From Aestuariibaculum sp. M13 (GTDB lineage Bacteria > Bacteroidota > Bacteroidia > Flavobacteriales > Flavobacteriaceae): DNA of 64,000 nucleotides. A program made the translations under genes and the position numbers. The notes beneath the pieces are model-generated. The model worked only from the letters and a program-made list of their open reading frames with translations. It searched no databases and had not been told where the DNA came from. Location: assembly GCF_024723255.1 (NCBI RefSeq), contig NZ_JANIAC010000001.1:697548-761547 (forward strand), in the 5' to 3' direction. Positions 1-64,000 of this stretch are shown here, one piece after another; position 1 is the stretch's first letter, and every line of letters starts with the position of its first letter.

Positions 1-503
1 CTCATTTTAAAAACCCGCCCGTTGTAAAGTTTAAATATGCTCCCTAAAGGCACTTCAAATATATAAGTTTTGTCGTTAGCTTCATCAAACTGTTTTAATG
101 CTAACGCTAAATTAACATCGGTATCGCTTGAGGCTTTCGGATTTTTAAAATGCCTTGCTAACAAAGGCAAAAGACTATCTGGAAAAATTTCAGGATTCAA
201 AAATGGTAACATTAAATGCTGAAAGGTTCGCTTCCATTCTATTCCGTGTGGTTTAATCAATCTGCCATAAGTCCTGTAAGCTTCAAAATGAGCAATCTCA
301 TGAATTAAGGTTATTAAAAACCGGTATTCATTTAAGTTTGAGTTTACGGTAATTTGATGCTTGCCGTTTGGCAATCTCATGTAATCCCCATGACGGGTCT
401 TACGTTCCTTTTTTACTTTAACAACTAAATCATCATGATTTAAAAGACTTATAACTTGTGGAATAGCATTTACCGGAATGTAATCTTGAAGTTTTTCATG
501 CAT
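1..503 (-). CDS. SprT-like zinc metalloprotein, C-terminus cut by window edge
   Basis: This reading frame is open from the ATG at 503 down to base 1, so only the first 167 residues are visible and the end lies outside the window. The SprT-family zinc site is present: HEIAH at residues 68-72, with a third likely ligand His86 in the KPHGIEW segment. SprT/SPRTN proteins are putative metalloproteases; in eukaryotes SPRTN clears DNA-protein crosslinks, but the role of the short bacterial versions is not settled. The frame starts 47 bases after the HAD phosphatase stop and has the same direction, so it is probably the last visible gene of the SDR-HAD unit. Family assignment is confident, function is not. 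Confidence 0.8.
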   Translation of the reverse strand, partial: MHEKLQDYIPVNAIPQVISLLNHDDLVVKVKKERKTRHGDYMRLPNGKHQITVNSNLNEYRFLITLIHEIAHFEAYRTYGRLIKPHGIEWKRTFQHLMLPFLNPEIFPDSLLPLLARHFKNPKASSDTDVNLALALKQFDEANDKTYIFEVPLGSIFKLYNGRVFKM

Positions 504-549
504 ATACACAAAAATAAGGGTTTTATTTTAAACCTCCTTTTATAACAAA

Positions 550-1185
550 TTAAATCATTTCAAGTAATTCATCCATACTAGAAAATGTCTTGGTTGCCAA
601 TCCTTTCAGGTCATTATAATAATCATGTTCTGTATAACCAAAAACATCGAAGCCACCATTTTTAGCGCCTTGAACACCTAATTTACTATCCTCAATTACC
701 AGACAATCTTCAGGTTTAAATCCCATAGTTTTTGCGGCAAGTAAAAACACATCGGGTTCTGGTTTCCATTTTCCAATGGTGTAACAACTAAATATTTTAC
801 CTTCAAAGGCATCTAAAAGTCCAACTAAACCAAGATTTAATCGGATTTTCTCAACCGTACCACTTGAAGCGACACAAAACGGGATATTTAATTGACTAAT
901 AACCTCCTTTATTCCTTTAATAGGCTGAACCGATTCGGTAAATTGTCTATCCAATTCTGTTCTATAATCCTTTTCAAAGCTATCAGGAACAGGCTCTGTT
1001 ACCAATGTTTTAATAAGATCTAAACAATGCCTAAAATGACTGCCCTTAAAATATTTCATGGCATAATCTAAATCGATATTAGCTCCATACCGATTAGCCA
1101 TATCTACCAACAATTGATTACTTATAACTTCGGTATCGACTAAAACACCATCGCAATCAAAAATAATACACTTGTACTGCTTCAT
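550..1185 (-). CDS. HAD-superfamily phosphatase / beta-phosphoglucomutase-like
   Basis: This is a 211-residue subfamily IA HAD hydrolase, a cytosolic Mg-dependent phosphatase or phosphosugar mutase. Motif I is FDCDGVLVDTE with nucleophile Asp10 and acid/base Asp12; motif II is VASSGT near Ser107/108; the motif III lysine lies in GKWKPEPD (about 141); motif IV is VIEDS (Glu165, Asp166). The region between motif I and II is the helical cap expected for this subfamily. The DTE at the end of motif I and the overall length fit beta-phosphoglucomutase-like proteins, but substrate cannot be read from sequence. The ATG at 1185 lies 4 bases after the stop of the SDR gene, so the two are co-transcribed. 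Confidence 0.88.
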   Translation of the reverse strand: MKQYKCIIFDCDGVLVDTEVISNQLLVDMANRYGANIDLDYAMKYFKGSHFRHCLDLIKTLVTEPVPDSFEKDYRTELDRQFTESVQPIKGIKEVISQLNIPFCVASSGTVEKIRLNLGLVGLLDAFEGKIFSCYTIGKWKPEPDVFLLAAKTMGFKPEDCLVIEDSKLGVQGAKNGGFDVFGYTEHDYYNDLKGLATKTFSSMDELLEMI

Positions 1186-1189
1186 AAGC

Positions 1190-1873
1190 TTAGGGTGTAG
1201 AATTAGACACCTGTAACATTTTACCGTTATAGTATTTATGTCCAGTTAATGAAAAGTCGAAAATATATTCTGCCATTTCTAAAGCTGAAGTTGAGGCCTG
1301 GTAACCAGGAAAAGCTTCTTCTAACATTTCTGTTTGTACGGCTCCAAGAGCTAATACGTTAAAGGAAATTCCAGATTCTTTATACTCTTCGGCTAACAAT
1401 TCTGTAAGGGTAATTACAGCACCTTTACTTGAACTATATGCAGCCAATCCGGGAAACTTCATACTGCCTTGGACACCGCCCATAGAACTAATAGTTACCG
1501 CATGACTTTTGGCTTTCATAAAAGGTAAAACTACTCTGGTTAATTCAGCAACACCAAACACATTGGTTTTATAAACCGCTTCAAAATCATTCATTGTAAT
1601 TTCAGAAAACGGCTTATTTACCAACATACCGGCATTATTAATTAAAACATCAACTTGTTGCCAATTGGTAGTTATAAAATCTTCAACTTGTTTATAAGCT
1701 TCAGCATTACTTAAGTCAAACGAAAATGTCGTTACATTCTCCAGATTTAAATGAGCTATTGGTTTTTCATTCCGCGAAAGCGCCAATACCTTATGTCCTG
1801 CTTTGGCGAACAATTGAACCAATTCAAAACCAATCCCTCTACTTGTTCCTGTTATAATGACATTTTTTTGCAT
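1190..1873 (-). CDS. SDR-family NAD(P)-dependent oxidoreductase
   Basis: This is a classical short-chain dehydrogenase/reductase of 227 residues when started at the ATG at 1873; a longer frame upstream begins only at a TTG and adds a non-family extension, so I reject it. The cofactor-binding TGTSRGIG (residues 8-15) is followed by NNAG and by the catalytic YSSSK, with the SSMGG serine upstream, giving the full Ser-Tyr-Lys set. The substrate is unknown. It is the first gene of a minus-strand unit with the HAD phosphatase and the SprT-like gene, and is divergent from the AraC-type regulator at 2014. Confidence 0.88.
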   Translation of the reverse strand: MQKNVIITGTSRGIGFELVQLFAKAGHKVLALSRNEKPIAHLNLENVTTFSFDLSNAEAYKQVEDFITTNWQQVDVLINNAGMLVNKPFSEITMNDFEAVYKTNVFGVAELTRVVLPFMKAKSHAVTISSMGGVQGSMKFPGLAAYSSSKGAVITLTELLAEEYKESGISFNVLALGAVQTEMLEEAFPGYQASTSALEMAEYIFDFSLTGHKYYNGKMLQVSNSTP

Positions 1874-2013
1874 CTCTTTGAATTTGTGGATAAAGATAAA
1901 AAAGTTCAATATGCCACTAAAATTTAAACCTTAGTATTTCTTATTGTTGTATTACATCGAATAGAATTGCACAACTAACTGTAAATCATTAATTTGTATG
2001 AAAATTTTGAATC

Positions 2014-3096
2014 ATGCCTATATTTATGGATCGTCACGATGTCGCGGAAAGCGTTTCGGCTGAAGTGTTGGCAGAGATACATCAGGAAGACTTAAAAATA
2101 GAACACGAATATGGTTGCCGTGGTTTTACCTATTGGTTTGACCAGAAACGTAAAAATGTGTTTTGCCTTATTGAAGCACCAAACAAAGAGGCTATTACAC
2201 GCATGCACAAACATGCTCATGGAGATGTTCCTAATACCATCATAGAAGTTGAACCTACAATTGTAGAATCTTTTCTTGGCAGAATTTCAGATCCTGAAAA
2301 AACGGAAAATACCGAACTAAATTTAATTAACGATTCTGCATATCGAATTTTAATGGTTATTCACATTAATACCCAATTAAATAAAACCAATGAATTAAAA
2401 GCTATTTCTAAAAATTTAAATAGGAAAATAAAGAAACTATTGGAAAATAGTCATGGCAATATTGTAAAGAAAGATAACACTACTTATTTAGTTTCATTTA
2501 AATCTGTAATTAATGCCGTTAACAGTGCACTTGAAATCGAATCAGATATAATTCCTAATCATTTAACATCATCGGGGAATTTAAAAATAGGTATTGCATC
2601 AGGAGAACCTGTAACCAACAAACCAGAGATATTTCAGGAGACCATTACGTTAACCAATAGAATGTGCAGTTTTGTAAATGCAAACATTAGCGTTTCTTAC
2701 GAAGTGAAAAGCCTTTACGAAAGTGAACAAATACATTCCATTTCTAAAAGTTCACAAATCCGGGTTTTAACCCCTTCTGAAGAAAAATTTCTGAATCAAT
2801 TAATGGATGAAATTGAAACCTCCTGGCAAAATCCGGAATTTAATATTGATCGTTTCAGTGAAAATCTAGGCTACAGTAAAAGTCAACTCTACAGAAAACT
2901 AACCAATCTAACAGGGAAATCCCCTAACACTTTTATTAGAGATTACCGCTTGAATCAAGCCTTAAAATTAATAAATGACCAACAAGGCAACATTTCAGAA
3001 ATAGCTTTTGAAACAGGTTTTAACAGCTTAGCTTATTTCTCAAAATGTTTCAAAAACAAATACGGCATTCTCCCTTCAAAACACGTTCAACAATAA
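2014..3096 (+). CDS. DUF4242 - cyclase-like - AraC HTH fusion regulator
   Basis: This 360-residue protein has three parts. Residues 1-92 resemble DUF4242 (ferredoxin-like, including the nickel-binding SCO4226 type). Residues about 108-240 read like a class III nucleotide cyclase fold: a first strand RILMVIHINTQ, a helix pair, then KIGIASGEPV followed by FQETITLTNRM and ISVSYEV, which parallels the cyclase signature for the GxHxGE strand and the Vn-AaR helix. The metal-binding Asp of the first strand is replaced (His-Ile-Asn), so catalysis is unlikely. Residues 256-358 are an AraC-type double helix-turn-helix. No signal peptide is present, so it is a cytoplasmic transcription factor, perhaps sensing through the first two domains. 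The DUF4242 genes and the globin that follow on the same strand are its likely targets. Confidence 0.75.
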   Translation: MPIFMDRHDVAESVSAEVLAEIHQEDLKIEHEYGCRGFTYWFDQKRKNVFCLIEAPNKEAITRMHKHAHGDVPNTIIEVEPTIVESFLGRISDPEKTENTELNLINDSAYRILMVIHINTQLNKTNELKAISKNLNRKIKKLLENSHGNIVKKDNTTYLVSFKSVINAVNSALEIESDIIPNHLTSSGNLKIGIASGEPVTNKPEIFQETITLTNRMCSFVNANISVSYEVKSLYESEQIHSISKSSQIRVLTPSEEKFLNQLMDEIETSWQNPEFNIDRFSENLGYSKSQLYRKLTNLTGKSPNTFIRDYRLNQALKLINDQQGNISEIAFETGFNSLAYFSKCFKNKYGILPSKHVQQ

Positions 3097-3173
3097 ACAA
3101 AATACTAATTACCTATGACTTAAAATTTATAATTTTTGAATTATTTGTAGAAATAGTTTTCATATCAAGGGTA

Positions 3174-3181
3174 TAATTTTG
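3174..3181 (+). promoter_or_regulatory. Bacteroidetes -7 element upstream of periplasmic DUF4242 gene
   Basis: TAATTTTG matches the Bacteroidetes -7 consensus TAnnTTTG exactly and lies 38 bases before the ATG at 3220, leaving a short leader. No clear TTG was found at the -33 spacing, so the assignment rests on the -7 element only. Confidence 0.45.
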
Positions 3182-3219
3182 AGATGTAACCAAATTATTT
3201 AACCCTAAAACCAATAATT

Positions 3220-3615
3220 ATGAAAACTTTTAAATTTGTTTTACTCTTAGCCCTAGCACTTACTTCATTTCAATTATTCGCTCAGGAAAAGTCAATTCCG
3301 GATGCTTTACGAGAAAATACGACATTAAAAAGTCAAAGTATGTACGTTATTGAGCGAGAAATTCCTAACTTAGAGTCATGGTCTGCCGAAGACCTTAAAG
3401 CAGCTTCACAAACCTCTTGTGGAGTTCTAAAAAAAATGGGACCAAAAATCACTTGGCTTCATAGCTATGTTACTGGAGATAAAATGTATTGCGTTTATCT
3501 TGCAGAAAGTAAAGATCTGGTAAAAGAGCATGCCGAAAAAGGAGGATTTCCTGTAAATTATGTTGCAAAAGTTTCAACCGTAATCGATCCTTCCACTTCA
3601 GGCGAAACTTACTAG
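3220..3615 (+). CDS. Exported DUF4242 protein
   Basis: This is a 131-residue protein with a clear Sec signal peptide (MKTFKF, then a hydrophobic run) and a probable signal peptidase I site after LFA before QEK at about residue 21. The mature part is one DUF4242 domain (about 42-128) with the family's conserved TSC (Thr-Ser-Cys), HSYV and EHA segments. It is closely related to the cytoplasmic-looking copy at 4116: both contain YVIEREIP, SAEDLK, TSC, HSYVT, YCVY and GGFP in the same order. DUF4242 members such as SCO4226 bind nickel; whether this one does is not known. It follows the AraC-DUF4242 regulator by 123 bases. Confidence 0.8.
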   Translation: MKTFKFVLLLALALTSFQLFAQEKSIPDALRENTTLKSQSMYVIEREIPNLESWSAEDLKAASQTSCGVLKKMGPKITWLHSYVTGDKMYCVYLAESKDLVKEHAEKGGFPVNYVAKVSTVIDPSTSGETY

Positions 3616-3667
3616 AAATTTAAAATCTTATGTTATTGTCCTAAACAATGAGCTAATTTTCATTTCA

Positions 3668-3696
3668 TTGTCTCTATTCTACTAGTGATGCTTTTG
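3668..3696 (+). promoter_or_regulatory. Candidate promoter of truncated haemoglobin gene
   Basis: TTG at 3668-3670 is followed after 18 bases by TGCTTTTG at 3689-3696, one mismatch from TAnnTTTG. The spacing is typical for Bacteroidetes promoters and the ATG of the globin gene is 20 bases downstream. Confidence 0.35.
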
Positions 3697-3716
3697 CTAC
3701 ATAAAAACATAAAATT

Positions 3717-4091
3717 ATGTCAAAATCACTTTACGAAAGATTAGGCGGAAATGACGGTATTTCAGCCATAGTTAGACGAGCCATTAGTATTCATATGGAA
3801 AATCCTGATATTAATGCACGCTTTTTACCCTACAAAGAACGACCTGAATACTTTGAAACCGTTGTGCAACACAGCATCAATTTTTTCAATTCAGGAAGTG
3901 GCGGTCCTGCTGTATATGAAGGCAGGGATATGGAAACAGCTCACCGCGGGATGAACATAAGCCCTAAGGAGTACATGTGTGCCATTGATGATATTTTTAT
4001 TGCCTTAGACGAACATAAAATTGATGACGACACAAAAAAAGATGTTCTCGCTGTTTTATGGTCTTTAAAAGGAATGATTATCGCTAAATAA
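3717..4091 (+). CDS. Truncated haemoglobin (group I-like)
   Basis: This 124-residue protein is a 2-over-2 truncated globin. It opens with the family's SLYERLGG, has the FLPY and GGP/YEGR segments of the E-helix region, and a proximal haem His76 in TAHRGMNIS. Length fits the group I family (about 115-130). Members bind O2 or NO and are often linked to nitrosative stress, but the ligand chemistry cannot be read here. It lies between two DUF4242 genes and 24 bases before the second one, so at least the globin and the downstream DUF4242 gene look co-transcribed. Confidence 0.85.
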   Translation: MSKSLYERLGGNDGISAIVRRAISIHMENPDINARFLPYKERPEYFETVVQHSINFFNSGSGGPAVYEGRDMETAHRGMNISPKEYMCAIDDIFIALDEHKIDDDTKKDVLAVLWSLKGMIIAK

Positions 4092-4115
4092 TAACCTTTT
4101 TAAACCTTTTAAATT

Positions 4116-4388
4116 ATGCCAAAATACGTTATAGAAAGAGAAATACCAGGAGCTGGTAAACTTTCTGCTGAAGACTTAAAATCGATTTCGAAAACCTCCT
4201 GTAAGGTCCTTCAAAATCTGGGTCCTGAAATTAACTGGGTACACAGTTATGTTACCGAAAATAAAATTTATTGTGTGTACATAGCTCCAAATAAAGAACT
4301 CGTAGAAGAACATGCAAAACAGGGTGGATTTCCTGCAAATATGATAAGTACGGTTTCTACTATTATAGATCCCGTGACTTCTGAATAG
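4116..4388 (+). CDS. Cytoplasmic DUF4242 protein
   Basis: This is a stand-alone DUF4242 domain of 90 residues with no signal peptide. It is a paralogue of the exported protein at 3220, with the same YVIEREIP, SAEDLK, TSC, HSYVT and GGFP blocks; the two differ mainly by the presence or absence of the leader. It starts 24 bases after the globin stop and is followed by a strong bidirectional hairpin, so it closes this transcription unit. The duplicate pair suggests one copy acts in the envelope and the other inside the cell on the same ligand; the ligand, possibly a metal, is inferred from family members only. Confidence 0.8.
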   Translation: MPKYVIEREIPGAGKLSAEDLKSISKTSCKVLQNLGPEINWVHSYVTENKIYCVYIAPNKELVEEHAKQGGFPANMISTVSTIIDPVTSE

Positions 4389-4419
4389 TTTAAAACATAT
4401 AACTTTTCAATGAAAAATT

Positions 4420-4453
4420 AAAAAGCCTGATTCAAAATTGAATCAGGCTTTTT
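4420..4453. terminator. Bidirectional terminator between DUF4242 gene and pdhC
   Basis: A perfect inverted repeat has 16-base arms (4420-4435 and 4438-4453) around AA, with a GCCTGATTCAA core, an A-run on the left and a T-run on the right. It can end both the plus-strand DUF4242 unit and the minus-strand pyruvate dehydrogenase unit. Confidence 0.85.
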
Positions 4454-4499
4454 AAATATTATATAACTAAATTCCGAATTAAATTATTCAGAATAAGGA

Positions 4500-6128
4500 T
4501 TACACTAACATTGTAACAGGGTTCTCAATATATCCTTTTAAAGTTTGAAGGAACTGAGCTCCTGTAGCACCATCAATAGTTCTGTGATCGCAAGCTAATG
4601 ATAATTTCATTGTGTGACCAACAACTATCTGACCATTTTTAACCACAGGTTTTTCTACAATATTACCAACAGATAAGATTGCTGAATTTGGTTGATTGAT
4701 AATTGATGTAAATGTATCGATACCAAACATACCTAAGTTAGAAACAGTAAATGTACTACCTTCCATTTCAGCAGGTGTTAATTTCTTATTTCTTGCTTTA
4801 CCAGCTAATTCTTTAACAGCAGCACCAATTTGCGGTAAAGTTTGCTCGTTGGCAAATTTCACAACAGGCACAACTAATCCGTCTGGCACAGCTACAGCAA
4901 CACCAACATGAACATGGTTATTTAAACGCATCTTATCTGCAAACCACTGAGAGTTTACTTGTGGATGTTGTTTTAATGCTAAAGCACAAGCTTTAACAAC
5001 CATATCGTTGAATGATATTTTTGTATCTGGAATTGTGTTGAATTGTGCACGGAATGCCATAGCATTTTCCATATCGAATTCTACACTTAGGTAATAATGT
5101 GGTGCAGAGAATTTAGAATTTGTTAATGCCTTAGCAATTGCTTTGCGCATTTGCGAGTTTGGTACATCTTCAAAATCTTCTTGTCCTGCTGGCACAAATT
5201 TACCAATAGCTGCAGCTCCTTGAGCTGGCTCGTAGTTCTCAACATCGTATTTCACAATACGTCCGTTTTCACCAGTACCTTGTATTTTAGTTAAGTTGAT
5301 ACCTTTTTCTTCAGCAATTTTCTTAGCTAATGGCGACACAAATACACGTCCATTTTCAGTAACAGGTGTAGCAGCTCTTTTCGCTGGTTTCTCAGCTACC
5401 GGAGCTGACACAGGAGCAGCTTTAGGGGCTTCTGCTTTAACTTCAGCTTTAGGAGCTTCTTCTGCTTTTGCAGCAGGAGCAGCAACAGTAAAGTTAGCAG
5501 CAACACCAGAAACATCAGTTCCTGCAGGGCCAATAATAGCTAATAATGAATCTACTTTTGCAGATTCACCTTCCTGTAAACCTATGTGTAATAAAGTACC
5601 TGATTGAAACGATTCGAACTCCATAGTCGCCTTATCTGTTTCAATTTCTGCTAAAATATCACCTTCAGAAACCTGATCACCTACTTTCTTTAACCAAGTA
5701 GCAACGGTTCCTTCTTCCATAGTATCACTTAAACGTGGCATCGTTACCACGATAACACCTTCTGGTAAAGCAACAGCAGGAGCTTCTTCTTTAACTTCTG
5801 CAGGAGCAGTCTCAGCAATAGCAGGAGCTTCTTCTTTTGCCGGAGCAGCTGGCGCTGAACCTCCGCTTAAAAGTGCAGAAATATCTTCACCTTCTTCTCC
5901 TATAATTGCTAAAAGTTCATCTACCTTAGTAGTTTCACCTTCCTGAACCCCAATATGAAGTAATGTCCCTTCATTAAAAGATTCAAATTCCATAGTGGCT
6001 TTATCTGTTTCAATTTCAGCTAAAATATCACCCTCTGCAACCTTGTCACCAACTTTTTTTAACCAAGCTGCAACAGTTCCTTCTTCCATTGTATCGCTTA
6101 AACGCGGCATATTTACTACTATAGCCAT
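4500..6128 (-). CDS. pdhC: Pyruvate dehydrogenase E2, dihydrolipoamide acetyltransferase
   Basis: E2 transfers the acetyl group from lipoamide to CoA at the core of the pyruvate dehydrogenase complex. The 542 residues hold two lipoyl domains (about 2-77 and 126-201) with lipoyl-lysines Lys43 and Lys166, both in ETDKATMEFES; each is followed by an Ala/Pro/Glu/Lys-rich flexible linker. A peripheral-subunit-binding domain sits at about 263-298, and the catalytic domain fills about 315-542, with the active-site DHRTIDG (His515, Asp519) near the C-terminus. The gene starts 3 bases after the E1 alpha stop. The linkers' biased codons create long but meaningless frames on the opposite strand. Confidence 0.95.
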   Translation of the reverse strand: MAIVVNMPRLSDTMEEGTVAAWLKKVGDKVAEGDILAEIETDKATMEFESFNEGTLLHIGVQEGETTKVDELLAIIGEEGEDISALLSGGSAPAAPAKEEAPAIAETAPAEVKEEAPAVALPEGVIVVTMPRLSDTMEEGTVATWLKKVGDQVSEGDILAEIETDKATMEFESFQSGTLLHIGLQEGESAKVDSLLAIIGPAGTDVSGVAANFTVAAPAAKAEEAPKAEVKAEAPKAAPVSAPVAEKPAKRAATPVTENGRVFVSPLAKKIAEEKGINLTKIQGTGENGRIVKYDVENYEPAQGAAAIGKFVPAGQEDFEDVPNSQMRKAIAKALTNSKFSAPHYYLSVEFDMENAMAFRAQFNTIPDTKISFNDMVVKACALALKQHPQVNSQWFADKMRLNNHVHVGVAVAVPDGLVVPVVKFANEQTLPQIGAAVKELAGKARNKKLTPAEMEGSTFTVSNLGMFGIDTFTSIINQPNSAILSVGNIVEKPVVKNGQIVVGHTMKLSLACDHRTIDGATGAQFLQTLKGYIENPVTMLV

Positions 6129-6131
6129 ATC

Positions 6132-7130
6132 TTATAATTTATGTTGAATAAATGGATAATCTTCCTGTTCGTAAACTACATCGTACATCACGCTCTTTTC
6201 TGGCCATGGAGACTCTTCTGCGAATTTCTCACATTCAGAAACACGATCTTTAACACGCTTATCGATAACCTTAATTTCCTCTTCGGTAGCATATCCTTCA
6301 GCAAGGATAACATCTAATACCTGAGTAATAGGATCTATTTTTTTGTACTCTTCTACCTCATCTTTAGTTCTGTAGTGCTGAGCATCACTCATAGAGTGAC
6401 CTCTATAACGGTATGTTTTAAGCTCTAAGAACGTTGGTCCGCCACCTTTACGAGCACGTTGAATAGCCTCATCGAATGCTTCAGCTACCTTGATAGGATT
6501 CATTCCATCAACCGGAGCACTAGGCATGTCATAACCTAAACCTAATTTCCAAACATCGGTGTGATTTGCTGTACGCTCTACCGAAGTACCCATAGCATAT
6601 CCGTTGTTTTCACAAACGAATACAACCGGTAAATTCCAAAGCATCGCTAAGTTGAATGTTTCGTGTAGTGATCCCTGACGAGCAGCACCATCACCAAAAC
6701 AACAAAGTGTTACAGCATCACTTCCGTGATATTTATCTCCAAAAGCAATACCTGCTCCTAATGGAATTTGTCCTCCTACGATACCGTGACCACCATAAAA
6801 ACGGTGTTCTTTAGAAAATATGTGCATAGAACCTCCTAAACCTTGAGATGTTCCGGTTCCTTTACCATATAACTCTGCCATAACACGTTTAGGATCTACT
6901 CCCATACCTATTGGTTGAACGTGATTTCTATAAGCAGTAATCATTTTATCTTTTGTCAAATCCATAGCGTGTAAAGCTCCAGCTAACACTGCTTCTTGAC
7001 CATTGTATAAGTGAAGAAATCCTCTTACTTTTTGTTGTATGTAAACTGCAGCTAGTTTATCTTCAAACTTTCTCCAGAACAACATGTCTTCATACCATTT
7101 GAGGTAAACCTCTTTTGTGATTTTTTGCAT
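6132..7130 (-). CDS. pdhA: Pyruvate dehydrogenase E1 alpha subunit
   Basis: E1 alpha decarboxylates pyruvate with thiamine diphosphate and hands the acetyl group to E2. At 332 residues it has usual length, and the ThDP motif is intact: GDG at 146-148 and the closing NN at 175-176. The phosphorylation-loop-like region YRGHSMSDAQ is conserved. No E1 beta gene is present next to it, so beta must be encoded elsewhere in the genome. It is the first gene of a two-gene unit with pdhC, behind a well-formed promoter at 7164-7192. Confidence 0.95.
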   Translation of the reverse strand: MQKITKEVYLKWYEDMLFWRKFEDKLAAVYIQQKVRGFLHLYNGQEAVLAGALHAMDLTKDKMITAYRNHVQPIGMGVDPKRVMAELYGKGTGTSQGLGGSMHIFSKEHRFYGGHGIVGGQIPLGAGIAFGDKYHGSDAVTLCCFGDGAARQGSLHETFNLAMLWNLPVVFVCENNGYAMGTSVERTANHTDVWKLGLGYDMPSAPVDGMNPIKVAEAFDEAIQRARKGGGPTFLELKTYRYRGHSMSDAQHYRTKDEVEEYKKIDPITQVLDVILAEGYATEEEIKVIDKRVKDRVSECEKFAEESPWPEKSVMYDVVYEQEDYPFIQHKL

Positions 7131-7163
7131 CGACTAATTTCTAGGTTTTACTTAAGCGAGATA

Positions 7164-7192
7164 CAAAAGTAATACATTGACAGCTATTGCAA
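7164..7192 (-). promoter_or_regulatory. Promoter of pdhA-pdhC
   Basis: On the minus strand, TTG (7192-7190) is followed after 18 bases by TACTTTTG (7171-7164), an exact match to the Bacteroidetes TTG-N-TAnnTTTG promoter. It lies 33 bases before the pdhA ATG. Confidence 0.65.
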
Positions 7193-7341
7193 AAACAGAA
7201 ACTACTTAAAGTAAAAAAAAATGTCAAAAAAAAAACGCTTGATCCTCAACTTTGTCATTTTTTCAACATTTCATAAAAAACGTTATACTTTTTAAAATTT
7301 CAAACGTTTAACCAAGCCTATTATTTGCACTTTTTAGAAAA

Positions 7342-7824
7342 TTAAAGTGCTGATTTATCAAAAACGAAAGGGAGTAAATTCTTGAGAGATTTAGACATAG
7401 CCACTTTACCGGTTTCACCCATAAAATAGATTTCAATGAGCTGCTTTTGCTTAATCTCATATTCTGCGATTGCCTGCCTGCAAGCGCCACAGGGCGGAAT
7501 AGGCTCCAGAGTTGGTTTATTTATTGACGTCGCCGATATAGCCATTTTTAGTACGGCTGCTTCAGGATAATTGGCTCCCGCATAATAAATGGCGGTTCGT
7601 TCGGCACAAAGCCCTGAAGGATAAGACGCATTCTCTTGATTATTACCCGAGACTATCTCGCCGTTATTTAATAACAATGCAGCTCCTACATTAAACTTAG
7701 AATACGGCGCATAAGCCTTATTCCTTGCTTCAACCGCCCTTTCCATTAAATTTATAATATCCTTTGGCAACTCATTTATTGTATCGTAAACCTGCAATAC
7801 AGTTTCTATTTTTATTTTCTTCAT
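7342..7824 (-). CDS. cdd: Cytidine deaminase
   Basis: This enzyme deaminates cytidine and deoxycytidine to uridine and deoxyuridine in pyrimidine salvage. I start it at the ATG at 7824 (160 residues); an upstream in-frame GTG at 7854 adds ten residues that are not family-like. The zinc site is complete: Cys73 and catalytic Glu75 in CAERTAI, and Cys112 and Cys115 in PCGACRQ. Length is slightly above the 130-140 of small tetrameric deaminases because of an N-terminal helix. It stands alone, downstream of the porU-porV terminator. Confidence 0.92.
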   Translation of the reverse strand: MKKIKIETVLQVYDTINELPKDIINLMERAVEARNKAYAPYSKFNVGAALLLNNGEIVSGNNQENASYPSGLCAERTAIYYAGANYPEAAVLKMAISATSINKPTLEPIPPCGACRQAIAEYEIKQKQLIEIYFMGETGKVAMSKSLKNLLPFVFDKSAL

Positions 7825-7890
7825 AAGCTTTATGTCAACTTCAGCGAAGTACACTCCCGCTTCAATAAAGTTAAGAAACTATTACAAACA

Positions 7891-7921
7891 AAAAAACTAT
7901 TGCTACTGGCAATAGTTTTTT
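7891..7921 (-). terminator. Terminator after porV
   Basis: The inverted repeat has 13-base arms 7891-7903 and 7909-7921 (CTATTGC/GCAATAG cores with A/T runs) around a 5-base loop. It sits 26 bases past the porV stop and can end the porU-porV transcript. Confidence 0.8.
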
Positions 7922-7946
7922 TGTTATTCTGAATTTTCAAAATATT

Positions 7947-9167
7947 TTAATATTCCATGTATGTTCCTGAACCAATATTAAGTGTCAACGAAAAACGTAA
8001 TGTTCCTTCTAAAGGACTCTGAACTTTTGCTGTTGAGAACAGGTATGATAAATCGATATTTACCACATTGGCTTTAAATCCAGCTCCAAGAGCCATAAAT
8101 TTTCTAGCACCTTTTTCTTCACTCTCATTAAAATAACCAGCTCTTAATGCAAATGAATCCTGATACATATATTCAGCTCCTAATGCCCAGGTAAATTCTT
8201 TTAACTCCTCACTGAAACCTCCCGGGGCATCACCAAAAGACTGAAATATACCTGATAAGAAATTAACATCCTGCGATTTTCCTTTGTAAATTGCCATATC
8301 GTTTACTAACTCATCACCTGAATCATACTCACCATTATCATTATTATCTATAAACTCTGTACCATAAATTGGAGGTGTTGGTACTAAAAGTTTAGCCACC
8401 TCTAAAGTAACCCCTAATTTATTGTACTGATCAAAAATGAAATCGAAACCACCTCCTAAACGTAAGTTTGTTGGTTGAAAATTATCTACTCCACCATCAT
8501 CATATTTAAATTTAGGTCCGATATTCTGTATTGCCCAACCTGCTCTCCATCGTCCGTTAAAATCTGAATAAACCTCTTCTTCACTTTGATAGTATCCAGA
8601 AATATCAACACCAAAAGAACTCGCTGCACTGGCATCGCTATTATCATAATTCAATCTTAAATCTGATAACAAATAACGCATCGCTACCGACATGGCATAT
8701 TGATCACTTAATCTTAAAGCATAAGATACGTCGAATGCTAATTCATTTGGTTTTTGAATTACAGGCTGATCAAATTCATTGTTAACAAATTCAATCTCCC
8801 CAAGTCCGAAGTATTTAAAACTGGCTGCAAAAGCACTACGTTCATCTAGACGATTGAAATATGACAAATAGGCGATTCCCATATCGTTCACTAATTTCTT
8901 AAGATATGGCGTATAACTTAATGAGATTCCAGATTTAGTTTCTGAAAACACATACTTAGATGAATTCCATTGTTGAGAAAATGCATCTACTGAAGTTGCA
9001 ACCCCCATATCACCCATACCTGCAGCACGTGCATCTGGAGCAATTAAGGTGAATGGCATACCCGTTGTTATAACTCTGGAATCATTTTCATTTGGAATTA
9101 TTGTAGTTTGTGCACTAACACTTAAGACACACATTAGCGCTAAAAGAAATAATAATTGGTTTTTCAT
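7947..9167 (-). CDS. porV: T9SS outer-membrane shuttle protein PorV
   Basis: PorV (LptO) is a FadL-like outer-membrane barrel that carries type IX cargo from the SprA translocon to the PorU sortase. The 406-residue protein has a signal peptide (MKNQLLFLLAL..., cleavage likely after VSAQ or before it at about residue 19-20), an N-terminal ARAAGMGDMGVA segment typical of the family, and alternating amphipathic strands to the C-terminus. Gene order porU then porV, 33 bases apart, is the conserved arrangement in Bacteroidetes and supports the call. Confidence 0.93.
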   Translation of the reverse strand: MKNQLLFLLALMCVLSVSAQTTIIPNENDSRVITTGMPFTLIAPDARAAGMGDMGVATSVDAFSQQWNSSKYVFSETKSGISLSYTPYLKKLVNDMGIAYLSYFNRLDERSAFAASFKYFGLGEIEFVNNEFDQPVIQKPNELAFDVSYALRLSDQYAMSVAMRYLLSDLRLNYDNSDASAASSFGVDISGYYQSEEEVYSDFNGRWRAGWAIQNIGPKFKYDDGGVDNFQPTNLRLGGGFDFIFDQYNKLGVTLEVAKLLVPTPPIYGTEFIDNNDNGEYDSGDELVNDMAIYKGKSQDVNFLSGIFQSFGDAPGGFSEELKEFTWALGAEYMYQDSFALRAGYFNESEEKGARKFMALGAGFKANVVNIDLSYLFSTAKVQSPLEGTLRFSLTLNIGSGTYMEY

Positions 9168-9200
9168 GGGTTGGTTTTAATTCTACAATTATATTTTTTA

Positions 9201-12200
9201 TTAAAGTATTACTAGTTTCTCTATTTTTTCAACTTTTTTATTTAACAGTTCAGACTGTACAATTAATTTATAAATATACACACCTTTTCCTATTCTGTCC
9301 CCAAAGTCATCACGACCATCCCATACAATATCTCTTGAAAGGGTGCTATTTACAATTCCACCCCCTGATGTTTGACCATTTAAGGTCCTCACCAATTTTC
9401 CTGAAACCGTGAATATCTGTATAGAAACGTTTAAAGGTGCCGAACTATTGTGATTAAACCAAAATTCGGTGTAATTTACAAATGGATTTGGGTAATTTAA
9501 GACATTATCTATTACCAGTTCCTGATCCTGATCGTAAACCACAAACTGAATTTCGGCTATTGAAGAATTATTATAAACATCCCAGGCTTTAAGTGTCAGG
9601 GTATGTAATCCGGGTTCTAAATCACGGAATGGAAAACTCACGGTTCCATTAGTATATACATCCAACTCGGTTTGATAATAATCATTCAATATATAAGGAT
9701 TCGTTTCGTCACCATCAATAATAGCCACAATATCATGACCAATGCCACTCGCCGTATTAATACCGTTAGCATCTTCTAATTTAGCCAGTAAAGTTGGCGA
9801 TTCGTTTGTGATGCCTCCTGAAACAAAGGTTTCATCATTCATATAAAGCGTTATAACCGGCCCAATATTATCTTCCTCAGCATCTTCATTTAAACCACCA
9901 ATTTTAACAATATCAACACTCGCACCTGTCTGATCTTCTAACAGCGCGCCGTTTTCTGAATAAAAACTCACCTTGCCAGAACCAACAGGAATACCAATAT
10001 CCTTTGGTACAATAAAATCGAATTCGAATTGACCGTTAGTCACAGATGCCTGACCTCTAAAAATAACTTCACCTAAGGTTTTAAAATTTAACTTGACTAA
10101 TTGTCCGTTCAATGTTGTCCCATCATTAGCTAAAGTTTGTCTATCAATGTCCTTATCATAAATTGTCGAAGACAGAACCCCGTTATAATTAGAAAGAATA
10201 TTTCCTGACAAATCGGTTACTTCTCCGGCTAATTTAACATAACTCAGGGCCTTTAAAGTATCTGTCGCCTGAGTAATTGGTACATCATTAATTTTGGTTA
10301 AACTAACATTTGGTTTAGCAAAAGCTAATTTCATAGCCGGATCGCCAATGAAAAATATTAAACGACGCTGACTTTGCCCTGACAACGTCGGGTCATTTTT
10401 TGTCAGGCGCAAGGCTTCTGCCATAGACGGATATTCAAAATCACCATAAGTATCATTATCGCTAAAAGAGAAAAGATATTGCCCCAAAACATTATTAAAA
10501 GCGATAGCAAAACTCACAAATATTTGTCGGGTTGTCGTGATTAAACCAATAGCTCCTGCTTCTTTATTCCAATAGGTAAATTCGCCTGCTGTTTGCCTGT
10601 ATGGATTGTCGAACTTTGTAAACTCACAAGTTACCGTTACAAAACAATTGAGTTTATTATAATTTCTGAAAGATTCAATATTCGGTTTGGTTAAAATACG
10701 TTCCTGCGCTAAACCATCTTCACCACCATGTCCAAAATAATTAATTACTAAAGCCCCATTATCAATAGCATTTAAAAACTCTGTATTAGCTTGAGGATAA
10801 CGCTCACCTCCTGCCGAAGTTTCCTGCTTAAATGCGTCGCTATGAATTTTCACTATGTTCATAAAAGGCTTGGCCTCGGTTACCATATTACCAAGATTGT
10901 CGGTAGTAGACTGTAAAATGCCTTCCCAATCTTGGTCGACATCATCTGAAACAACTACAAAGTTATTACGCCAGCTTCCGTAAGCTTCTTTTGAGTAATA
11001 AGATTCTATTTTATCAACAAGTTCTTTCGCTTGTTGAGGGTTATCGGCAATAATCCTTCCAACTGCAATATCAAGTTTATCACTTGTTAACATCGTTCCC
11101 TCATTTTCATTCATCATCCCATAAAAATCATCTGAGATATACGAATTAGTCAAGTTGAAACTATTATAGGAATGCCATGATGGTACAATATTCGTATTAT
11201 TAGGAATTCTATCTTTATAATCGAAAGAGCCATCTCCAAATAAACACAGGTATTTTATTTCACCTCCAGGATTAACAGGGTTATCGTAAACATACTTCAC
11301 CAGATTTCTTATAGCCCCTATATCCGGATTCCCTGTACTGAATTCATTATAAATTTCATCTAAACCAAAGACTTTAACATTCAAACCATATTGATTTGCA
11401 TTTATCTGAGCTAGCCGATTAGCCTGACTTAACATATTATTTGGTGAAACAATAATATAATCTACATCCTGCAGTTCTCCTAGACTATTTCGAAAAACAG
11501 TTCCTTTAATATTCTGGTTACTTACTGTTGTATTTGTGTCATATTTAGGCTCATAAAAGTCACTTGTTGTTACAGCTACATAGTTTTTTAATTCACCTAA
11601 TGTTGCAGTAAACCTTAATGTAGATGCTTGTTCAGCATGCTCATAGTTTAACACATTAAATATATCGGTCACATCCCAAATTTCTGAAATCCCGGAAGCA
11701 TCACTAATTTGATATTCTCCAATTCCCGAAGCTGATGCTACCACATCGTTTTTAAATTGAAACTGTTTATTATAGAATTTAAGTGCTCGAGTTGCTTCAA
11801 CAGAAATATAATCTAAATACCCAACAGCACTTGGGTTGCCTTGATTATTATAATTAAGCCCCACATTTAAGGTAGAAGAATTCACCGTAATATCATTAAA
11901 ATATGATGCACCACTTGCTAAAGTCGGTGAACTTGCTCCACTTAAATTCATAGTAGTGATAAGAGATCCATTCACTGTAAGTGCCATAGAACTCATAGAA
12001 CCTGATGTTGCCGCAACATAAACTTTTAAAGTTACCGGCTCGGTCGTTACTAAATCAGGAAATTCAAACGAATACGTTTTACTATTATCCACGTCAAAAC
12101 GATCACCAAACCAACGACGCCCTAAAAATGCAATATTATGTTCGTCCTTTTCATAGAATTTATAATCCTGATAGGTATTAATAACCATATCGACGGTTCC

Positions 12201-13085
12201 TGTTGGTTGGGTAAAAGGCTGAATGCGCTTTCCTGAGCCAGAACTTACATTTATATAATAATAAGTCTTATCGGTATAACAATTAATATTGGTATTACTT
12301 TCAGAATTATACATTCGAGGTCCTTGAGCATAAAACAAGATATAATCGTTACTATCAAACACGCCATCTTCTTCCCCTACAAACTTTATGGCATTCTCCT
12401 GAACATCGAAAGGATAAGGTTCTGCATTAGAATACGGAATCATTCGTCCTCCATTACCATATAACTTTATTGTTCTTGGATCGACACTATTAACATTTAC
12501 CCCCAAGCGTTGCAAAAAACTTTTCGACAGTTTAAACACCCCTGTTGTATCAACATAAAACTTATACCATTCTCCACTACTAAGCACCGAATTAGTTCTG
12601 GCTTTAGTTGCATAAGTCTTACTAGACACATTAGTTCTCGAAGTACTGCCTCCAAGTGTATAATTAATTTGAAAAGACATAACCTTTTTATAGGTTCCGT
12701 TTGTATCCTTTATTATAGGTGATATTTGAAAAAGCACATAACGTTTATCTCGAGCTATGGCATTTTTTAAACTAAATTTTAATTTTGATGGAATAGTTGA
12801 CTCATCTAAATCTTTGAATTCCTGTTTTGAAATTGAAGCATATACCACATTACTAACAGCAACAGAAGATTCATTAACTACTCCAGAAGTAACCCACTGC
12901 GAAACAAACTGTAACCCTTCTGAAAAATCATAACTAAAATTTTCATCGTTAAAACCAGGAAGTTCTATAGAATAGGTATCACTGGAAATCTTTTTAGAAG
13001 ATTCCCATGTAATGGTAAACTGTTTTTGTTGCCCAAAAGCAAAAACACATATAAATAATAAGACGAGTAAAATTTTCTCTTTCAT
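9201..13085 (-). CDS. porU: T9SS sortase PorU (C25-family peptidase)
   Basis: PorU removes the C-terminal signal of type IX cargo and joins it to a lipopolysaccharide-type anchor at the cell surface. The 1294-residue protein has an N-terminal signal peptide (cleavage near FAFGQ), a long beta-rich region, a gingipain-type C25 domain, and a C-terminal beta-sandwich with YPNPF and WDGRDDFG signatures like those of T9SS tail domains. The catalytic dyad is visible: His786 in NYFGHGG and Cys820 in VTVTCEF. It precedes porV and is divergent from gldJ, the usual order in Flavobacteriaceae. Confidence 0.95.
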   Translation of the reverse strand: MKEKILLVLLFICVFAFGQQKQFTITWESSKKISSDTYSIELPGFNDENFSYDFSEGLQFVSQWVTSGVVNESSVAVSNVVYASISKQEFKDLDESTIPSKLKFSLKNAIARDKRYVLFQISPIIKDTNGTYKKVMSFQINYTLGGSTSRTNVSSKTYATKARTNSVLSSGEWYKFYVDTTGVFKLSKSFLQRLGVNVNSVDPRTIKLYGNGGRMIPYSNAEPYPFDVQENAIKFVGEEDGVFDSNDYILFYAQGPRMYNSESNTNINCYTDKTYYYINVSSGSGKRIQPFTQPTGTVDMVINTYQDYKFYEKDEHNIAFLGRRWFGDRFDVDNSKTYSFEFPDLVTTEPVTLKVYVAATSGSMSSMALTVNGSLITTMNLSGASSPTLASGASYFNDITVNSSTLNVGLNYNNQGNPSAVGYLDYISVEATRALKFYNKQFQFKNDVVASASGIGEYQISDASGISEIWDVTDIFNVLNYEHAEQASTLRFTATLGELKNYVAVTTSDFYEPKYDTNTTVSNQNIKGTVFRNSLGELQDVDYIIVSPNNMLSQANRLAQINANQYGLNVKVFGLDEIYNEFSTGNPDIGAIRNLVKYVYDNPVNPGGEIKYLCLFGDGSFDYKDRIPNNTNIVPSWHSYNSFNLTNSYISDDFYGMMNENEGTMLTSDKLDIAVGRIIADNPQQAKELVDKIESYYSKEAYGSWRNNFVVVSDDVDQDWEGILQSTTDNLGNMVTEAKPFMNIVKIHSDAFKQETSAGGERYPQANTEFLNAIDNGALVINYFGHGGEDGLAQERILTKPNIESFRNYNKLNCFVTVTCEFTKFDNPYRQTAGEFTYWNKEAGAIGLITTTRQIFVSFAIAFNNVLGQYLFSFSDNDTYGDFEYPSMAEALRLTKNDPTLSGQSQRRLIFFIGDPAMKLAFAKPNVSLTKINDVPITQATDTLKALSYVKLAGEVTDLSGNILSNYNGVLSSTIYDKDIDRQTLANDGTTLNGQLVKLNFKTLGEVIFRGQASVTNGQFEFDFIVPKDIGIPVGSGKVSFYSENGALLEDQTGASVDIVKIGGLNEDAEEDNIGPVITLYMNDETFVSGGITNESPTLLAKLEDANGINTASGIGHDIVAIIDGDETNPYILNDYYQTELDVYTNGTVSFPFRDLEPGLHTLTLKAWDVYNNSSIAEIQFVVYDQDQELVIDNVLNYPNPFVNYTEFWFNHNSSAPLNVSIQIFTVSGKLVRTLNGQTSGGGIVNSTLSRDIVWDGRDDFGDRIGKGVYIYKLIVQSELLNKKVEKIEKLVIL

Positions 13086-13150
13086 TGCTAAAAATAACGT
13101 GAATAACCCTTATATAGTATGACTATAGCCTACAATTTTAAAAACTGATT

Positions 13151-13158
13151 CAAAAATA
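13151..13158 (-). promoter_or_regulatory. Candidate -7 element for porU-porV
   Basis: On the minus strand the bases read TATTTTTG, an exact TAnnTTTG match, 66 bases upstream of the porU ATG in the porU-gldJ divergent spacer. The nearest upstream TTG is at 14 bases, shorter than normal, so only the -7 part is supported. Confidence 0.4.
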
Positions 13159-13350
13159 CAATAATAATTTAGCAATACACACGTTAATAAAACACAAAAT
13201 AAGATCGAAAAACCTCAAAAACATCGATGTAAGAACCAAAAAATAGGTTGAAATGCACATTTTTTTGGGTAAAATGTAAAAAAGAGCTTGCATTGTTAGG
13301 TTTAATTCTTATATTGCATCACCAAAAATATTATTAGCTTACTTAAACGT

Positions 13351-15042
13351 ATGAATATGAAAAAAGTAGTAGCATTCAAGGTTTTACTAGTTTTAGCCCT
13401 AACCGCGACCATAACTAGTTGTAAAAAATCATCGAGCTCGAAGAACACTTCTAGAGCTACGGGATGGCAAATCAACTCACGTGAAGGAGGTTTTCAATAC
13501 AATACAGACTTTAAAGAGCAGGAAACTTCTCCTGGTTTAGTTTTTATTGAAGGAGGTACCTTTACCAAAGGACGAGTACAGGACGACGTAATGCACGATT
13601 GGAACAATACGCCAAACCAGCAACACGTTCAATCGTTCTATATGGATGAAACTGAGGTTACTAATGCCATGTATATGGAGTATTTAGATTGGATTAAACG
13701 CGTTTATCCACCTTCAGATGAAAACTTCAGAGCCATTTATCACGGAGCTTTACCAGACACCTTAGTTTGGAGAAACCGTTTAGGGTATAACGAAGTTATG
13801 ACAGACAACTACTTGCGTCACCCAGCTTATGGTGAGTATCCTGTAGTTGGTGTTAGCTGGATTCAAGCTGTTGAGTTCGCTAACTGGCGAACAGATCGTG
13901 TTAACGAATACAACTTAGAACAAGCTGGTTACTTAAAACGTGATGCTAAAATTACCGATGTTGGTGCTGATGCCACGTTTAATACAGATACTTACATCAA
14001 TTCTCCTACTTTAACGTATGGTGGTAATGAAGAAGTAATCAACCCTAATCAAGGAAGAAATAGATACGCCAGAACGGATGCTGAAGGCAATGAAACTAAC
14101 ATCTATGCAACAAGAGAAACCGGACTTATTACACCGAAGTACAGACTCCCTACCGAAACAGAGTGGGAATATGCTGCTTTAGGTTTAAGTGAAATTAGAA
14201 GTTATAACTTATACCGTGGGCGTAAAAAATATCCATGGGATGGACAATACACACGTAACGGAAAACGTAAATACCGTGGTGATCAGTTAGCTAACTTTAA
14301 ACAAGGAAAAGGTGATTACGGTGGAATCGCAGGATGGTCTGATGACCGTGCAGATATTACAAACGCTGTAAAATCATACGAGCCTAACGATTACGGTTTA
14401 TACGATATGGCTGGTAACGTAGCAGAATGGGTTGCCGATGTTTACCGTCCTATTGTTGATGATGAATTCAACGATTTTAACTACTACCGTGGTAACGTTT
14501 ATACTAAAAACGCATTAAACGATGATGGTACTGTAAAAGTAGTTACTCCTGAAGATATTGTTTACGATACACTTTCTAACGGAAAAATTATTGCAAGAAA
14601 CCTTCCGGGTGAAATTTTACAAGTTCCTGTTGACGAAAATGAGACCTATTTACGTACTAACTTCGATAAGAGTAATCAAGTAAACTATCGCGATGGTGAC
14701 AGAAGATCTTCTCGCTATTTCGAAAGCTTTAATGACGAAGAGGGTGAAGAAAATGCAGATGCACTTACTAGAAAAATGTACAACTCTCCTAAAAACGTTG
14801 TAACAAGAGATTCATTAGGTAATATTGTTAGAGAATACGATAAATCTAATAACAGAACCTCTTTAATTAATGACGAAGTTAGAGTTTACAAAGGAGGTTC
14901 TTGGAAAGACAGAGAATACTGGTTAGACCCTTCTCAACGTCGTTACTACCCGCAAGATATGGCAACAGATTACATCGGGTTTAGATGTGCTATGTCGAGA
15001 GTAGGTTCAAAATCTCAACAAAAATTCAAAACTAAAAACTAG
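13351..15042 (+). CDS. gldJ: Gliding motility lipoprotein GldJ
   Basis: GldJ is an envelope lipoprotein required for gliding and for the type IX machinery. The 563 residues begin with a signal peptide with lipobox ITSC (Cys at about residue 24), then a formylglycine-generating-enzyme/SUMF1-like fold: VFIEGGTF, MDETEVTNAMY, PTETEWEYAA, YDMAGNVAEW and YKGGSW followed by GFRCAMS. The domain is used structurally here rather than as a sulfatase modifier. A second ATG two codons in (13357) is an equally possible start. It is divergent from porU and followed by a strong terminator. Confidence 0.95.
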   Translation: MNMKKVVAFKVLLVLALTATITSCKKSSSSKNTSRATGWQINSREGGFQYNTDFKEQETSPGLVFIEGGTFTKGRVQDDVMHDWNNTPNQQHVQSFYMDETEVTNAMYMEYLDWIKRVYPPSDENFRAIYHGALPDTLVWRNRLGYNEVMTDNYLRHPAYGEYPVVGVSWIQAVEFANWRTDRVNEYNLEQAGYLKRDAKITDVGADATFNTDTYINSPTLTYGGNEEVINPNQGRNRYARTDAEGNETNIYATRETGLITPKYRLPTETEWEYAALGLSEIRSYNLYRGRKKYPWDGQYTRNGKRKYRGDQLANFKQGKGDYGGIAGWSDDRADITNAVKSYEPNDYGLYDMAGNVAEWVADVYRPIVDDEFNDFNYYRGNVYTKNALNDDGTVKVVTPEDIVYDTLSNGKIIARNLPGEILQVPVDENETYLRTNFDKSNQVNYRDGDRRSSRYFESFNDEEGEENADALTRKMYNSPKNVVTRDSLGNIVREYDKSNNRTSLINDEVRVYKGGSWKDREYWLDPSQRRYYPQDMATDYIGFRCAMSRVGSKSQQKFKTKN

Positions 15043-15067
15043 TTAAACAACTTGTTGAAATAATATT

Positions 15068-15098
15068 AAAAGTCCTAACCCACAGTTAGGACTTTTTT
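15068..15098 (+). terminator. Terminator after gldJ
   Basis: A perfect 12-base stem (15068-15079 and 15085-15096, core AGTCCTAAC/GTTAGGACT) with a 5-base loop is followed by T residues, 26 bases after the gldJ stop. Confidence 0.85.
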
Positions 15099-15136
15099 AA
15101 TACTTTTAATTTTCAATTAAAAAAACAATTTATCCA

Positions 15137-16417
15137 TTGAAAATAGAACAATTACACAGTCTTTTCTTAGAATGTCACAAAGTAAGTACCGACACCCGCA
15201 AAATTGAACATGACGACATGTTTTTTGCTTTAAAAGGTGAAAACTTCAATGGTAATACTTACACGGAACAAGCACTAAAAAATGGAGCTAAATATTGTGT
15301 TATAGATGACAAAGCATTCAACACATCTACACACACCATCCTTGTTGATAATGTTCTTGAAACCCTGCAAAACTTAGCAACATATCATAGAAATTATTTA
15401 AAACTTCCTATCATCGCTTTAACAGGTAGCAATGGCAAGACCACAACTAAAGAATTAATTAACGCAACGCTGTCTAAAAAATTTAAAACAACAGCAACAA
15501 TTGGTAATTTAAACAATCATATTGGAGTGCCATTAACGCTTTTATCCATGAATAAAGAAACCGAAATAGGCATTGTTGAAATGGGAGCAAATCATTTAAA
15601 AGAAATTGAAATGCTTTGTGCTATTGCCCAACCCGATTATGGCTATATCACCAACTTCGGAAAAGCCCATTTAGAAGGTTTTGGCAGTGTAGAAGGTGTC
15701 ATTAAAGGAAAAAGTGAAATGTACGACTATCTCATTTCAAACAACAAAACCATATTTGTTAACGGTAATGACTCTATTCAGCTAGAAAAAACAGCAAATA
15801 CTAACAGAATCGTTTTTGGAGACACGAACGAATTCAATGTTATTATCAATTTTATTGAAGCACAGCCCAATGTTAAGCTTACTTATAACAGTTTAACCAT
15901 ACAAAGTCAGCTAATAGGTGCTTATAACTTCAATAATATTGCAGCCGCAATCACCATTGCAAATTACTTTGAAGTTGAAGATAATAATATAAAATCTGCA
16001 ATTGAAAACTACTCTCCAACCAATAATCGTTCACAGGTTATTAACAAAGGTACCTGTAAAATCATACTGGATGCATACAATGCAAATCCAACAAGTATGC
16101 TAGCAGCACTTTCCAATTTTGATAAACTAAAGGATACTAATAAAATAGCCATTATTGGAGATATGTTTGAACTTGGCCAGCAAGCTAAAGAAGAACATCA
16201 AAACATTGTTAAGTTATCAACATCTCTTAACATTGACAAGGTAATTGTTATTGGAGAAAATTTCTTTAACACTGAAACCACTGTTGAAAACCTGTTAAAA
16301 TTCCAATCCTTTGAAGACTTTAAATCTAAAATGAACATTTCAGATTTATACAACAGTACGCTTTTAATAAAAGGCTCAAGAGGTATGGCTATGGAAAGAA
16401 TACTAGACTTATTATAA
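15137..16417 (+). CDS. murF: UDP-MurNAc-tripeptide--D-alanyl-D-alanine ligase MurF
   Basis: MurF adds D-Ala-D-Ala to the peptidoglycan precursor in the cytoplasm using ATP. The 426 residues show the Mur ligase layout: N-terminal substrate domain with STDTRK at 17-22, ATP P-loop TGSNGKTTT at 96-104, and a C-terminal domain with the DAYNANP motif. The start is a TTG at 15137; the first in-frame ATG would delete the first 27 residues, including the conserved STDTR strand, so TTG is the better start. A hairpin follows the stop. The gene stands alone. Confidence 0.9.
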   Translation: MKIEQLHSLFLECHKVSTDTRKIEHDDMFFALKGENFNGNTYTEQALKNGAKYCVIDDKAFNTSTHTILVDNVLETLQNLATYHRNYLKLPIIALTGSNGKTTTKELINATLSKKFKTTATIGNLNNHIGVPLTLLSMNKETEIGIVEMGANHLKEIEMLCAIAQPDYGYITNFGKAHLEGFGSVEGVIKGKSEMYDYLISNNKTIFVNGNDSIQLEKTANTNRIVFGDTNEFNVIINFIEAQPNVKLTYNSLTIQSQLIGAYNFNNIAAAITIANYFEVEDNNIKSAIENYSPTNNRSQVINKGTCKIILDAYNANPTSMLAALSNFDKLKDTNKIAIIGDMFELGQQAKEEHQNIVKLSTSLNIDKVIVIGENFFNTETTVENLLKFQSFEDFKSKMNISDLYNSTLLIKGSRGMAMERILDLL

Positions 16418-16425
16418 TCAGATAT

Positions 16426-16460
16426 AAAAAGTGCCTGAAATATATAAATATAACAGGCAC
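16426..16460 (-). terminator. Terminator downstream of PAS-LuxR gene
   Basis: The arms GTGCCTG (16431-16437) and CAGGCAC (16454-16460) enclose an AT-rich loop that can pair further. Read on the minus strand it is followed by five T (16430-16426), so it most likely ends the PAS-LuxR transcript; it also lies just after the murF stop. Confidence 0.6.
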
Positions 16461-16579
16461 GTATTTACTTAACTCTCCCTAAGAATTAATTAATAGCTTA
16501 GCAAAGATTGCATTTTATCGATTGTAGAACAATACTCAATTTGAGTATTTTCAACTAGGAACTGTGTTAAAAATGACTT

Positions 16580-17350
16580 TTAAATGATATTATTATTCAT
16601 TTTTATAATTCCGATGAGCTCTCCTGTGGAAGAAATATTGAATTTTTTCAAAATATTACGACGGTGAGTATCAACTGTATTGGAACTTATATTTAACTTC
16701 TCTGCTATTTCTTTACTGGAATAATTCAGTACCAATAATCTAATAATATCTCGTTCTCGATTACTTACTGCATCTGTTAATAACTTTTGAGAAAAGTTGT
16801 TAAAGTATACCGTTTCATACTCATTTTTATCATTCAATTTCTTAGCCGTAGCACATATACTCATTTTAATTTCCGGAGCCAATACAGTATAATGCGCTAA
16901 ACCAATTATAGGCTTATTAGCAAGATCAAACTCAATAGGCGTGGTATTTTGCACTATATTCATATAAATACCATCTCCGTTCATTAAACGATAGTTCCAG
17001 GTATAACTCATCTTACTTCTATCTTCCAAAGCTATTTCACTTAATGTAAATTTCATTAACTCATTTAACGCCTGAAGCCATTGCTCAACATCATCTGGAT
17101 GCATTCTCGCCCAAAAATACCGCATACCTTGAGAATCGAATAAATTTTTATCCAATCCTAAACAAGCAGTCATATTCTTACTAACATATTCAAAAGTAAG
17201 ATCTCGAGTATTGGTAATACAGAAAAATGTAGAACTATAAGGAAGATACTCATCTAACTCTATAATTTTTTGAATATGCTCTTCTAAAGAAGGATGTTCG
17301 TAACACCGGAACACTTCTTTGTAAACCCCTTTAATTTCATTTAAATCCAT
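16580..17350 (-). CDS. PAS-domain LuxR-type transcriptional regulator
   Basis: This 256-residue protein has a PAS-type sensor region at about 35-165 (FFCITNTRDLTFEYVSKN and MHPDDVEQWLQALNE are PAS/PAC-like) and a LuxR/FixJ helix-turn-helix at about 188-250 (SNRERDIIRLL, SSKEIAEKLNIS, NTVDTHRRNILKK). There is no receiver domain or membrane segment, so it is a soluble one-component regulator. Similar PAS-LuxR proteins are common in Flavobacteriaceae with unknown ligands. Neither flanking gene points to its target. Confidence 0.82.
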   Translation of the reverse strand: MDLNEIKGVYKEVFRCYEHPSLEEHIQKIIELDEYLPYSSTFFCITNTRDLTFEYVSKNMTACLGLDKNLFDSQGMRYFWARMHPDDVEQWLQALNELMKFTLSEIALEDRSKMSYTWNYRLMNGDGIYMNIVQNTTPIEFDLANKPIIGLAHYTVLAPEIKMSICATAKKLNDKNEYETVYFNNFSQKLLTDAVSNRERDIIRLLVLNYSSKEIAEKLNISSNTVDTHRRNILKKFNISSTGELIGIIKMNNNII

Positions 17351-17440
17351 AATAGCAATTTATGTGTTATTCTAAATGTATTAAAAATATGCTGAATGGT
17401 AAGATAAAAGCCTACTACAAATAAAAAATGGTATAAAATA

Positions 17441-17475
17441 AAAAATCCTAAAGTATAATATACTTTAGGATTTTT
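17441..17475 (-). terminator. Terminator of the tRNA-Val array
   Basis: Nearly perfect inverted repeat: arms 17441-17457 and 17459-17475 with core ATCCTAAAGTATA and A/T runs at the outer ends. It starts 4 bases past the last tRNA-Val in the minus direction. Confidence 0.85.
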
Positions 17476-17478
17476 CTG

Positions 17479-17553
17479 TGGGCGCGAAGGGATTCGAACC
17501 CCTGACCCCTTGGGTGTAAACCAAGTGCTCTGAACCAACTGAGCTACGCGCCC
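17479..17553 (-). tRNA. tRNA-Val (TAC), copy 3
   Basis: The minus strand folds as a 75-base cloverleaf: acceptor GGGCGCG/CGCGCCC, discriminator A, D-arm GCTC/GAGC, anticodon stem CTTGG/CCAAG with loop TTTACAC (anticodon TAC), T-loop TTCGAAT. CCA is not encoded. It is identical to the copies at 17646 and 17817. Confidence 0.95.
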
Positions 17554-17645
17554 GAATATTTTCGGGTTTTTAGATAATTTCTAGCTGAAATTAATCTTTC
17601 AATATGTCATTAAAACTTAATTATTATTTAAGCTTTAAACTTTTG

Positions 17646-17720
17646 TGGGCGCGAAGGGATTCGAACCCCTGACCCCTTGGGTGTAAACCAAGTGCTCTGA
17701 ACCAACTGAGCTACGCGCCC
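17646..17720 (-). tRNA. tRNA-Val (TAC), copy 2
   Basis: Same 75-base cloverleaf as the neighbours, with anticodon TAC and discriminator A. Its upstream leader carries CCCGAA/TTCGGG complementarity that includes the tRNA 5' end, as does copy 3. Confidence 0.95.
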
Positions 17721-17777
17721 GAATATTTTCGGGTTTGAGTAAATTTTCAATTGAAATTAGCCTCACAATATGTCATT

Positions 17778-17802
17778 AAAAAACCTGATTCTTATATCAG
17801 GT
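17778..17802 (-). terminator. Terminator-like hairpin inside the tRNA-Val array
   Basis: ACCTGAT (17783-17789) and ATCAGGT (17796-17802) form a 7-base stem; on the minus strand it is followed by a T-run (17783-17778). It lies 14 bases after the first-transcribed tRNA (17817-17891), before copies 2 and 3. The other spacer has only a weak AT hairpin at the same place. Confidence 0.55.
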
Positions 17803-17816
17803 ATTTTGAACTTTTG

Positions 17817-17891
17817 TGGGCGCGAAGGGATTCGAACCCCTGACCCCTTGGGTGTAAACCAAGTGCTCTGAACCAACTGAGCTACGCGCCC
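17817..17891 (-). tRNA. tRNA-Val (TAC), copy 1
   Basis: Same cloverleaf, anticodon TAC. This is the promoter-proximal copy; a consensus promoter lies 15 bases upstream. Confidence 0.95.
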
Positions 17892-17905
17892 TTCAATTAG
17901 GTGTG

Positions 17906-17934
17906 CAAATATAAGCTAGTTTTTGATTCTACAA
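17906..17934 (-). promoter_or_regulatory. Promoter of the tRNA-Val array
   Basis: On the minus strand TTG (17934-17932) is followed after 18 bases by TATATTTG (17913-17906), an exact Bacteroidetes promoter match, 15 bases before the first tRNA. Confidence 0.7.
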
Positions 17935-17953
17935 AAACATTTTTTGTAAAAAT

Positions 17954-19171
17954 TTAAATTATTTCGGCAACAACAAAAGTGCTTCCCCCAATAAAAACAA
18001 AATCGTTTTCTCCGGCTTTTTTTAAAGCCGACTTATACGCTTCATTAACAGAACCATATGCATGACCTCTCAAATTATGCTGAGCGAAAGTGTTCATTAA
18101 AACTTCGGCATCTAAACCACGAGGAATATCTGGTTTACAAAAATAATACTCCGCTTTTTTGGGTAGTAAATCGATAATGGAACTAATATCTTTATCATTT
18201 ACCACTCCAAAAACAATATGCAAGGTATCAAAAGTTTCTTTTGATAGTTGTTTCATCACGTAAGTAAGTCCGTCTCGATTATGCCCGGTATCACAAACGA
18301 CTTTAGGTTCTGTTCGCAAGGTTTGCCAACGCCCTAATAGGCCCGTATTATCAACAACATGTTTAAATCCTTCAGTAATGTGTGTTTCTGAAATATTAAA
18401 ACCCTTTAATTGTAATTGTTTTATAGCTTGCTGAACAGTTACTATGTTCTTCGACTGGTAATCTCCAATTAAATCTGAAACGTATGTTTTTGACGGTTGT
18501 TGATCTGCAAATATAATTTCAGATTGATTTTCCTGAGCTAACATTACAAAAACAGCTGTAGTCTCCTTTTGCTTTTCTCCTATTACTACAGGAACATGCG
18601 GCTTTATTATCCCTCCTTTTTCGAAAGCAATGGCATCAAGTGTGTTTCCCAAAAACTGTGTATGATCTAAACCTATATTGGTAATCACCGAAACTTCCGG
18701 AGTAACGACATTAGTAGAATCTAATCGTCCACCCATACCCACTTCAACGACCGCAATGTCTACCTGCTCCTTCGAAAAATAATCGAAAGCCATACCAACA
18801 GTCATTTCAAAAAAGGACAACTGATTGCTTTCTAAAAATGGTTTGTTTTCTTCAATAAAATCAATAACAAATGATTCGCCAACCACGTTACCATTAATTT
18901 TAATACGCTCTCTAAAGTCCTTTAAATGCGGAGATGTGTACAAGCCAACTTTATAGCCTGCTTCCTGTAAAATGGATGCCAGCATATGACTTGTAGAACC
19001 TTTTCCGTTGGTCCCAGCCACATGAATAGATTTAAAATTGCGTTCCGGATGATTTAACTTTTCAACCAGTTTAATGGTATTCGATAAGTCCTTTTTAAAA
19101 GCCGATTGGCCCTGGCGCTGATACATTGGTAGTTGGGTAAACATCCAATTGATTGTATCTTGATATGTCAT
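17954..19171 (-). CDS. folC: Folylpolyglutamate / dihydrofolate synthase FolC
   Basis: FolC adds glutamate to dihydropteroate and then to reduced folates, using ATP. The 405 residues carry the Mur-ligase-like P-loop HVAGTNGKGSTSHML (P-loop about 52-60), the second folate-ligase block EVGMGGRLDSTN, and the C-terminal CDTGHNRDG motif. Length is normal. It starts 4 bases after the TonB-protein stop and is the last protein gene of the minus-strand run; no clear terminator separates it from the tRNA promoter. Confidence 0.93.
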   Translation of the reverse strand: MTYQDTINWMFTQLPMYQRQGQSAFKKDLSNTIKLVEKLNHPERNFKSIHVAGTNGKGSTSHMLASILQEAGYKVGLYTSPHLKDFRERIKINGNVVGESFVIDFIEENKPFLESNQLSFFEMTVGMAFDYFSKEQVDIAVVEVGMGGRLDSTNVVTPEVSVITNIGLDHTQFLGNTLDAIAFEKGGIIKPHVPVVIGEKQKETTAVFVMLAQENQSEIIFADQQPSKTYVSDLIGDYQSKNIVTVQQAIKQLQLKGFNISETHITEGFKHVVDNTGLLGRWQTLRTEPKVVCDTGHNRDGLTYVMKQLSKETFDTLHIVFGVVNDKDISSIIDLLPKKAEYYFCKPDIPRGLDAEVLMNTFAQHNLRGHAYGSVNEAYKSALKKAGENDFVFIGGSTFVVAEII

Positions 19172-19175
19172 GATA

Positions 19176-20024
19176 TTACTGACCTAATTTGAAGTTTACT
19201 TTTACATACCCTATTTGCCTTGTAGGCGCATTAGAGTCTGCTTGCCATTTATGAGATAAGGCAATTTTTCTTGCTGGTTCCAGTAAACAAGCTGCGGTAT
19301 TAGTAGTTCCTCTCGCTCCTGGTTTAGCTTCAATAACATTACCATTTTGGTTAACAACAATTTCAACGATAACCATGCCAGATTCATTACAATCTTGTGT
19401 GTAAGTTTTAAAACTAGCTTTTCCTCTTCCATTTAACCCGTAGCCTACACCACCACTTCCTGATCCTCCAGATCCAAAATAACTTGGAGCATACGGATCG
19501 CCATCAAGCTGACCTTTATCGCCTGCTTTATTGTCGTCTCCTTCTCCTCCTGTTGCTGTTCCTTCAGATTTACTAACCCCACCTATTAACGCATCGAGCT
19601 TTCTCTTCTTTTCTTCCTGCTCACGCTTTGCCTTTGCAACACGCTCTGCTTCTGCTTTTGCTTTGGCATCGGCTTCAGCTTGCGCCTTAGCTTCTGCTTC
19701 CTTTTGCTTCTTGATAGCTATTTCTTCAGCATTATCAGCCGTTAAAACTTCTTCTTTTGCCACAGCGGCTTTTGTGGGTTCTGTTTTAGTAACTTCAGGT
19801 TCGGTTGGACGATTGATTTCATTAGGTTCAGATTTTATCGGTTTTAAAGGTTGAACCGTTCCTGAACCGAAATCGGTAGTTCCAAAATTAACTGCAACAC
19901 CATATTCCTCAGGCGGATCCATATAAGGAGCTCCTACAACAAACAACAATAACAAAAGGATAACAGTAATTAAAACTGTTAACTTTGCTGAATCTTTTTC
20001 GTGCTTGGTTTCGAAATATTTCAT
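19176..20024 (-). CDS. TonB-family energy transducer
   Basis: The 282-residue protein has one N-terminal membrane helix (about 14-33), a long charged Ala/Glu/Lys-rich coiled-coil spacer that spans the periplasm (about 100-150), a Gly/Ser-rich stretch, and a C-terminal TonB-like domain (about 200-280) with GMVIVEIVVNQNGNV. It transmits energy from the ExbB-ExbD proton channel, encoded just upstream, to outer-membrane transporters. The layout also resembles TolA, but the C-terminal signature is TonB-like. A terminator-like hairpin lies between exbD and this gene. Confidence 0.85.
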   Translation of the reverse strand: MKYFETKHEKDSAKLTVLITVILLLLLFVVGAPYMDPPEEYGVAVNFGTTDFGSGTVQPLKPIKSEPNEINRPTEPEVTKTEPTKAAVAKEEVLTADNAEEIAIKKQKEAEAKAQAEADAKAKAEAERVAKAKREQEEKKRKLDALIGGVSKSEGTATGGEGDDNKAGDKGQLDGDPYAPSYFGSGGSGSGGVGYGLNGRGKASFKTYTQDCNESGMVIVEIVVNQNGNVIEAKPGARGTTNTAACLLEPARKIALSHKWQADSNAPTRQIGYVKVNFKLGQ

Positions 20025-20056
20025 CAGTTAATTTTAATATCTTTTTTTAATGTATT

Positions 20057-20107
20057 AAAAAGAAGAAATGTCCATGATTTTAAAGTCTACAAACCATAGA
20101 CATTTCT
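20057..20107 (-). terminator. Terminator-like hairpin between exbD and tonB-type gene
   Basis: Arms 20064-20076 (AGAAATGTCCATG) and 20095-20107 pair with one mismatch; on the minus strand a T-run (20061-20057) follows. A second small inverted repeat (CTCGATAA/TTATCGAG, 20120-20142) lies nearer exbD. The first could lower tonB and folC transcription relative to exbBD, or mark an mRNA processing site. Confidence 0.5.
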
Positions 20108-20153
20108 TTTATAAGTCACCTCGATAATTAAGTGTTATCGAGTTTTAGAAACC

Positions 20154-20549
20154 TTAGTTATTTGGTCTTACCGCCAGAATAACTTTAAACTTGTTTCTAT
20201 TAGCAATATCCATAACCTTTACTACATTTTCCACAGGAACCGATTTCTCAGCTCTTAAAACAATGGTTGGTTTTTCTTCTGAAGACAGTAAGGCTAACAA
20301 TTCGTTTTCCAAAACACTTTCACCAACACGTTTTTGGTCTATATAATAGGTTAAATCTTTCTTGATACTAACAGCAATTGATTTTTTATTCTCCGTTTTA
20401 CCACTCGCTTTTGGTAATAAAATATCAATAGCATTAGTTGTTACTAAAGTAGAGGCCAACATGAAAAATATCAATAACAGGAATACAATATCTGTCATTG
20501 ATGCCATACTGAACTCTGGCGTAACTTTATTTCTTCCTTTTAAATTCAT
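20154..20549 (-). CDS. exbD: Biopolymer transport protein ExbD
   Basis: ExbD is the proton-conducting partner of ExbB in the TonB motor. The 131 residues show an N-terminal cytoplasmic tail (KGRNKVTPEFSMASMTD), a single membrane helix at about 19-37 containing the functional Asp20 at its entrance, and a periplasmic domain. Its ATG overlaps the exbB stop by one base (TAATG), so translation is coupled. Confidence 0.92.
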   Translation of the reverse strand: MNLKGRNKVTPEFSMASMTDIVFLLLIFFMLASTLVTTNAIDILLPKASGKTENKKSIAVSIKKDLTYYIDQKRVGESVLENELLALLSSEEKPTIVLRAEKSVPVENVVKVMDIANRNKFKVILAVRPNN

Positions 20550-21250
20550 TAAATAGGCTCATTTAAATGATCTAAAAACTCTACCGAGTGTGCTTCCATC
20601 TGGTACACCACTTTGTCCGTTTTAACTACCAGGTGATTGTAAGCCATATAAGCGACAATACCAACAATTAAACCTGCTACCGTAGTTGTCATCGCTGTAT
20701 ATAAACCATCAGCTAACAGTTTAATATCGATTTGACCACCTGAGTTAGCAATCTCGAAGATAGATAAGATCATACCAATAACCGTTCCTAAGAAACCAAT
20801 CATTGGTGCTGCTCCTGAAATCGTAGCAAGCACACTTACGTTTTTCTCTAAACTGTATACCTCTAATCGACCAGCGTTTTCAATAGCTGTATTAATGTCG
20901 GCAAGTGGTTTTCCAATTCTTGAAATTCCTTTATTGATTAATCTTGATACCGGCGAGTTGGCCTGAGCGCATAACAGTTGTGCTGAATCAATTTTACCAT
21001 GCGTTACATGGTCCTTAATTTGATTCATAAAATTTGCATCTATTTTAGCGGCAGCCTTAATGGCAAACAAACGCTCGAAATAAATGTAAATCGCTGCAAC
21101 AAGCAACACAAACAAAAGTAGAATAATTACTTGACCAGCAACACCTCCACTACTGATAAGCTCAATAATAGAGAGTGTTTTTTCAACAGGTACCTCGTCG
21201 GTTAATAACTCGGCGCCTTCTTGAGTGTTTTGTAATAAAGTGTTAAGCAT
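20549..21250 (-). CDS. exbB: ExbB/TolQ/MotA proton channel protein
   Basis: This 233-residue membrane protein has three predicted helices (about 38-60, 140-165 and 185-208) and the family signatures ATISGAAPMIGFLGTVIGM and TTVAGLIVGIVAYMAYNHL. With ExbD it forms the proton channel that powers the TonB protein encoded downstream. The N-terminal 30 residues are longer than in E. coli ExbB, as is usual in Bacteroidetes. Confidence 0.92.
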   Translation of the reverse strand: MLNTLLQNTQEGAELLTDEVPVEKTLSIIELISSGGVAGQVIILLLFVLLVAAIYIYFERLFAIKAAAKIDANFMNQIKDHVTHGKIDSAQLLCAQANSPVSRLINKGISRIGKPLADINTAIENAGRLEVYSLEKNVSVLATISGAAPMIGFLGTVIGMILSIFEIANSGGQIDIKLLADGLYTAMTTTVAGLIVGIVAYMAYNHLVVKTDKVVYQMEAHSVEFLDHLNEPI

Positions 21251-21302
21251 ATAATTAAGTTTTTGGGCAATTGTATAACGTTGGTTTTCTAATAAAAGTA
21301 TG

Positions 21303-22700
21303 TTAGAACAATGTTCTGGTTACCATAAATGCAGCTGCACCTACTAAGAACCCTACCAAAGCTAACCAAGAAATCTTTTTAAAGTACCAGAAAAAGTCAA
21401 TTTTTTCCATTCCCATGGCTACAACTCCAGCCGCCGATCCAATAATCAACATACTCCCTCCAGTTCCAGCAGCATAAGCTATAAAGTGCCATAATTCGTT
21501 ATCCATTGGTTCATGGAACATCCCTAAAGACGCTGCAACTAAAGGCACGTTGTCAATTACTGCAGAGCCTACTCCTAATAATAACACCACTAAATCTGAA
21601 ACGCCTTCACCTACGTGAATTTCAGTTCCTAACATTGGCATGGTATCTTGTAATGCACCTGCGAAATTGAATAAAATCCCCAAAGATTCTAAAGCTGCAA
21701 CAGCCATTAAAATACCTAAGAAGAATAAAATACTAGGCAACTCAATTTTTGATAATGAATGGTGAACCGGACTATGGTGTGCATGTGCATCACTCTCCTC
21801 GGCTCCAAACTCAGTCATACTGAATTTTGAACTGCTGTATATTTCAGCAAAAACAGCTACTACTCCTAAAGATAACATCATACCTACGTATGGAGGTAAA
21901 TGCGTTACCATTTTAAATACAGGCACAAACACAATAGCACCTAAACCTAAATATAACATCGTTGCACTATACTTCGACTTTGGTTTATCGTCTTCATCCT
22001 CTTCTATTTCTAAATTACCTTTAAATACTGGCAGGAATGACGCGATAAAAGAAGGCACTGCCATACATAAAAATGATGGAATAAAAAGATAAACAAATAA
22101 ATGATCTGAAGATACTTTTTTACCAATCCATAACATGGTTGTAGTAACATCTCCAATTGGAGACCAAGCCCCACCTGCATTAGCTGCAATAATAATTAAA
22201 CCTGCATACCAAATACGAATATCTCTTTCTTTAACTATTTTCTGAAGAATTGAAATTAAAACAATTGTTGCTGTTAAGTTATCGATGATTGCAGATAATA
22301 CGAAAGCTAAAATTGAGAAAATCCATAAAATTTTACTCTTTTTCTTTGTCTTAACAAAGCTTTTAATTGTTGAAAAACCATCGAAATAATCAATAATTTC
22401 AACAATAGTCATAGCACCTAAAAGGAATACTAAGATTTCTGCTGTTTTACCTAAATGATGTAATAAAGTTTCTTCCATTAGGTGAAGCTTCTCATCATGA
22501 CCAAAATCGCCAAAACCATCTAACAAGGCATGTTTGGCAGAATCGAACCAATTTGGAAAGCTATCTAAACCTAAAGATATTAAAGCCCAACAAATAGCCA
22601 TCATTACTAATGCCGGGATAAGTTTATCTATTTTTAAGTTATGTTCAAGAGTAATGGCCAAATAGCCTAATACAAATACTAAAATAATCGCTGTTTCCAT
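21303..22700 (-). CDS. nhaD: Na+/H+ antiporter NhaD
   Basis: NhaD exchanges sodium for protons across the inner membrane. The 465-residue protein is almost wholly hydrophobic with about 12 membrane spans; conserved blocks include IIDNLTATIVLI, AANAGGAWSPIGDVTTTMLW and SAVIDNVPLVAA, with acidic residues inside helices. A short His-rich loop (AHAHHSPVHH, near 300) sits between spans. It fits a marine or salt-exposed organism. It lies 14 bases after the dehydrogenase and 52 before exbB. Confidence 0.92.
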   Translation of the reverse strand: METAIILVFVLGYLAITLEHNLKIDKLIPALVMMAICWALISLGLDSFPNWFDSAKHALLDGFGDFGHDEKLHLMEETLLHHLGKTAEILVFLLGAMTIVEIIDYFDGFSTIKSFVKTKKKSKILWIFSILAFVLSAIIDNLTATIVLISILQKIVKERDIRIWYAGLIIIAANAGGAWSPIGDVTTTMLWIGKKVSSDHLFVYLFIPSFLCMAVPSFIASFLPVFKGNLEIEEDEDDKPKSKYSATMLYLGLGAIVFVPVFKMVTHLPPYVGMMLSLGVVAVFAEIYSSSKFSMTEFGAEESDAHAHHSPVHHSLSKIELPSILFFLGILMAVAALESLGILFNFAGALQDTMPMLGTEIHVGEGVSDLVVLLLGVGSAVIDNVPLVAASLGMFHEPMDNELWHFIAYAAGTGGSMLIIGSAAGVVAMGMEKIDFFWYFKKISWLALVGFLVGAAAFMVTRTLF

Positions 22701-22714
22701 AAAAAATTTAAAAA

Positions 22715-23941
22715 TTACACAAGTTGGCTGAGTGCGATTTCATATGCCGTGGCACTCACACCGGTTTTATCTTTGTTTTTACTATATACGTTTTCTATTG
22801 CTTCTTTAATTTTATTTGATGTATCATTAAATATCGCATCATCTGTCATTTGTACACGGCGCTCCATAAAATATGCAAATACACGTGCCATACCACAGTT
22901 TGAAATAAAATCGGGAATTAAACTCACCTTATTATCGGTATGTTCCATAATTGGTCCAAAGAAAATTTCCTTGTCAGCAAACGGCACATTAGCACCGCAC
23001 GACACCACTTCAAGACCACTATCTATTAATTGATTAATCTGACTTTCTGTTATTAATCGAGATGCAGCACATGGCGCGAAAATTTCGGCTTGAATACCCC
23101 AAATTTTATCGTTGATTTCCTCAAAAGGAATTAAATTATCGCTCTCTAAAGTGTTGCCCCTTTTCGCAAGAAATAAGGCCTTAATCTCCTCAAACGTAAA
23201 TCCTTCCTCATTAATTAAACCGCCTGCAATATCGATAATTCCAACCACTTTTGCACCCATTTGAGCTAAATAATATGCAGCAGCAGCCCCAACATTACCA
23301 AACCCTTGAATTACAGCACGTTTACCCTGTACCTCTCCGCCGTAAATATTGTAGTAATGTCTTACAGCTTCAGCAACTCCAAAGCCTGTAATCATATCTG
23401 CAACAGTATATTTCCTTAAAACGTCTGGTGAATACTGTGGATTTTCAATCACTTTAATCACTCCCTGCCTTAACTGACCTATTCGATTAATTTTATCAGC
23501 TTCGGTTGGTTTAAAATGTCCGTTAAAAACACCTTCCTGCGGGTGCCAAACGCCACTTTCTTCGGTAATTGGGATTACTTCATGGATCTCGTCTACATTT
23601 AAATCGCCTCCCGTACCATAGTAACTTTTAAGTAACGGGGATACGACTTTATACCAACGCTCTAAAACACCTTTTTTTCTAGGATCTTTAGGATCGAAAT
23701 TTATTCCAGACTTTGCACCTCCAATTGCCGGACCAGACACTGTAAACTTAATTTCCATGGTTTTTGCCAAAGACAAAACCTCGTTTACGTCAAGGCCTAA
23801 TCGCATTCTGGTTCCTCCACCGGCAGCACCACCACGCAGCGAATTAATCACTACCCAGCCTTCGGCTTCGGTTTCTGAATCTTTCCAGTTGAATATAATT
23901 TCGGGAGTTTTATTTTCGTATTTTTTTAATAATTCTTTCAT
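22715..23941 (-). CDS. Glu/Leu/Phe/Val dehydrogenase
   Basis: This amino acid dehydrogenase oxidatively deaminates its substrate with NAD(P). The 408 residues have the catalytic blocks GGAAGGGTRMR and GPAIGGAKSGI (catalytic lysines), and a Rossmann domain opening with VIQGFGNVGAAAAYYL. Length fits the Bacteroidetes Glu/Leu/Phe/Val type rather than the 450-residue hexameric GdhA; glutamate is most likely but not proven. It heads a minus-strand run with nhaD, exbBD, the TonB gene and folC. Confidence 0.88.
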   Translation of the reverse strand: MKELLKKYENKTPEIIFNWKDSETEAEGWVVINSLRGGAAGGGTRMRLGLDVNEVLSLAKTMEIKFTVSGPAIGGAKSGINFDPKDPRKKGVLERWYKVVSPLLKSYYGTGGDLNVDEIHEVIPITEESGVWHPQEGVFNGHFKPTEADKINRIGQLRQGVIKVIENPQYSPDVLRKYTVADMITGFGVAEAVRHYYNIYGGEVQGKRAVIQGFGNVGAAAAYYLAQMGAKVVGIIDIAGGLINEEGFTFEEIKALFLAKRGNTLESDNLIPFEEINDKIWGIQAEIFAPCAASRLITESQINQLIDSGLEVVSCGANVPFADKEIFFGPIMEHTDNKVSLIPDFISNCGMARVFAYFMERRVQMTDDAIFNDTSNKIKEAIENVYSKNKDKTGVSATAYEIALSQLV

Positions 23942-24062
23942 TGTTGATATTTAAAAATTGATTCGTTTTAGCTAAGTTTTGATTGATATATATTCCATGG
24001 ATAATAAACTAAAGCGTAGCTATAATTGAGTCATTTTTAAACAGTTTAAAATTATTAATCCA

Positions 24063-24070
24063 CAAATATA
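24063..24070 (-). promoter_or_regulatory. Candidate -7 element upstream of the dehydrogenase gene
   Basis: TATATTTG on the minus strand matches TAnnTTTG exactly; it is 121 bases from the ATG at 23941. No -33 TTG is evident. Confidence 0.38.
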
Positions 24071-24103
24071 TAAAACTAAAAATCCTAACAGATTAATTTT
24101 AGA

Positions 24104-25174
24104 TTATTTTTCAGGAAGGTAGATTTTGCCGGAACTATGGTCTCTATTTGCTCCGGTTACACTTTGAAGACAGTTATTTTCATTACGAAGTTTAAGTACT
24201 CCCAAGAACCCAAAAATTAAAGCTTCTTTAAATTCCACTATGGCATTTTCAGGTATTAAAATAGTATTATTTGTATAATGCTTTAGTCTTTCTATTAAAT
24301 AGACATTGTAAACGCCACCTCCTGTAACATACACCGAAGCCAGTTCCTTTTTATTAATTTCAGCTGCCAACTGTATGGCAATATGTTCAACAAACGTGGA
24401 TAGAATATCTTTAATTTCAAGTTGAAAAGCATCGATTAAAGGAAAAATATTTACTTTCACCCATTCTAAGCCCAGGCTTTTAGGGTATGCTTCCTTATAA
24501 AATCCTAAAGCATTCAACTTATCTAACAATTCTGCATTGACAGATCCCGAAGCTGCGATAGTACCAGAATCATCATAATCAAATCCTAATTGCTTTACAT
24601 AGTGATTCAAAACAATATTTACCGGACAGATGTCGTAAGCAATACGCTTATCGTTTTCATCTGTTGAGATATTGGCGAAACCACCCAAGTTCAAACAGAA
24701 ATCGTAATCAGAAAACAATAGCTTATCCCCTATCGGGACCAAAGGCGCTCCTTGCCCTCCATATTCTACATCCTGAACTCTAAAATCACAAACGACCTTT
24801 TGCCCTAAAACCTCAGCAAGCATCTGTAAATTTCCAATTTGGTAAGTTAACTTCTTTTCCGGCTGATGTAACGCCGTATGCCCGTGCGAACACACCGCAT
24901 CAATATCATTTAAATTATACTTTTCAATAAAGGCAGCTATTACACCTGCAAGATATTTGGTATACGCGACATCTATAACTTTTAATTCTTCAAAAGTATT
25001 GGCAACCAAACCTCTCAATTGCTCCACCCAAAATTTAGGATACGCAACAGTTTCACTATAAACAATATCGAACTGCCATTGCTTTCCTTTTTCAAAAATT
25101 ACATAAACCAAATCGATACCATCTAACGATGTTCCCGACATCACACCTATTACCTTAAATTTATTTTTTGCCAT
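24104..25174 (-). CDS. anmK: Anhydro-N-acetylmuramic acid kinase AnmK
   Basis: AnmK opens the 1,6-anhydro ring of anhydroMurNAc and phosphorylates it, recycling peptidoglycan. I start at the ATG at 25174 (356 residues), because the in-frame codons upstream at 25183 and 25180 are TTG. ATP-binding and catalytic blocks are clear: GVMSGTSLDGIDLV near the start, GHTALHQP, NLGGFANIS and VYVTGGGVYN. Length is normal. It is divergent from the acyl-CoA dehydrogenase, with about 95 bases between the two starts. Confidence 0.92.
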   Translation of the reverse strand: MAKNKFKVIGVMSGTSLDGIDLVYVIFEKGKQWQFDIVYSETVAYPKFWVEQLRGLVANTFEELKVIDVAYTKYLAGVIAAFIEKYNLNDIDAVCSHGHTALHQPEKKLTYQIGNLQMLAEVLGQKVVCDFRVQDVEYGGQGAPLVPIGDKLLFSDYDFCLNLGGFANISTDENDKRIAYDICPVNIVLNHYVKQLGFDYDDSGTIAASGSVNAELLDKLNALGFYKEAYPKSLGLEWVKVNIFPLIDAFQLEIKDILSTFVEHIAIQLAAEINKKELASVYVTGGGVYNVYLIERLKHYTNNTILIPENAIVEFKEALIFGFLGVLKLRNENNCLQSVTGANRDHSSGKIYLPEK

Positions 25175-25221
25175 ACCCAACAAAAATAAGAATGGTTTTT
25201 AATAAATTATCATTAAAAAGC

Positions 25222-25229
25222 TATATTTG
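25222..25229 (+). promoter_or_regulatory. -7 element of the acyl-CoA dehydrogenase gene
   Basis: TATATTTG is an exact TAnnTTTG match 39 bases before the ATG at 25269. The -33 region is T-rich but lacks a TTG. Confidence 0.5.
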
Positions 25230-25268
25230 TGTATATTTTTTACCAAATAAACAAAATAACTAAGAATT

Positions 25269-26411
25269 ATGAATTTTAATCTTTCCGAAGAACATAAAAT
25301 GATACGTGATGCAGCACGCGATTTTGCTCAAAACGAATTGCTGCCCGGTGTTATTGAACGTGATGAAAAACAACACTTTCCTGATGAACTCGTTAAAAAA
25401 ATGGGCGACCTTGGATTTTTAGGTATCATGGTAGACCCGAAATACGGTGGCAGTGGTATGGATACCATTTCATATGTTCTTATTATGGAAGAGCTTTCTA
25501 AAATTGACGCTTCGGCTTCGGTTATTGTTTCGGTTAATAATTCTTTAGTTTGCTATGGTTTAGAAGCCTATGGTACGGAAGAACAAAAACAAAAATATTT
25601 AACAAAACTGGCCACCGGCGAATTCGTTGGTGCTTTTTGTTTAAGTGAACCTGAAGCCGGAAGTGATGCAACCTCTCAAAAAACAACAGCTATAGATAAA
25701 GGCGACCACTATATTTTAAACGGAACAAAAAACTGGATTACCAATGGTGGGCGCGCCGATGTTTATCTGGTTATTGCACAAACCGACAGAGACAAAGGTT
25801 CTCATGGCATTAACGTCTTTATTGTTGAAAAAGGCATGGAAGGCTTCCATATTGGACCGAAAGAAAACAAACTAGGCATCCGTGGAAGCGATACGCACAC
25901 CCTTCAGTTTAACGATGTGAAAGTACCTAAAGAAAATCGCATTGGCGATGATGGTTCTGGATTTCGTTTCGCTATGAAAACGCTTTCTGGCGGCCGTATT
26001 GGAATAGCTGCTCAAGCTTTAGGAATCGCTTCTGGCGCTTACGAATTGGCTTTAAAATATTCAAAAGAACGTAAAGCTTTTGGTACCGAAATTTGCAACC
26101 ATCAAGCTATTGCTTTTAAATTAGCCGATATGTATTCTGATATTGAAGCTGCTCGTTACTTAGTCATGCGCGCTGCCTGGGATAAGGACCAGGGTGCTAA
26201 TTACGACGTTTCTAGTGCTGTGGCTAAATTACAGGCCTCAAAAACCGCCATGCAGCATACTACAGAAGCCGTTCAGATATTTGGAGGTAATGGTTTCGTA
26301 AAAGATTATCATGTAGAACGCTTAATGCGTGACGCTAAAATTACTCAGATTTACGAAGGCACTTCTGAGATTCAAAAAATTGTTATCTCAAGAAGTATTA
26401 CAAAAAATTAA
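25269..26411 (+). CDS. Acyl-CoA dehydrogenase (short/branched-chain type)
   Basis: This FAD enzyme introduces the alpha-beta double bond into acyl-CoA. The 380 residues match the family: FCLSEPEAGSDA and WITNGG around FAD, GIRGSDTH, and the catalytic base Glu363 in IYEGTSEIQ at the position used by short-chain/butyryl-type enzymes. It is monocistronic, followed by a terminator; no beta-oxidation partners lie nearby. Confidence 0.92.
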   Translation: MNFNLSEEHKMIRDAARDFAQNELLPGVIERDEKQHFPDELVKKMGDLGFLGIMVDPKYGGSGMDTISYVLIMEELSKIDASASVIVSVNNSLVCYGLEAYGTEEQKQKYLTKLATGEFVGAFCLSEPEAGSDATSQKTTAIDKGDHYILNGTKNWITNGGRADVYLVIAQTDRDKGSHGINVFIVEKGMEGFHIGPKENKLGIRGSDTHTLQFNDVKVPKENRIGDDGSGFRFAMKTLSGGRIGIAAQALGIASGAYELALKYSKERKAFGTEICNHQAIAFKLADMYSDIEAARYLVMRAAWDKDQGANYDVSSAVAKLQASKTAMQHTTEAVQIFGGNGFVKDYHVERLMRDAKITQIYEGTSEIQKIVISRSITKN

Positions 26412-26454
26412 GTTCTACTTTTCAATTTCTAGATCAAAAAACCGAAATGTTTTT

Positions 26455-26492
26455 AAGTCCGTTATTTCCATTGTGAATAATGGACTTTTTTT
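26455..26492 (+). terminator. Terminator after acyl-CoA dehydrogenase
   Basis: A 12-base stem (26455-26466 with 26476-26487, AAGTCC/GGACTT core, one G-U) is followed by seven T. It separates this gene from the arsenosugar cluster. Confidence 0.8.
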
Positions 26493-26557
26493 GTTAAGAA
26501 TTTTAAAACCTTTCGACTTTAAAACTGTAGATTTCTATCTTTAAACAAAAAAGAATC

Positions 26558-26893
26558 ATGCAAAAAACATATTACGACCCAGCCGATTTAAAGAAATTCG
26601 GAAAAATATCGGAATGGAATGAAGAACTTGGTGCTAAATTTTTCGAGTACTACGGAAAAGTCTTTGAAGAAGGCGCTTTAACCGAACGTGAAAAATCGTT
26701 AATCGCCTTAGCCGTTTCTCATACTATTCAGTGCCCTTATTGCATTGATGCTTATACCGGTGACGGTTTACAGCGTGGAATTACCAAAGAAGAAATGATG
26801 GAAGCTCTACACGTGGCCGCTGCTATTCGTGGTGGTGCTTCATTAGTACACGGCGTTCAAATGATGAACAAAGTGAATAAATTAGATATGTAA
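26558..26893 (+). CDS. Arsenosugar biosynthesis-associated peroxidase-like protein
   Basis: This is an AhpD/carboxymuconolactone-decarboxylase-fold protein of 111 residues with the redox pair Cys59 and Cys62 in QCPYCIDAYT. It fits the subfamily that accompanies ArsS in arsenosugar clusters, including the HVAAAIRGGASLVHG block. Its precise step is unknown; a thiol-peroxidase-like role for redox handling of the arsenical is plausible. It is the first gene of the cluster, 44 bases before arsS. Confidence 0.85.
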   Translation: MQKTYYDPADLKKFGKISEWNEELGAKFFEYYGKVFEEGALTEREKSLIALAVSHTIQCPYCIDAYTGDGLQRGITKEEMMEALHVAAAIRGGASLVHGVQMMNKVNKLDM

Positions 26894-26937
26894 TACAACT
26901 TACTTTTTTTCTTAAATCGTAAAAGAACTTAGTATTT

Positions 26938-27990
26938 ATGATTAAATCCCTTCACAAGCGAGAAAGTGACTTGGCTAACGCAAAAAGGCAGGTTGAAATC
27001 CTATCTAATGGTATTTTCCAACAAGGCGAATTACCAACCTTTAAAGCTAAAATTTCAGAAACCAATCAGTTTCCTATAAAAGCTAAAAAGCTTGAAATTT
27101 TACAAATAAACGTAGGTTACATGTGCAATCAAACGTGTAACCATTGCCATGTTGATGCCGGCCCAGACCGCAAAGAAATTATGAGTAAGGATACGATGCT
27201 ACAATGTTTGGAGGTGATTAAAAACACTGGTGCTCATACGCTGGATTTAACTGGTGGAGCTCCAGAAATGAATCCTCATTTTCGATGGTTTGTAGATGAA
27301 GCTTCAAAGGCTGGTATAAAAGATTTTATTGTTCGATCGAATCTTACCATCATTACAGCCAACAAAAAACATCACGATTTACCAGAATTTTTTAAAAACC
27401 ATAATGTTCATGTGGTAAGTTCTATGCCACACTGGACTAAAGGCAAAACCGATAAGCAACGTGGCGATGGCGTTTTTGATGCTTCACTTAAAGCCTTAAA
27501 AATGCTGAATGATGTTGGTTACGGCATACCAGACAGCAACCTAAAATTAGATTTAGTTTATAATCCATCAGGTGCTTTTTTACCAGGAAATCAAATGGCA
27601 ATGGAGAAAGATTTTAAAAAAGCGCTGTTTGATGACTTTGGCATTCATTTTCACAACCTATTTGCCTTAACCAATTTACCAATTAGTCGGTTTTTAGATT
27701 ATTTAATTGCTTCTGAAAATTATGAAGATTATATGTATGCTTTGGTTGAGGCTTTTAATCCGAATGCAGTTAAAAATGTGATGTGCACCAACACGATTTC
27801 AGTAAGTTGGGATGGTTATTTATACGATTGCGATTTCAATCAAATGCTGGAACTTCCTGTAAATAGTATAGCTAAACACATTTCAGAATACAACGAAAAC
27901 TTATTAGAAGGGCGCGACATTGTTATTTCTCAACATTGTTACGGTTGTACGGCTGGCGCTGGAAGCAGTTGCCAGGGCACTGTCGCTTAA
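26938..27990 (+). CDS. arsS: Arsenosugar biosynthesis radical SAM protein ArsS
   Basis: ArsS is the radical SAM enzyme that joins a 5'-deoxyadenosyl group to dimethylarsenic in arsenosugar formation. The 350 residues carry the cluster motif CNQTCNHC (Cys63, Cys67, Cys70), LDLTGGAPE downstream, and a C-terminal Cys-rich tail with HCYGCTAGAGSSC. Some homologues are selenoproteins; here the codons are Cys. Assignment is strengthened by the peroxidase-like gene before it and the TIGR04282-type glycosyltransferase 11 bases after it. Confidence 0.9.
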   Translation: MIKSLHKRESDLANAKRQVEILSNGIFQQGELPTFKAKISETNQFPIKAKKLEILQINVGYMCNQTCNHCHVDAGPDRKEIMSKDTMLQCLEVIKNTGAHTLDLTGGAPEMNPHFRWFVDEASKAGIKDFIVRSNLTIITANKKHHDLPEFFKNHNVHVVSSMPHWTKGKTDKQRGDGVFDASLKALKMLNDVGYGIPDSNLKLDLVYNPSGAFLPGNQMAMEKDFKKALFDDFGIHFHNLFALTNLPISRFLDYLIASENYEDYMYALVEAFNPNAVKNVMCTNTISVSWDGYLYDCDFNQMLELPVNSIAKHISEYNENLLEGRDIVISQHCYGCTAGAGSSCQGTVA

Positions 27991-28001
27991 TTCACAAAAA
28001 C

Positions 28002-28673
28002 ATGGCATTTTTAAACAAAAAAGGACAAGATGATGATAACGACATGACGTTTGATTTTCATTTTCCAACATCGAAAAAGGCTTTAATTATTTTTACCCGA
28101 AATCCGAAATTAGGCAAATGCAAAACGCGACTTGCTAAAACCATTGGTAACGAAGCGGCTCTTAACATTTACAAACACCTGCTAAAACATACCGCTTCAG
28201 TCACTGAAAAATTATCTGTCGACAAATTTGTTTTCTATTCTGAAAACATCATGAAAGATGATTTATGGAACTCAGACATTTTTAAAAAGAAACTACAAAC
28301 CGGCAACGATTTAGGAGAACGTATGCAACACGCTTTCACCGAACTTTTCAGCTTAGATTACCACAAAATTGTTATTGTAGGAAGCGATGTATTAGATTTA
28401 AATGCCGATATTATAAACGACGCGTTTCAAAAATTAAATAATAGCGATTATGTTATTGGTCCAGCAAAGGATGGCGGATACTATCTGTTAGGAATGAGAC
28501 GTTTAAATTCAGAAGTTTTCAAGAATAAAAACTGGGGAACCGAAACCGTTTTAAAGGATACTTTAGAAAATTTACAAAACAACAACGTTTACATGTTAAA
28601 AGAGTTAAACGATATTGATACCTTTGAAGATATTGAAGACTATCAAGAATTAAAACCGTATTACACCCAATGA
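28002..28673 (+). CDS. TIGR04282-type arsenosugar glycosyltransferase
   Basis: This DUF2064-like GT-A protein of about 223 residues shows ALIIFTRNPKLGKCKTRLA near the N-terminus (nucleotide-binding), a VGSDVLDLNAD Asp motif, and IGPAKDGGYYLLGM. The frame is open back into arsS from 27936, but I place the start at the ATG at 28002; an ATG at 28044 is also possible. In arsenosugar clusters this family is thought to attach the sugar or glycerol moiety. Its stop overlaps the phosphorylase start (ATGA at 28670-28673). Confidence 0.85.
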   Translation: MAFLNKKGQDDDNDMTFDFHFPTSKKALIIFTRNPKLGKCKTRLAKTIGNEAALNIYKHLLKHTASVTEKLSVDKFVFYSENIMKDDLWNSDIFKKKLQTGNDLGERMQHAFTELFSLDYHKIVIVGSDVLDLNADIINDAFQKLNNSDYVIGPAKDGGYYLLGMRRLNSEVFKNKNWGTETVLKDTLENLQNNNVYMLKELNDIDTFEDIEDYQELKPYYTQ

Positions 28674-29482
28674 TTAAGATAATAAACGAAACTACAGATT
28701 ACTTAAAAGGCAAAGGCTTCGACAATCCTGAAATAGGTATTATTCTGGGAACAGGTCTTGGTCAGCTTGTTAATGAAATTGAAATTTTGCACGAGGTTAG
28801 CTATAACCACATTCCAAACTTCCCGACTGCTACCGTAGAATTTCATAAAGGGAAATTAATTTATGGCGTTTTAGAAGGAAAAAAGGTTATGGTTATGCAA
28901 GGGCGCTTCCATCTATACGAGGGCTACAGTTTACCCGACGTCACGTTTCCGGTTCGTATTATGGAAAAATTGGGGATAAATACCCTATTAGTTTCTAATG
29001 CTGCTGGTGCAATTAACACCAACTTTAAAAAAGGTGAATTAATGCTTCTCGACGACCATATTAACCTTCAGGGTGATTCGCCATTAGCTTTTAAAGGTGT
29101 TGAACATTTAGGTGAGCGCTTTGTAGATATGAGTGCCCCTTACAGTAGCGAGATTAACTCGAAATTTAAAACCATTGCAAAAAATCATGGCATTACTTTA
29201 CACGAAGGTGTTTATGCCAGTGTTCTGGGACCGCAATTGGAAACCAGAGCAGAATACCGTATGCTGAAAATTATTGGTGCAGATGCTGTGGGAATGAGTA
29301 CTGCTCCTGAAGTTATTGTTGCAAACCACCTCAAACTTAAAGTAGCTGCTGTTTCTGTTTTAACCGATGAGTGTGACCCGGACAACTTACAACCTGTTGA
29401 CATTACCGAAATTATTGAAATGGCTAAAAAAGCTGAACCTAACATGATTACCTTGTTCCGTGATCTTATTAAGTCGTTATAA
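28670..29482 (+). CDS. Purine nucleoside phosphorylase, class I (trimeric)
   Basis: PNP splits purine nucleosides with phosphate to base and ribose-1-phosphate. The 270 residues match the trimeric class: GTGLGQLV phosphate loop, QGRFHLYEGY, SNAAGAIN, GPQLETRAEY (base-binding Glu) and GMSTAPEVIVA. At the position of human Asn243 there is Asp233 (LTDEC), which suggests 6-aminopurine tolerance. The four-base overlap with the glycosyltransferase and the position between ArsS and ArsM suggest it removes adenine from the arsenical nucleoside; salvage is the alternative role. Confidence 0.9.
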   Translation: MIKIINETTDYLKGKGFDNPEIGIILGTGLGQLVNEIEILHEVSYNHIPNFPTATVEFHKGKLIYGVLEGKKVMVMQGRFHLYEGYSLPDVTFPVRIMEKLGINTLLVSNAAGAINTNFKKGELMLLDDHINLQGDSPLAFKGVEHLGERFVDMSAPYSSEINSKFKTIAKNHGITLHEGVYASVLGPQLETRAEYRMLKIIGADAVGMSTAPEVIVANHLKLKVAAVSVLTDECDPDNLQPVDITEIIEMAKKAEPNMITLFRDLIKSL

Positions 29483-29499
29483 ACTTCAACATATAACTC

Positions 29500-29539
29500 A
29501 AAAAAGAAAGGCTTGGTTTTTACCAAGCCTTTCTTTTTT
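29500..29539. terminator. Strong terminator after the phosphorylase gene
   Basis: Eighteen-base complementary arms (29500-29517 and 29522-29539, core GAAAGGCTTGGT/ACCAAGCCTTTC) with a TTTT loop, A-run on one side and T-run on the other. It serves both the arsenosugar unit and the convergent barrel gene. Confidence 0.9.
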
Positions 29540-29550
29540 ATATCTAAAAA

Positions 29551-30195
29551 TTAGTAACACGTACAATCCTCAATCTTGAAAATAATACCTAAACTGTGTT
29601 GCCAGTGTTTTGTTAAATAATCTTCAAACGAATGCTTGTAAGTGGTTTCCCAACTTAAACCAATGGTTTCAGAAAACCAGTATTTTAAACCTACACTTGC
29701 ATTGATAGTTGCAGCTCCAACTAAATCATCAGTTCCGTTAGCTGCCGAAAGCATATTATACTCTCCTTCCTGAATCCAGGTATATCCTAAACCTAAACCA
29801 GCAAAAGGCTCTACTTTTTCAGACTCAAACAAGTTATTGATATTTGTATTGATCATGGCATCGAAGCCTAAATAAGTCAATTTATCAACTTCTACTCGAG
29901 AATCACCCGTAAATTCACCCCATTTTCTTAATTTATTAAAAGAGGCTCTTACACTTACAAAAACATCATCACTTATGTATCTGGCAACCTTAACAGTTGG
30001 TAATCCAATATTCCAGTGATCGTTAACATTAAAGAACTCATCTAAAAACGGACCTTGGGGCGCATCCTCTCCTACCGAATAGACATTTACCGCATTAATT
30101 CCTGCTTCAAAAACCCATGGACTGCCTCCATATTTTTGGGCAAATGCAGATAAAACAAACACCATTGAACATAAACTCAAAAAAATCTTTTTCAT
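29551..30195 (-). CDS. Outer-membrane beta-barrel protein
   Basis: This 214-residue protein has a signal peptide (MKKIFLSLCSMVFVLSAFA then Q) and a small beta-barrel with alternating strands and Gly/aromatic ends (VEPFAGLGLGYTW, INASVGLKYWFSE, HSLGIIFKIEDC). It looks like the 8-strand OmpA-N/OmpX class; the C-terminus ends in a Cys pair (DCTCY). It interrupts the arsenosugar gene run on the opposite strand. No specific function can be named. Confidence 0.75.
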   Translation of the reverse strand: MKKIFLSLCSMVFVLSAFAQKYGGSPWVFEAGINAVNVYSVGEDAPQGPFLDEFFNVNDHWNIGLPTVKVARYISDDVFVSVRASFNKLRKWGEFTGDSRVEVDKLTYLGFDAMINTNINNLFESEKVEPFAGLGLGYTWIQEGEYNMLSAANGTDDLVGAATINASVGLKYWFSETIGLSWETTYKHSFEDYLTKHWQHSLGIIFKIEDCTCY

Positions 30196-30302
30196 ACTTT
30201 TCAGTTAAATATTAATAAATTTAGGGCTGGCGAAATTAGCAATTTTAGGTTATTTAAAACGTCACCACAACAACTCATATTGCTTTTCCTTTGAGTTATT
30301 CG

Positions 30303-30422
30303 ATGAATGACATGAAATTGCAAACCCGACCCTGTATTTACGAGGTGACCGAAAAAAAAGATGTTATCCATTATAAATTTGATGAACTTCGCTGTTATTT
30401 TTACATGGGCATCCCGACCTAA
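30303..30422 (+). CDS. Possible small protein (39 aa) upstream of arsM
   Basis: A short frame in the spacer before arsM runs from ATG to TAA and encodes 39 residues with two Cys (RPCIYE and LRCYFY) and several aromatics. Its codon use looks like neighbouring genes and it ends 25 bases before the arsM ATG. No family is recognised, and chance is possible at this length; the alternative is an untranslated leader or remnant. Confidence 0.3.
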   Translation: MNDMKLQTRPCIYEVTEKKDVIHYKFDELRCYFYMGIPT

Positions 30423-30447
30423 CTTTTATTAAAAATTAATACACCAA

Positions 30448-31416
30448 ATGAGTTACCTTAAAACCACCCACAATGTTTACAAAGAAGCTGCTCTAACACC
30501 AGATGTTGGTTTATGTTGCACCACTAACCCCATTTGGGAGCTGCCGGGATTAAAAATTCCGAAGATCATGCAGGAAATGAATTATGGTTGTGGCAGTACA
30601 GTTCATGCTCGTGATTTAACCAACAACCCTAAAATGCTTTATGTGGGTGTTGGTGGTGGTATGGAACTTTTACAGTTTTCCTATTTTAACCGTGAGATTG
30701 GTGGTGTTATTGGAATTGATGTAGTAGATGAAATGCTGAAAGCATCAAGAAAAAATTTTAAGGAAGCCGAAACTATAAACCCATGGTTTAAAAGTGAATT
30801 TATCGACCTTAAAAAAGGAGATGCCTTAAGCCTTCCTGTTGAAGATAATTCTATTGATGTTGCAGCTCAGAATTGTCTCTTTAATATTTTTAAAGCTGAA
30901 GATTTAAAAAAAGCCATCTCAGAAATGTACCGTGTGTTAAAACCTCACGGACGTTTAGTTATGAGTGACCCAACTTGCGAACAGCCTATGAACGACATCC
31001 TTCGAAACGACGAAAGATTACGAGCTCTTTGTCTAAGTGGAAGCCTGCCAATTAACGATTATATTAAAATGCTTACTGATGCCGGTTTTGGAACCATTGA
31101 AATTCGCGCCAGAAAGCCTTACCGAATTCTTGACCCTAAAAATTACCCAACCGACGAACTTATATACATTGAATCTATAGAAGTGGCAGCTATTAAAGAT
31201 CCAATGCCTGAAGATGGTCCATGTGTATTTACAGGAAAAGCTGCTATATACTTTGGTGACAGCGGTTATTTTGATGATAAAAAAGGGCATATTCTCTTAA
31301 AAAATCAACCTTTGGCTATATGCGACAAAACAGCCAATGCTCTGGAGTCTTTAAACCGAGATGACATTTTTATAAGTAAATCTACCTACCATTACGATGG
31401 TGGTGGCTGCTGTTAA
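30448..31416 (+). CDS. arsM: Arsenosugar biosynthesis arsenite methyltransferase ArsM
   Basis: ArsM methylates arsenite with SAM, giving the dimethylarsenical used by ArsS. The 322 residues have the N-terminal Cys23/Cys24 (GLCCTT), Cys48 in GCGST, SAM motif I LYVGVGGGMELL at about 64-75, DPTCEQP and a terminal GGGCC. The N-terminal and terminal Cys clusters are typical of the arsenosugar-type enzyme and may bind As(III) or Fe-S. It is the last member of the cluster, 966 bases beyond the phosphorylase. Confidence 0.88.
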   Translation: MSYLKTTHNVYKEAALTPDVGLCCTTNPIWELPGLKIPKIMQEMNYGCGSTVHARDLTNNPKMLYVGVGGGMELLQFSYFNREIGGVIGIDVVDEMLKASRKNFKEAETINPWFKSEFIDLKKGDALSLPVEDNSIDVAAQNCLFNIFKAEDLKKAISEMYRVLKPHGRLVMSDPTCEQPMNDILRNDERLRALCLSGSLPINDYIKMLTDAGFGTIEIRARKPYRILDPKNYPTDELIYIESIEVAAIKDPMPEDGPCVFTGKAAIYFGDSGYFDDKKGHILLKNQPLAICDKTANALESLNRDDIFISKSTYHYDGGGCC

Positions 31417-31425
31417 TTTTCCGTT

Positions 31426-31896
31426 TTAAAATTTAAAAATATGGCTCAGTGTCCATGCTGGGCCAATTAATAAAAACTGAAGATCTTTTAAAAAGGAAGG
31501 TTTCTTTCCTTCATGCTTGTGACCAATAAACTGAAACACCCATGCTATGGCAAAAATGATTAACATAATCATCCATAAAGGAGCAATACCAAAACCATCT
31601 ATAACCTGAATTCCGAAAAGCACCAAAACAGAAAACAGAAGCATGACAACAAACAATTTAAAAGACAATTTCAAATAATAGAACATCACCAATAAAATTC
31701 CTAAAGTCCCGAAATGCAAATAAGATTTTATCCATTCAGGGTTGAAATCTGCAAACAAATTTCCTATTGGGATACAAGCCAACAAACCAACAATTGAAAA
31801 GAAAATGGCAGGTACGCATACATAATGAATCCGTTTATTGTATGCTGTTTGATGGCTTTCGGAATACTCAGCCAAAAGGCTATTTAATGTCCTCAT
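31426..31896 (-). CDS. Mpo1-like (DUF962) membrane protein
   Basis: This 156-residue protein matches DUF962/Mpo1, whose yeast member is an iron-dependent dioxygenase in 2-hydroxy-fatty-acid alpha-oxidation. It has the N-terminal YSESH...NKRIHYVCVP His pattern, four hydrophobic spans and the C-terminal QFIGHKHEGKKPSF block that includes the conserved His-Glu pair. It is divergent from a fatty acid hydroxylase, 32 bases apart, which suits a lipid role. Confidence 0.85.
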   Translation of the reverse strand: MRTLNSLLAEYSESHQTAYNKRIHYVCVPAIFFSIVGLLACIPIGNLFADFNPEWIKSYLHFGTLGILLVMFYYLKLSFKLFVVMLLFSVLVLFGIQVIDGFGIAPLWMIMLIIFAIAWVFQFIGHKHEGKKPSFLKDLQFLLIGPAWTLSHIFKF

Positions 31897-31928
31897 AATG
31901 TCTTATTTTTACGTTTAGTTTAGTCGCT

Positions 31929-32813
31929 ATGGATAAATATATAGAAATAATACAAAAGTCTTATACTGGTTACTGGAATTACCTGAAACACGAACTAATC
32001 ACGATTAACCACTGGGACAATTATTTTTATGGTCTTATTTTCATTTCATTAGCCGTTTGGCTTTTAGAAATTATTTTTCCCTGGCGTAAGGAACAATCTA
32101 TTGTTAGAAAAGATTTCTGGTTAGATACCTTTTATATGTTTTTCAATTTTTTCCTTCTGAATTTAATCGTCCTTATAGCCTTATCTAATACTGCGGCTCA
32201 ATTTTTCAATGATATCCTTTCGGTTTTCGGTCTAAGCATTTCCAGTTTCCAACTTTTCGACGTTGATGCACTACCAAAAGTGTTAGGCCTATTTATCTTT
32301 TTTATTGTTGGCGATTTTATTCAGTGGAATACGCACAGACTTTTACATCGTGTTCCCTTACTTTGGAATTTCCATAAAGTACATCACTCTGTTAAAGAGA
32401 TGGGCTTTGCAGCACATTTACGCTACCACTGGATGGAACCTGTAGTTTATAAATCACTACTTTATATCCCTATGGCAATTATTGGTGGTTTCGACGCTCA
32501 GGATGTAGCTATCATCCACTTTTTCAATATTACCATAGGGCATTTAAATCATGCCAATCTGGGTTGGAACTACGGCCCATTAAAATACATTTTAAACAAT
32601 CCGAAAATGCACATCTGGCATCATGTTAAAGATTTACCTAAACAAGCCAAATATGGCATTAACTACGGTATCACTTTAAGCATTTGGGATTACCTGTTTA
32701 AAACGGCTCATATACCATACAACGGTCGGGATATTGAATTGGGTTTTGAAGGTGACGAAGACTTCCCAAAAGATTTTTTAAATCAGGAATTGTACCCCCT
32801 AAATAAAAAATAA
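31929..32813 (+). CDS. Fatty acid hydroxylase / sterol desaturase family protein
   Basis: This di-iron membrane oxygenase has 294 residues with several membrane spans and the His clusters of the family: HRLLHR, HKVHHS, HLNHAN and HIWHH. Members hydroxylate or desaturate lipids and carotenoids. The substrate is unknown; its divergent neighbour is an Mpo1-like dioxygenase, so hydroxy fatty acid metabolism is a fair guess. Confidence 0.88.
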   Translation: MDKYIEIIQKSYTGYWNYLKHELITINHWDNYFYGLIFISLAVWLLEIIFPWRKEQSIVRKDFWLDTFYMFFNFFLLNLIVLIALSNTAAQFFNDILSVFGLSISSFQLFDVDALPKVLGLFIFFIVGDFIQWNTHRLLHRVPLLWNFHKVHHSVKEMGFAAHLRYHWMEPVVYKSLLYIPMAIIGGFDAQDVAIIHFFNITIGHLNHANLGWNYGPLKYILNNPKMHIWHHVKDLPKQAKYGINYGITLSIWDYLFKTAHIPYNGRDIELGFEGDEDFPKDFLNQELYPLNKK

Positions 32814-32873
32814 TCAACCGATTATTACATTATAAACGGTGAATCGTCTATTTTTATAGTAAACAGCAATACT

Positions 32874-34379
32874 ATGAAACTCACCTACACCTTCTTTTTT
32901 TGCTTTTTATGGCTTCATTTTTCTATATCTGCCCAGGAAACTATTAAAGCCACTATTTTAGATTCTATTTCAAAAAGCCCCATTCCATTTGCAACCATTT
33001 CAACTACCAACAATTTTGGAGTGATAAGTAATGAATATGGTGAATTCCAAATTAATCTAAACAGTACAGACCAAATCGATTTAACTATTCAGTGTTTAGG
33101 TTACGAAAGCAAAATTATTCCGGTAAAAACATTTAAAGACAGCATTGTTTTGCTTCACCCTAAATCTATTGAATTAGATGAAGTGCTGGTTTCCAACAAA
33201 CATTACACTGCAGAAGAAATCATTGATAAAGTAAAAGATAACCTGCTACAAAATTATAGTACAGATTTTTCCAAAAATACGCTGTTTTCCAGAACGTCTT
33301 TCAATACAAAAATGCAGAAACAGGAGATTGATATTGAAAAAAGTAGTATTCCAGAACTTAATCAGGCCTTTATTGACAGTGTGATTCAATCGCTTCCAAA
33401 AAACAACGACTACCATACCGAACTTTTAGGCAATCTGTATACTAACAACTATAGCCATTCTCAGAAACTCGAAGTCATTAAAGCCTCAAAATTATATAAT
33501 AAAGACACCGAAATCAATTTAAAAAGTTTTGAAACCAAACTTAAAGATATCGCTCAAAAACACATAAAACGGGATTCGTATATAAAAATAAAATCGGGTT
33601 GGTTTGGCACCAAGGAAAGTATAGACTCTTCGTTTTTTGAAACTGAAGAAGCTAAACAATCCAAGGCATTGCTCGACGAGCAGGAAACAGATGAAAACTC
33701 TCGAAAAGAACTCTTTTTTATGAGTAATAAGCAAGCTATATCTAACTTAATTAATAAAAGCTTTATTTCCGAAAAAAGCGACCTCAACTTCATTCATAAA
33801 TCCAGTAAATATGAATTTCAGCTTTTAGATTATGCTTTTTTAAACGACGATTTTGTTTATAAAATAAGTTTCACACCTAAGCGTGGTGCCGATTATCAAG
33901 GCATTCTATATATTAATACCGATAATTTTGCTGTGGTTCGTGTTGATTACAGAAATGTAAAAGATTTAAGAGACTTTAGTTTACTTGGCATTTCATTCAA
34001 AGAATATAAAAAAGAAGGCACTTTAATTTATGGTAAAAATGAAGACCGAAGTTATACTTTAAGATTTGCTGAAAACATACAAGGCCATAATATAGGCATT
34101 AAAAGACCTTTAAAAATTGTTGAAAAGAATAAAAACACCCAGGGCCGAAGAAAACAAAACGAACTGGTTTCAGATATTCATTTCATCCTCTCAAGTTCCT
34201 CTAAACAAGTACTTGTTGTTTTTGAAACCCAAATGATATCTGAAAGCAAATTCAATGATTTTAAGGAAAACCCAAAAATAAAACCAACCTATTTACCCAA
34301 ATATGATCCAGATTTCTGGGCGGGTTACAACGTTATTGAACCCAATCAGGCTATCAAAGATTTTAAAATCATGGAATAA
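32874..34379 (+). CDS. Exported protein with carboxypeptidase-like regulatory domain
   Basis: A 501-residue exported protein: signal peptide up to about residue 20 (SAQ), then a CarboxypepD_reg/SusC-like N-terminal beta-sandwich (about 23-107: KATILDSISKSPIPFATI, NEYGEFQI). The remainder has no domain I recognise but is beta-rich with Lys/Asp/Ser. There is no plug/barrel pattern of a TonB receptor. Its stop is directly followed (0 bases) by the stop of the convergent phosphatase. Confidence 0.75.
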   Translation: MKLTYTFFFCFLWLHFSISAQETIKATILDSISKSPIPFATISTTNNFGVISNEYGEFQINLNSTDQIDLTIQCLGYESKIIPVKTFKDSIVLLHPKSIELDEVLVSNKHYTAEEIIDKVKDNLLQNYSTDFSKNTLFSRTSFNTKMQKQEIDIEKSSIPELNQAFIDSVIQSLPKNNDYHTELLGNLYTNNYSHSQKLEVIKASKLYNKDTEINLKSFETKLKDIAQKHIKRDSYIKIKSGWFGTKESIDSSFFETEEAKQSKALLDEQETDENSRKELFFMSNKQAISNLINKSFISEKSDLNFIHKSSKYEFQLLDYAFLNDDFVYKISFTPKRGADYQGILYINTDNFAVVRVDYRNVKDLRDFSLLGISFKEYKKEGTLIYGKNEDRSYTLRFAENIQGHNIGIKRPLKIVEKNKNTQGRRKQNELVSDIHFILSSSSKQVLVVFETQMISESKFNDFKENPKIKPTYLPKYDPDFWAGYNVIEPNQAIKDFKIME

Positions 34380-35111
34380 TTATCCTCTGTTTCGTCCTTT
34401 TTCGTCAGGATACAGATCTTTAACAATATCGCTTTGAACATAAGCTTTGGTATCTACATTCATACCGGTAATGCGTCCGAAAAAAGCAGCACCGGTATCA
34501 ATATTCCACACATTAGCCGCATTCATAGGTTCAAACGATCCAAAGTTTATGGTTGGAGTATGCCCGATAAAAATTTCGTTGTAATGCTTTAACCTATTTG
34601 GGTATCTTGATGAATTCTCATCGATGCTTTTATCCAGACCTAAAGCCATTTCCCAAAGTGTTCGATCTGTTGAAAAACTACTAACCATTGGCTCCTTACT
34701 CACCCCATGCATTGAGGTAAACCCTGCATGAATAAACAACCTGTTTTTATCATCTATATGATACCAAGGCATTGCTTTAAAGAATTCATGATGCAGTAGT
34801 TTTTCCTCCTTTGAAAAAGTAGCATAACTGTCCATGGTTTCCTTTCCACCATGAATATACCAGGTCGGATTCACGTAATCGGATTTCAACCAGTCTTCGC
34901 ACCACACATCATGATTTCCCTTGATAAAAACACAGTTTATTTTTTCAGATAAATCGATTAAAAACTCGATAATTTGGGCGGACTCACTCCAACCATCGAC
35001 ATAATCGCCCATAAAAATTAAAGTATCCTCCTCTTTAACTTCTAATTGATTTAATACCTGAATTAAAGCTTTAAAACCTCCGTGAATATCACCAATGGCA
35101 TACGTACTCAT
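34380..35111 (-). CDS. PPP-type metallophosphoesterase
   Basis: This serine/threonine-type protein phosphatase or related metallophosphatase has the complete motif set: GDIHGG near residue 7, GDYVDGW, GNHD, GHTPT and a later His. I start at the ATG at 35111 (243 residues) because the codon at 35129 is TTG and the added residues are not conserved. It is convergent with the preceding gene. The substrate (phosphoprotein or dinucleotide) cannot be read. Confidence 0.88.
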   Translation of the reverse strand: MSTYAIGDIHGGFKALIQVLNQLEVKEEDTLIFMGDYVDGWSESAQIIEFLIDLSEKINCVFIKGNHDVWCEDWLKSDYVNPTWYIHGGKETMDSYATFSKEEKLLHHEFFKAMPWYHIDDKNRLFIHAGFTSMHGVSKEPMVSSFSTDRTLWEMALGLDKSIDENSSRYPNRLKHYNEIFIGHTPTINFGSFEPMNAANVWNIDTGAAFFGRITGMNVDTKAYVQSDIVKDLYPDEKGRNRG

Positions 35112-35222
35112 GCGTTCTTTTTTATGCAAAACTAAGAGATTCCCTTAAAACTAATAAGAATGAAAAGTTATTTTAAGTTAAAATTGAAGATTTCATGAAT
35201 ACACAAAACAAGCGCTAAAAAA

Positions 35223-36230
35223 TTAATAACGAGCGTACCAATCTTTAATAAAAACCTCAACGGGTTTATTTTGTGGTGTAAACATAAAATTCTCATTTCC
35301 TCCTGATGTTTCATGTTTATGATGCCACTTCCAGAGAAAACCGCCCGCAAACCAGTCTTCATCCCAACAGGTTTCAAACAAAGCTTGTGTTGCATTTAAT
35401 TGAGCTTCCAGATTAACGTTATTCATTTGTCTATCGGATTCCCAAGGACGTTTCCCTGCATAATCTACACTTCGGTAACCAAACTCGGTAAACAAAATGG
35501 GTTTCTTTAAATTTTCTGAAAACATTTCTAAATCCGCTTTATAGTTTATCCAACCTTGTTTGCAATCTTCAACTGTAGGCGTCAGTAAATCGCTTACAGG
35601 AAAATAAGCATCAATTCCAATATAATCTAACGCATACCAAAACGGAGTCCGGTTATATTCGTTCCAATTGGCGGCATAAGTTAATTTCCCTGAGTAAATT
35701 TTTCTAATATGCTTAATCAATTCGAACCAGAACTCAGGACGATGGTCTATAAATGTTTCAAGTTCGGTGCCTATACAAAATAATTCAACTTTTGCCTCTT
35801 CAGCTACTTTGGCAAAATCTAAAATAAATTTTGAGTAAGTTTCTTCAAGTTCTTTCCAGGCTTCTTCAGAATTCATTTTTATTTTTCCCGTAAATTCGCC
35901 TCGACTTACCCATATTTGAGGTTTCACCATCACCCTAAATTGCTTGGCTTTAAAAGCATTTACGTACTGCTCTACCCCCTCTTTGGTTTCACCAAACCAT
36001 TGTCTATTTGAATTGTACGTAATCCGAGGGTGCTCTAAATTACGTATAAACCCAAAAGGCATTATTGCGACATAATTTGCATGAAGTTCAAGAACCGGTT
36101 TTATATGTCTGTTGTTTATTGAATCTCTCGATGCAACAAAACTAACACCATTAATCTTTTTGTTTGCATTGGAAGTTATATCGCAACTACTCAGCAAAAC
36201 CATTAAACCTATAATTATAAAACATTTCAT
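35223..36230 (-). CDS. GH113-like glycosidase lipoprotein
   Basis: This 335-residue protein has a lipobox (LLSSC, Cys16) and a TIM-barrel glycosidase fold of the GH113 type. The likely acid/base is Glu in CIGTELETF and the nucleophile Glu in LFTEFGYRS, with KPQIWVSRGEF on an early strand and WKWHHK near the end. GH113 members are usually beta-mannanases. It sits in a region with glycan enzymes, but is transcribed alone. Confidence 0.78.
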   Translation of the reverse strand: MKCFIIIGLMVLLSSCDITSNANKKINGVSFVASRDSINNRHIKPVLELHANYVAIMPFGFIRNLEHPRITYNSNRQWFGETKEGVEQYVNAFKAKQFRVMVKPQIWVSRGEFTGKIKMNSEEAWKELEETYSKFILDFAKVAEEAKVELFCIGTELETFIDHRPEFWFELIKHIRKIYSGKLTYAANWNEYNRTPFWYALDYIGIDAYFPVSDLLTPTVEDCKQGWINYKADLEMFSENLKKPILFTEFGYRSVDYAGKRPWESDRQMNNVNLEAQLNATQALFETCWDEDWFAGGFLWKWHHKHETSGGNENFMFTPQNKPVEVFIKDWYARY

Positions 36231-36325
36231 ACCTGAAAAATAATGCTATATTTAATTAACATAAATGTTTATTAAACCTTTTTTTGAAAGGTAGCCATGC
36301 ATTATATGACAAATTGAAAAAAATT

Positions 36326-36772
36326 ATGAGCGAATTAAAAACCAAAAATCAAGAACCTAATATTTTTAAATGGGCTTTTAAATTTGCTGCATCAGCAGGT
36401 ATTGCCGGCATTTTATGCTGTGTTGCACCTGCAGTTTTATTTATGTTTGGGCTAATGGGAGGCATTTACGCTATATCGTTTGCCGATTTTTTTTATGCTG
36501 AAGATGGCTCGGTTGGGTTAGGCTCTTGGATTTTACGTATCATCGCAGTACTAATAGGTGTTTATGGCATTTTTATGTTTAGAAAAAAACAAAACCAATG
36601 TTCTATTGACCCAAAACGTAAAAGAAAAAATTTAATTTTAGTTACCCTAATCATAATAGTTCTAGGTATTGGTATTTTTCTTTCTTTAGAAAAATGGTCG
36701 TCTTGGTATTTTGACAAGCATATTGTTCCTGCCCAGCAAAAAGAATATCTTCAGCAGCACCAAACAAATTAA
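36326..36772 (+). CDS. Membrane protein with a MerT-like CC-P motif
   Basis: The frame extends upstream to a TTG at 36284, but the ATG at 36326 (148 residues) is preferred. It has three hydrophobic spans (about 20-50, 68-86 and 105-125). The first holds ILCCVAPAVLF, with Cys31-Cys32 before a proline, as in mercuric transporter MerT. The resemblance is short; no mer genes lie nearby, so function is unassigned. It is probably co-transcribed with the two downstream GT2 genes (36-base gap). Confidence 0.6.
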   Translation: MSELKTKNQEPNIFKWAFKFAASAGIAGILCCVAPAVLFMFGLMGGIYAISFADFFYAEDGSVGLGSWILRIIAVLIGVYGIFMFRKKQNQCSIDPKRKRKNLILVTLIIIVLGIGIFLSLEKWSSWYFDKHIVPAQQKEYLQQHQTN

Positions 36773-36808
36773 AACTAAATCGTATTTTCTCTTTGTATTT
36801 CACCCAAT

Positions 36809-37501
36809 ATGACCATAATTAACGTTATCATTCCTGCCTACAACGAGGCAGATTCCATTGCAAAAGTTATTAACGACATTCCTGATATTGTTGATGAAAT
36901 TATTGTTGTTAGCAATAACTCCACAGATCTTACAGAGGTAAATGCAAAAAATGCTGGCGCCACCGTGTTAACCGAAAACAACAGAGGTTACGGCTATGCT
37001 TGCTTGAAAGGCATGCAATACATTGAAAATAAGATTGAAAAACCAAATATTATTGTATTTTTGGATGGAGACTATAGCGATTACCCAGAAGAATTAACCA
37101 AAATAGTGCAGCCTATTATCGAAAAAAATGTAGACTTTGTTATTGGTTCTCGCGTAAAAAATCTACGTGAACCCGGGTCCATGACAGGACCGCAAATTTT
37201 TGGCAACTGGTTGGCCACAAACCTGATGGCTTTATTCTTTTCTGCGAAGTATACCGATCTGGGACCTTTTCGCGCTATTAAATATGATAAACTACTGAAT
37301 TTAAACATGATAGACAAGACTTACGGTTGGACTATAGAGATGCAACTAAAGGCTTTACAGCAAGAATTATCGTACACAGAAATACCTGTAAATTATAGAA
37401 ATAGAATTGGTGTCTCAAAAGTTTCAGGAACCATAAAAGGTAGTATATTTGCAGGCATTAAAATCTTAGGTTGGATTTTTAAATATAGTATTAAGAAATG
37501 A
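36809..37501 (+). CDS. GT2 glycosyltransferase (DPM1-like)
   Basis: This 230-residue GT-A enzyme shows VIIPAYNEADSI at the start, a VVSNNSTD nucleotide motif, the FLDGDYSDYPEE DxD-like region (about 90-100) and EMQLKALQ near the acceptor site. It lacks membrane helices except perhaps a C-terminal one, and resembles polyprenyl-phosphate mannose/glucose synthases. Its stop overlaps the next gene's ATG (ATGA at 37498), so the two enzymes are translationally coupled. Confidence 0.88.
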   Translation: MTIINVIIPAYNEADSIAKVINDIPDIVDEIIVVSNNSTDLTEVNAKNAGATVLTENNRGYGYACLKGMQYIENKIEKPNIIVFLDGDYSDYPEELTKIVQPIIEKNVDFVIGSRVKNLREPGSMTGPQIFGNWLATNLMALFFSAKYTDLGPFRAIKYDKLLNLNMIDKTYGWTIEMQLKALQQELSYTEIPVNYRNRIGVSKVSGTIKGSIFAGIKILGWIFKYSIKK

Positions 37502-38988
37502 TTTTAGAAACAACAGTTATCATTATTTATAGTGTTGCACTACTGCTAATATTTATGTATGCTTTAGCGCAATTAAATCTTCTTTTCAACTATCTGTCAT
37601 CAAAGCGATGTAAAGAAAGTTGTGAGACGTTCGATTTATCGAATTCAGACGAAGTGCCATTCGTCACCATCCAATTACCGGTTTATAACGAAATGTACGT
37701 TATGGAGCGTTTATTAGATAATATTGCTAAAATCGATTATCCAAAGAACAAACTTGAAATTCAAGTCCTTGACGATTCAACCGACGAAACAGTAGAATCT
37801 ACTCGCGAGCATGTTGAAAAACTGCAAGCAACAGGATTAGATATTCAGCACATTACCAGAACCAACAGAACTGGTTTTAAAGCCGGAGCCTTAAAAGAGG
37901 GTCTTACAATCGCCAAAGGTGAATTTATTGCCATTTTCGATTCGGACTTCTTACCTGAAACAGACTGGTTAAAACGTACTATTCCGTTTTTTAAAGACGA
38001 AAACATTGGTGTTGTACAAACCCGCTGGGGGCACTTAAACCGTAACTATTCGTTATTAACAAAAATTCAGGCGTTTGCTTTAGATGCTCACTTTACCTTA
38101 GAACAAGTTGGAAGAAACTCTAAAGGACACTTCATTAACTTTAACGGTACGGCTGGTGTATGGCGTAAAGAATGTATTCTTGATGCCGGAAACTGGGAAG
38201 GCGATACCTTAACGGAAGATTTAGATTTAAGTTACCGTGCACAGTTAAAAAACTGGAAATTTAAGTATTTAGAAGATGTTAAAACTCCTGCCGAATTACC
38301 AGTAGTAATAAGTGCTGCACGTTCTCAACAATTCAGATGGAACAAGGGTGGTGCTGAAAACTTTAGAAAAATGCTTTGGCGTGTATTAAAAAGCGAAAAC
38401 ATTTCTGCTAAAACCAAACTTCATGGTTTATTACACCTTTTAAACAGCACGATGTTCTTAAACGTATTAATTGTTGGTATTTTAAGTATCCCGATGTTAT
38501 ATATTAAAAATGAGTACACGCATTTAAAACCTTACTTCTACGTGATGAGTTTCTTTGTGATTAGTACCATTATTTTCTTTGTATGTTATTGGTTTATGTA
38601 TAAGAACACGTATGGTGGTGGTATAAAGAATTTTATTAGATACATAGGTATGTTCTTTGTATTCTTCTCAATTGCTATGGGCTTTTCTTTACACAACTCA
38701 ATTGCTGTATTAGAAGGACACTGGGGTAAGAAAAGTGAATTTGTTCGTACGCCAAAGTTCAACATCAATACACTAAAAGACAGCTGGAAGAAAAACAAGT
38801 ACCTTAAGAAAACGATTTCAATTCACGTTGTCTTTGAAGGTTTACTTATGCTTTATTTCGGATTTGGAATGTACAGCGCTTTCATCGTAGGAAACCAAGG
38901 TGGAGACTTCGGACTATTCCCTTTCCACTTAATGTTATTCGTAGGATTTGGATATGTATTTATTAAATCTCTAACCTCTAAAGTGTAA
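37498..38988 (+). CDS. CESA-like membrane GT2 glycosyltransferase
   Basis: A processive-type family 2 enzyme of 496 residues: an N-terminal membrane helix (about 4-28), a GT-A domain with PVYNE, LDDSTDET, IFDSDF, TEDLDLS and the QQFRW signature, then four C-terminal helices. The arrangement fits cellulose-synthase-like or glucosyl-diglyceride synthases. The product is unknown. It is coupled to the DPM1-like gene and followed by a strong terminator. Confidence 0.9.
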   Translation: MILETTVIIIYSVALLLIFMYALAQLNLLFNYLSSKRCKESCETFDLSNSDEVPFVTIQLPVYNEMYVMERLLDNIAKIDYPKNKLEIQVLDDSTDETVESTREHVEKLQATGLDIQHITRTNRTGFKAGALKEGLTIAKGEFIAIFDSDFLPETDWLKRTIPFFKDENIGVVQTRWGHLNRNYSLLTKIQAFALDAHFTLEQVGRNSKGHFINFNGTAGVWRKECILDAGNWEGDTLTEDLDLSYRAQLKNWKFKYLEDVKTPAELPVVISAARSQQFRWNKGGAENFRKMLWRVLKSENISAKTKLHGLLHLLNSTMFLNVLIVGILSIPMLYIKNEYTHLKPYFYVMSFFVISTIIFFVCYWFMYKNTYGGGIKNFIRYIGMFFVFFSIAMGFSLHNSIAVLEGHWGKKSEFVRTPKFNINTLKDSWKKNKYLKKTISIHVVFEGLLMLYFGFGMYSAFIVGNQGGDFGLFPFHLMLFVGFGYVFIKSLTSKV

Positions 38989-39010
38989 CAAGAGATATCT
39001 CAATAAAAAC

Positions 39011-39045
39011 AAAAAAGGCTCGCTAAGTTATAGCGAGCCTTTTTT
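39011..39045. terminator. Bidirectional terminator between GT2 and GH63 genes
   Basis: Perfect 15-base arms (39011-39025 and 39031-39045, core GGCTCGCTA/TAGCGAGCC) with A- and T-runs at the ends and a 5-base loop. Confidence 0.9.
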
Positions 39046-39068
39046 ATTATTCAAAAGTTTCAACTGAA

Positions 39069-41696
39069 TTAATCTTCATCCATTTCCATAATTAAATTAG
39101 CAATTAAAGCTGTCCAGCCTGTTTGATGGGAAGCTCCTAACCCTTTTCCGGTATCGCCATCGAAAAACTCATAAAACAAATGCTCGCTTTTAAAATGTTC
39201 TTCTTTTGCGAACATATGATTTTCATCATCGGAATGATATTGATATTTTCCATCTTCATTACGTTCAAAAAGCTTTACCAATCTTTTAGTTAATTCATTC
39301 GCTATTTGCTTTAGTGTTAATTTATTTCCTGAACCTGTTGGAAATTCATAGGTGTATTTATCTCCATAAAATTTATAATACTTTCTAAGCGATTGAATAA
39401 TCATATAATTTAATGGCATCCAAATAGGACCACGCCAGTTAGAATTACCACCAAACATATTCGATCGGCTTTCACCGGGTTCATACTGAATTTGATGATG
39501 ACCATGGTATAAAAACACAAACGGATGTTTTTCATGATATTTTGAAAGTGACCGAATACCATAATCAGAAAGAAATTCATCTTCATCCAATAAACGCTTT
39601 AATAAATGCTCCAACCTGAATCCTCTCATTATTGCAAACAGGTAATTACCTTCTTCGTTGGTGTGATCTAAATTAGAAATCAACGAAGCCAAATCCGGAC
39701 GCGTTCTGATAATCTCATTGGCTTTACGTCGAAACTTTTTCAACTCTTCAAACAAATCTTCATGCATAATTTCTACAGCAAACATAGGAATAACACCTAC
39801 CAGCGATCTTACTTTTAATCGTTCGGTTGCACCTGATTCCATTTCAACAACGTCGTAATAGAAATTATCTTCATCGTCCCAAAGCGATATATCTTTTTGA
39901 CCAATATGATGCATGGCCCACGCTATATTTAAAAAGTGTCTGAAAAACTTAGCTGCTACTTCCTCATATATTTTGTTGGTTTTAGCCAATTCTAAAGACA
40001 TTCGCAGCATGTTTAAAGTAAACATAGCCATCCAGCTTGTAGCATCGGCTTGCTGCATTCTAGTAATTCCAGGTGGCATATGATTACGGTCGAAAACACC
40101 AATATTATCTAATCCTAAGAATCCTCCCTCAAATAAGTCGATACCGTTTTTATCCTTTTGATTAACCCACCAGGTGAAATTTATAAGTAATTTTTGAAAC
40201 ACAGTCTCCAAAAATCTGGTATCTCCCTTTCCTGAGTATTCCTTATCTTTTTCGTAAACCTGCCAAACTGCCCAGGAGTGTACGGGTGGGTTTACGTCAC
40301 TAAAATTCCATTCGTAAGCCGGAATTTGTCCGTTAGGATGCATATAATTTTCCTGAAGTACCAATTGCAATTGCTCTTTAGCAAAATACGGGTCTATTTC
40401 AACAAACGACGCCATATGAAACGCCAAATCCCAGGCCGCGTACCAAGGATATTCCCATTTATCAGGCATGGAAATAACATGCCTGTTGGTTAAATGCTGC
40501 CAACTGTAATTTCTTAGGTTTATTCTATCGGGTTTAGGCTCTCCTGGACCTCCAAATAACCATTTAAACACATCGTAGTAATAAAACTGTTTGGTCCATA
40601 ATAATCCTGAAAAAGCAGCTTTAGCGACCTTTTGATGTGTCTCCGGAACATGAGCTTCTATTGTTTCATTATAGAAGGCTTCACATTCTTGTAATCGTTG
40701 TAAAAAAATGTCATCAAAACCCTGAAAAGGAGATTCCATTTTATCTTTACTCAGTCTGACCTTCACACTTCGTTCCTCACCAGGTTTTAAACTAAACTTA
40801 TACCAAATGGCTAGTTTAGATCCTGTTTTATCTGGATTTACAGATGCCTCACCATTAATAACATGATTATTTATTCCGTCTTTCACATAATCGACATCGT
40901 TAGGAACATTGTAAATTCGTTTATTATTAGTCTCATTTTCACAGAACAACTGTTCGCCACCTTCATGATAAAAATAATAACGCCCATTTCTAACACTTCT
41001 CGCAATAACTGTTTCGTCTTGCGAGGTAGACAACCTCATACTTGGCCGCTCAAAACGTTTGTTATGCTTCCAGAAATTTCGATACCAAAGGTGTGGTAAA
41101 ACATGAATGTCTGCAGCCTTCTCTCCTCGATTTACAACCGTAACTTTTAGCAAAATATCATCTACATCAGCCTTGGCATATTCAATATAGCAATCGAAAT
41201 ACGCATTATTCTTAAAACAGCCGGTATCAAGAATTTCATATTCCGCTTCGTCACGACTTCTACGATTTCTATCCACCAAGTCACTATATGGAAATGCATT
41301 ATGAGGGTACTTATAAAGATATTTGTTATACGAATGTGTTGGTGTAGATACCTGATGAAAATAAAGCTCTTTAACATCTTCGCCATGATTTCCCTGATTA
41401 TTGGTTAACCCGAATAAACGCTCCTTTAAAATAGGGTCTTTACCATTCCAAAAGGCAGGTGCCATGCATAAAATTTCACGTGAATCACAAAAACCACCAA
41501 TACCTTCTTCTCCCCAACGAAACGCATTACTCCTCGCTTTATCATGATCTATAAACTCCCAGGATTCTCCATACAAACTATAATCTTCTCGAACGGTTCC
41601 CCATTGCCTTTCCGCTAAATACGGCCCCCATTGTTTCCACTTTCTATAATTATCTTCGGTATGCAATCGTTGTGCTTCAGGTCCTTTTTGCTTCAT
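39069..41696 (-). CDS. GH63-type glucosidase (MGH1-like)
   Basis: This 875-residue cytoplasmic protein (no signal peptide) resembles GH63 alpha-glucosidase/mannosylglycerate-hydrolase-like enzymes. Recognisable blocks are ERQWGTVREDYS near the N-terminus, YAAWDLAFHMASF and FLGLDNIGVFDR in the (alpha/alpha)6 barrel, and GGNSNWRGPIWMPLNY and FYEFFDGDTGKG near the C-terminus. The substrate is uncertain, perhaps a trehalose- or glucosylglycerate-type osmolyte or a glycan. It is monocistronic. Confidence 0.82.
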   Translation of the reverse strand: MKQKGPEAQRLHTEDNYRKWKQWGPYLAERQWGTVREDYSLYGESWEFIDHDKARSNAFRWGEEGIGGFCDSREILCMAPAFWNGKDPILKERLFGLTNNQGNHGEDVKELYFHQVSTPTHSYNKYLYKYPHNAFPYSDLVDRNRRSRDEAEYEILDTGCFKNNAYFDCYIEYAKADVDDILLKVTVVNRGEKAADIHVLPHLWYRNFWKHNKRFERPSMRLSTSQDETVIARSVRNGRYYFYHEGGEQLFCENETNNKRIYNVPNDVDYVKDGINNHVINGEASVNPDKTGSKLAIWYKFSLKPGEERSVKVRLSKDKMESPFQGFDDIFLQRLQECEAFYNETIEAHVPETHQKVAKAAFSGLLWTKQFYYYDVFKWLFGGPGEPKPDRINLRNYSWQHLTNRHVISMPDKWEYPWYAAWDLAFHMASFVEIDPYFAKEQLQLVLQENYMHPNGQIPAYEWNFSDVNPPVHSWAVWQVYEKDKEYSGKGDTRFLETVFQKLLINFTWWVNQKDKNGIDLFEGGFLGLDNIGVFDRNHMPPGITRMQQADATSWMAMFTLNMLRMSLELAKTNKIYEEVAAKFFRHFLNIAWAMHHIGQKDISLWDDEDNFYYDVVEMESGATERLKVRSLVGVIPMFAVEIMHEDLFEELKKFRRKANEIIRTRPDLASLISNLDHTNEEGNYLFAIMRGFRLEHLLKRLLDEDEFLSDYGIRSLSKYHEKHPFVFLYHGHHQIQYEPGESRSNMFGGNSNWRGPIWMPLNYMIIQSLRKYYKFYGDKYTYEFPTGSGNKLTLKQIANELTKRLVKLFERNEDGKYQYHSDDENHMFAKEEHFKSEHLFYEFFDGDTGKGLGASHQTGWTALIANLIMEMDED

Positions 41697-41919
41697 ATCA
41701 ATCTTTCTTTTGGTTAGGGATTAAGCCTCTAAACGTCAACTAAGAACTGTTACGGACTCACATAAATTTAAGTTTTTTATTTCCAAAAAAATCCTTTCAT
41801 TCAAAGAATTAGCTAATTGACTTTATTAAGGCAATTCTATTAAAATGTCTGTAAAAAAATGAAGCAAAAAATTAAGGAAGTTGAATGTTTTTAGACCTAT
41901 AAGACACCGAAAATGATAT

Positions 41920-41927
41920 TATATTTG
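41920..41927 (+). promoter_or_regulatory. -7-like element immediately before the GT-C gene
   Basis: TATATTTG matches the consensus but ends only 4 bases before the ATG at 41932, so a transcript from it would be essentially leaderless. No -33 TTG is evident. It may be chance. Confidence 0.28.
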
Positions 41928-41931
41928 AACT

Positions 41932-43314
41932 ATGCTGAATAACATACAATTTACGAATTATAGAAAAAACGGATTTCTGTTCGTTTTGGCTTCAACGATT
42001 TTGTTTTTTGTATTTGCATATTATTTAAAAAGAACAGATTATAATTTGCTGATTTTACTTTATAGCACATTATTTATTCTGTTTTATAAACTTATACAAG
42101 TTTACAAAGAAAATATTGGTTTATTAACGCTAGTATCCTTTGGCTTCCGAGCCCTATTTATTCTAGCTATTCCCAATCTTTCTCAGGATTTTTATCGATT
42201 TATATGGGATGGCCGGATGCTATTAGAAGGCTATAACCCTTACTTATTTAAAGTAGAATCGTTTATTAGCAGTCATGAATACCCTGTAGCACAAGCTGAA
42301 GAATTATTTCATGGCATGGGCGAGCTCAATGCCAGTCATTTCACCAATTACCCGCCATTAAATGAGTTGTGTTTTTTAATTGCTGCCCTATTTGCTAAAA
42401 CGAATATTTTAGGCTCTGTTGTTGTAATGCGTCTACTTATTGTTGCTGCTGATTTTGGAACGTTATTCTATGGAAAGAAACTTTTAAAGGTTATTAACAT
42501 TCCTTTTCATAACATCTTTTTGTACGTACTAAACCCTTTTATAATAATAGAATTAACAGGAAATCTACATTTTGAAGGCATCATGATTTTCTTTTTAATC
42601 TGGAGTTTGTATCTACTCCAAAAAGGTAAATGGATGCTTTCGGCAGTTATATTTGCCTTATCGGTTTCTACAAAGCTTATCCCTTTAATGTTTTTACCTT
42701 TATTATTTCAATGGTTTATTAAAAGAGATACTTCTAAAAGTAAAGGATTAATAAAATTAATGACGTATTATGCATTGGTCCTTTTAATAACCATGACGAG
42801 TTTTCTACCGTTCTACTCAACAGATTTTGTTAACAACTATGCACAAACCGTTGGTCTATGGTTTCAACGCTTCGAATTTAATGCCAGTTTGTATTATATA
42901 GCTCGAGCTATTGGATATAGGTTTAGAGGCTATAATGAAATCGGCGTCATTGGGACATTTATTCCAGTTTTGGTTATTCTTTTTATTTTGATTTTAACAT
43001 GCTTCAGAAATAATAAATCAATACAACAACTAATAATAAGTATGCTATTTGCGCTGAGCTTTTACCTTTTTACGGCAACAACTGTGCACCCGTGGTATAT
43101 TGCCACGCTTTTGATATTATCGGTATTTACAAATTATAAATTTCCTTTAGTATGGAGCTTTGTTATTATTTTAAGCTATTTGGCTTATGCCAATACCAAC
43201 AATGTTGAAAACTTGTGGATTATTGCCTTGGAATACCTTATTGTGTATACCGTTTTTATTTGGGAAGTCATTTTAAATAAACCTTTAAAACTAAAAAAGT
43301 CTGCCGAAAAATAA
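41932..43314 (+). CDS. GT-C membrane mannosyltransferase-like protein
   Basis: This 460-residue polytopic protein has about 11-13 hydrophobic spans and the GT-C signature RFIWDGRMLLEGYNPY in its first large loop (about 87-105). It resembles polyprenol-phosphate-dependent mannosyltransferases of Bacteroidetes (GT87-like). It probably uses a lipid-linked sugar such as that made by the DPM1-like enzyme at 36809, though the genes are not adjacent. The end overlaps a terminator. Confidence 0.8.
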   Translation: MLNNIQFTNYRKNGFLFVLASTILFFVFAYYLKRTDYNLLILLYSTLFILFYKLIQVYKENIGLLTLVSFGFRALFILAIPNLSQDFYRFIWDGRMLLEGYNPYLFKVESFISSHEYPVAQAEELFHGMGELNASHFTNYPPLNELCFLIAALFAKTNILGSVVVMRLLIVAADFGTLFYGKKLLKVINIPFHNIFLYVLNPFIIIELTGNLHFEGIMIFFLIWSLYLLQKGKWMLSAVIFALSVSTKLIPLMFLPLLFQWFIKRDTSKSKGLIKLMTYYALVLLITMTSFLPFYSTDFVNNYAQTVGLWFQRFEFNASLYYIARAIGYRFRGYNEIGVIGTFIPVLVILFILILTCFRNNKSIQQLIISMLFALSFYLFTATTVHPWYIATLLILSVFTNYKFPLVWSFVIILSYLAYANTNNVENLWIIALEYLIVYTVFIWEVILNKPLKLKKSAEK

Positions 43315-43327
43315 ACGACAGACTTTT
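43293..43327. terminator. Terminator overlapping the GT-C gene stop
   Basis: Arms 43295-43303 (AAAAGTCTG) and 43319-43327 (CAGACTTTT) pair, with a further CG/CG inside. The TAA at 43312-43314 lies in the loop. A-runs and T-runs let it work in both directions. Confidence 0.65.
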
Positions 43328-43359
43328 AATATAAGTTTTGACTTTTTAATGACTTGAAA

Positions 43360-43593
43360 TTATTGAATTGGTTTTAAACTTTCAATTCTATAAATACTAA
43401 TTTCTTCATCGTCATCTTCAAAATCTTCAACAAAAGTTATTTTAAATTCCTGATCTATATAACTTTTATCGTTCTTTAAATCGTATTGTTTTAGCACTCT
43501 TGGATGTACTTCTTCGAACACCAATTCCTCTCCATTTTCAAACCAAAAAGTATAATATCCTTTTTTGTAAGACTTAAAAACAGCTGTTCTCAT
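43360..43593 (-). CDS. Hypothetical small protein
   Basis: This 77-residue protein is soluble and rich in Glu/Asp and aromatics, with FEDDDEEISIYRI near its end and a short beta-rich start (AVFKSYKKGYYTFWFENGEELVFEEV). I recognise no family. It lies 16 bases after the larger acidic protein and probably shares its transcript downstream of the deoxyhypusine-synthase-like gene. Confidence 0.65.
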   Translation of the reverse strand: MRTAVFKSYKKGYYTFWFENGEELVFEEVHPRVLKQYDLKNDKSYIDQEFKITFVEDFEDDDEEISIYRIESLKPIQ

Positions 43594-43609
43594 TTTATAC
43601 TACAATAAT

Positions 43610-43969
43610 TTATTCGTTATCGTCGTCATCATCTTCTTCTTCGTCATCAGCCACATCGTTAGCCGAATCATCGTCATCGTCGTCGTCTCCTTCTCCATCT
43701 TCAACTTTTACGCTTTCAAAATCAACGTCAGTATCATTTCCGTCGTTGTCATCATCACCAAAGTCTTCCATTGCCTGTACAAGACGTTTACCAACTTTTA
43801 CTAAATAAATAGTATCATCGGTACGCACCTCAACTGCCTCTATAATTTCATTTTGAGCATTTCTAAATGAAATCACATCGGTGTCATCATATCCATCAGG
43901 AAACTTCTCTACAAGAAGATTTAAAATATCCTGATTCAACTTTTTGTAATCTACAATTCTACGTAACAT
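43610..43969 (-). CDS. Hypothetical acidic protein with Asp-rich tail
   Basis: This 119-residue protein has a folded first part (about 1-72: MLRRIVDYKKLNQDIL, LVEKFPDGYDD, TIYLVKVGKRLV) and a tail of about 45 residues made almost wholly of Asp and Glu. Homologues in Flavobacteriaceae are sometimes labelled DNA primase; nothing here supports that. The tail could be a disordered nucleic-acid mimic or chaperone-like segment. It starts 24 bases after the DHS-like gene. Confidence 0.7.
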   Translation of the reverse strand: MLRRIVDYKKLNQDILNLLVEKFPDGYDDTDVISFRNAQNEIIEAVEVRTDDTIYLVKVGKRLVQAMEDFGDDDNDGNDTDVDFESVKVEDGEGDDDDDDDSANDVADDEEEDDDDDNE

Positions 43970-43993
43970 TTTATTTTTTAAGGGTTGGTTATA

Positions 43994-44971
43994 TTATTGA
44001 TCTAACAAATATGCAAAAATTAACGGAGCAACAATAGTTGCATCACTTTCTATAATAAATTTAGGGGTGTCGATATCTAATTTACCCCAGGTAATTTTTT
44101 CGTTTGGTACTGCTCCAGAATAAGAACCGTAACTTGTTGTAGAGTCACTAATCTGGCAGAAATAACTCCAGAAAGGTACGTCATGCATTTCCATATCCTG
44201 GTATAGCATTGGCACCACACAAATTGGGAAATCTCCAGCAATACCTCCTCCAATTTGAAAAAACCCTACGCCTTTTCCTGAAGAATTTTTTGGATACCAA
44301 TCGGCTAACCACATCATGTATTCAATACCACTTTTCATGGTTGAAGCTTTAAATTCGCCTTTAATACAGTATGATGCAAAAATGTTACCCATAGTACTGT
44401 CTTCCCATCCTGGAACAACAATTGGTAAATTTTTCTCGGCAGCAGCAATCATCCAAGAATCTTTAGGATCAATCTCGTAGTATTGCTCTAAAACCCCTGA
44501 ATTTAACATTTGATACATGAATTCATGTGGAAAATAACGCTCTCCAGATTTATCGGCTTTATTCCAGATATCGTATAAATGTGATTGTAATCTTCTAAAT
44601 GCTTCCTCTTCCGGAATACAAGTATCTGTAACACGATTATAGTGGTTTTCTAATAAATCCCACTCTTCCTGTGGCGATAAATCACGGTAATTTGGCACAC
44701 GTTTATAAGAATTGTGCGCTACTAAATTCATGATATCTTCTTCAAGATTTGCCCCTGTACAAGAGATGATATGAACTTTATCTTGACGAATCATTTCAGC
44801 TAACGACTTTCCTAACTCGGCAGTACTCATTGCACCCGCCAAAGTCACCATCATTTTACCTCCTTCTAACAAGTGTGTTTCATAACCCTTTGCGGCATCT
44901 ACTAAAGCAGCTGCGTTAAAGTGTAAATAATTTTTTTCTATAAATTGTGAAATTGGTCCTTTAGTACTCAT
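43994..44971 (-). CDS. Deoxyhypusine synthase-family protein
   Basis: Members transfer the aminobutyl part of spermidine using NAD. The 325 residues have the Gly-rich NAD region (QIGGGIAGDFPI), GSYSGAVPNE and the active-site Lys297 in TWGKLD, at the position of the eukaryotic catalytic lysine. Bacteria lack eIF5A, so the acceptor must be different; homospermidine or a related polyamine product is a reasonable guess. It lies 173 bases downstream of arginine decarboxylase on the same strand. Confidence 0.85.
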   Translation of the reverse strand: MSTKGPISQFIEKNYLHFNAAALVDAAKGYETHLLEGGKMMVTLAGAMSTAELGKSLAEMIRQDKVHIISCTGANLEEDIMNLVAHNSYKRVPNYRDLSPQEEWDLLENHYNRVTDTCIPEEEAFRRLQSHLYDIWNKADKSGERYFPHEFMYQMLNSGVLEQYYEIDPKDSWMIAAAEKNLPIVVPGWEDSTMGNIFASYCIKGEFKASTMKSGIEYMMWLADWYPKNSSGKGVGFFQIGGGIAGDFPICVVPMLYQDMEMHDVPFWSYFCQISDSTTSYGSYSGAVPNEKITWGKLDIDTPKFIIESDATIVAPLIFAYLLDQ

Positions 44972-45144
44972 TTTCTTAACTCTTTAATATTGTTTTTGCA
45001 GAATCTCAGATAATTACTTCCTAAATCTACATGTATAAATTTATAACTTAACCTTTTATAATACAATCTTGCTATTAAACAATTCTGAAATTTGTATTCA
45101 TTCTAAAACCTTAATTCAATAAATACGCTTTTCTTATTCGTTTT

Positions 45145-46542
45145 TTAGTTCTCGTAACCTAAAATTTTAAGCAGATCTTCACTTTTTTGTTGTTCACTAA
45201 ATAATGATGTTGTGATGTTTCCATCTTCATCTCTATCAATTAAAATATGCTTTGGCGACGGAATTAAACAGTGCTGTAAGCCACCAAAACCACCAATCGT
45301 TTCCTGGTATGCTCCTGTATTGAAGAAACCAAGATACAAAGGTTTTTCTTTGTTATACTTCGGCAGGTAAATAGCATTCATATGCTGTTCACTGTTGTAA
45401 TAATCGTCACTATCACAGGTTAGACCTCCTAATAACACACGCTCATAACTTTCATGCCAACGGTTAATTGGCAATAAAATGAAACGCTTGTTAATAGCCC
45501 AGGTATCAGGAAGTGTGGTAATGAACGATGAATTAATCATATTCCACTTTTCACGGTCGTTTTGTTGCTTTTGGTACAACACTTCGTAAATAGCTCCACC
45601 ACTTTCTCCAACGGTAAAACTACCAAACTCAGTAAAAATATGTGGTACTGGAACTTCTTCATCTTCACAAGCTAATTTAATCTGATTGATAATTTCATCA
45701 ACCATATATTCGTAATCAAATTCAAATGCTAATGAATTTTTAATTGGGAAACCTCCACCAATATTTAAACTATCTAACGACGGACAAATCTTTTTAAGAC
45801 TCGTGTAAACTTTTAAACATTTATGTAACTCGTTCCAGTAATATGCATTGTCGCGGATACCTGTGTTAATAAAAAAGTGTAACATTTTAAGTTTTACCTT
45901 TTTATTACCCTGAATTTGATTTTTATAAAACGGAACGATATTTTTATATCCAATACCTAATCTTGAGGTATAAAACTCGAACTTTGGCTCTTCCTCTGAT
46001 GCTATACGAATACCTACGTTAAATTTACCTTCAATTTCCTGAGACAATAAATCTAATTCTTCGTAATTATCAATAATTGGAATCGCATTTTTATGACCAT
46101 TATTTATAAGCCTCGCAATGTTAGTTACATATTGTGAACGCTTGAATCCATTACTAATCACATAAGTTTCATCGGTAATTTTACCTTCCTTTTTAAGATT
46201 TTCAACTATATCAATATCAAATGCTGATGATGTTTCTATGTGAATATCATTCTTTAAAGCTTCGTTTAATACGTGCTTAAAATGTGAACTTTTTGTACAA
46301 TAACAATAATGGTATTTCCCTTTGTATTTATTGTTTTTTAAAGCTTTTTTAAACCACCCTTTTGCCTTGTTAATATTATTTGAGATTTGCGGTAAATAAG
46401 TAAACTTTAAAGGCGCACCATACTCTTCTACTAACGCCATTAAATCTATATCATGAAACTGTAAGTGCTTTTCTTCCAGTTTAAATTCTTCTTGTGGAAA
46501 ATCGAAAGTTTGATTAATTAAATCTATGTATTTGGTATTCAT
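45145..46542 (-). CDS. speA: Biosynthetic arginine decarboxylase
   Basis: This alanine-racemase-fold PLP enzyme converts arginine to agmatine for polyamine synthesis. The 465 residues carry the PLP lysine Lys84 in YCYCTKSSH, the phosphate-binding NIGGGFPI, and the active-site Cys in GGLTCDSDDYY. It is shorter than the E. coli SpeA (658 aa) and matches the compact Bacteroidetes type. Followed in the same direction by a DHS-like gene. Confidence 0.9.
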   Translation of the reverse strand: MNTKYIDLINQTFDFPQEEFKLEEKHLQFHDIDLMALVEEYGAPLKFTYLPQISNNINKAKGWFKKALKNNKYKGKYHYCYCTKSSHFKHVLNEALKNDIHIETSSAFDIDIVENLKKEGKITDETYVISNGFKRSQYVTNIARLINNGHKNAIPIIDNYEELDLLSQEIEGKFNVGIRIASEEEPKFEFYTSRLGIGYKNIVPFYKNQIQGNKKVKLKMLHFFINTGIRDNAYYWNELHKCLKVYTSLKKICPSLDSLNIGGGFPIKNSLAFEFDYEYMVDEIINQIKLACEDEEVPVPHIFTEFGSFTVGESGGAIYEVLYQKQQNDREKWNMINSSFITTLPDTWAINKRFILLPINRWHESYERVLLGGLTCDSDDYYNSEQHMNAIYLPKYNKEKPLYLGFFNTGAYQETIGGFGGLQHCLIPSPKHILIDRDEDGNITTSLFSEQQKSEDLLKILGYEN

Positions 46543-46956
46543 TATTTTATTTTAAATATTTAAAAATGAGAATTATAATATAATTCATTATTAAGTTAAT
46601 ATCAAATAAAATATATCAAACTTGTAGTTGAGGATGGGTCGTAGGAATAAAGCCAAACAAATGTTGGCTTAAAAAAACATAACATGCGGAAGCTAGCTCT
46701 AAAATTCGGTTACTTAATCTATAAGCTGCTCTTGAAAATGACTCCCTATTGTTCAAAAGCCCGAACATAAAAACAGATTTCAATTGTTCAGCTAAATAAG
46801 TTACAAATGAACTACAAAAAAATGAATTTCAAACTCTTTTGAATATTTTTTTTGAATATTTTTTTCAACCAGTAAACACGGGACATTCCGCTCCTATACT
46901 GCCTTCAGACACTTTTATCTCTTGTTTTTTTTCTACAAAATTCGTTAGTTTTGATC
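46543..46956. other. Spacer without recognised gene upstream of speA
   Basis: This 414-base stretch between the speA start and the terminator below holds no convincing gene. The only open frames are short and not family-like. There is a weak hairpin (AAGCCAA/TTGGCTT, 46650-46670) and a direct repeat of a TTTGAATATTTTT unit at 46837-46865. No consensus TAnnTTTG for speA was found on the minus strand. Confidence 0.5.
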
Positions 46957-46993
46957 AAAAAAAAGACCAGCGTATAAAAATTCACCGGTCTTT
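46957..46993 (-). terminator. Terminator of the mevalonate/pseudouridine-synthase run
   Basis: AAAGACC (46962-46968) and GGTCTTT (46987-46993) pair; on the minus strand a run of T follows (46964-46957). It lies 28 bases past the stop of the gene at 47021. Confidence 0.65.
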
Positions 46994-47020
46994 ATATTTT
47001 TTGGCACTGGTATTTACTTC

Positions 47021-47896
47021 TTAAAGCATTTTTAAACTGTTCAGTTCCTGCTCTGTTAAATGCTTCCAGTGACCTCTAGGAATATCCTTTTTTGTTAAAT
47101 GTGCAATAGCTACACAATCTAAACTTACAATATCGTAATTCAGGTGTTCAAAAATAGTTCGGATGATATTATTTCCGGTATTTTTAATTTTTAAACCAAC
47201 TTCTTTTTTAGAAGCTCCTTCGATATAGCTAATCTCTTCTACAGTGATTAATTTATCTTCAACTTTTATTCCTGCTTGAATCTTCTTTAGGTCTTCTAAC
47301 TTTAAATTTTTACTTAATTCAATATGGAATAAACGAGGCACACCGTTCTTAGAATTTGTAAACTTATTAACAATCGTTTCATCGTTTGTAAATAAGATTA
47401 AGCCTTTCGAGTTACGTCCTAAACGACCAATAGGCTTAATTCTTGAACTTGTCGCGTTAGCAACTAAATCCATCACGGTTCTACCTTTACCCTCACTTGT
47501 TGTTGTTGCAAATCCTTTAGGTTTATTTAATAAAACATATGCCTTTTTCTCAGGGTTAATGCGAGAACCATCATAACGTACTTCGTCTCCTGGCTTTACT
47601 TTGTATCCCATTTCGGTAACTACAACGCCATTTACAGTAACAAGACCGGTGGCAATGTGTACATCGGCTTCCCTGCGTGAACACATACCAGAATTGGCAA
47701 CATATTTATTTAAACGAATCTCGTCCGGATTCGATGCTTTTTGATTTGAGCTTATCTTTTTTACAGGTGCATTTCCTCTGGCAAAGCTTTTTGTGTTTGA
47801 ATTAGCAACACCTCGGCTGCTGTTCTTTTTTGCGCCACTTTGCTGCCCTCTTCCTGAAGGTTTTCCTTTTCTATTTGTCCCTTGATTTCTGCTCAT
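47021..47896 (-). CDS. RsuA/RluB-family pseudouridine synthase-like protein, catalytic Asp missing
   Basis: The 291 residues comprise a basic disordered N-terminus (1-57), an S4 RNA-binding domain (about 58-105: IRLNKYVANSGMCSRREAD) and a pseudouridine synthase domain. In the family's GRLD motif, where Asp is the catalytic nucleophile, this protein reads PIGRLGRNSKG; the codon is GGA, giving Gly160. The usual RNRIVRRIFE is also altered (NNIIRTIFE). It is therefore probably inactive in isomerisation and may act as an RNA-binding or ribosome-assembly factor. Last gene of the run from the thioesterase. Confidence 0.8.
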   Translation of the reverse strand: MSRNQGTNRKGKPSGRGQQSGAKKNSSRGVANSNTKSFARGNAPVKKISSNQKASNPDEIRLNKYVANSGMCSRREADVHIATGLVTVNGVVVTEMGYKVKPGDEVRYDGSRINPEKKAYVLLNKPKGFATTTSEGKGRTVMDLVANATSSRIKPIGRLGRNSKGLILFTNDETIVNKFTNSKNGVPRLFHIELSKNLKLEDLKKIQAGIKVEDKLITVEEISYIEGASKKEVGLKIKNTGNNIIRTIFEHLNYDIVSLDCVAIAHLTKKDIPRGHWKHLTEQELNSLKML

Positions 47897-47940
47897 TGCT
47901 TACTAATTATTTTGTGCAAAGATAATCTATAATTCGTTGC

Positions 47941-48855
47941 CTAACGCATTAATGTAATTTTATTCAAAACCAGTGAAATATCAATAAGCGGAATACTAAA
48001 AACACCAGCCAGAATAATGAATTTTAAAATATTATGAAGTATTAAATACTGTAATTTACTATTTGATTTCCAGAGTAAAAACTGAAACACGACTAAAAGA
48101 AAGATACTCGCATAAAAGAAATAACTCATCTTCCCCACATGAAATTTATCTATTAACAAATACGCAGGAATCACGGTTAGAACGCAAAGAATAGTCAACA
48201 TTACTTTTGAAGCTTTCTCTCCGTAAACAATGGGAATGGTTTTATAACCCTGTGCCATATCGCCCTTTATATTTTCCAGGTCTTTGGTGAGCTCTCGCAT
48301 TGAAATCATTAAAAACAAAAACATGGCGTGTACAAAAATGACATGCTCAAAATTTTTATAATAAATGAAAATGATAAAAAATGGCGTGATTGTTAGAATT
48401 GCCGATGTTAAATTCCCAACGAATGGCAACTTCTTAAGTTTATGTGAATAAAACCAGATACCGAAAATATACACTGAAAAGAACACAACTGCTCTAAACG
48501 ACACATAACTCGCCAGAATAACAGCCAGAAAATTAAGAACAAAATACAACGAAAGCTTCGTATTCTGACTCACCAACCTATCTAGCATCGATTTTTGTGG
48601 CCTGTTGATTAAATCTTTCTCCGAATCGTAAAAATTATTAATAATATACCCCCCTGCAATGGTCATCGCACTAGCCATTACCAGCATGAATAAATTTAAA
48701 TCAAACACCACCGATTTAACAGGCAAATGATTTCCTAAAATATAAATACTCGCCAAATACTGCGCGATAACAACAATAAGAATGTTGTAACCACGAACCA
48801 CAGAAAACATACTAAAAAATTTAATTAAAATATGTTTCTGTCTTCGGTTAAGCAT
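47941..48855 (-). CDS. UbiA-family prenyltransferase
   Basis: An integral membrane prenyltransferase of 304 residues with about 8-9 spans. The Mg/prenyl-diphosphate motif is NNFYDSEKD (about 73-81), followed by NRP, and a second Asp motif (ELTKDLENIKGD) is present in the loop about 190-200. It is close to geranylgeranylglycerol-phosphate transferases but the acceptor is unproven. It lies next to mevalonate enzymes, consistent with isoprenoid supply. Confidence 0.85.
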   Translation of the reverse strand: MLNRRQKHILIKFFSMFSVVRGYNILIVVIAQYLASIYILGNHLPVKSVVFDLNLFMLVMASAMTIAGGYIINNFYDSEKDLINRPQKSMLDRLVSQNTKLSLYFVLNFLAVILASYVSFRAVVFFSVYIFGIWFYSHKLKKLPFVGNLTSAILTITPFFIIFIYYKNFEHVIFVHAMFLFLMISMRELTKDLENIKGDMAQGYKTIPIVYGEKASKVMLTILCVLTVIPAYLLIDKFHVGKMSYFFYASIFLLVVFQFLLWKSNSKLQYLILHNILKFIILAGVFSIPLIDISLVLNKITLMR

Positions 48856-48904
48856 ATAATAAAATGTTTATGAGATTCTGAAAAGTTTCAGAATGACAGA
48901 AGTT

Positions 48905-49834
48905 TTAGAAGTTATAAACAACCTCTAATTTATATTCAGATAGAGCTAATTTGGCTTTTTCAATATCTTCGGTAAATCCTAAGATATAACCGCCACCACC
49001 AGAACCACAAAGTTTAAGGTAGTAATCGTTAGTCTCCAATCCTTTTTTCCAAAGCTCGTGAAATTGTTTTGGGATCATAGGTTTAAAATGACTTAACACC
49101 ACTTTAGATAACTGCTTTGTATTTTGAAATAACGATTTAACATCGCCTTTTAAGAAATCGTCAACGCAGGCATCGGTATGTTTTATAAACTGATCTTTAA
49201 GCATACTACGGAACCCTTCCTGTTTCATGTTTTCCATAAAAATACTAATCATTGGTGCTGTTTCACCAACAATACCACTATCTAATAAAAATACGGCGCC
49301 TTTACCATCTGGTTTTTGCGACGGAATTCCAGTCGCTTCAATATTATCTTTAGAATTGATTAAAATTGGAATGCTTAAATAACTGTTTAAAGGATCTAAC
49401 CCTGATGATTTACCGTGGAAAAATGACTCCATTTCAGAAAAAATGGTTTTAAGTTGTAACAGTTTTTCACGCGTTAAATTTTCTAAAACCGTTATTTTAT
49501 CCTGAGCATAGTTATAATAAATAGCAGCTACTAAAGCCCCGCTACTTCCTACACCATACCCTTGTGGAATAGAAGAATCGAAGTACATACCTTCCTCCAC
49601 ATCTTTCTTCAAAGCTGCAATATCGAAAGTTACCAACTCCGGGTTAATGGTTTCTAAATAATCAGCGAAACGCTTTAAGCTTTTATTCGATTGAATAGCC
49701 TCTTCAGTAGGGTTCTCTGAAACTTTCAGCGCCCCATTATAAAAATTATAAGGAATAGATAAACCTTTGGAGTCTTTGATGATTCCATACTCACCAAAAA
49801 GTAAAATTTTCGAGTAAAAAAGAGGTCCTTTCAT
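48905..49834 (-). CDS. mvk: Mevalonate kinase (GHMP family)
   Basis: Mevalonate kinase phosphorylates mevalonate with ATP. The 309 residues have LLFGEYGIIKDSKG near the start, the GHMP ATP loop GYGVGSSGALVA at about 93-105, HGKSSGLDPLNSY, and a C-terminal KLCGSGGGGYILG. Adjacency (59-base gap) to diphosphomevalonate decarboxylase fixes the pathway. Phosphomevalonate kinase is not in this window. Confidence 0.88.
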   Translation of the reverse strand: MKGPLFYSKILLFGEYGIIKDSKGLSIPYNFYNGALKVSENPTEEAIQSNKSLKRFADYLETINPELVTFDIAALKKDVEEGMYFDSSIPQGYGVGSSGALVAAIYYNYAQDKITVLENLTREKLLQLKTIFSEMESFFHGKSSGLDPLNSYLSIPILINSKDNIEATGIPSQKPDGKGAVFLLDSGIVGETAPMISIFMENMKQEGFRSMLKDQFIKHTDACVDDFLKGDVKSLFQNTKQLSKVVLSHFKPMIPKQFHELWKKGLETNDYYLKLCGSGGGGYILGFTEDIEKAKLALSEYKLEVVYNF

Positions 49835-49893
49835 AAGTTATATTCAATTAGCTAAGCGCTTAAAACCAATATTTTATACAAAGATAAGAATAT

Positions 49894-50979
49894 TTATTGT
49901 ACTTGTTTCGCACCGAAACCTATCTGATCGCAAATATATTGCTCGTTTTGACAATATGCAACTAACTCGTTCTTAATAAATTCTAAGATTTCTTCTGATT
50001 CCTGTTTCGGGTATAACACGTGTACATTTGCTCCGGCATCTAAAGTAAATCCAATATGCGCCCCAGTTTCATTCCTAAACGCCCAGATTTTATTAATAAT
50101 TTCCAGAGTATTTGGTTTCATTAAAATAAAATATGGCATACTGGTCATCATCATGGCATGCAGCGTTAAGGCTTCACTTTCAATCAAGCTGATAAACGCA
50201 TCCAGATCACCGGACTCTAAAATAGGCTTTAACTTTTCCAAATTATCATGGGCCTGAGCAAATCGGTTTTGTGCATACGGATGATTAAACATTAAATTAT
50301 GACCAACCGTGCTACTCACCTGCTTTTCGCCTTTATCAACCAACAGAATGGTATCTTGATACTCCTTAAAATTCTCATGAACAGCATACGGATATTTCAC
50401 ACCAAACAAATCACTACTTCCTTCAACAACTTCGTTTTCACCCCAAACAATTAAATCGCCTTCAAGACTTCTACAAGCACTTCCAGAGCCTAATCGTGCT
50501 AAAAAAGATGCTTTTTGATTGAAATATTCTTCTGAAAGTTCTTCTGAAACCAACTGCTTTTCAACACTCATTAAACACAAAGCCATGGCACTCATCCCAC
50601 TAGCAGACGAAGCAATTCCAGAACTGTGCGGGAAGGTGTTTTGAGTTTCAACTACAAATTTATAGTCTTTTAAAAATGGCACATAAGATTCTACGCGCTT
50701 AAAAAAAGTTTCAATTTTAGGCTTAAAATCATCTTTTTTTTCGCCATCTAAATACACCTCAAAATCGAAATCGGACGCATCATCCTTTTTTTCAAAAGTT
50801 AAGGTCGTTATGGTTTTACAGTTGTTAAGCGTAAAACTGATAGATGGATTTTCAGGAATCTGATTTTTCTTCTTTCCCCAGTATTTCACTAAGGCAATAT
50901 TACTTGGCGACTCCCAGGTTACCTTACCCTGAGCTACTGTTTCTGTATATGTTTGAGGAATAAATTGTGCTACGGTCAT
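49894..50979 (-). CDS. mvaD: Diphosphomevalonate decarboxylase
   Basis: This GHMP-fold enzyme makes isopentenyl diphosphate from mevalonate diphosphate using ATP. In its 361 residues NIALVKYWGKK, the ATP loop SSGIASSASGMSA, and LGSGSACRS are visible, together with the late TLDAGANVHVLYP. It is near the end of a tightly packed minus-strand run: the DUF1697 gene ends 3 bases upstream of its start. Confidence 0.92.
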   Translation of the reverse strand: MTVAQFIPQTYTETVAQGKVTWESPSNIALVKYWGKKKNQIPENPSISFTLNNCKTITTLTFEKKDDASDFDFEVYLDGEKKDDFKPKIETFFKRVESYVPFLKDYKFVVETQNTFPHSSGIASSASGMSAMALCLMSVEKQLVSEELSEEYFNQKASFLARLGSGSACRSLEGDLIVWGENEVVEGSSDLFGVKYPYAVHENFKEYQDTILLVDKGEKQVSSTVGHNLMFNHPYAQNRFAQAHDNLEKLKPILESGDLDAFISLIESEALTLHAMMMTSMPYFILMKPNTLEIINKIWAFRNETGAHIGFTLDAGANVHVLYPKQESEEILEFIKNELVAYCQNEQYICDQIGFGAKQVQ

Positions 50980-50982
50980 GTC

Positions 50983-51519
50983 TTAATATTCTGCCGACAA
51001 AGATAACAACTTTAGCATAGTATTATAATTTCTTGCCGTTGCTATGACGTTTAATTTACGCTCGAAAAAATTATTATTGAATTTCGTTTTACCATATCCG
51101 TTTGAACTGAAGAAATAAATACAATTTTCGGTAATAGTGAATTGTTCTTCGGAAGCACTTAATTGCTGAATTCCTTTAACTAATTCAGCATTTGGTTCTT
51201 CAAACAACAACATAAAATAGCTTTTCTTTTTTTCTTCTTCGGAAAACGGACTCGCTTCGAAAATAGTTTGAAAAACTTCAGGGGTTTTCACCAATACAGA
51301 AACATCGAAACCGAATTGTTTTAAAATGGCTTTTGAAATAGTTTCTGCTATTGATTTTTCATCTTTTACATCCGACTGAAACACCACATTTCCACTTTGA
51401 ATATAGGTTTTAACATTATTAAACCCTTCTTCAGCGAGTAACTTACGTAAATCTGCCATCGGAATTTTCTTTTGACCGCTAACGTTTATCCCTCGAAGTA
51501 ATGCGATGTAGGGTTTCAT
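50983..51519 (-). CDS. DUF1697 protein
   Basis: A 178-residue cytosolic protein of the DUF1697 family: IALLRGINVSGQKKIPMADL at the start, KTYIQSGNVVFQS and NAELVKGIQQL are typical. The biochemical role is unknown. Its ATG overlaps the stop of the upstream oxidoreductase (ATGA) and it ends 3 bases before mvaD. Confidence 0.85.
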   Translation of the reverse strand: MKPYIALLRGINVSGQKKIPMADLRKLLAEEGFNNVKTYIQSGNVVFQSDVKDEKSIAETISKAILKQFGFDVSVLVKTPEVFQTIFEASPFSEEEKKKSYFMLLFEEPNAELVKGIQQLSASEEQFTITENCIYFFSSNGYGKTKFNNNFFERKLNVIATARNYNTMLKLLSLSAEY

Positions 51520-52727
51520 TTTGCTATAGCCTTTGAAGCAATATACGCGCCTGTCCAGGCATTTTGAAAGTTAAATCCGCCAGTTACGGCATCTATGTTT
51601 AATACTTCTCCAGCAAAAAACAGATTTTTATGAATTCGGCTTTCAAAAGTTTTAAAGTTAATTTCCTTTAAATCGACACCTCCTGCCGTTACAAACTCAT
51701 CTTTAAACGTACTTTTCCCATCAACATTAAAAACGGCTTTGGTTAACTGACCAGCCAACGCTTCTAATTGTTGTTTATTTAAATCGGCCCAACGGGTTTC
51801 TTCATTCATATTTGAAGCTAAAACCATTTGATGCCATAAGCGTTTTGGTAAATCGAATTGTGTCGATTTGAACACGGTTTTCTTAGCCAAATCCTGTTTC
51901 AAAACTTTTAATTCTTCCAGACAATCTTCAAACGACTGTCTGATAAAATTAATTTCTATTTGAAATTTATAATCCAGCTTAGCCAGCTCCACCGCACCAA
52001 AGGCCGACAACTTTAAAATAGACGGTGCACTCATTCCCCAATGCGTAATTAACAATGGACCTTCGCTATACAAATTGGTTCCTAAAACCGAAACCTCAAC
52101 ATGCGAAGCCACAACTCCTGGAATATCCTTAATGCGTTTATCGTTAATATTAAACGTGAATAACGACGGTACCGGTTGTGAAATGGTGTGTCCTAAATTC
52201 TCAAGAAGTTTCCAGAATTTAACACTGCTTCCGGTTGCAATTAACAAAGTTTCACACTGAAACATTTCGTCTTTGGTATGAATCTCAAATCCTTCATCTA
52301 AAGGTTGAATATCTGAAACATTCTGACTGTACAATATCTCAACCTGATGCTTTTTAGCTTCATTTAAAAAACAATCGATAATAGTTTGTGATGAATTCGA
52401 CTCCGGAAACATACGTCCGTCATCTTCAATTTTTAAAGGCACGCCGCGTTTTTCAAACCATTCAATAGTATCACCTGTCATAAACTGATGGAAAGGTCCT
52501 AAAAGTTCCTTCTCACCACGCGGGTAATTCTTTATTAATTCCTGCGGAATAAATTCGGCATGCGTCACATTACAGCGACCACCACCAGATATTTTCACCT
52601 TTTGAAGTCCTTCTTTTGCCTTTTCTAAAATAACGACTTTTAACTCCGGATTCTGCTCCGCAATGTTAATTGCCGCAAAAAAACCAGCTGCACCACCGCC
52701 AACTATAATAACATCGTATTGCTTCAT
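51516..52727 (-). CDS. BaiN/HI0933-like flavoprotein oxidoreductase
   Basis: This 403-residue FAD protein has the dinucleotide loop IIVGGGAAGFFAAI at the start, KISGGGRCNVTHAE, and the C-terminal AGEVLNIDAVTGGFNFQNAWTG block of the family. Members are NAD(P)/FAD-dependent reductases of uncertain substrate. It overlaps the genes on both sides by four bases (ATGA junctions), showing co-translation. Confidence 0.9.
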   Translation of the reverse strand: MKQYDVIIVGGGAAGFFAAINIAEQNPELKVVILEKAKEGLQKVKISGGGRCNVTHAEFIPQELIKNYPRGEKELLGPFHQFMTGDTIEWFEKRGVPLKIEDDGRMFPESNSSQTIIDCFLNEAKKHQVEILYSQNVSDIQPLDEGFEIHTKDEMFQCETLLIATGSSVKFWKLLENLGHTISQPVPSLFTFNINDKRIKDIPGVVASHVEVSVLGTNLYSEGPLLITHWGMSAPSILKLSAFGAVELAKLDYKFQIEINFIRQSFEDCLEELKVLKQDLAKKTVFKSTQFDLPKRLWHQMVLASNMNEETRWADLNKQQLEALAGQLTKAVFNVDGKSTFKDEFVTAGGVDLKEINFKTFESRIHKNLFFAGEVLNIDAVTGGFNFQNAWTGAYIASKAIAK

Positions 52728-53413
52728 ATTCTATCTGGATAGTCGGAAATGATACCATCTACACCATAACTTTTCATTCTGGCTATAGTTTCTTCATCAT
52801 TAACCGTCCACGTATTTACTTTATACCCTTTTGATTGGGCAAAATTAACGTTCTCGCGAGTTAATAAAGCAAAATTGGGATGAATAATTTTTGAATTAAT
52901 AGTTTCAGCAAATTCAATAGCTTCAGCCACATTGGCTTTCGTTAAAACGGCTAACGGAATTTGTTTATTCAATTTATAAACATCTTCCAACTCGTGATGC
53001 TGAAAACTAGACACAATAAAATCAGAATACTTCCAGCCTTTCTCATTAACATAAGTTTCAATAACCTCGCAGGTTTTTGCAGCCGTGTGTTTTCCTTTTA
53101 ATTCAATATTCAACAAGCAAGTTTTGTTTATTAAATCCAGAACTTCTTCAAGTGTTGGTATTTTATAATGTTCGTTAACTTTGAGTTCTTTCAGCTCGCT
53201 TAACGTTAGTTTACCAATTTCACCTGTGCCATTAGTCATGCGATCTAAAGTAAAATCGTGAAACACAACCAACTCTCCCGAAGCACACTCATGCACATCA
53301 ATTTCAATACCGTCTACATTAAAACTCAATGCCTTTTGTATCGAATCGATAGTGTTTTCTGCTACATATGCCAAAGCGCCTCGATGTCCCACTCTTAAAC
53401 CTTTGTAATTCAT
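52724..53413 (-). CDS. Glycerophosphodiester phosphodiesterase
   Basis: This 229-residue TIM-barrel phosphodiesterase hydrolyses glycerophosphodiesters to alcohol and glycerol-3-phosphate. The GDPD motif set is intact: HRG (10-12), ENT (19-21), EIDVH (Glu37, Asp39) and HD (52-53). There is no signal peptide, so it is cytoplasmic. Coupled by overlaps to the thioesterase before it and the flavoprotein after it. Confidence 0.9.
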   Translation of the reverse strand: MNYKGLRVGHRGALAYVAENTIDSIQKALSFNVDGIEIDVHECASGELVVFHDFTLDRMTNGTGEIGKLTLSELKELKVNEHYKIPTLEEVLDLINKTCLLNIELKGKHTAAKTCEVIETYVNEKGWKYSDFIVSSFQHHELEDVYKLNKQIPLAVLTKANVAEAIEFAETINSKIIHPNFALLTRENVNFAQSKGYKVNTWTVNDEETIARMKSYGVDGIISDYPDRI

Positions 53414-54282
53414 TATTTCTTTTTAATTGGTCGCATTAAACCTTCCTGAGTTACAGACGCTACAAGCTTGCCGCCTCGGGTAAAAATATTACCTCGTGCA
53501 AAACCACGAGCATTCGATGTGTTAGGAGACTCTATTGAATATAGCATCCAGTCGTCAAAATCGAAATCTCTAAAATACCACATTGAGTGATCTAAACTGG
53601 CCGTTTGAGTATTCCCATAATGTGCTTTACTGGCATGACGGTTCATGGCTGCTGCCAGAATATTATAGTCTGATATGTAGGTTAAAATTTGTTGCTTTGT
53701 GGCATGATCTAAGGATGTGGCATCCCCGTTTAGTTTAAACCAAACATGGGTAAAAGAGGGCAAATCTTCTTTATTAAACGGATTCACCACTTCCACCGGC
53801 TTAAACTCAATAGGACGCTCAACTTCAATAAAACTTTTAGTACGAGATGGAATGGCATCGCCAAACTGATCGAGCATATCAGTCCAGCTTAGTAATTCTT
53901 CCGGCTGTTTTATACCTTCGGGCATATCTATTTGATGATTATAGCCTTCTTCTTCCTTGTGAAAAGACGCCGATAAAATAAAAATGGTCGTGCCTTCCTG
54001 AGCGGCTGTAACCCGACGCACTGAAAAACTTCCGCCATCGCGAACAATACTAACGTTGTATTCAATAGGTTTTGTTAAATCGCCTGCTTCTAAGAAATAA
54101 GCATGCATAGAATGTAGAATTCTATCGTTTACACCTGTTCTGCTTGCGGCATTAATGGCTTGAGCCAAAACCTGACCTCCAAACACATGCGGACTTCCAA
54201 TCGTTACACTGTTACCAACAAAAGTAGTATCTCCTGTTTTTCCTAATTTTATAAGATCAATTAACTGATTAACCGTTGTCAT
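53413..54282 (-). CDS. tesB: Acyl-CoA thioesterase II
   Basis: TesB hydrolyses acyl-CoA to free fatty acid and CoA. The 289 residues show the double hot-dog fold, with VFGGQVLAQAINAA in the N-terminal half and ASLDHSMWYF, then a GFARGNIFTRGGKLVASVTQEG ending with the active-site Thr/Gln set. It is the first gene of a run of eight genes down to the pseudouridine-synthase-like protein; no promoter match was found above it. Confidence 0.9.
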   Translation of the reverse strand: MTTVNQLIDLIKLGKTGDTTFVGNSVTIGSPHVFGGQVLAQAINAASRTGVNDRILHSMHAYFLEAGDLTKPIEYNVSIVRDGGSFSVRRVTAAQEGTTIFILSASFHKEEEGYNHQIDMPEGIKQPEELLSWTDMLDQFGDAIPSRTKSFIEVERPIEFKPVEVVNPFNKEDLPSFTHVWFKLNGDATSLDHATKQQILTYISDYNILAAAMNRHASKAHYGNTQTASLDHSMWYFRDFDFDDWMLYSIESPNTSNARGFARGNIFTRGGKLVASVTQEGLMRPIKKK

Positions 54283-54351
54283 GCGCTCGTTTTTCTAATG
54301 AATCTATAAATCTAATAAATGAAAATAAGCCGACCATATTTTTTAAATACT

Positions 54352-54359
54352 TAATTTTG
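54352..54359 (+). promoter_or_regulatory. -7 element of the propeller-like lipoprotein gene
   Basis: TAATTTTG matches TAnnTTTG exactly and lies 16 bases before the ATG at 54376. No -33 element is apparent. Confidence 0.4.
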
Positions 54360-54375
54360 CCGAAAATCATTAATC

Positions 54376-55188
54376 ATGCCCTTAAGAATTCAATATATCC
54401 TTTTTTTCTCTTTCTTATTTATTGCTTGTAGCACCGGAAAACTAACTGTTGTAGCCGATATTCCTAACGAATTAAAAGAAGTTTCAGGAAACGAAATTAC
54501 CACCAATTCCGATTTAATCTGGGTGATTGAAGACGCTGGAAACCGCAACAATGTATATGGCTTAAACGACAAAGGTTACATTGTAAAAGACATCGACATT
54601 AAAAATGCCAATAACATGGATTGGGAAGATTTAACGACCGACAATGAAGGAAATCTGTATATTGGCGATATTGGAAACAACGATAAAAACCGAAAATGGT
54701 TGAGTATCTTAAAAATATCTAATCCGGAAATAATTGAAGACGAAACCACGGCTGAAGTGATAAAGTTTAAACTTCCTAAAGGCGAAAGTCCAAAAGACTT
54801 TGAAGCTATGTTTTTGTACAAAGATTTCTTCTATTTATTTAGTAAAGAACCGGGAAAAGCTATTCTAATAAAAGTGCCAAACATCATAGGAAAACATACC
54901 GCTGAAATTTTGACCGAATTTAACCTTAACGGAAAAAACAACCAAATCACATCGGCAGACATAAGTGATGATGGCAAAACCGTGGTTTTACTTAACCATG
55001 AAAAAGTCTGGACATTAACCAATTTCACAGACGATAATTTCTTTGGAGGAAAACTAACAAAACTACCTTTTGAACACGATTCTCAAAAAGAAGGCGTTTG
55101 TTTTGAAGACAACGATACTATTCTGATTACCGATGAAAGTAACGACGATTTAGGCAGTAACATTTATAGCTTTGAGCTGAATAAATAA
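54376..55188 (+). CDS. Propeller-like lipoprotein of unknown function
   Basis: This 270-residue protein has a lipobox (FIACS, Cys at about 18) and a repeated beta-propeller-like pattern (LIWVIEDAGNRNNVYGLN, MDWEDLTTDNEGNLYIGDIGNN, KDFEAMFLYKDFFYLFS). It resembles SdiA-regulated / esterase-like propellers common on Bacteroidetes surfaces. No catalytic motif is visible. It stands alone between two minus-strand units. Confidence 0.75.
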   Translation: MPLRIQYILFFSFLFIACSTGKLTVVADIPNELKEVSGNEITTNSDLIWVIEDAGNRNNVYGLNDKGYIVKDIDIKNANNMDWEDLTTDNEGNLYIGDIGNNDKNRKWLSILKISNPEIIEDETTAEVIKFKLPKGESPKDFEAMFLYKDFFYLFSKEPGKAILIKVPNIIGKHTAEILTEFNLNGKNNQITSADISDDGKTVVLLNHEKVWTLTNFTDDNFFGGKLTKLPFEHDSQKEGVCFEDNDTILITDESNDDLGSNIYSFELNK

Positions 55189-55237
55189 GAGTTCACTTCT
55201 CACCTCTGTTCGGACGAATACCTACTAATTTTATCTA

Positions 55238-58200
55238 TTAAAATTTCATCCCAAAACCGAAAGAAAAACGCATACCATCTTCTCCGTTAAACAGATTAAA
55301 TGTTGCCGAAACGGTTTCAGCAGCGGCTACCCAAAAACCACCACCGTAATCGTTATGCCATTTATCTGAATAATCACCACGCAACCAAACACGACCTACA
55401 TCGCCACCTGCAAATACGCCAATTTGCAACGGTACAAATCCGGTTTTAAACGAATTAAAGCTATATCGCAAATCGGCACTACCAATAAACGAATTACGAC
55501 CTGTAAAACGTTGCGTGCGGTAACCTCTAAATCCGTTTTCACCTCCAATGTTGGCTGCCTGATAAAAAATTAAGTCGTCACCAAAACGCAATTGTGTTCT
55601 GGCATCTGTCTTCAACACCCATTTTTTATTTACCGATAGTGCATTATAAAACCCTAAATTTGAATTGATATAACCATAGGTAAAGGTTGATTCCTTAAGT
55701 TCGGTTTTTCCGCCAACTTCAGCTAAAAACGTCATACCTCGCGAAGGGTTTAACTGTTTATCAAAACTGTTGTAACTGTAATTTACTTCCGCTCCTGCGA
55801 AAAAACGTCTTTCGTAAAAATCAAGATTGATGAGTGGCTCAAACTCCGAAATAAATCGGTTAGGTGTATCTTGAATTTCTATGCCTTCAAACATTAATTT
55901 TACTCCAAAAGCACTCCCGTAATTAGTAGTTTTTAACAACCCAATATCGAAACCATAAATTCCGGTTTTCACCCGGTTGTAATCTAAGCCCAATTCGTCA
56001 TCATTATTTTGGGTCTCATTGCCATAACCAAAGAAGTTATTGGTGAAATTTTCACTTGCAAACACACCTCCAACCGCTAAATTCCACTCTCCAAGAACAT
56101 TTGCAAATTGTCCGTTGTAACGAATATCATAACCTTCGGTAGCAAAGTAATACCCTGCTCTAAAACGGTGCTGTGTTGAAAATGGATTCCGCTTAAATCC
56201 TTTAGTAGTTTTTGTAAAGGACACACCTAATTTCATACCATCATCTGGATTATAACCAATACCGGGGGCTATAAAATTGGTTCTGGTAATGCCTTTTTCA
56301 AAATCGAAAAGATTCAGGTTATAAATATCTGTAAAATTTATACCGGCGCCATTATTTTCTTCAATGGTGTTTTTCTTGCTCTTATGGTCGTATATCTTAA
56401 TACGATTTCCGTTTTTTATGATATAGATATCGTTATTTTGTCCGCCAATTAACCGCGTAAAAATAGGATGCTTTCCTTCTCCCGAAACTTCAAATATATC
56501 TTTATCATCCAGACCGTAAATCCAAAGTTCTTTGGTTATATTTCTATCGAAAGTTCTATCGACAAGAACCTCTCCTTTTTTACCATTTTTAATACGAGAT
56601 ATGACCACTTTCGTTTTATAATCTTCAACGCGCTGTACTTCAATATAATCGTCTTTATCAGTTGCTGTTATAACGACTAATTCATTTAAATAGGCATAAT
56701 AGCGACTGGCAATATCTTTAAGATTTCCACGTCTTCCTTTTAATTTGGCTTTGATATCCTGAAGTTGTTCATTTTTCACTTCATCAGGCACATCTTCAAA
56801 AGCTTTTTCTATAACTTCATCAGTAATGTGTTTCTGAAGAAATTCAGCTTGCTGTAACCATAAATCTTCTTTTGCATTCTGAATTAAAACACGATCTAAG
56901 CGAATGCCGGCACTGTTTACCCATTTTATATCTTTCAGTTCGGCATCGTAAACTTGAAGCTGTTTAACCGGGTTACTTATTTTTTTCAAAAGTGTTAATA
57001 ATCCGCCATCAAAATTTGAAAATGCCTGATCGCGATCTCTAGGAATTGGTCTGTATAATTTATCGCCATTTTCCTGATTAAATTGTGCCCAACGCCATTG
57101 GTCCTGATGCCTATCCCAATCGCCTATAAGCATATCGAATAAACGTGCTCTTATGTAAGCTTCTTCATCAATTTTATATTTTTCGTCTTTTCTAATTTTA
57201 GCAATAATATCGTGGGAACTTTCAATATCATCGGCATAACCAAAACTCTCTTTATACGCCTGATTTTCTTCCGGACGTTCTTCAATTAAATACAACTCGT
57301 CACCGTATTCATCGTTAAAATCACCTAAATATTTTTGTTTTGGAATGTAATACAGTTCTGGTTCGGTATGATACACCTTTGCTGCTTTTGAAAGCTCCGG
57401 AATAATTGTAAATGTATAAGGATGAGCTGCAGTATAAAAGTCTAAAATAAGCTCTTCTACTTCGGTTTGCTTAAAATCGTTTTCAATATAAATATCTTTA
57501 AACAAGACGGCTTGTAGATATTGTGTCGCACTCTTTTTAAGAGCACGCATATTAAACTGACGACCGTCTTTGGTTTTTAAACGCAAGGACCGGGTTTGGT
57601 GTCCTCCGCCTTTTCTAACAATTTCCAATCCGCCGTAAAGGGTATCCAAAGTTGCTATGCGCGCCTTGATTTTTGTACTGTATAAATCGCGATAATGGTC
57701 TCCCCAGAAAGTTTTAAACGCTTCAGAACGATTGGTTTCTTCTTCGGTATAAACTGAAACATCAAGTGTTTGCGGAAAATGCTCTTCTAAATCGGACACA
57801 TCGAGTGGTTTGTAATTTGGATACACTTCCTTTTGATACAATAATTGGGCAGTCCCACCTTCTGATGAATAAAATTGCACATGACTACTTCCATCCTTAA
57901 AAACGGTATACACGGCAAAACCCAGTTTTCCGTAAGAGAACAATCCGTCATCGCCTAATGCAGCATAAGACTCTTTTGAACCCGCTCCGGAAATAATTTG
58001 TTTTATATGGTCATGCTCTATGTACTGTAACGTATGCTCATGCCCAGAAACAAATACAATGTTTCCGTTATTTATAGACATGGTTTCTATGCGCTGCATC
58101 AATTGGTTATACCGTTTGTTGTAGCGATCTTGAGGAGAGACTCCTCCCTGTGCTCGTAACTGTACTGCCAAAGACGCCAACCCCGGAAGTGGAATTGGCT

Positions 58201-58945
58201 TTTGAGTTGGAAACAAATGTTTTGCTGCTGTAAATTCACCACCGTGGGCTCCATTTGAGAACATAGGATGGTGCATGGCAATCACTATCGTTTTTCCCTG
58301 TCCCTTTTTGATTTCACCTTCTAACTCATCGAAAAAGAGCGCTTCAGTTTTTATTTCACAATCGTCGTTTATCGTTGGATTTTTATTCCAGTTTTCAAGA
58401 TACCATTGGGTATCTATAATAATTAATTGCACCTTATCGCTAACCTCAATACTTTCCAAAGGACAACCATTTTCTGGCAAGAACGTATTTTTACCTAAGG
58501 CCTTTTCTATATATTTTTCTTCCTCTTTTAATCCTACAAGTCGGTTGGCATACCAATCGTGATTTCCAGGAATAAAAATAGTTTTCCCTAGAAACCCTTC
58601 AACCGCCTGCATCTGAACATTCAAACTTTGTTCGGCTTCTGCTCTTCCCTTTTTATCCTTTTTAGGCATTCCGGCCGGGTAGATATTATCACCTAAAAAA
58701 AGCACATAATCATTCTCTGTTTTTTTCCCTTTTATAAAATTCTGAAAGGCTTTAACAGCTGACGAAGCTTCATTATTATAAACCAATCCACCATCTCCAA
58801 TCAAGTAAAACGTAGTTTCAACCTCTTTCTCAGGAAAAGCCAACTGCGTAGAATCATCACTTTTGTACTGTGCCTTTTTTGTAGCACAGGCTGTTAAAAT
58901 AGCGAAACTCACTAAAAATGAAATGGTTGAAACGTATAACTTCAT
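55238..58945 (-). CDS. Lipoprotein metallophosphoesterase / kinase-like / Omp85 barrel fusion
   Basis: This 1235-residue protein has a lipobox (LTAC, Cys20) and three parts. A calcineurin-type phosphoesterase covers about 44-330 (LIGDGG, FLGDNIYP, GNHDW, HHPMFSNGAHGG, SGHEH). Residues about 430-680 look kinase-like: an N-lobe MRALKK lysine, a hinge-like LYLIEERPEE, a catalytic-loop-like GDWDRHQD (Asp611, His613) and PRDRDQAF (Asp637/Asp639). From about 900 to the end is an Omp85/surface-antigen barrel with GGENGFRGYRTQRF and a C-terminal FSFGFGMKF. The first and last parts are clear; the middle is an inference. It would be outer-membrane anchored with the enzymes in the periplasm or at the surface. 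Confidence 0.8.
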   Translation of the reverse strand: MKLYVSTISFLVSFAILTACATKKAQYKSDDSTQLAFPEKEVETTFYLIGDGGLVYNNEASSAVKAFQNFIKGKKTENDYVLFLGDNIYPAGMPKKDKKGRAEAEQSLNVQMQAVEGFLGKTIFIPGNHDWYANRLVGLKEEEKYIEKALGKNTFLPENGCPLESIEVSDKVQLIIIDTQWYLENWNKNPTINDDCEIKTEALFFDELEGEIKKGQGKTIVIAMHHPMFSNGAHGGEFTAAKHLFPTQKPIPLPGLASLAVQLRAQGGVSPQDRYNKRYNQLMQRIETMSINNGNIVFVSGHEHTLQYIEHDHIKQIISGAGSKESYAALGDDGLFSYGKLGFAVYTVFKDGSSHVQFYSSEGGTAQLLYQKEVYPNYKPLDVSDLEEHFPQTLDVSVYTEEETNRSEAFKTFWGDHYRDLYSTKIKARIATLDTLYGGLEIVRKGGGHQTRSLRLKTKDGRQFNMRALKKSATQYLQAVLFKDIYIENDFKQTEVEELILDFYTAAHPYTFTIIPELSKAAKVYHTEPELYYIPKQKYLGDFNDEYGDELYLIEERPEENQAYKESFGYADDIESSHDIIAKIRKDEKYKIDEEAYIRARLFDMLIGDWDRHQDQWRWAQFNQENGDKLYRPIPRDRDQAFSNFDGGLLTLLKKISNPVKQLQVYDAELKDIKWVNSAGIRLDRVLIQNAKEDLWLQQAEFLQKHITDEVIEKAFEDVPDEVKNEQLQDIKAKLKGRRGNLKDIASRYYAYLNELVVITATDKDDYIEVQRVEDYKTKVVISRIKNGKKGEVLVDRTFDRNITKELWIYGLDDKDIFEVSGEGKHPIFTRLIGGQNNDIYIIKNGNRIKIYDHKSKKNTIEENNGAGINFTDIYNLNLFDFEKGITRTNFIAPGIGYNPDDGMKLGVSFTKTTKGFKRNPFSTQHRFRAGYYFATEGYDIRYNGQFANVLGEWNLAVGGVFASENFTNNFFGYGNETQNNDDELGLDYNRVKTGIYGFDIGLLKTTNYGSAFGVKLMFEGIEIQDTPNRFISEFEPLINLDFYERRFFAGAEVNYSYNSFDKQLNPSRGMTFLAEVGGKTELKESTFTYGYINSNLGFYNALSVNKKWVLKTDARTQLRFGDDLIFYQAANIGGENGFRGYRTQRFTGRNSFIGSADLRYSFNSFKTGFVPLQIGVFAGGDVGRVWLRGDYSDKWHNDYGGGFWVAAAETVSATFNLFNGEDGMRFSFGFGMKF

Positions 58946-59185
58946 TAAGGTTATTTTTAAACTATAAAGGTACTAATTTGTGATACTCTAGGTTATAAAA
59001 CCTGTAAAATCACATCTCTTTAAAGATAACTAAACTTCGCTTAATTAAGCTAAGAAGATTTTTTAATGGTAAAGCATTGATTTAAGAACACACCGAAAGC
59101 TTTATCCATCCTCGATTATCAAGTAAAATTACATCTCTTTTAGTTTTATTTAGTAATTTGTACCCGTGTAAATTCAAGAGTATTT

Positions 59186-60373
59186 ATGTCGCAATTAATA
59201 GAAACCACCGAATCGTTTGTTTTTAATTTGTTTAAATCGCAATTAGACCAGACCTTTTTATATCATAACCTTACACATACCGAGCGTGTTTTAAGAAGCC
59301 TAAGAGAAATCATATCAAATTCAGATATTAGTCAGGAAGACGCTGAAATGCTTCAGTTAGCTGCCCTACTTCATGATACAGGTTACATTAATTCCAGAGA
59401 AAATCACGAAGAAGAAAGTGTAAAAATTGCGACCGAATTTTTGAAAGAAAATCAGGTTAATCAGTCTACCATTGAAGCTATTAGTAATTGTATCTTGGCG
59501 ACCAAATTTGAAGGCAACCCAACAACCGAATTAGAAAAAATTATTCGAGATGCCGACTCATCACACTTTGGCAAACCTTATTTTGATGAAGCCAGTGAAT
59601 TTTTAAGGAAAGAACTTGAAATTCAAGGTATAAAAAACTATTCAACTTCAGAATGGTTGGATGAAAACATTAAAGTATTAACTAAAAAACACGAGTTTTA
59701 CACCGATTACGCTTTACAAAATTGGCAAAAACAAAAAGAAGAGAATTTAAGTAAGCTTATTAAGCAAAAGAAAAAATTAAAAGATCAATTAAACAAAGAA
59801 AAGCTTAAAGCCAGATACAAAGCGCAATACAAAAGTGAAAGCCCGGAGCGCGGTATTCAAACCTTTTATCGTGTTGCTTTAAGAAACCATATTAAATTGA
59901 GCGATATTGCCGATACTAAAGCCAACATTCTGCTTTCGGTAAATGCCATTATTATTTCGTTGGTGTTATCTAATCTGTTTTCAAAATTAGATAATCCGAG
60001 TAACGCTTATTTAATTATACCTACCGCCATATTTACAACTTCGAGTGTTATTTCTATGGTTTTATCTATTATCGCGACCCGACCAAATGTAACGCGTGGC
60101 CAATTTTCAAAAGAAGACGTTGCTAACAAAAATGTAAATTTAGCCTTCTTTGGAAACTTTCATAAAATGGAATTAAATGAATTTGAATGGGCAATTACTG
60201 AGCTTTTAAAAGACAAAGATTATCTATACTCTGCCCTAACTAAAGATTTATACTTCTTAGGAAAAGTCCTTGATCGAAAATACCGTATTTTACGTATTAC
60301 CTATTCTTGCTTTATGATAGGTATTATCGTGTCGGTATTAGCTTTCGCTATTTCGTTTAAACTAATGAATTAA
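59186..60373 (+). CDS. HD-domain protein with C-terminal PycTM-like effector domain
   Basis: The 395 residues start with an HD phosphohydrolase domain (about 10-180): His31 in THTERV, His63-Asp64 in LLHDTGY, Asp124 in RDADSSHFG. A Lys-rich coiled coil follows (about 185-215), then a C-terminal region with three membrane helices, starting DTKANILLSVNAIIISLV, as in PycTM effectors of Pycsar antiphage systems. There is no cyclase gene beside it. HD domain hydrolysis of a signalling nucleotide is inferred. The gene is convergent with the GAF protein. Confidence 0.78.
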   Translation: MSQLIETTESFVFNLFKSQLDQTFLYHNLTHTERVLRSLREIISNSDISQEDAEMLQLAALLHDTGYINSRENHEEESVKIATEFLKENQVNQSTIEAISNCILATKFEGNPTTELEKIIRDADSSHFGKPYFDEASEFLRKELEIQGIKNYSTSEWLDENIKVLTKKHEFYTDYALQNWQKQKEENLSKLIKQKKKLKDQLNKEKLKARYKAQYKSESPERGIQTFYRVALRNHIKLSDIADTKANILLSVNAIIISLVLSNLFSKLDNPSNAYLIIPTAIFTTSSVISMVLSIIATRPNVTRGQFSKEDVANKNVNLAFFGNFHKMELNEFEWAITELLKDKDYLYSALTKDLYFLGKVLDRKYRILRITYSCFMIGIIVSVLAFAISFKLMN

Positions 60374-60389
60374 AGTAATTGTTGTTTCG

Positions 60390-62771
60390 CTAGGCCTTGA
60401 TAGTTTTCATTAAATCGTCGTACGAATAAAATTCTTTGGCATTTTCCTCCTGTTGGTATAAGATTCCTACACGAATGGCTTTTACACCGGTAACGCCCTG
60501 TAGGTCTTCCAATTCAACAATTTCAACTTCATTATTTAATAACTTTTTATGCTGAAGGAATTTAATATATTCTAAATATTCTATTTCGTCTGCTTTTTGA
60601 GAGTAGATAATGGTTATTTTACCTTTTTCGGTAACACGTTTTCCCGTACCTTTAATAACGGCTTTATCTACACGCTTTTTAACTACCTCGTAACGTGCAT
60701 TGTAAGTCCCATCAACATCAAACTGTTTTTCGTCCATTCTAAAACTAATGGTTAACGGCTGATTAAACACCAAAATCATGGAAGCAACATCTAACTGCAC
60801 CGGATACTTATGACGGTTTTGGTAATAATCATTCTCCATTTCACACATCACCTGTAACTGCCATAACCTTAAATTATACAGATATATAGTATTAAAACTT
60901 TCTTCTTTGGTAATAGCTTCACCAATGTACATGTTATGCTCTACCCCATCGGTTTTAAAACGTTCGAAGTAATGCGGATACATTTGCTGAGCATCTTTCT
61001 GCTTTTCATCCAGAACAGAAGCCATATTTTTATTGATAAGCGCAATGGTTTTATCGAAATCCTTTCGGTAATGATACACCACGTTTAGATTCGGATCTAT
61101 CTTACTAAAATAATCTTCTATCGTTTCACGATACATCTCCCTTTTAGCCATAAAAAACTTAAACAACGGCTCTATTTCCTGTTTAAGGAAATTAGCTATC
61201 TGCTGTTCGCTATCTACTTTAAAATCTTCATTAAGCTGTTTTCTATAACTATCTATTTGAAATTTTAATTGTCCGTAAATGGGTAGTGTTTCTTCTGCAA
61301 GTACATCATGAATAATACTATTCACCAATGTTAACTGAAGTTCTAAATCACGTTTAGTCGCCAGATTTCTTACTTCTGAAGAGCCTTTAACATCTATTTG
61401 TCCGAATAACGGATACACATTTTGAAAGCTAATTTTACTAAACACAGCATTATTACCAACCTCTTGTTTATCCTTTAAAAACTGACGTGCTGCATTTTCA
61501 AATTTCCAGCTTACACTACTATGAATTGAAGTACATTCCTGCTGAATAACTGCCTCGATTAAATTTTCATATTCACGCTTAGAACGCTTTACAGCCGATA
61601 AAATAAAAGGCATCACATCTACCAGCTTATTCGCATTAACGCTATTTAGAATTTTAGGGGTTTTCGAAACGATCTCTAAAATACCTAACAATTCATTTTT
61701 ATCTGAAATAGGCGCAAAAATAGCACTCTTAATTCCCTGCTCCTTTAGTATTCTAAATTGGGCAACCTTCCCTTTAGACATCTCGTAATACTTGTCGACA
61801 TCTGAAATAGAATATGAGGTATTTTTATTAATTAATGCTTTATAAGAAGCCTCACACAATACCGTTTTACAAGGCGACTCTTCTATATCTTTTAATAAAA
61901 AACTTTCTATACCCTGCTCATGAACACAGTCGAAACTATCATCTGTTTTATTGTAAATCGAAAAACCAACCTGTAAATCCTTAATCCCTAAAAGCGACTG
62001 AAATATAGACTGAAATTCGCCCATATACTGTTTGCTTTCATGTTTACTTTCGGCTATTAAAGTAGATTTCATATTCGATATCGACTGATCATCGGTGACA
62101 TCGAACATGTTCGAAATTACAAAACCTTTAAACAGGTAACTCTTTGGTGGGAACTTCGTTTTCCAAAGTTCAATATCTTTAAAATTATCGATTAACTCAT
62201 TAAAGTCATCCTGAGTAATTTTAGGTGCATTTTCGGTAGGAATAATTTCTATGAAATCGGCATTATACGCAATTTTATAAAAACGCATAATCCCTTCAGC
62301 ATCCGGTATTTCGTATAAAATAGGACGCTTAAAATTTAAATTATACCCGTAACACGCATTTAAAATAACCGCACAAGACATGATATAAATATCATTCTCA
62401 GGCATGTTTTTCATTTTCAACTCAAAACCTTCACCTGCTTCTTCAATTATTTTTTTGAAACGATTTGACGCATTAAACACAACATCCTTAAAAGGCATTG
62501 ATGCTGTTTTAATTTCATTATTGCTTAACACTTCACTAAACGAATCCTGTAAAATAAGTTTAATTTCCTTTTTATAAGTTACAAAATAATCAGGATCGCT
62601 GAAACCATCTCTTAAAATAGGATGCGGTTCCTGTACCTCTAAAACTTTACGGGCTTTTGAAGCAATAAATTCGTCTTCGCTTGTTGCTAAGCGCTCATAA
62701 TGCTCAATAAGTTTATTGAAACTTATTCGCAAATCGAAAGGCGATGGTGTATTTTCGTTGATATCTATCAT
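60390..62771 (-). CDS. GAF-domain protein
   Basis: A 793-residue soluble protein with a GAF domain at about 250-395 (FSIYNKTDDSFDCVHEQGI, IKSAIFAPISDKNELLGILEIVS) flanked by long helical regions that I do not recognise. No kinase, cyclase, GGDEF or HTH domain is visible. GAF domains bind small ligands; the output is unclear. It shares direction with the upstream SelO gene, 30 bases away, so the two may be one unit. Confidence 0.75.
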   Translation of the reverse strand: MIDINENTPSPFDLRISFNKLIEHYERLATSEDEFIASKARKVLEVQEPHPILRDGFSDPDYFVTYKKEIKLILQDSFSEVLSNNEIKTASMPFKDVVFNASNRFKKIIEEAGEGFELKMKNMPENDIYIMSCAVILNACYGYNLNFKRPILYEIPDAEGIMRFYKIAYNADFIEIIPTENAPKITQDDFNELIDNFKDIELWKTKFPPKSYLFKGFVISNMFDVTDDQSISNMKSTLIAESKHESKQYMGEFQSIFQSLLGIKDLQVGFSIYNKTDDSFDCVHEQGIESFLLKDIEESPCKTVLCEASYKALINKNTSYSISDVDKYYEMSKGKVAQFRILKEQGIKSAIFAPISDKNELLGILEIVSKTPKILNSVNANKLVDVMPFILSAVKRSKREYENLIEAVIQQECTSIHSSVSWKFENAARQFLKDKQEVGNNAVFSKISFQNVYPLFGQIDVKGSSEVRNLATKRDLELQLTLVNSIIHDVLAEETLPIYGQLKFQIDSYRKQLNEDFKVDSEQQIANFLKQEIEPLFKFFMAKREMYRETIEDYFSKIDPNLNVVYHYRKDFDKTIALINKNMASVLDEKQKDAQQMYPHYFERFKTDGVEHNMYIGEAITKEESFNTIYLYNLRLWQLQVMCEMENDYYQNRHKYPVQLDVASMILVFNQPLTISFRMDEKQFDVDGTYNARYEVVKKRVDKAVIKGTGKRVTEKGKITIIYSQKADEIEYLEYIKFLQHKKLLNNEVEIVELEDLQGVTGVKAIRVGILYQQEENAKEFYSYDDLMKTIKA

Positions 62772-62801
62772 AGCTTTTACAGATGCAGCAAAGTTACAAA
62801 A

Positions 62802-64000
62802 TTAAGAACTACAGGATAACATAGAACAGCCAACTTTGTGCCTTGCCCACTCCGGGCGCTTCGCAAACCATTTTTCCTGACTTGGTTGTTCGTCATAAGG
62901 CTGTTTTAACAGCTGAAACAACTCGTCTATTAATTTATAATCTCCATTATTGGCGGCATCGATAGCCAGTTGTGCCATATAATTTCGGAGTACGTATTTG
63001 GGATTTATCTTATTCATTTTTACCTGACGCTCTTCATCAGATAAAGATTCCTGTTGTAATCGGTCTGCATAACGTTGAAACCATGCCTGCCATTTATTAA
63101 TAACTTCACCGGTTAATTCCGAAGGCGCATAAAAAGCTTGCTCAACCAATCGGGTACCTTCCAGATAATTTTCTTTTTTAAACAGCCCCAGGTTTCTAAA
63201 GAAAATGGTCATATCGGTTTCTATCAACAATAAATTATCCTCTAAATCCTGAATTAATGATTTATCGAAAACATCTTCATTTTCTAATCCAAGTTTGCTT
63301 CGCATCATTTCAAAAGATTTCTTATCAAAATCTATTTTGTAAGCATCTAAAATAGCTTCCAAAGGTTCTGCTTCTTCAATTAATGGATACAATGCATTTG
63401 CCAGCTTAAAGAGATTCCAAAGACCGATATTGGGTTGATTACCGTAGCGATAGCGCTTATGCTCTCTATCGGTTGTATTTGGCGTCCAGCCATAATCGAA
63501 GCCTTCCAACCAACCGTAAGGTCCGTAATCTATGGTTAATCCTAAAATGGACATATTATCGGTATTCATGACCCCATGTACAAAACCAACACGTTGCCAG
63601 TGAATAATCATTTCCAAAGTACGATTCGTTACTTCTTTAAAGAAAGCCAGATAGGTTTCTTTACCTGGTTCACCTAAGTCTGGATAATGCTCTTTTATGG
63701 TAAAATCAACTAATTTCTTTAAGTTATCAACATCTTGTCGAGCAGCAAAAATTTCGAAGTTACCAAAACGTAAAAAACTTGGTGAAACACGCGTAACAAT
63801 GGCTCCTTTTTCGTAAGCGGCATTACCATTATACAACATATCTCGCATAACCTGATCGCCTGACAAAGCTAAAGACAAAGCACGAGTAGTTGGTACGCCC
63901 AGATAATGCATCGCTTCGCTACAAAGATACTCTCGTATAGATGAACGCAAGACCGCTAATCCATCAGCTGTTCTGGAATAGGGTGTCTCTCCTGCTCCTT
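62802..64000 (-). CDS. selO: SelO/YdiU-family protein adenylyltransferase, N-terminus cut
   Basis: SelO is a pseudokinase-fold enzyme that transfers AMP to proteins. The frame runs to the right edge: bases 63951-64000 still read GAGETPYSRTADG followed by LAVLRSSIREYLCSEAMHYLG, a core SelO block. A TTG at 63950 is an internal codon, not a start. About 398 C-terminal residues are present, including MNTDNMSILGLTIDYGPYGWL and a C-terminal Cys-Ser tail (CSMLSCSS) like the redox tail of SelO. The N-terminal ATP-binding part lies outside the window. Confidence 0.9.
   Translation of the reverse strand, partial: GAGETPYSRTADGLAVLRSSIREYLCSEAMHYLGVPTTRALSLALSGDQVMRDMLYNGNAAYEKGAIVTRVSPSFLRFGNFEIFAARQDVDNLKKLVDFTIKEHYPDLGEPGKETYLAFFKEVTNRTLEMIIHWQRVGFVHGVMNTDNMSILGLTIDYGPYGWLEGFDYGWTPNTTDREHKRYRYGNQPNIGLWNLFKLANALYPLIEEAEPLEAILDAYKIDFDKKSFEMMRSKLGLENEDVFDKSLIQDLEDNLLLIETDMTIFFRNLGLFKKENYLEGTRLVEQAFYAPSELTGEVINKWQAWFQRYADRLQQESLSDEERQVKMNKINPKYVLRNYMAQLAIDAANNGDYKLIDELFQLLKQPYDEQPSQEKWFAKRPEWARHKVGCSMLSCSS

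Follow-up and report, generated by a model that had tools for sequence, protein, structure and literature searches.

Outer membrane proteins in which an enzyme domain precedes an Omp85 barrel have been described, and the closest to the protein reported here belong to the Metallo subfamily of Heinz and Lithgow (2014). In that subfamily the phosphatase-barrel architecture was recorded and the PF00149 domain was termed a metalloprotease domain (PMC4104836). The word kinase is absent from the main text of the paper, and its subfamily section describes no kinase-fold domain, kinase-barrel proteins or split genes. The Pfam name of PF00149 is calcineurin-like phosphoesterase, and the label metalloprotease-Omp85 (PMC4104836) would hide both of the enzymes considered below. 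In the patatin-Omp85 protein PlpD the enzyme domain is likewise located N-terminally to the barrel and was assigned to the periplasm (PMC11116518). The FAM20 secretory kinases work in an exported compartment, and among them the inactive paralogue Fam20A activates the active Fam20C (PMC5413348). No account of a kinase domain in an Omp85 protein was found in the titles and abstract openings of open-licence papers, which does not imply absence from print. For any kinase that acts outside the cytoplasm it has to be asked which donor and which substrate it uses, and a kinase family anchored to the outer membrane of bacteria, if true, would open the study of envelope phosphorylation in a large phylum.

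Domain organization and cellular location

The window, a stretch of 64,000 nucleotides from Aestuariibaculum sp. M13, contains a 1235-codon gene that is single copy in the source genome according to a genome search. The features of the gene and its two recurrent neighbours are as follows.

54376..55188, + strand: SdiA-regulated-like lipoprotein, recurrent neighbour (Pfam match below cut-off here)
55238..58945, - strand: whole gene, 1235-aa lipoprotein with phosphatase, kinase-fold domain, beta domain and Omp85 barrel
58886..58945, - strand: signal peptide with lipobox, residues 1-20 (LTAC, Cys20), by eye and pattern
57806..58840, - strand: purple-acid-phosphatase-like domain, residues 36-380
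56666..57748, - strand: protein-kinase-like domain, residues 400-760
57587..57610, - strand: glycine-rich loop GGGHQTRS, residues 446-453, joining N-lobe strands 1 and 2 (strand positions from the model)
57533..57547, - strand: N-lobe basic pair Arg467 and Lys471 (RALKK), by conservation
57089..57124, - strand: putative catalytic loop GDWDRHQDQWRW, residues 608-619 (Asp611), aligned with CotH, HipA and CtkA loops
57020..57043, - strand: putative metal-binding loop PRDRDQAF, residues 635-642 (Asp637, Asp639), aligned with CotH PYDYD
56333..56680, - strand: beta-rich domain between kinase and barrel, residues ~756-871, by DSSP (model residues 721-836)
55241..56287, - strand: 16-strand Omp85/TamA-like barrel, residues ~887-1235, with GFRGYR at 1138-1143
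59186..60373, + strand: membrane protein with HD and PycTM domains (both over their Pfam cut-offs), recurrent neighbour

The preliminary description of this DNA regarded both outer domains as certain from their motifs, and they proved to be so: PF00149 scores over the Pfam cut-off in the phosphatase part, where the metal ligands are present, and the barrel is of the 16-strand Omp85 type and resembles TamA/BamA. The ligands we take to be Asp51, Asp86, Asn128, His226, His302 and His304. Having PF00149 N-terminal to an Omp85 barrel, the protein shows the architecture that defines the Metallo-Omp85 subfamily and, judged by the published description, probably belongs to the same group. It differs from PlpD in its enzymes and in the added lipid anchor, and no POTRA domain is among the Pfam matches of the full-length protein, in which the beta domain 756-871 was scanned only as a part. 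The closest named relatives come from Algibacter, Winogradskyella, Psychroserpens and other Flavobacteriaceae, with at most 74% identity in the middle domain.

Among the N-termini of 71 relatives, 36 are lipobox-like, 20 are otherwise hydrophobic and 15 are neither, which is a rough division with uncurated start codons; some of the 15 have a truncated frame or a misplaced start. A stricter lipobox pattern matches 18 of the 71. On the grounds of Omp85 topology and the PlpD precedent, the enzyme domains probably act on the periplasmic side of the outer membrane. The earlier proposal of both enzymes on one outer-membrane polypeptide thus agrees with the domain order, whereas the surface modification proposed along with it does not fit the probable periplasmic placement.

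Predicted fold and putative active site of the middle domain

The preliminary description assigned the middle domain to the atypical kinases from its motifs, which sit at the residues it gave, as read off the translation. The domain, including residues 420-700 for which a fold comparison had been recommended, is predicted to adopt a two-lobed kinase fold (pLDDT 87). The best solved structural matches of the model are PI4-kinase II, the spore kinase CotH and Helicobacter CtkA. CtkA is the top Foldseek match (E 8e-4) and the single one under E 0.001, and FAM20 structures match weakly (4kqb, E 0.034; 4kqa, E 0.093; 5yh2, E 0.11). A non-kinase fold was rejected on the basis of these structure searches. 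A two-lobed fold with a Gly loop, a basic residue, a catalytic Asp and a metal Asp in this order is what characterizes the protein-kinase-like (PKL) superfamily, and the predicted model shows all of these.

Sequence links to known kinases are weak. The best PDB profile match is again CtkA (E 0.063), aligned on the DRH loop, while hhalign gives the kinase-domain family a probability of 37% against CotH and 14% against HipA; a single-sequence PDB search with the window protein returned nothing useful. In the kinase-fold domain no Pfam or NCBIfam family reaches its cut-off. CotH (PF08757) has no match to the window protein in Pfam up to E 10 and matches two of 33 relatives scanned (best E 0.011), and HipA_C (PF07804) and Fam20C are absent from the Pfam families listed for the window protein and the 33 members. 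The best Pfam E among these members, 0.0019, is to the unrelated EnY2; an EnY2 match at residues 705-733 of the window protein is below cut-off and was disregarded. The kinase identity is partly supported, by the predicted fold and the conserved motif aspartates. In contrast to the CotH spore-coat kinases, the protein is fused to an outer-membrane barrel; unlike CtkA/HipA-type kinases it has an export signal, and PI4-kinase type II is a eukaryotic lipid kinase with 9% identity to the middle domain.

Conservation was assessed in 181 distinct kinase domains, the window's own copy included and each gene counted once. The glycines of the loop, which links the first two strands of the predicted model, are kept in 167 (Gly446), 171 (Gly447) and 163 (Gly448) of them. 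Arg467, near the end of the third strand, is found in 175 and Lys471 in 176, in agreement with the N-lobe-like role that had been suggested for RALKK. The figures are 155 for Glu555, 177 for Asp609, 167 for His613 and 169 for Gln616, and the three aspartates singled out earlier for comparison among homologues are kept in 175 (Asp611), 170 (Asp637) and 175 (Asp639) domains; a chance motif is ruled out by this conservation. Lys471, Asp611 or Asp637 is lost in 14 of the 181 domains. Compared with the window protein, the 14 show between 2 and 9 changes at 10 motif positions, and 13 carry five or more; such joint change is expected if the residues form one site. The phosphatase set was freed of duplicates and of rows with fewer than 200 residues of the compared region, which left 143 of 148, and the duplicate locus L045 was excluded from one conservation comparison. 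The pattern suggests, as far as sequence can, that both enzyme parts matter.

The suggested parallel between the motif order and the loops of CotH- and HipA-type kinases fits the alignments, in which the catalytic loop aligns with CotH, HipA and CtkA and the metal loop with CotH. In these comparisons 22 of 29 CotH stretches and 15 of 17 HipA stretches were used, and three of 49 loci, lacking a usable frame, were left out. In the alignment with CotH, Asp637 is matched to the invariant Asp of the PYDYD loop and Asp611 to the Asp of the NWD loop, and the latter Asp we take to be CotH Asp228. A change of CotH Asp228 to Gln inactivates the enzyme (PMC7821199).

Modules and tandem copies in Bacteroidota

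Matches to some part of the protein (E 1e-10 or better) occur in 122 of the 296 genomes sampled from the phylum, as full fusions, kinase-barrel proteins without the phosphatase (approximately 850-960 aa), lone kinases or lone phosphatases. Since many relatives consist of kinase and barrel without phosphatase, the phosphatase-kinase pair is not obligatory; 19 of 40 loci have no phosphatase homologue. In one such locus (L046:2452-7690) there are tandem kinase-barrel genes, one with an intact and one with a degenerate kinase motif set. Elsewhere (L240, G152:C15) a lone phosphatase gene has HD, SixA-like and PPK1 genes nearby, with the kinase-barrel gene on another contig. Mobile origins were considered and rejected: 19 viral_contigs stretches fit a pattern and none encodes a relative by tblastn, and only 5 of 72,556 plasmid records match, on replicons of 0.1-1.6 Mb from Hymenobacter, Persicobacter and Parabacteroides.

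Two genomes of one genus (G251 and G055), the only genus in which this form was seen, carry kinase, phosphatase and barrel as three consecutive same-strand genes in that order. If every frame is counted from its first start codon, 6 and 13 bases separate the kinase and phosphatase genes, and the phosphatase and barrel genes overlap by 4 bases. By eye, the N-termini of kinase and phosphatase are lipobox-like and that of the barrel resembles a signal peptide; in G251 the phosphatase and the barrel score over their Pfam cut-offs, and for the kinase no Pfam match is listed. The three-gene form supports the reading of the parts as one putative working unit with an exported kinase.

Two fused copies occur in 17 genomes or loci, all of which keep at least one full phosphatase set (8 positions) and at least one full kinase set (10 positions); G118, with one fused copy only, is outside the 17, and the second copy of L085 is cut by the locus end. 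Reciprocal loss is seen in six tandem loci, namely three of Aequorivita and those of Marixanthomonas, Altibacter and UBA3356. One copy has the whole kinase set and has lost phosphatase ligands, and the other has the whole phosphatase set and has lost glycines of the Gly loop, His613, Gln616 and Asp637. In the remaining 11, phosphatase ligands alone are missing from the second copy of G103, G226, G130, G234, L085 and L095, and that copy is damaged at both sites in G166 and G072; G239 has kinase-loop changes only (His613, Gln616), one glycine differs in G219, and the Mariniflexile copy is whole. In a 90-row tree, from which short rows such as the L093 kinase-dead copy and L107 were omitted, the five kinase-dead rows used group in a single clade (SH-aLRT 100), as do five phosphatase-dead rows in another (SH-aLRT 99), so that a single duplication probably accounts for five of the six pairs. 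Phosphatase decay appears at approximately four places in the tree, one of which is a flagged long-branch pair (the L102 and L095 phosphatase-dead copies). That the split pair has been retained in three genera speaks for selection on both sites. Reciprocal decay in tandem copies is also a natural and directly testable separation of the two functions.

Gene neighbourhood and readings of the protein

Linkage was examined in 55 of the 122 matching genomes, the window's own and 54 chosen to spread over families. PycTM is present in 47 of them, mostly once, and PPK1 (polyphosphate kinase 1) in 52. The former lies within 10 kb of the kinase gene in 36 of 47 genomes against approximately 0.4 expected and the latter in 14 of 52 against approximately 0.6, where the expectations assume a genome of about 4 Mb and the genomes are related, hence not independent, so that P values computed on them are not to be read literally. 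The PycTM links cover 17 family labels and the PPK1 links 10; one of the 14 PPK1 links (G118) is to a lone kinase. A SixA-like phosphatase, found in 6 of 40 loci, stays under the NCBIfam cut-off of 74.5 with a score of 60.5 bits. A homologue of the SdiA-regulated-like lipoprotein is present in 70 of 150 fetched loci in one set and in 12 of 40 in another, the loci being of unequal length, and the family is over the Pfam cut-off in two scanned relatives. The neighbourhood may point to a link to phosphate or polyphosphate metabolism.

We consider the protein to be an outer-membrane-anchored enzyme with two opposed active sites, with a probability of about 0.6. Both enzyme domains would be tethered by the lipid anchor and the Omp85-type barrel on the periplasmic side of the outer membrane, where the kinase domain would bind a nucleotide or another phosphate donor through the Gly-rich loop and Arg467/Lys471; Asp611 and the metal-holding Asp637/Asp639 would pass phosphate to an envelope protein or lipid, and the phosphatase would take phosphate off the same or a linked molecule. 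We infer catalysis, the shared substrate and the periplasmic side from the computed features given above. The periplasm is not known to contain ATP. A doubtful extension would make this a dedicated outer-membrane phosphorylation switch of Bacteroidota, in which opposing kinase and phosphatase on one Omp85 barrel work as homomers or, after duplication, as writer and eraser copies, coupled to polyphosphate metabolism and the PycTM protein and possibly using a non-ATP donor or a regulated periplasmic nucleotide supply.

The best structural match being PI4-kinase II, the substrates could be outer-membrane lipids, acted on by a lipid kinase and phosphatase. PI4KII takes the top four VIA places in the structure search of the middle domain and LepB is also listed; lipid substrates have been suggested for families clustering with FAM20/CotH and LepB (PMC9758233), and PlpD is a precedent for a barrel-fused patatin domain. 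We hold this reading to be rather unlikely. Fold and motifs do not separate phosphorylation from other transfers, and the domain stands outside the Pfam kinase families. SelO carries out AMPylation and SidJ glutamylation, and a reaction of either kind is a somewhat less probable reading, against which stands the alignment of the catalytic and DxD loops with those of CotH, a protein kinase.

Phosphate acquisition, with the phosphatase freeing phosphate at the outer membrane and the rest serving transport or sensing linked to polyphosphate storage, would account for the adjoining PPK1 and, less often, SixA-like genes. It leaves the conserved kinase cleft and the kinase-only copies unexplained, PPK1 is on another contig in the source genome, and we regard it as improbable. 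Lowest of all we place a kinase domain that is only a scaffold in an outer-membrane-tethered phosphatase. The 14 degenerate domains would suit such a pseudokinase, and Fam20A shows that secretory pseudokinases exist (PMC5413348), but core residues are kept in more than 90% of the 181 domains, a copy with lost phosphatase ligands and a whole kinase set is found at 12 of the 17 multi-copy genomes or loci, and kinase-barrel proteins without phosphatase are common.

PADLOC gives the window protein only E 0.002 over approximately 30 residues, and it was rejected as a known defence protein. Membership in a HipA toxin-antitoxin system was dismissed as well, the window protein having no HipA_C match in Pfam; the source genome has two separate HipA_C-family genes (G000:C7:321771-322472 and G000:C5:463226-463906) and no CotH match at E 1e-15. 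Positions 60390-62771 (- strand) encode a 793-aa protein with no Pfam match at E 0.01 and homologues in 39 of 150 fetched loci.

PycTM is the membrane domain of Pycsar effectors. Its recurrence by the kinase gene and PPK1 suggests a housekeeping role, and PADLOC-type models may give false defence calls on the PycTM proteins here. PycTM lies within 5 kb of PPK1 in 12 genomes. Downstream of one fused gene (L177:11784-14426) Pfam matches reveal a Pycsar-like pair, made up of a TPR-repeat nucleotide cyclase and a PycTM protein that has no HD domain, and similar cyclase starts were recognized by eye in L178, L183 and L186.
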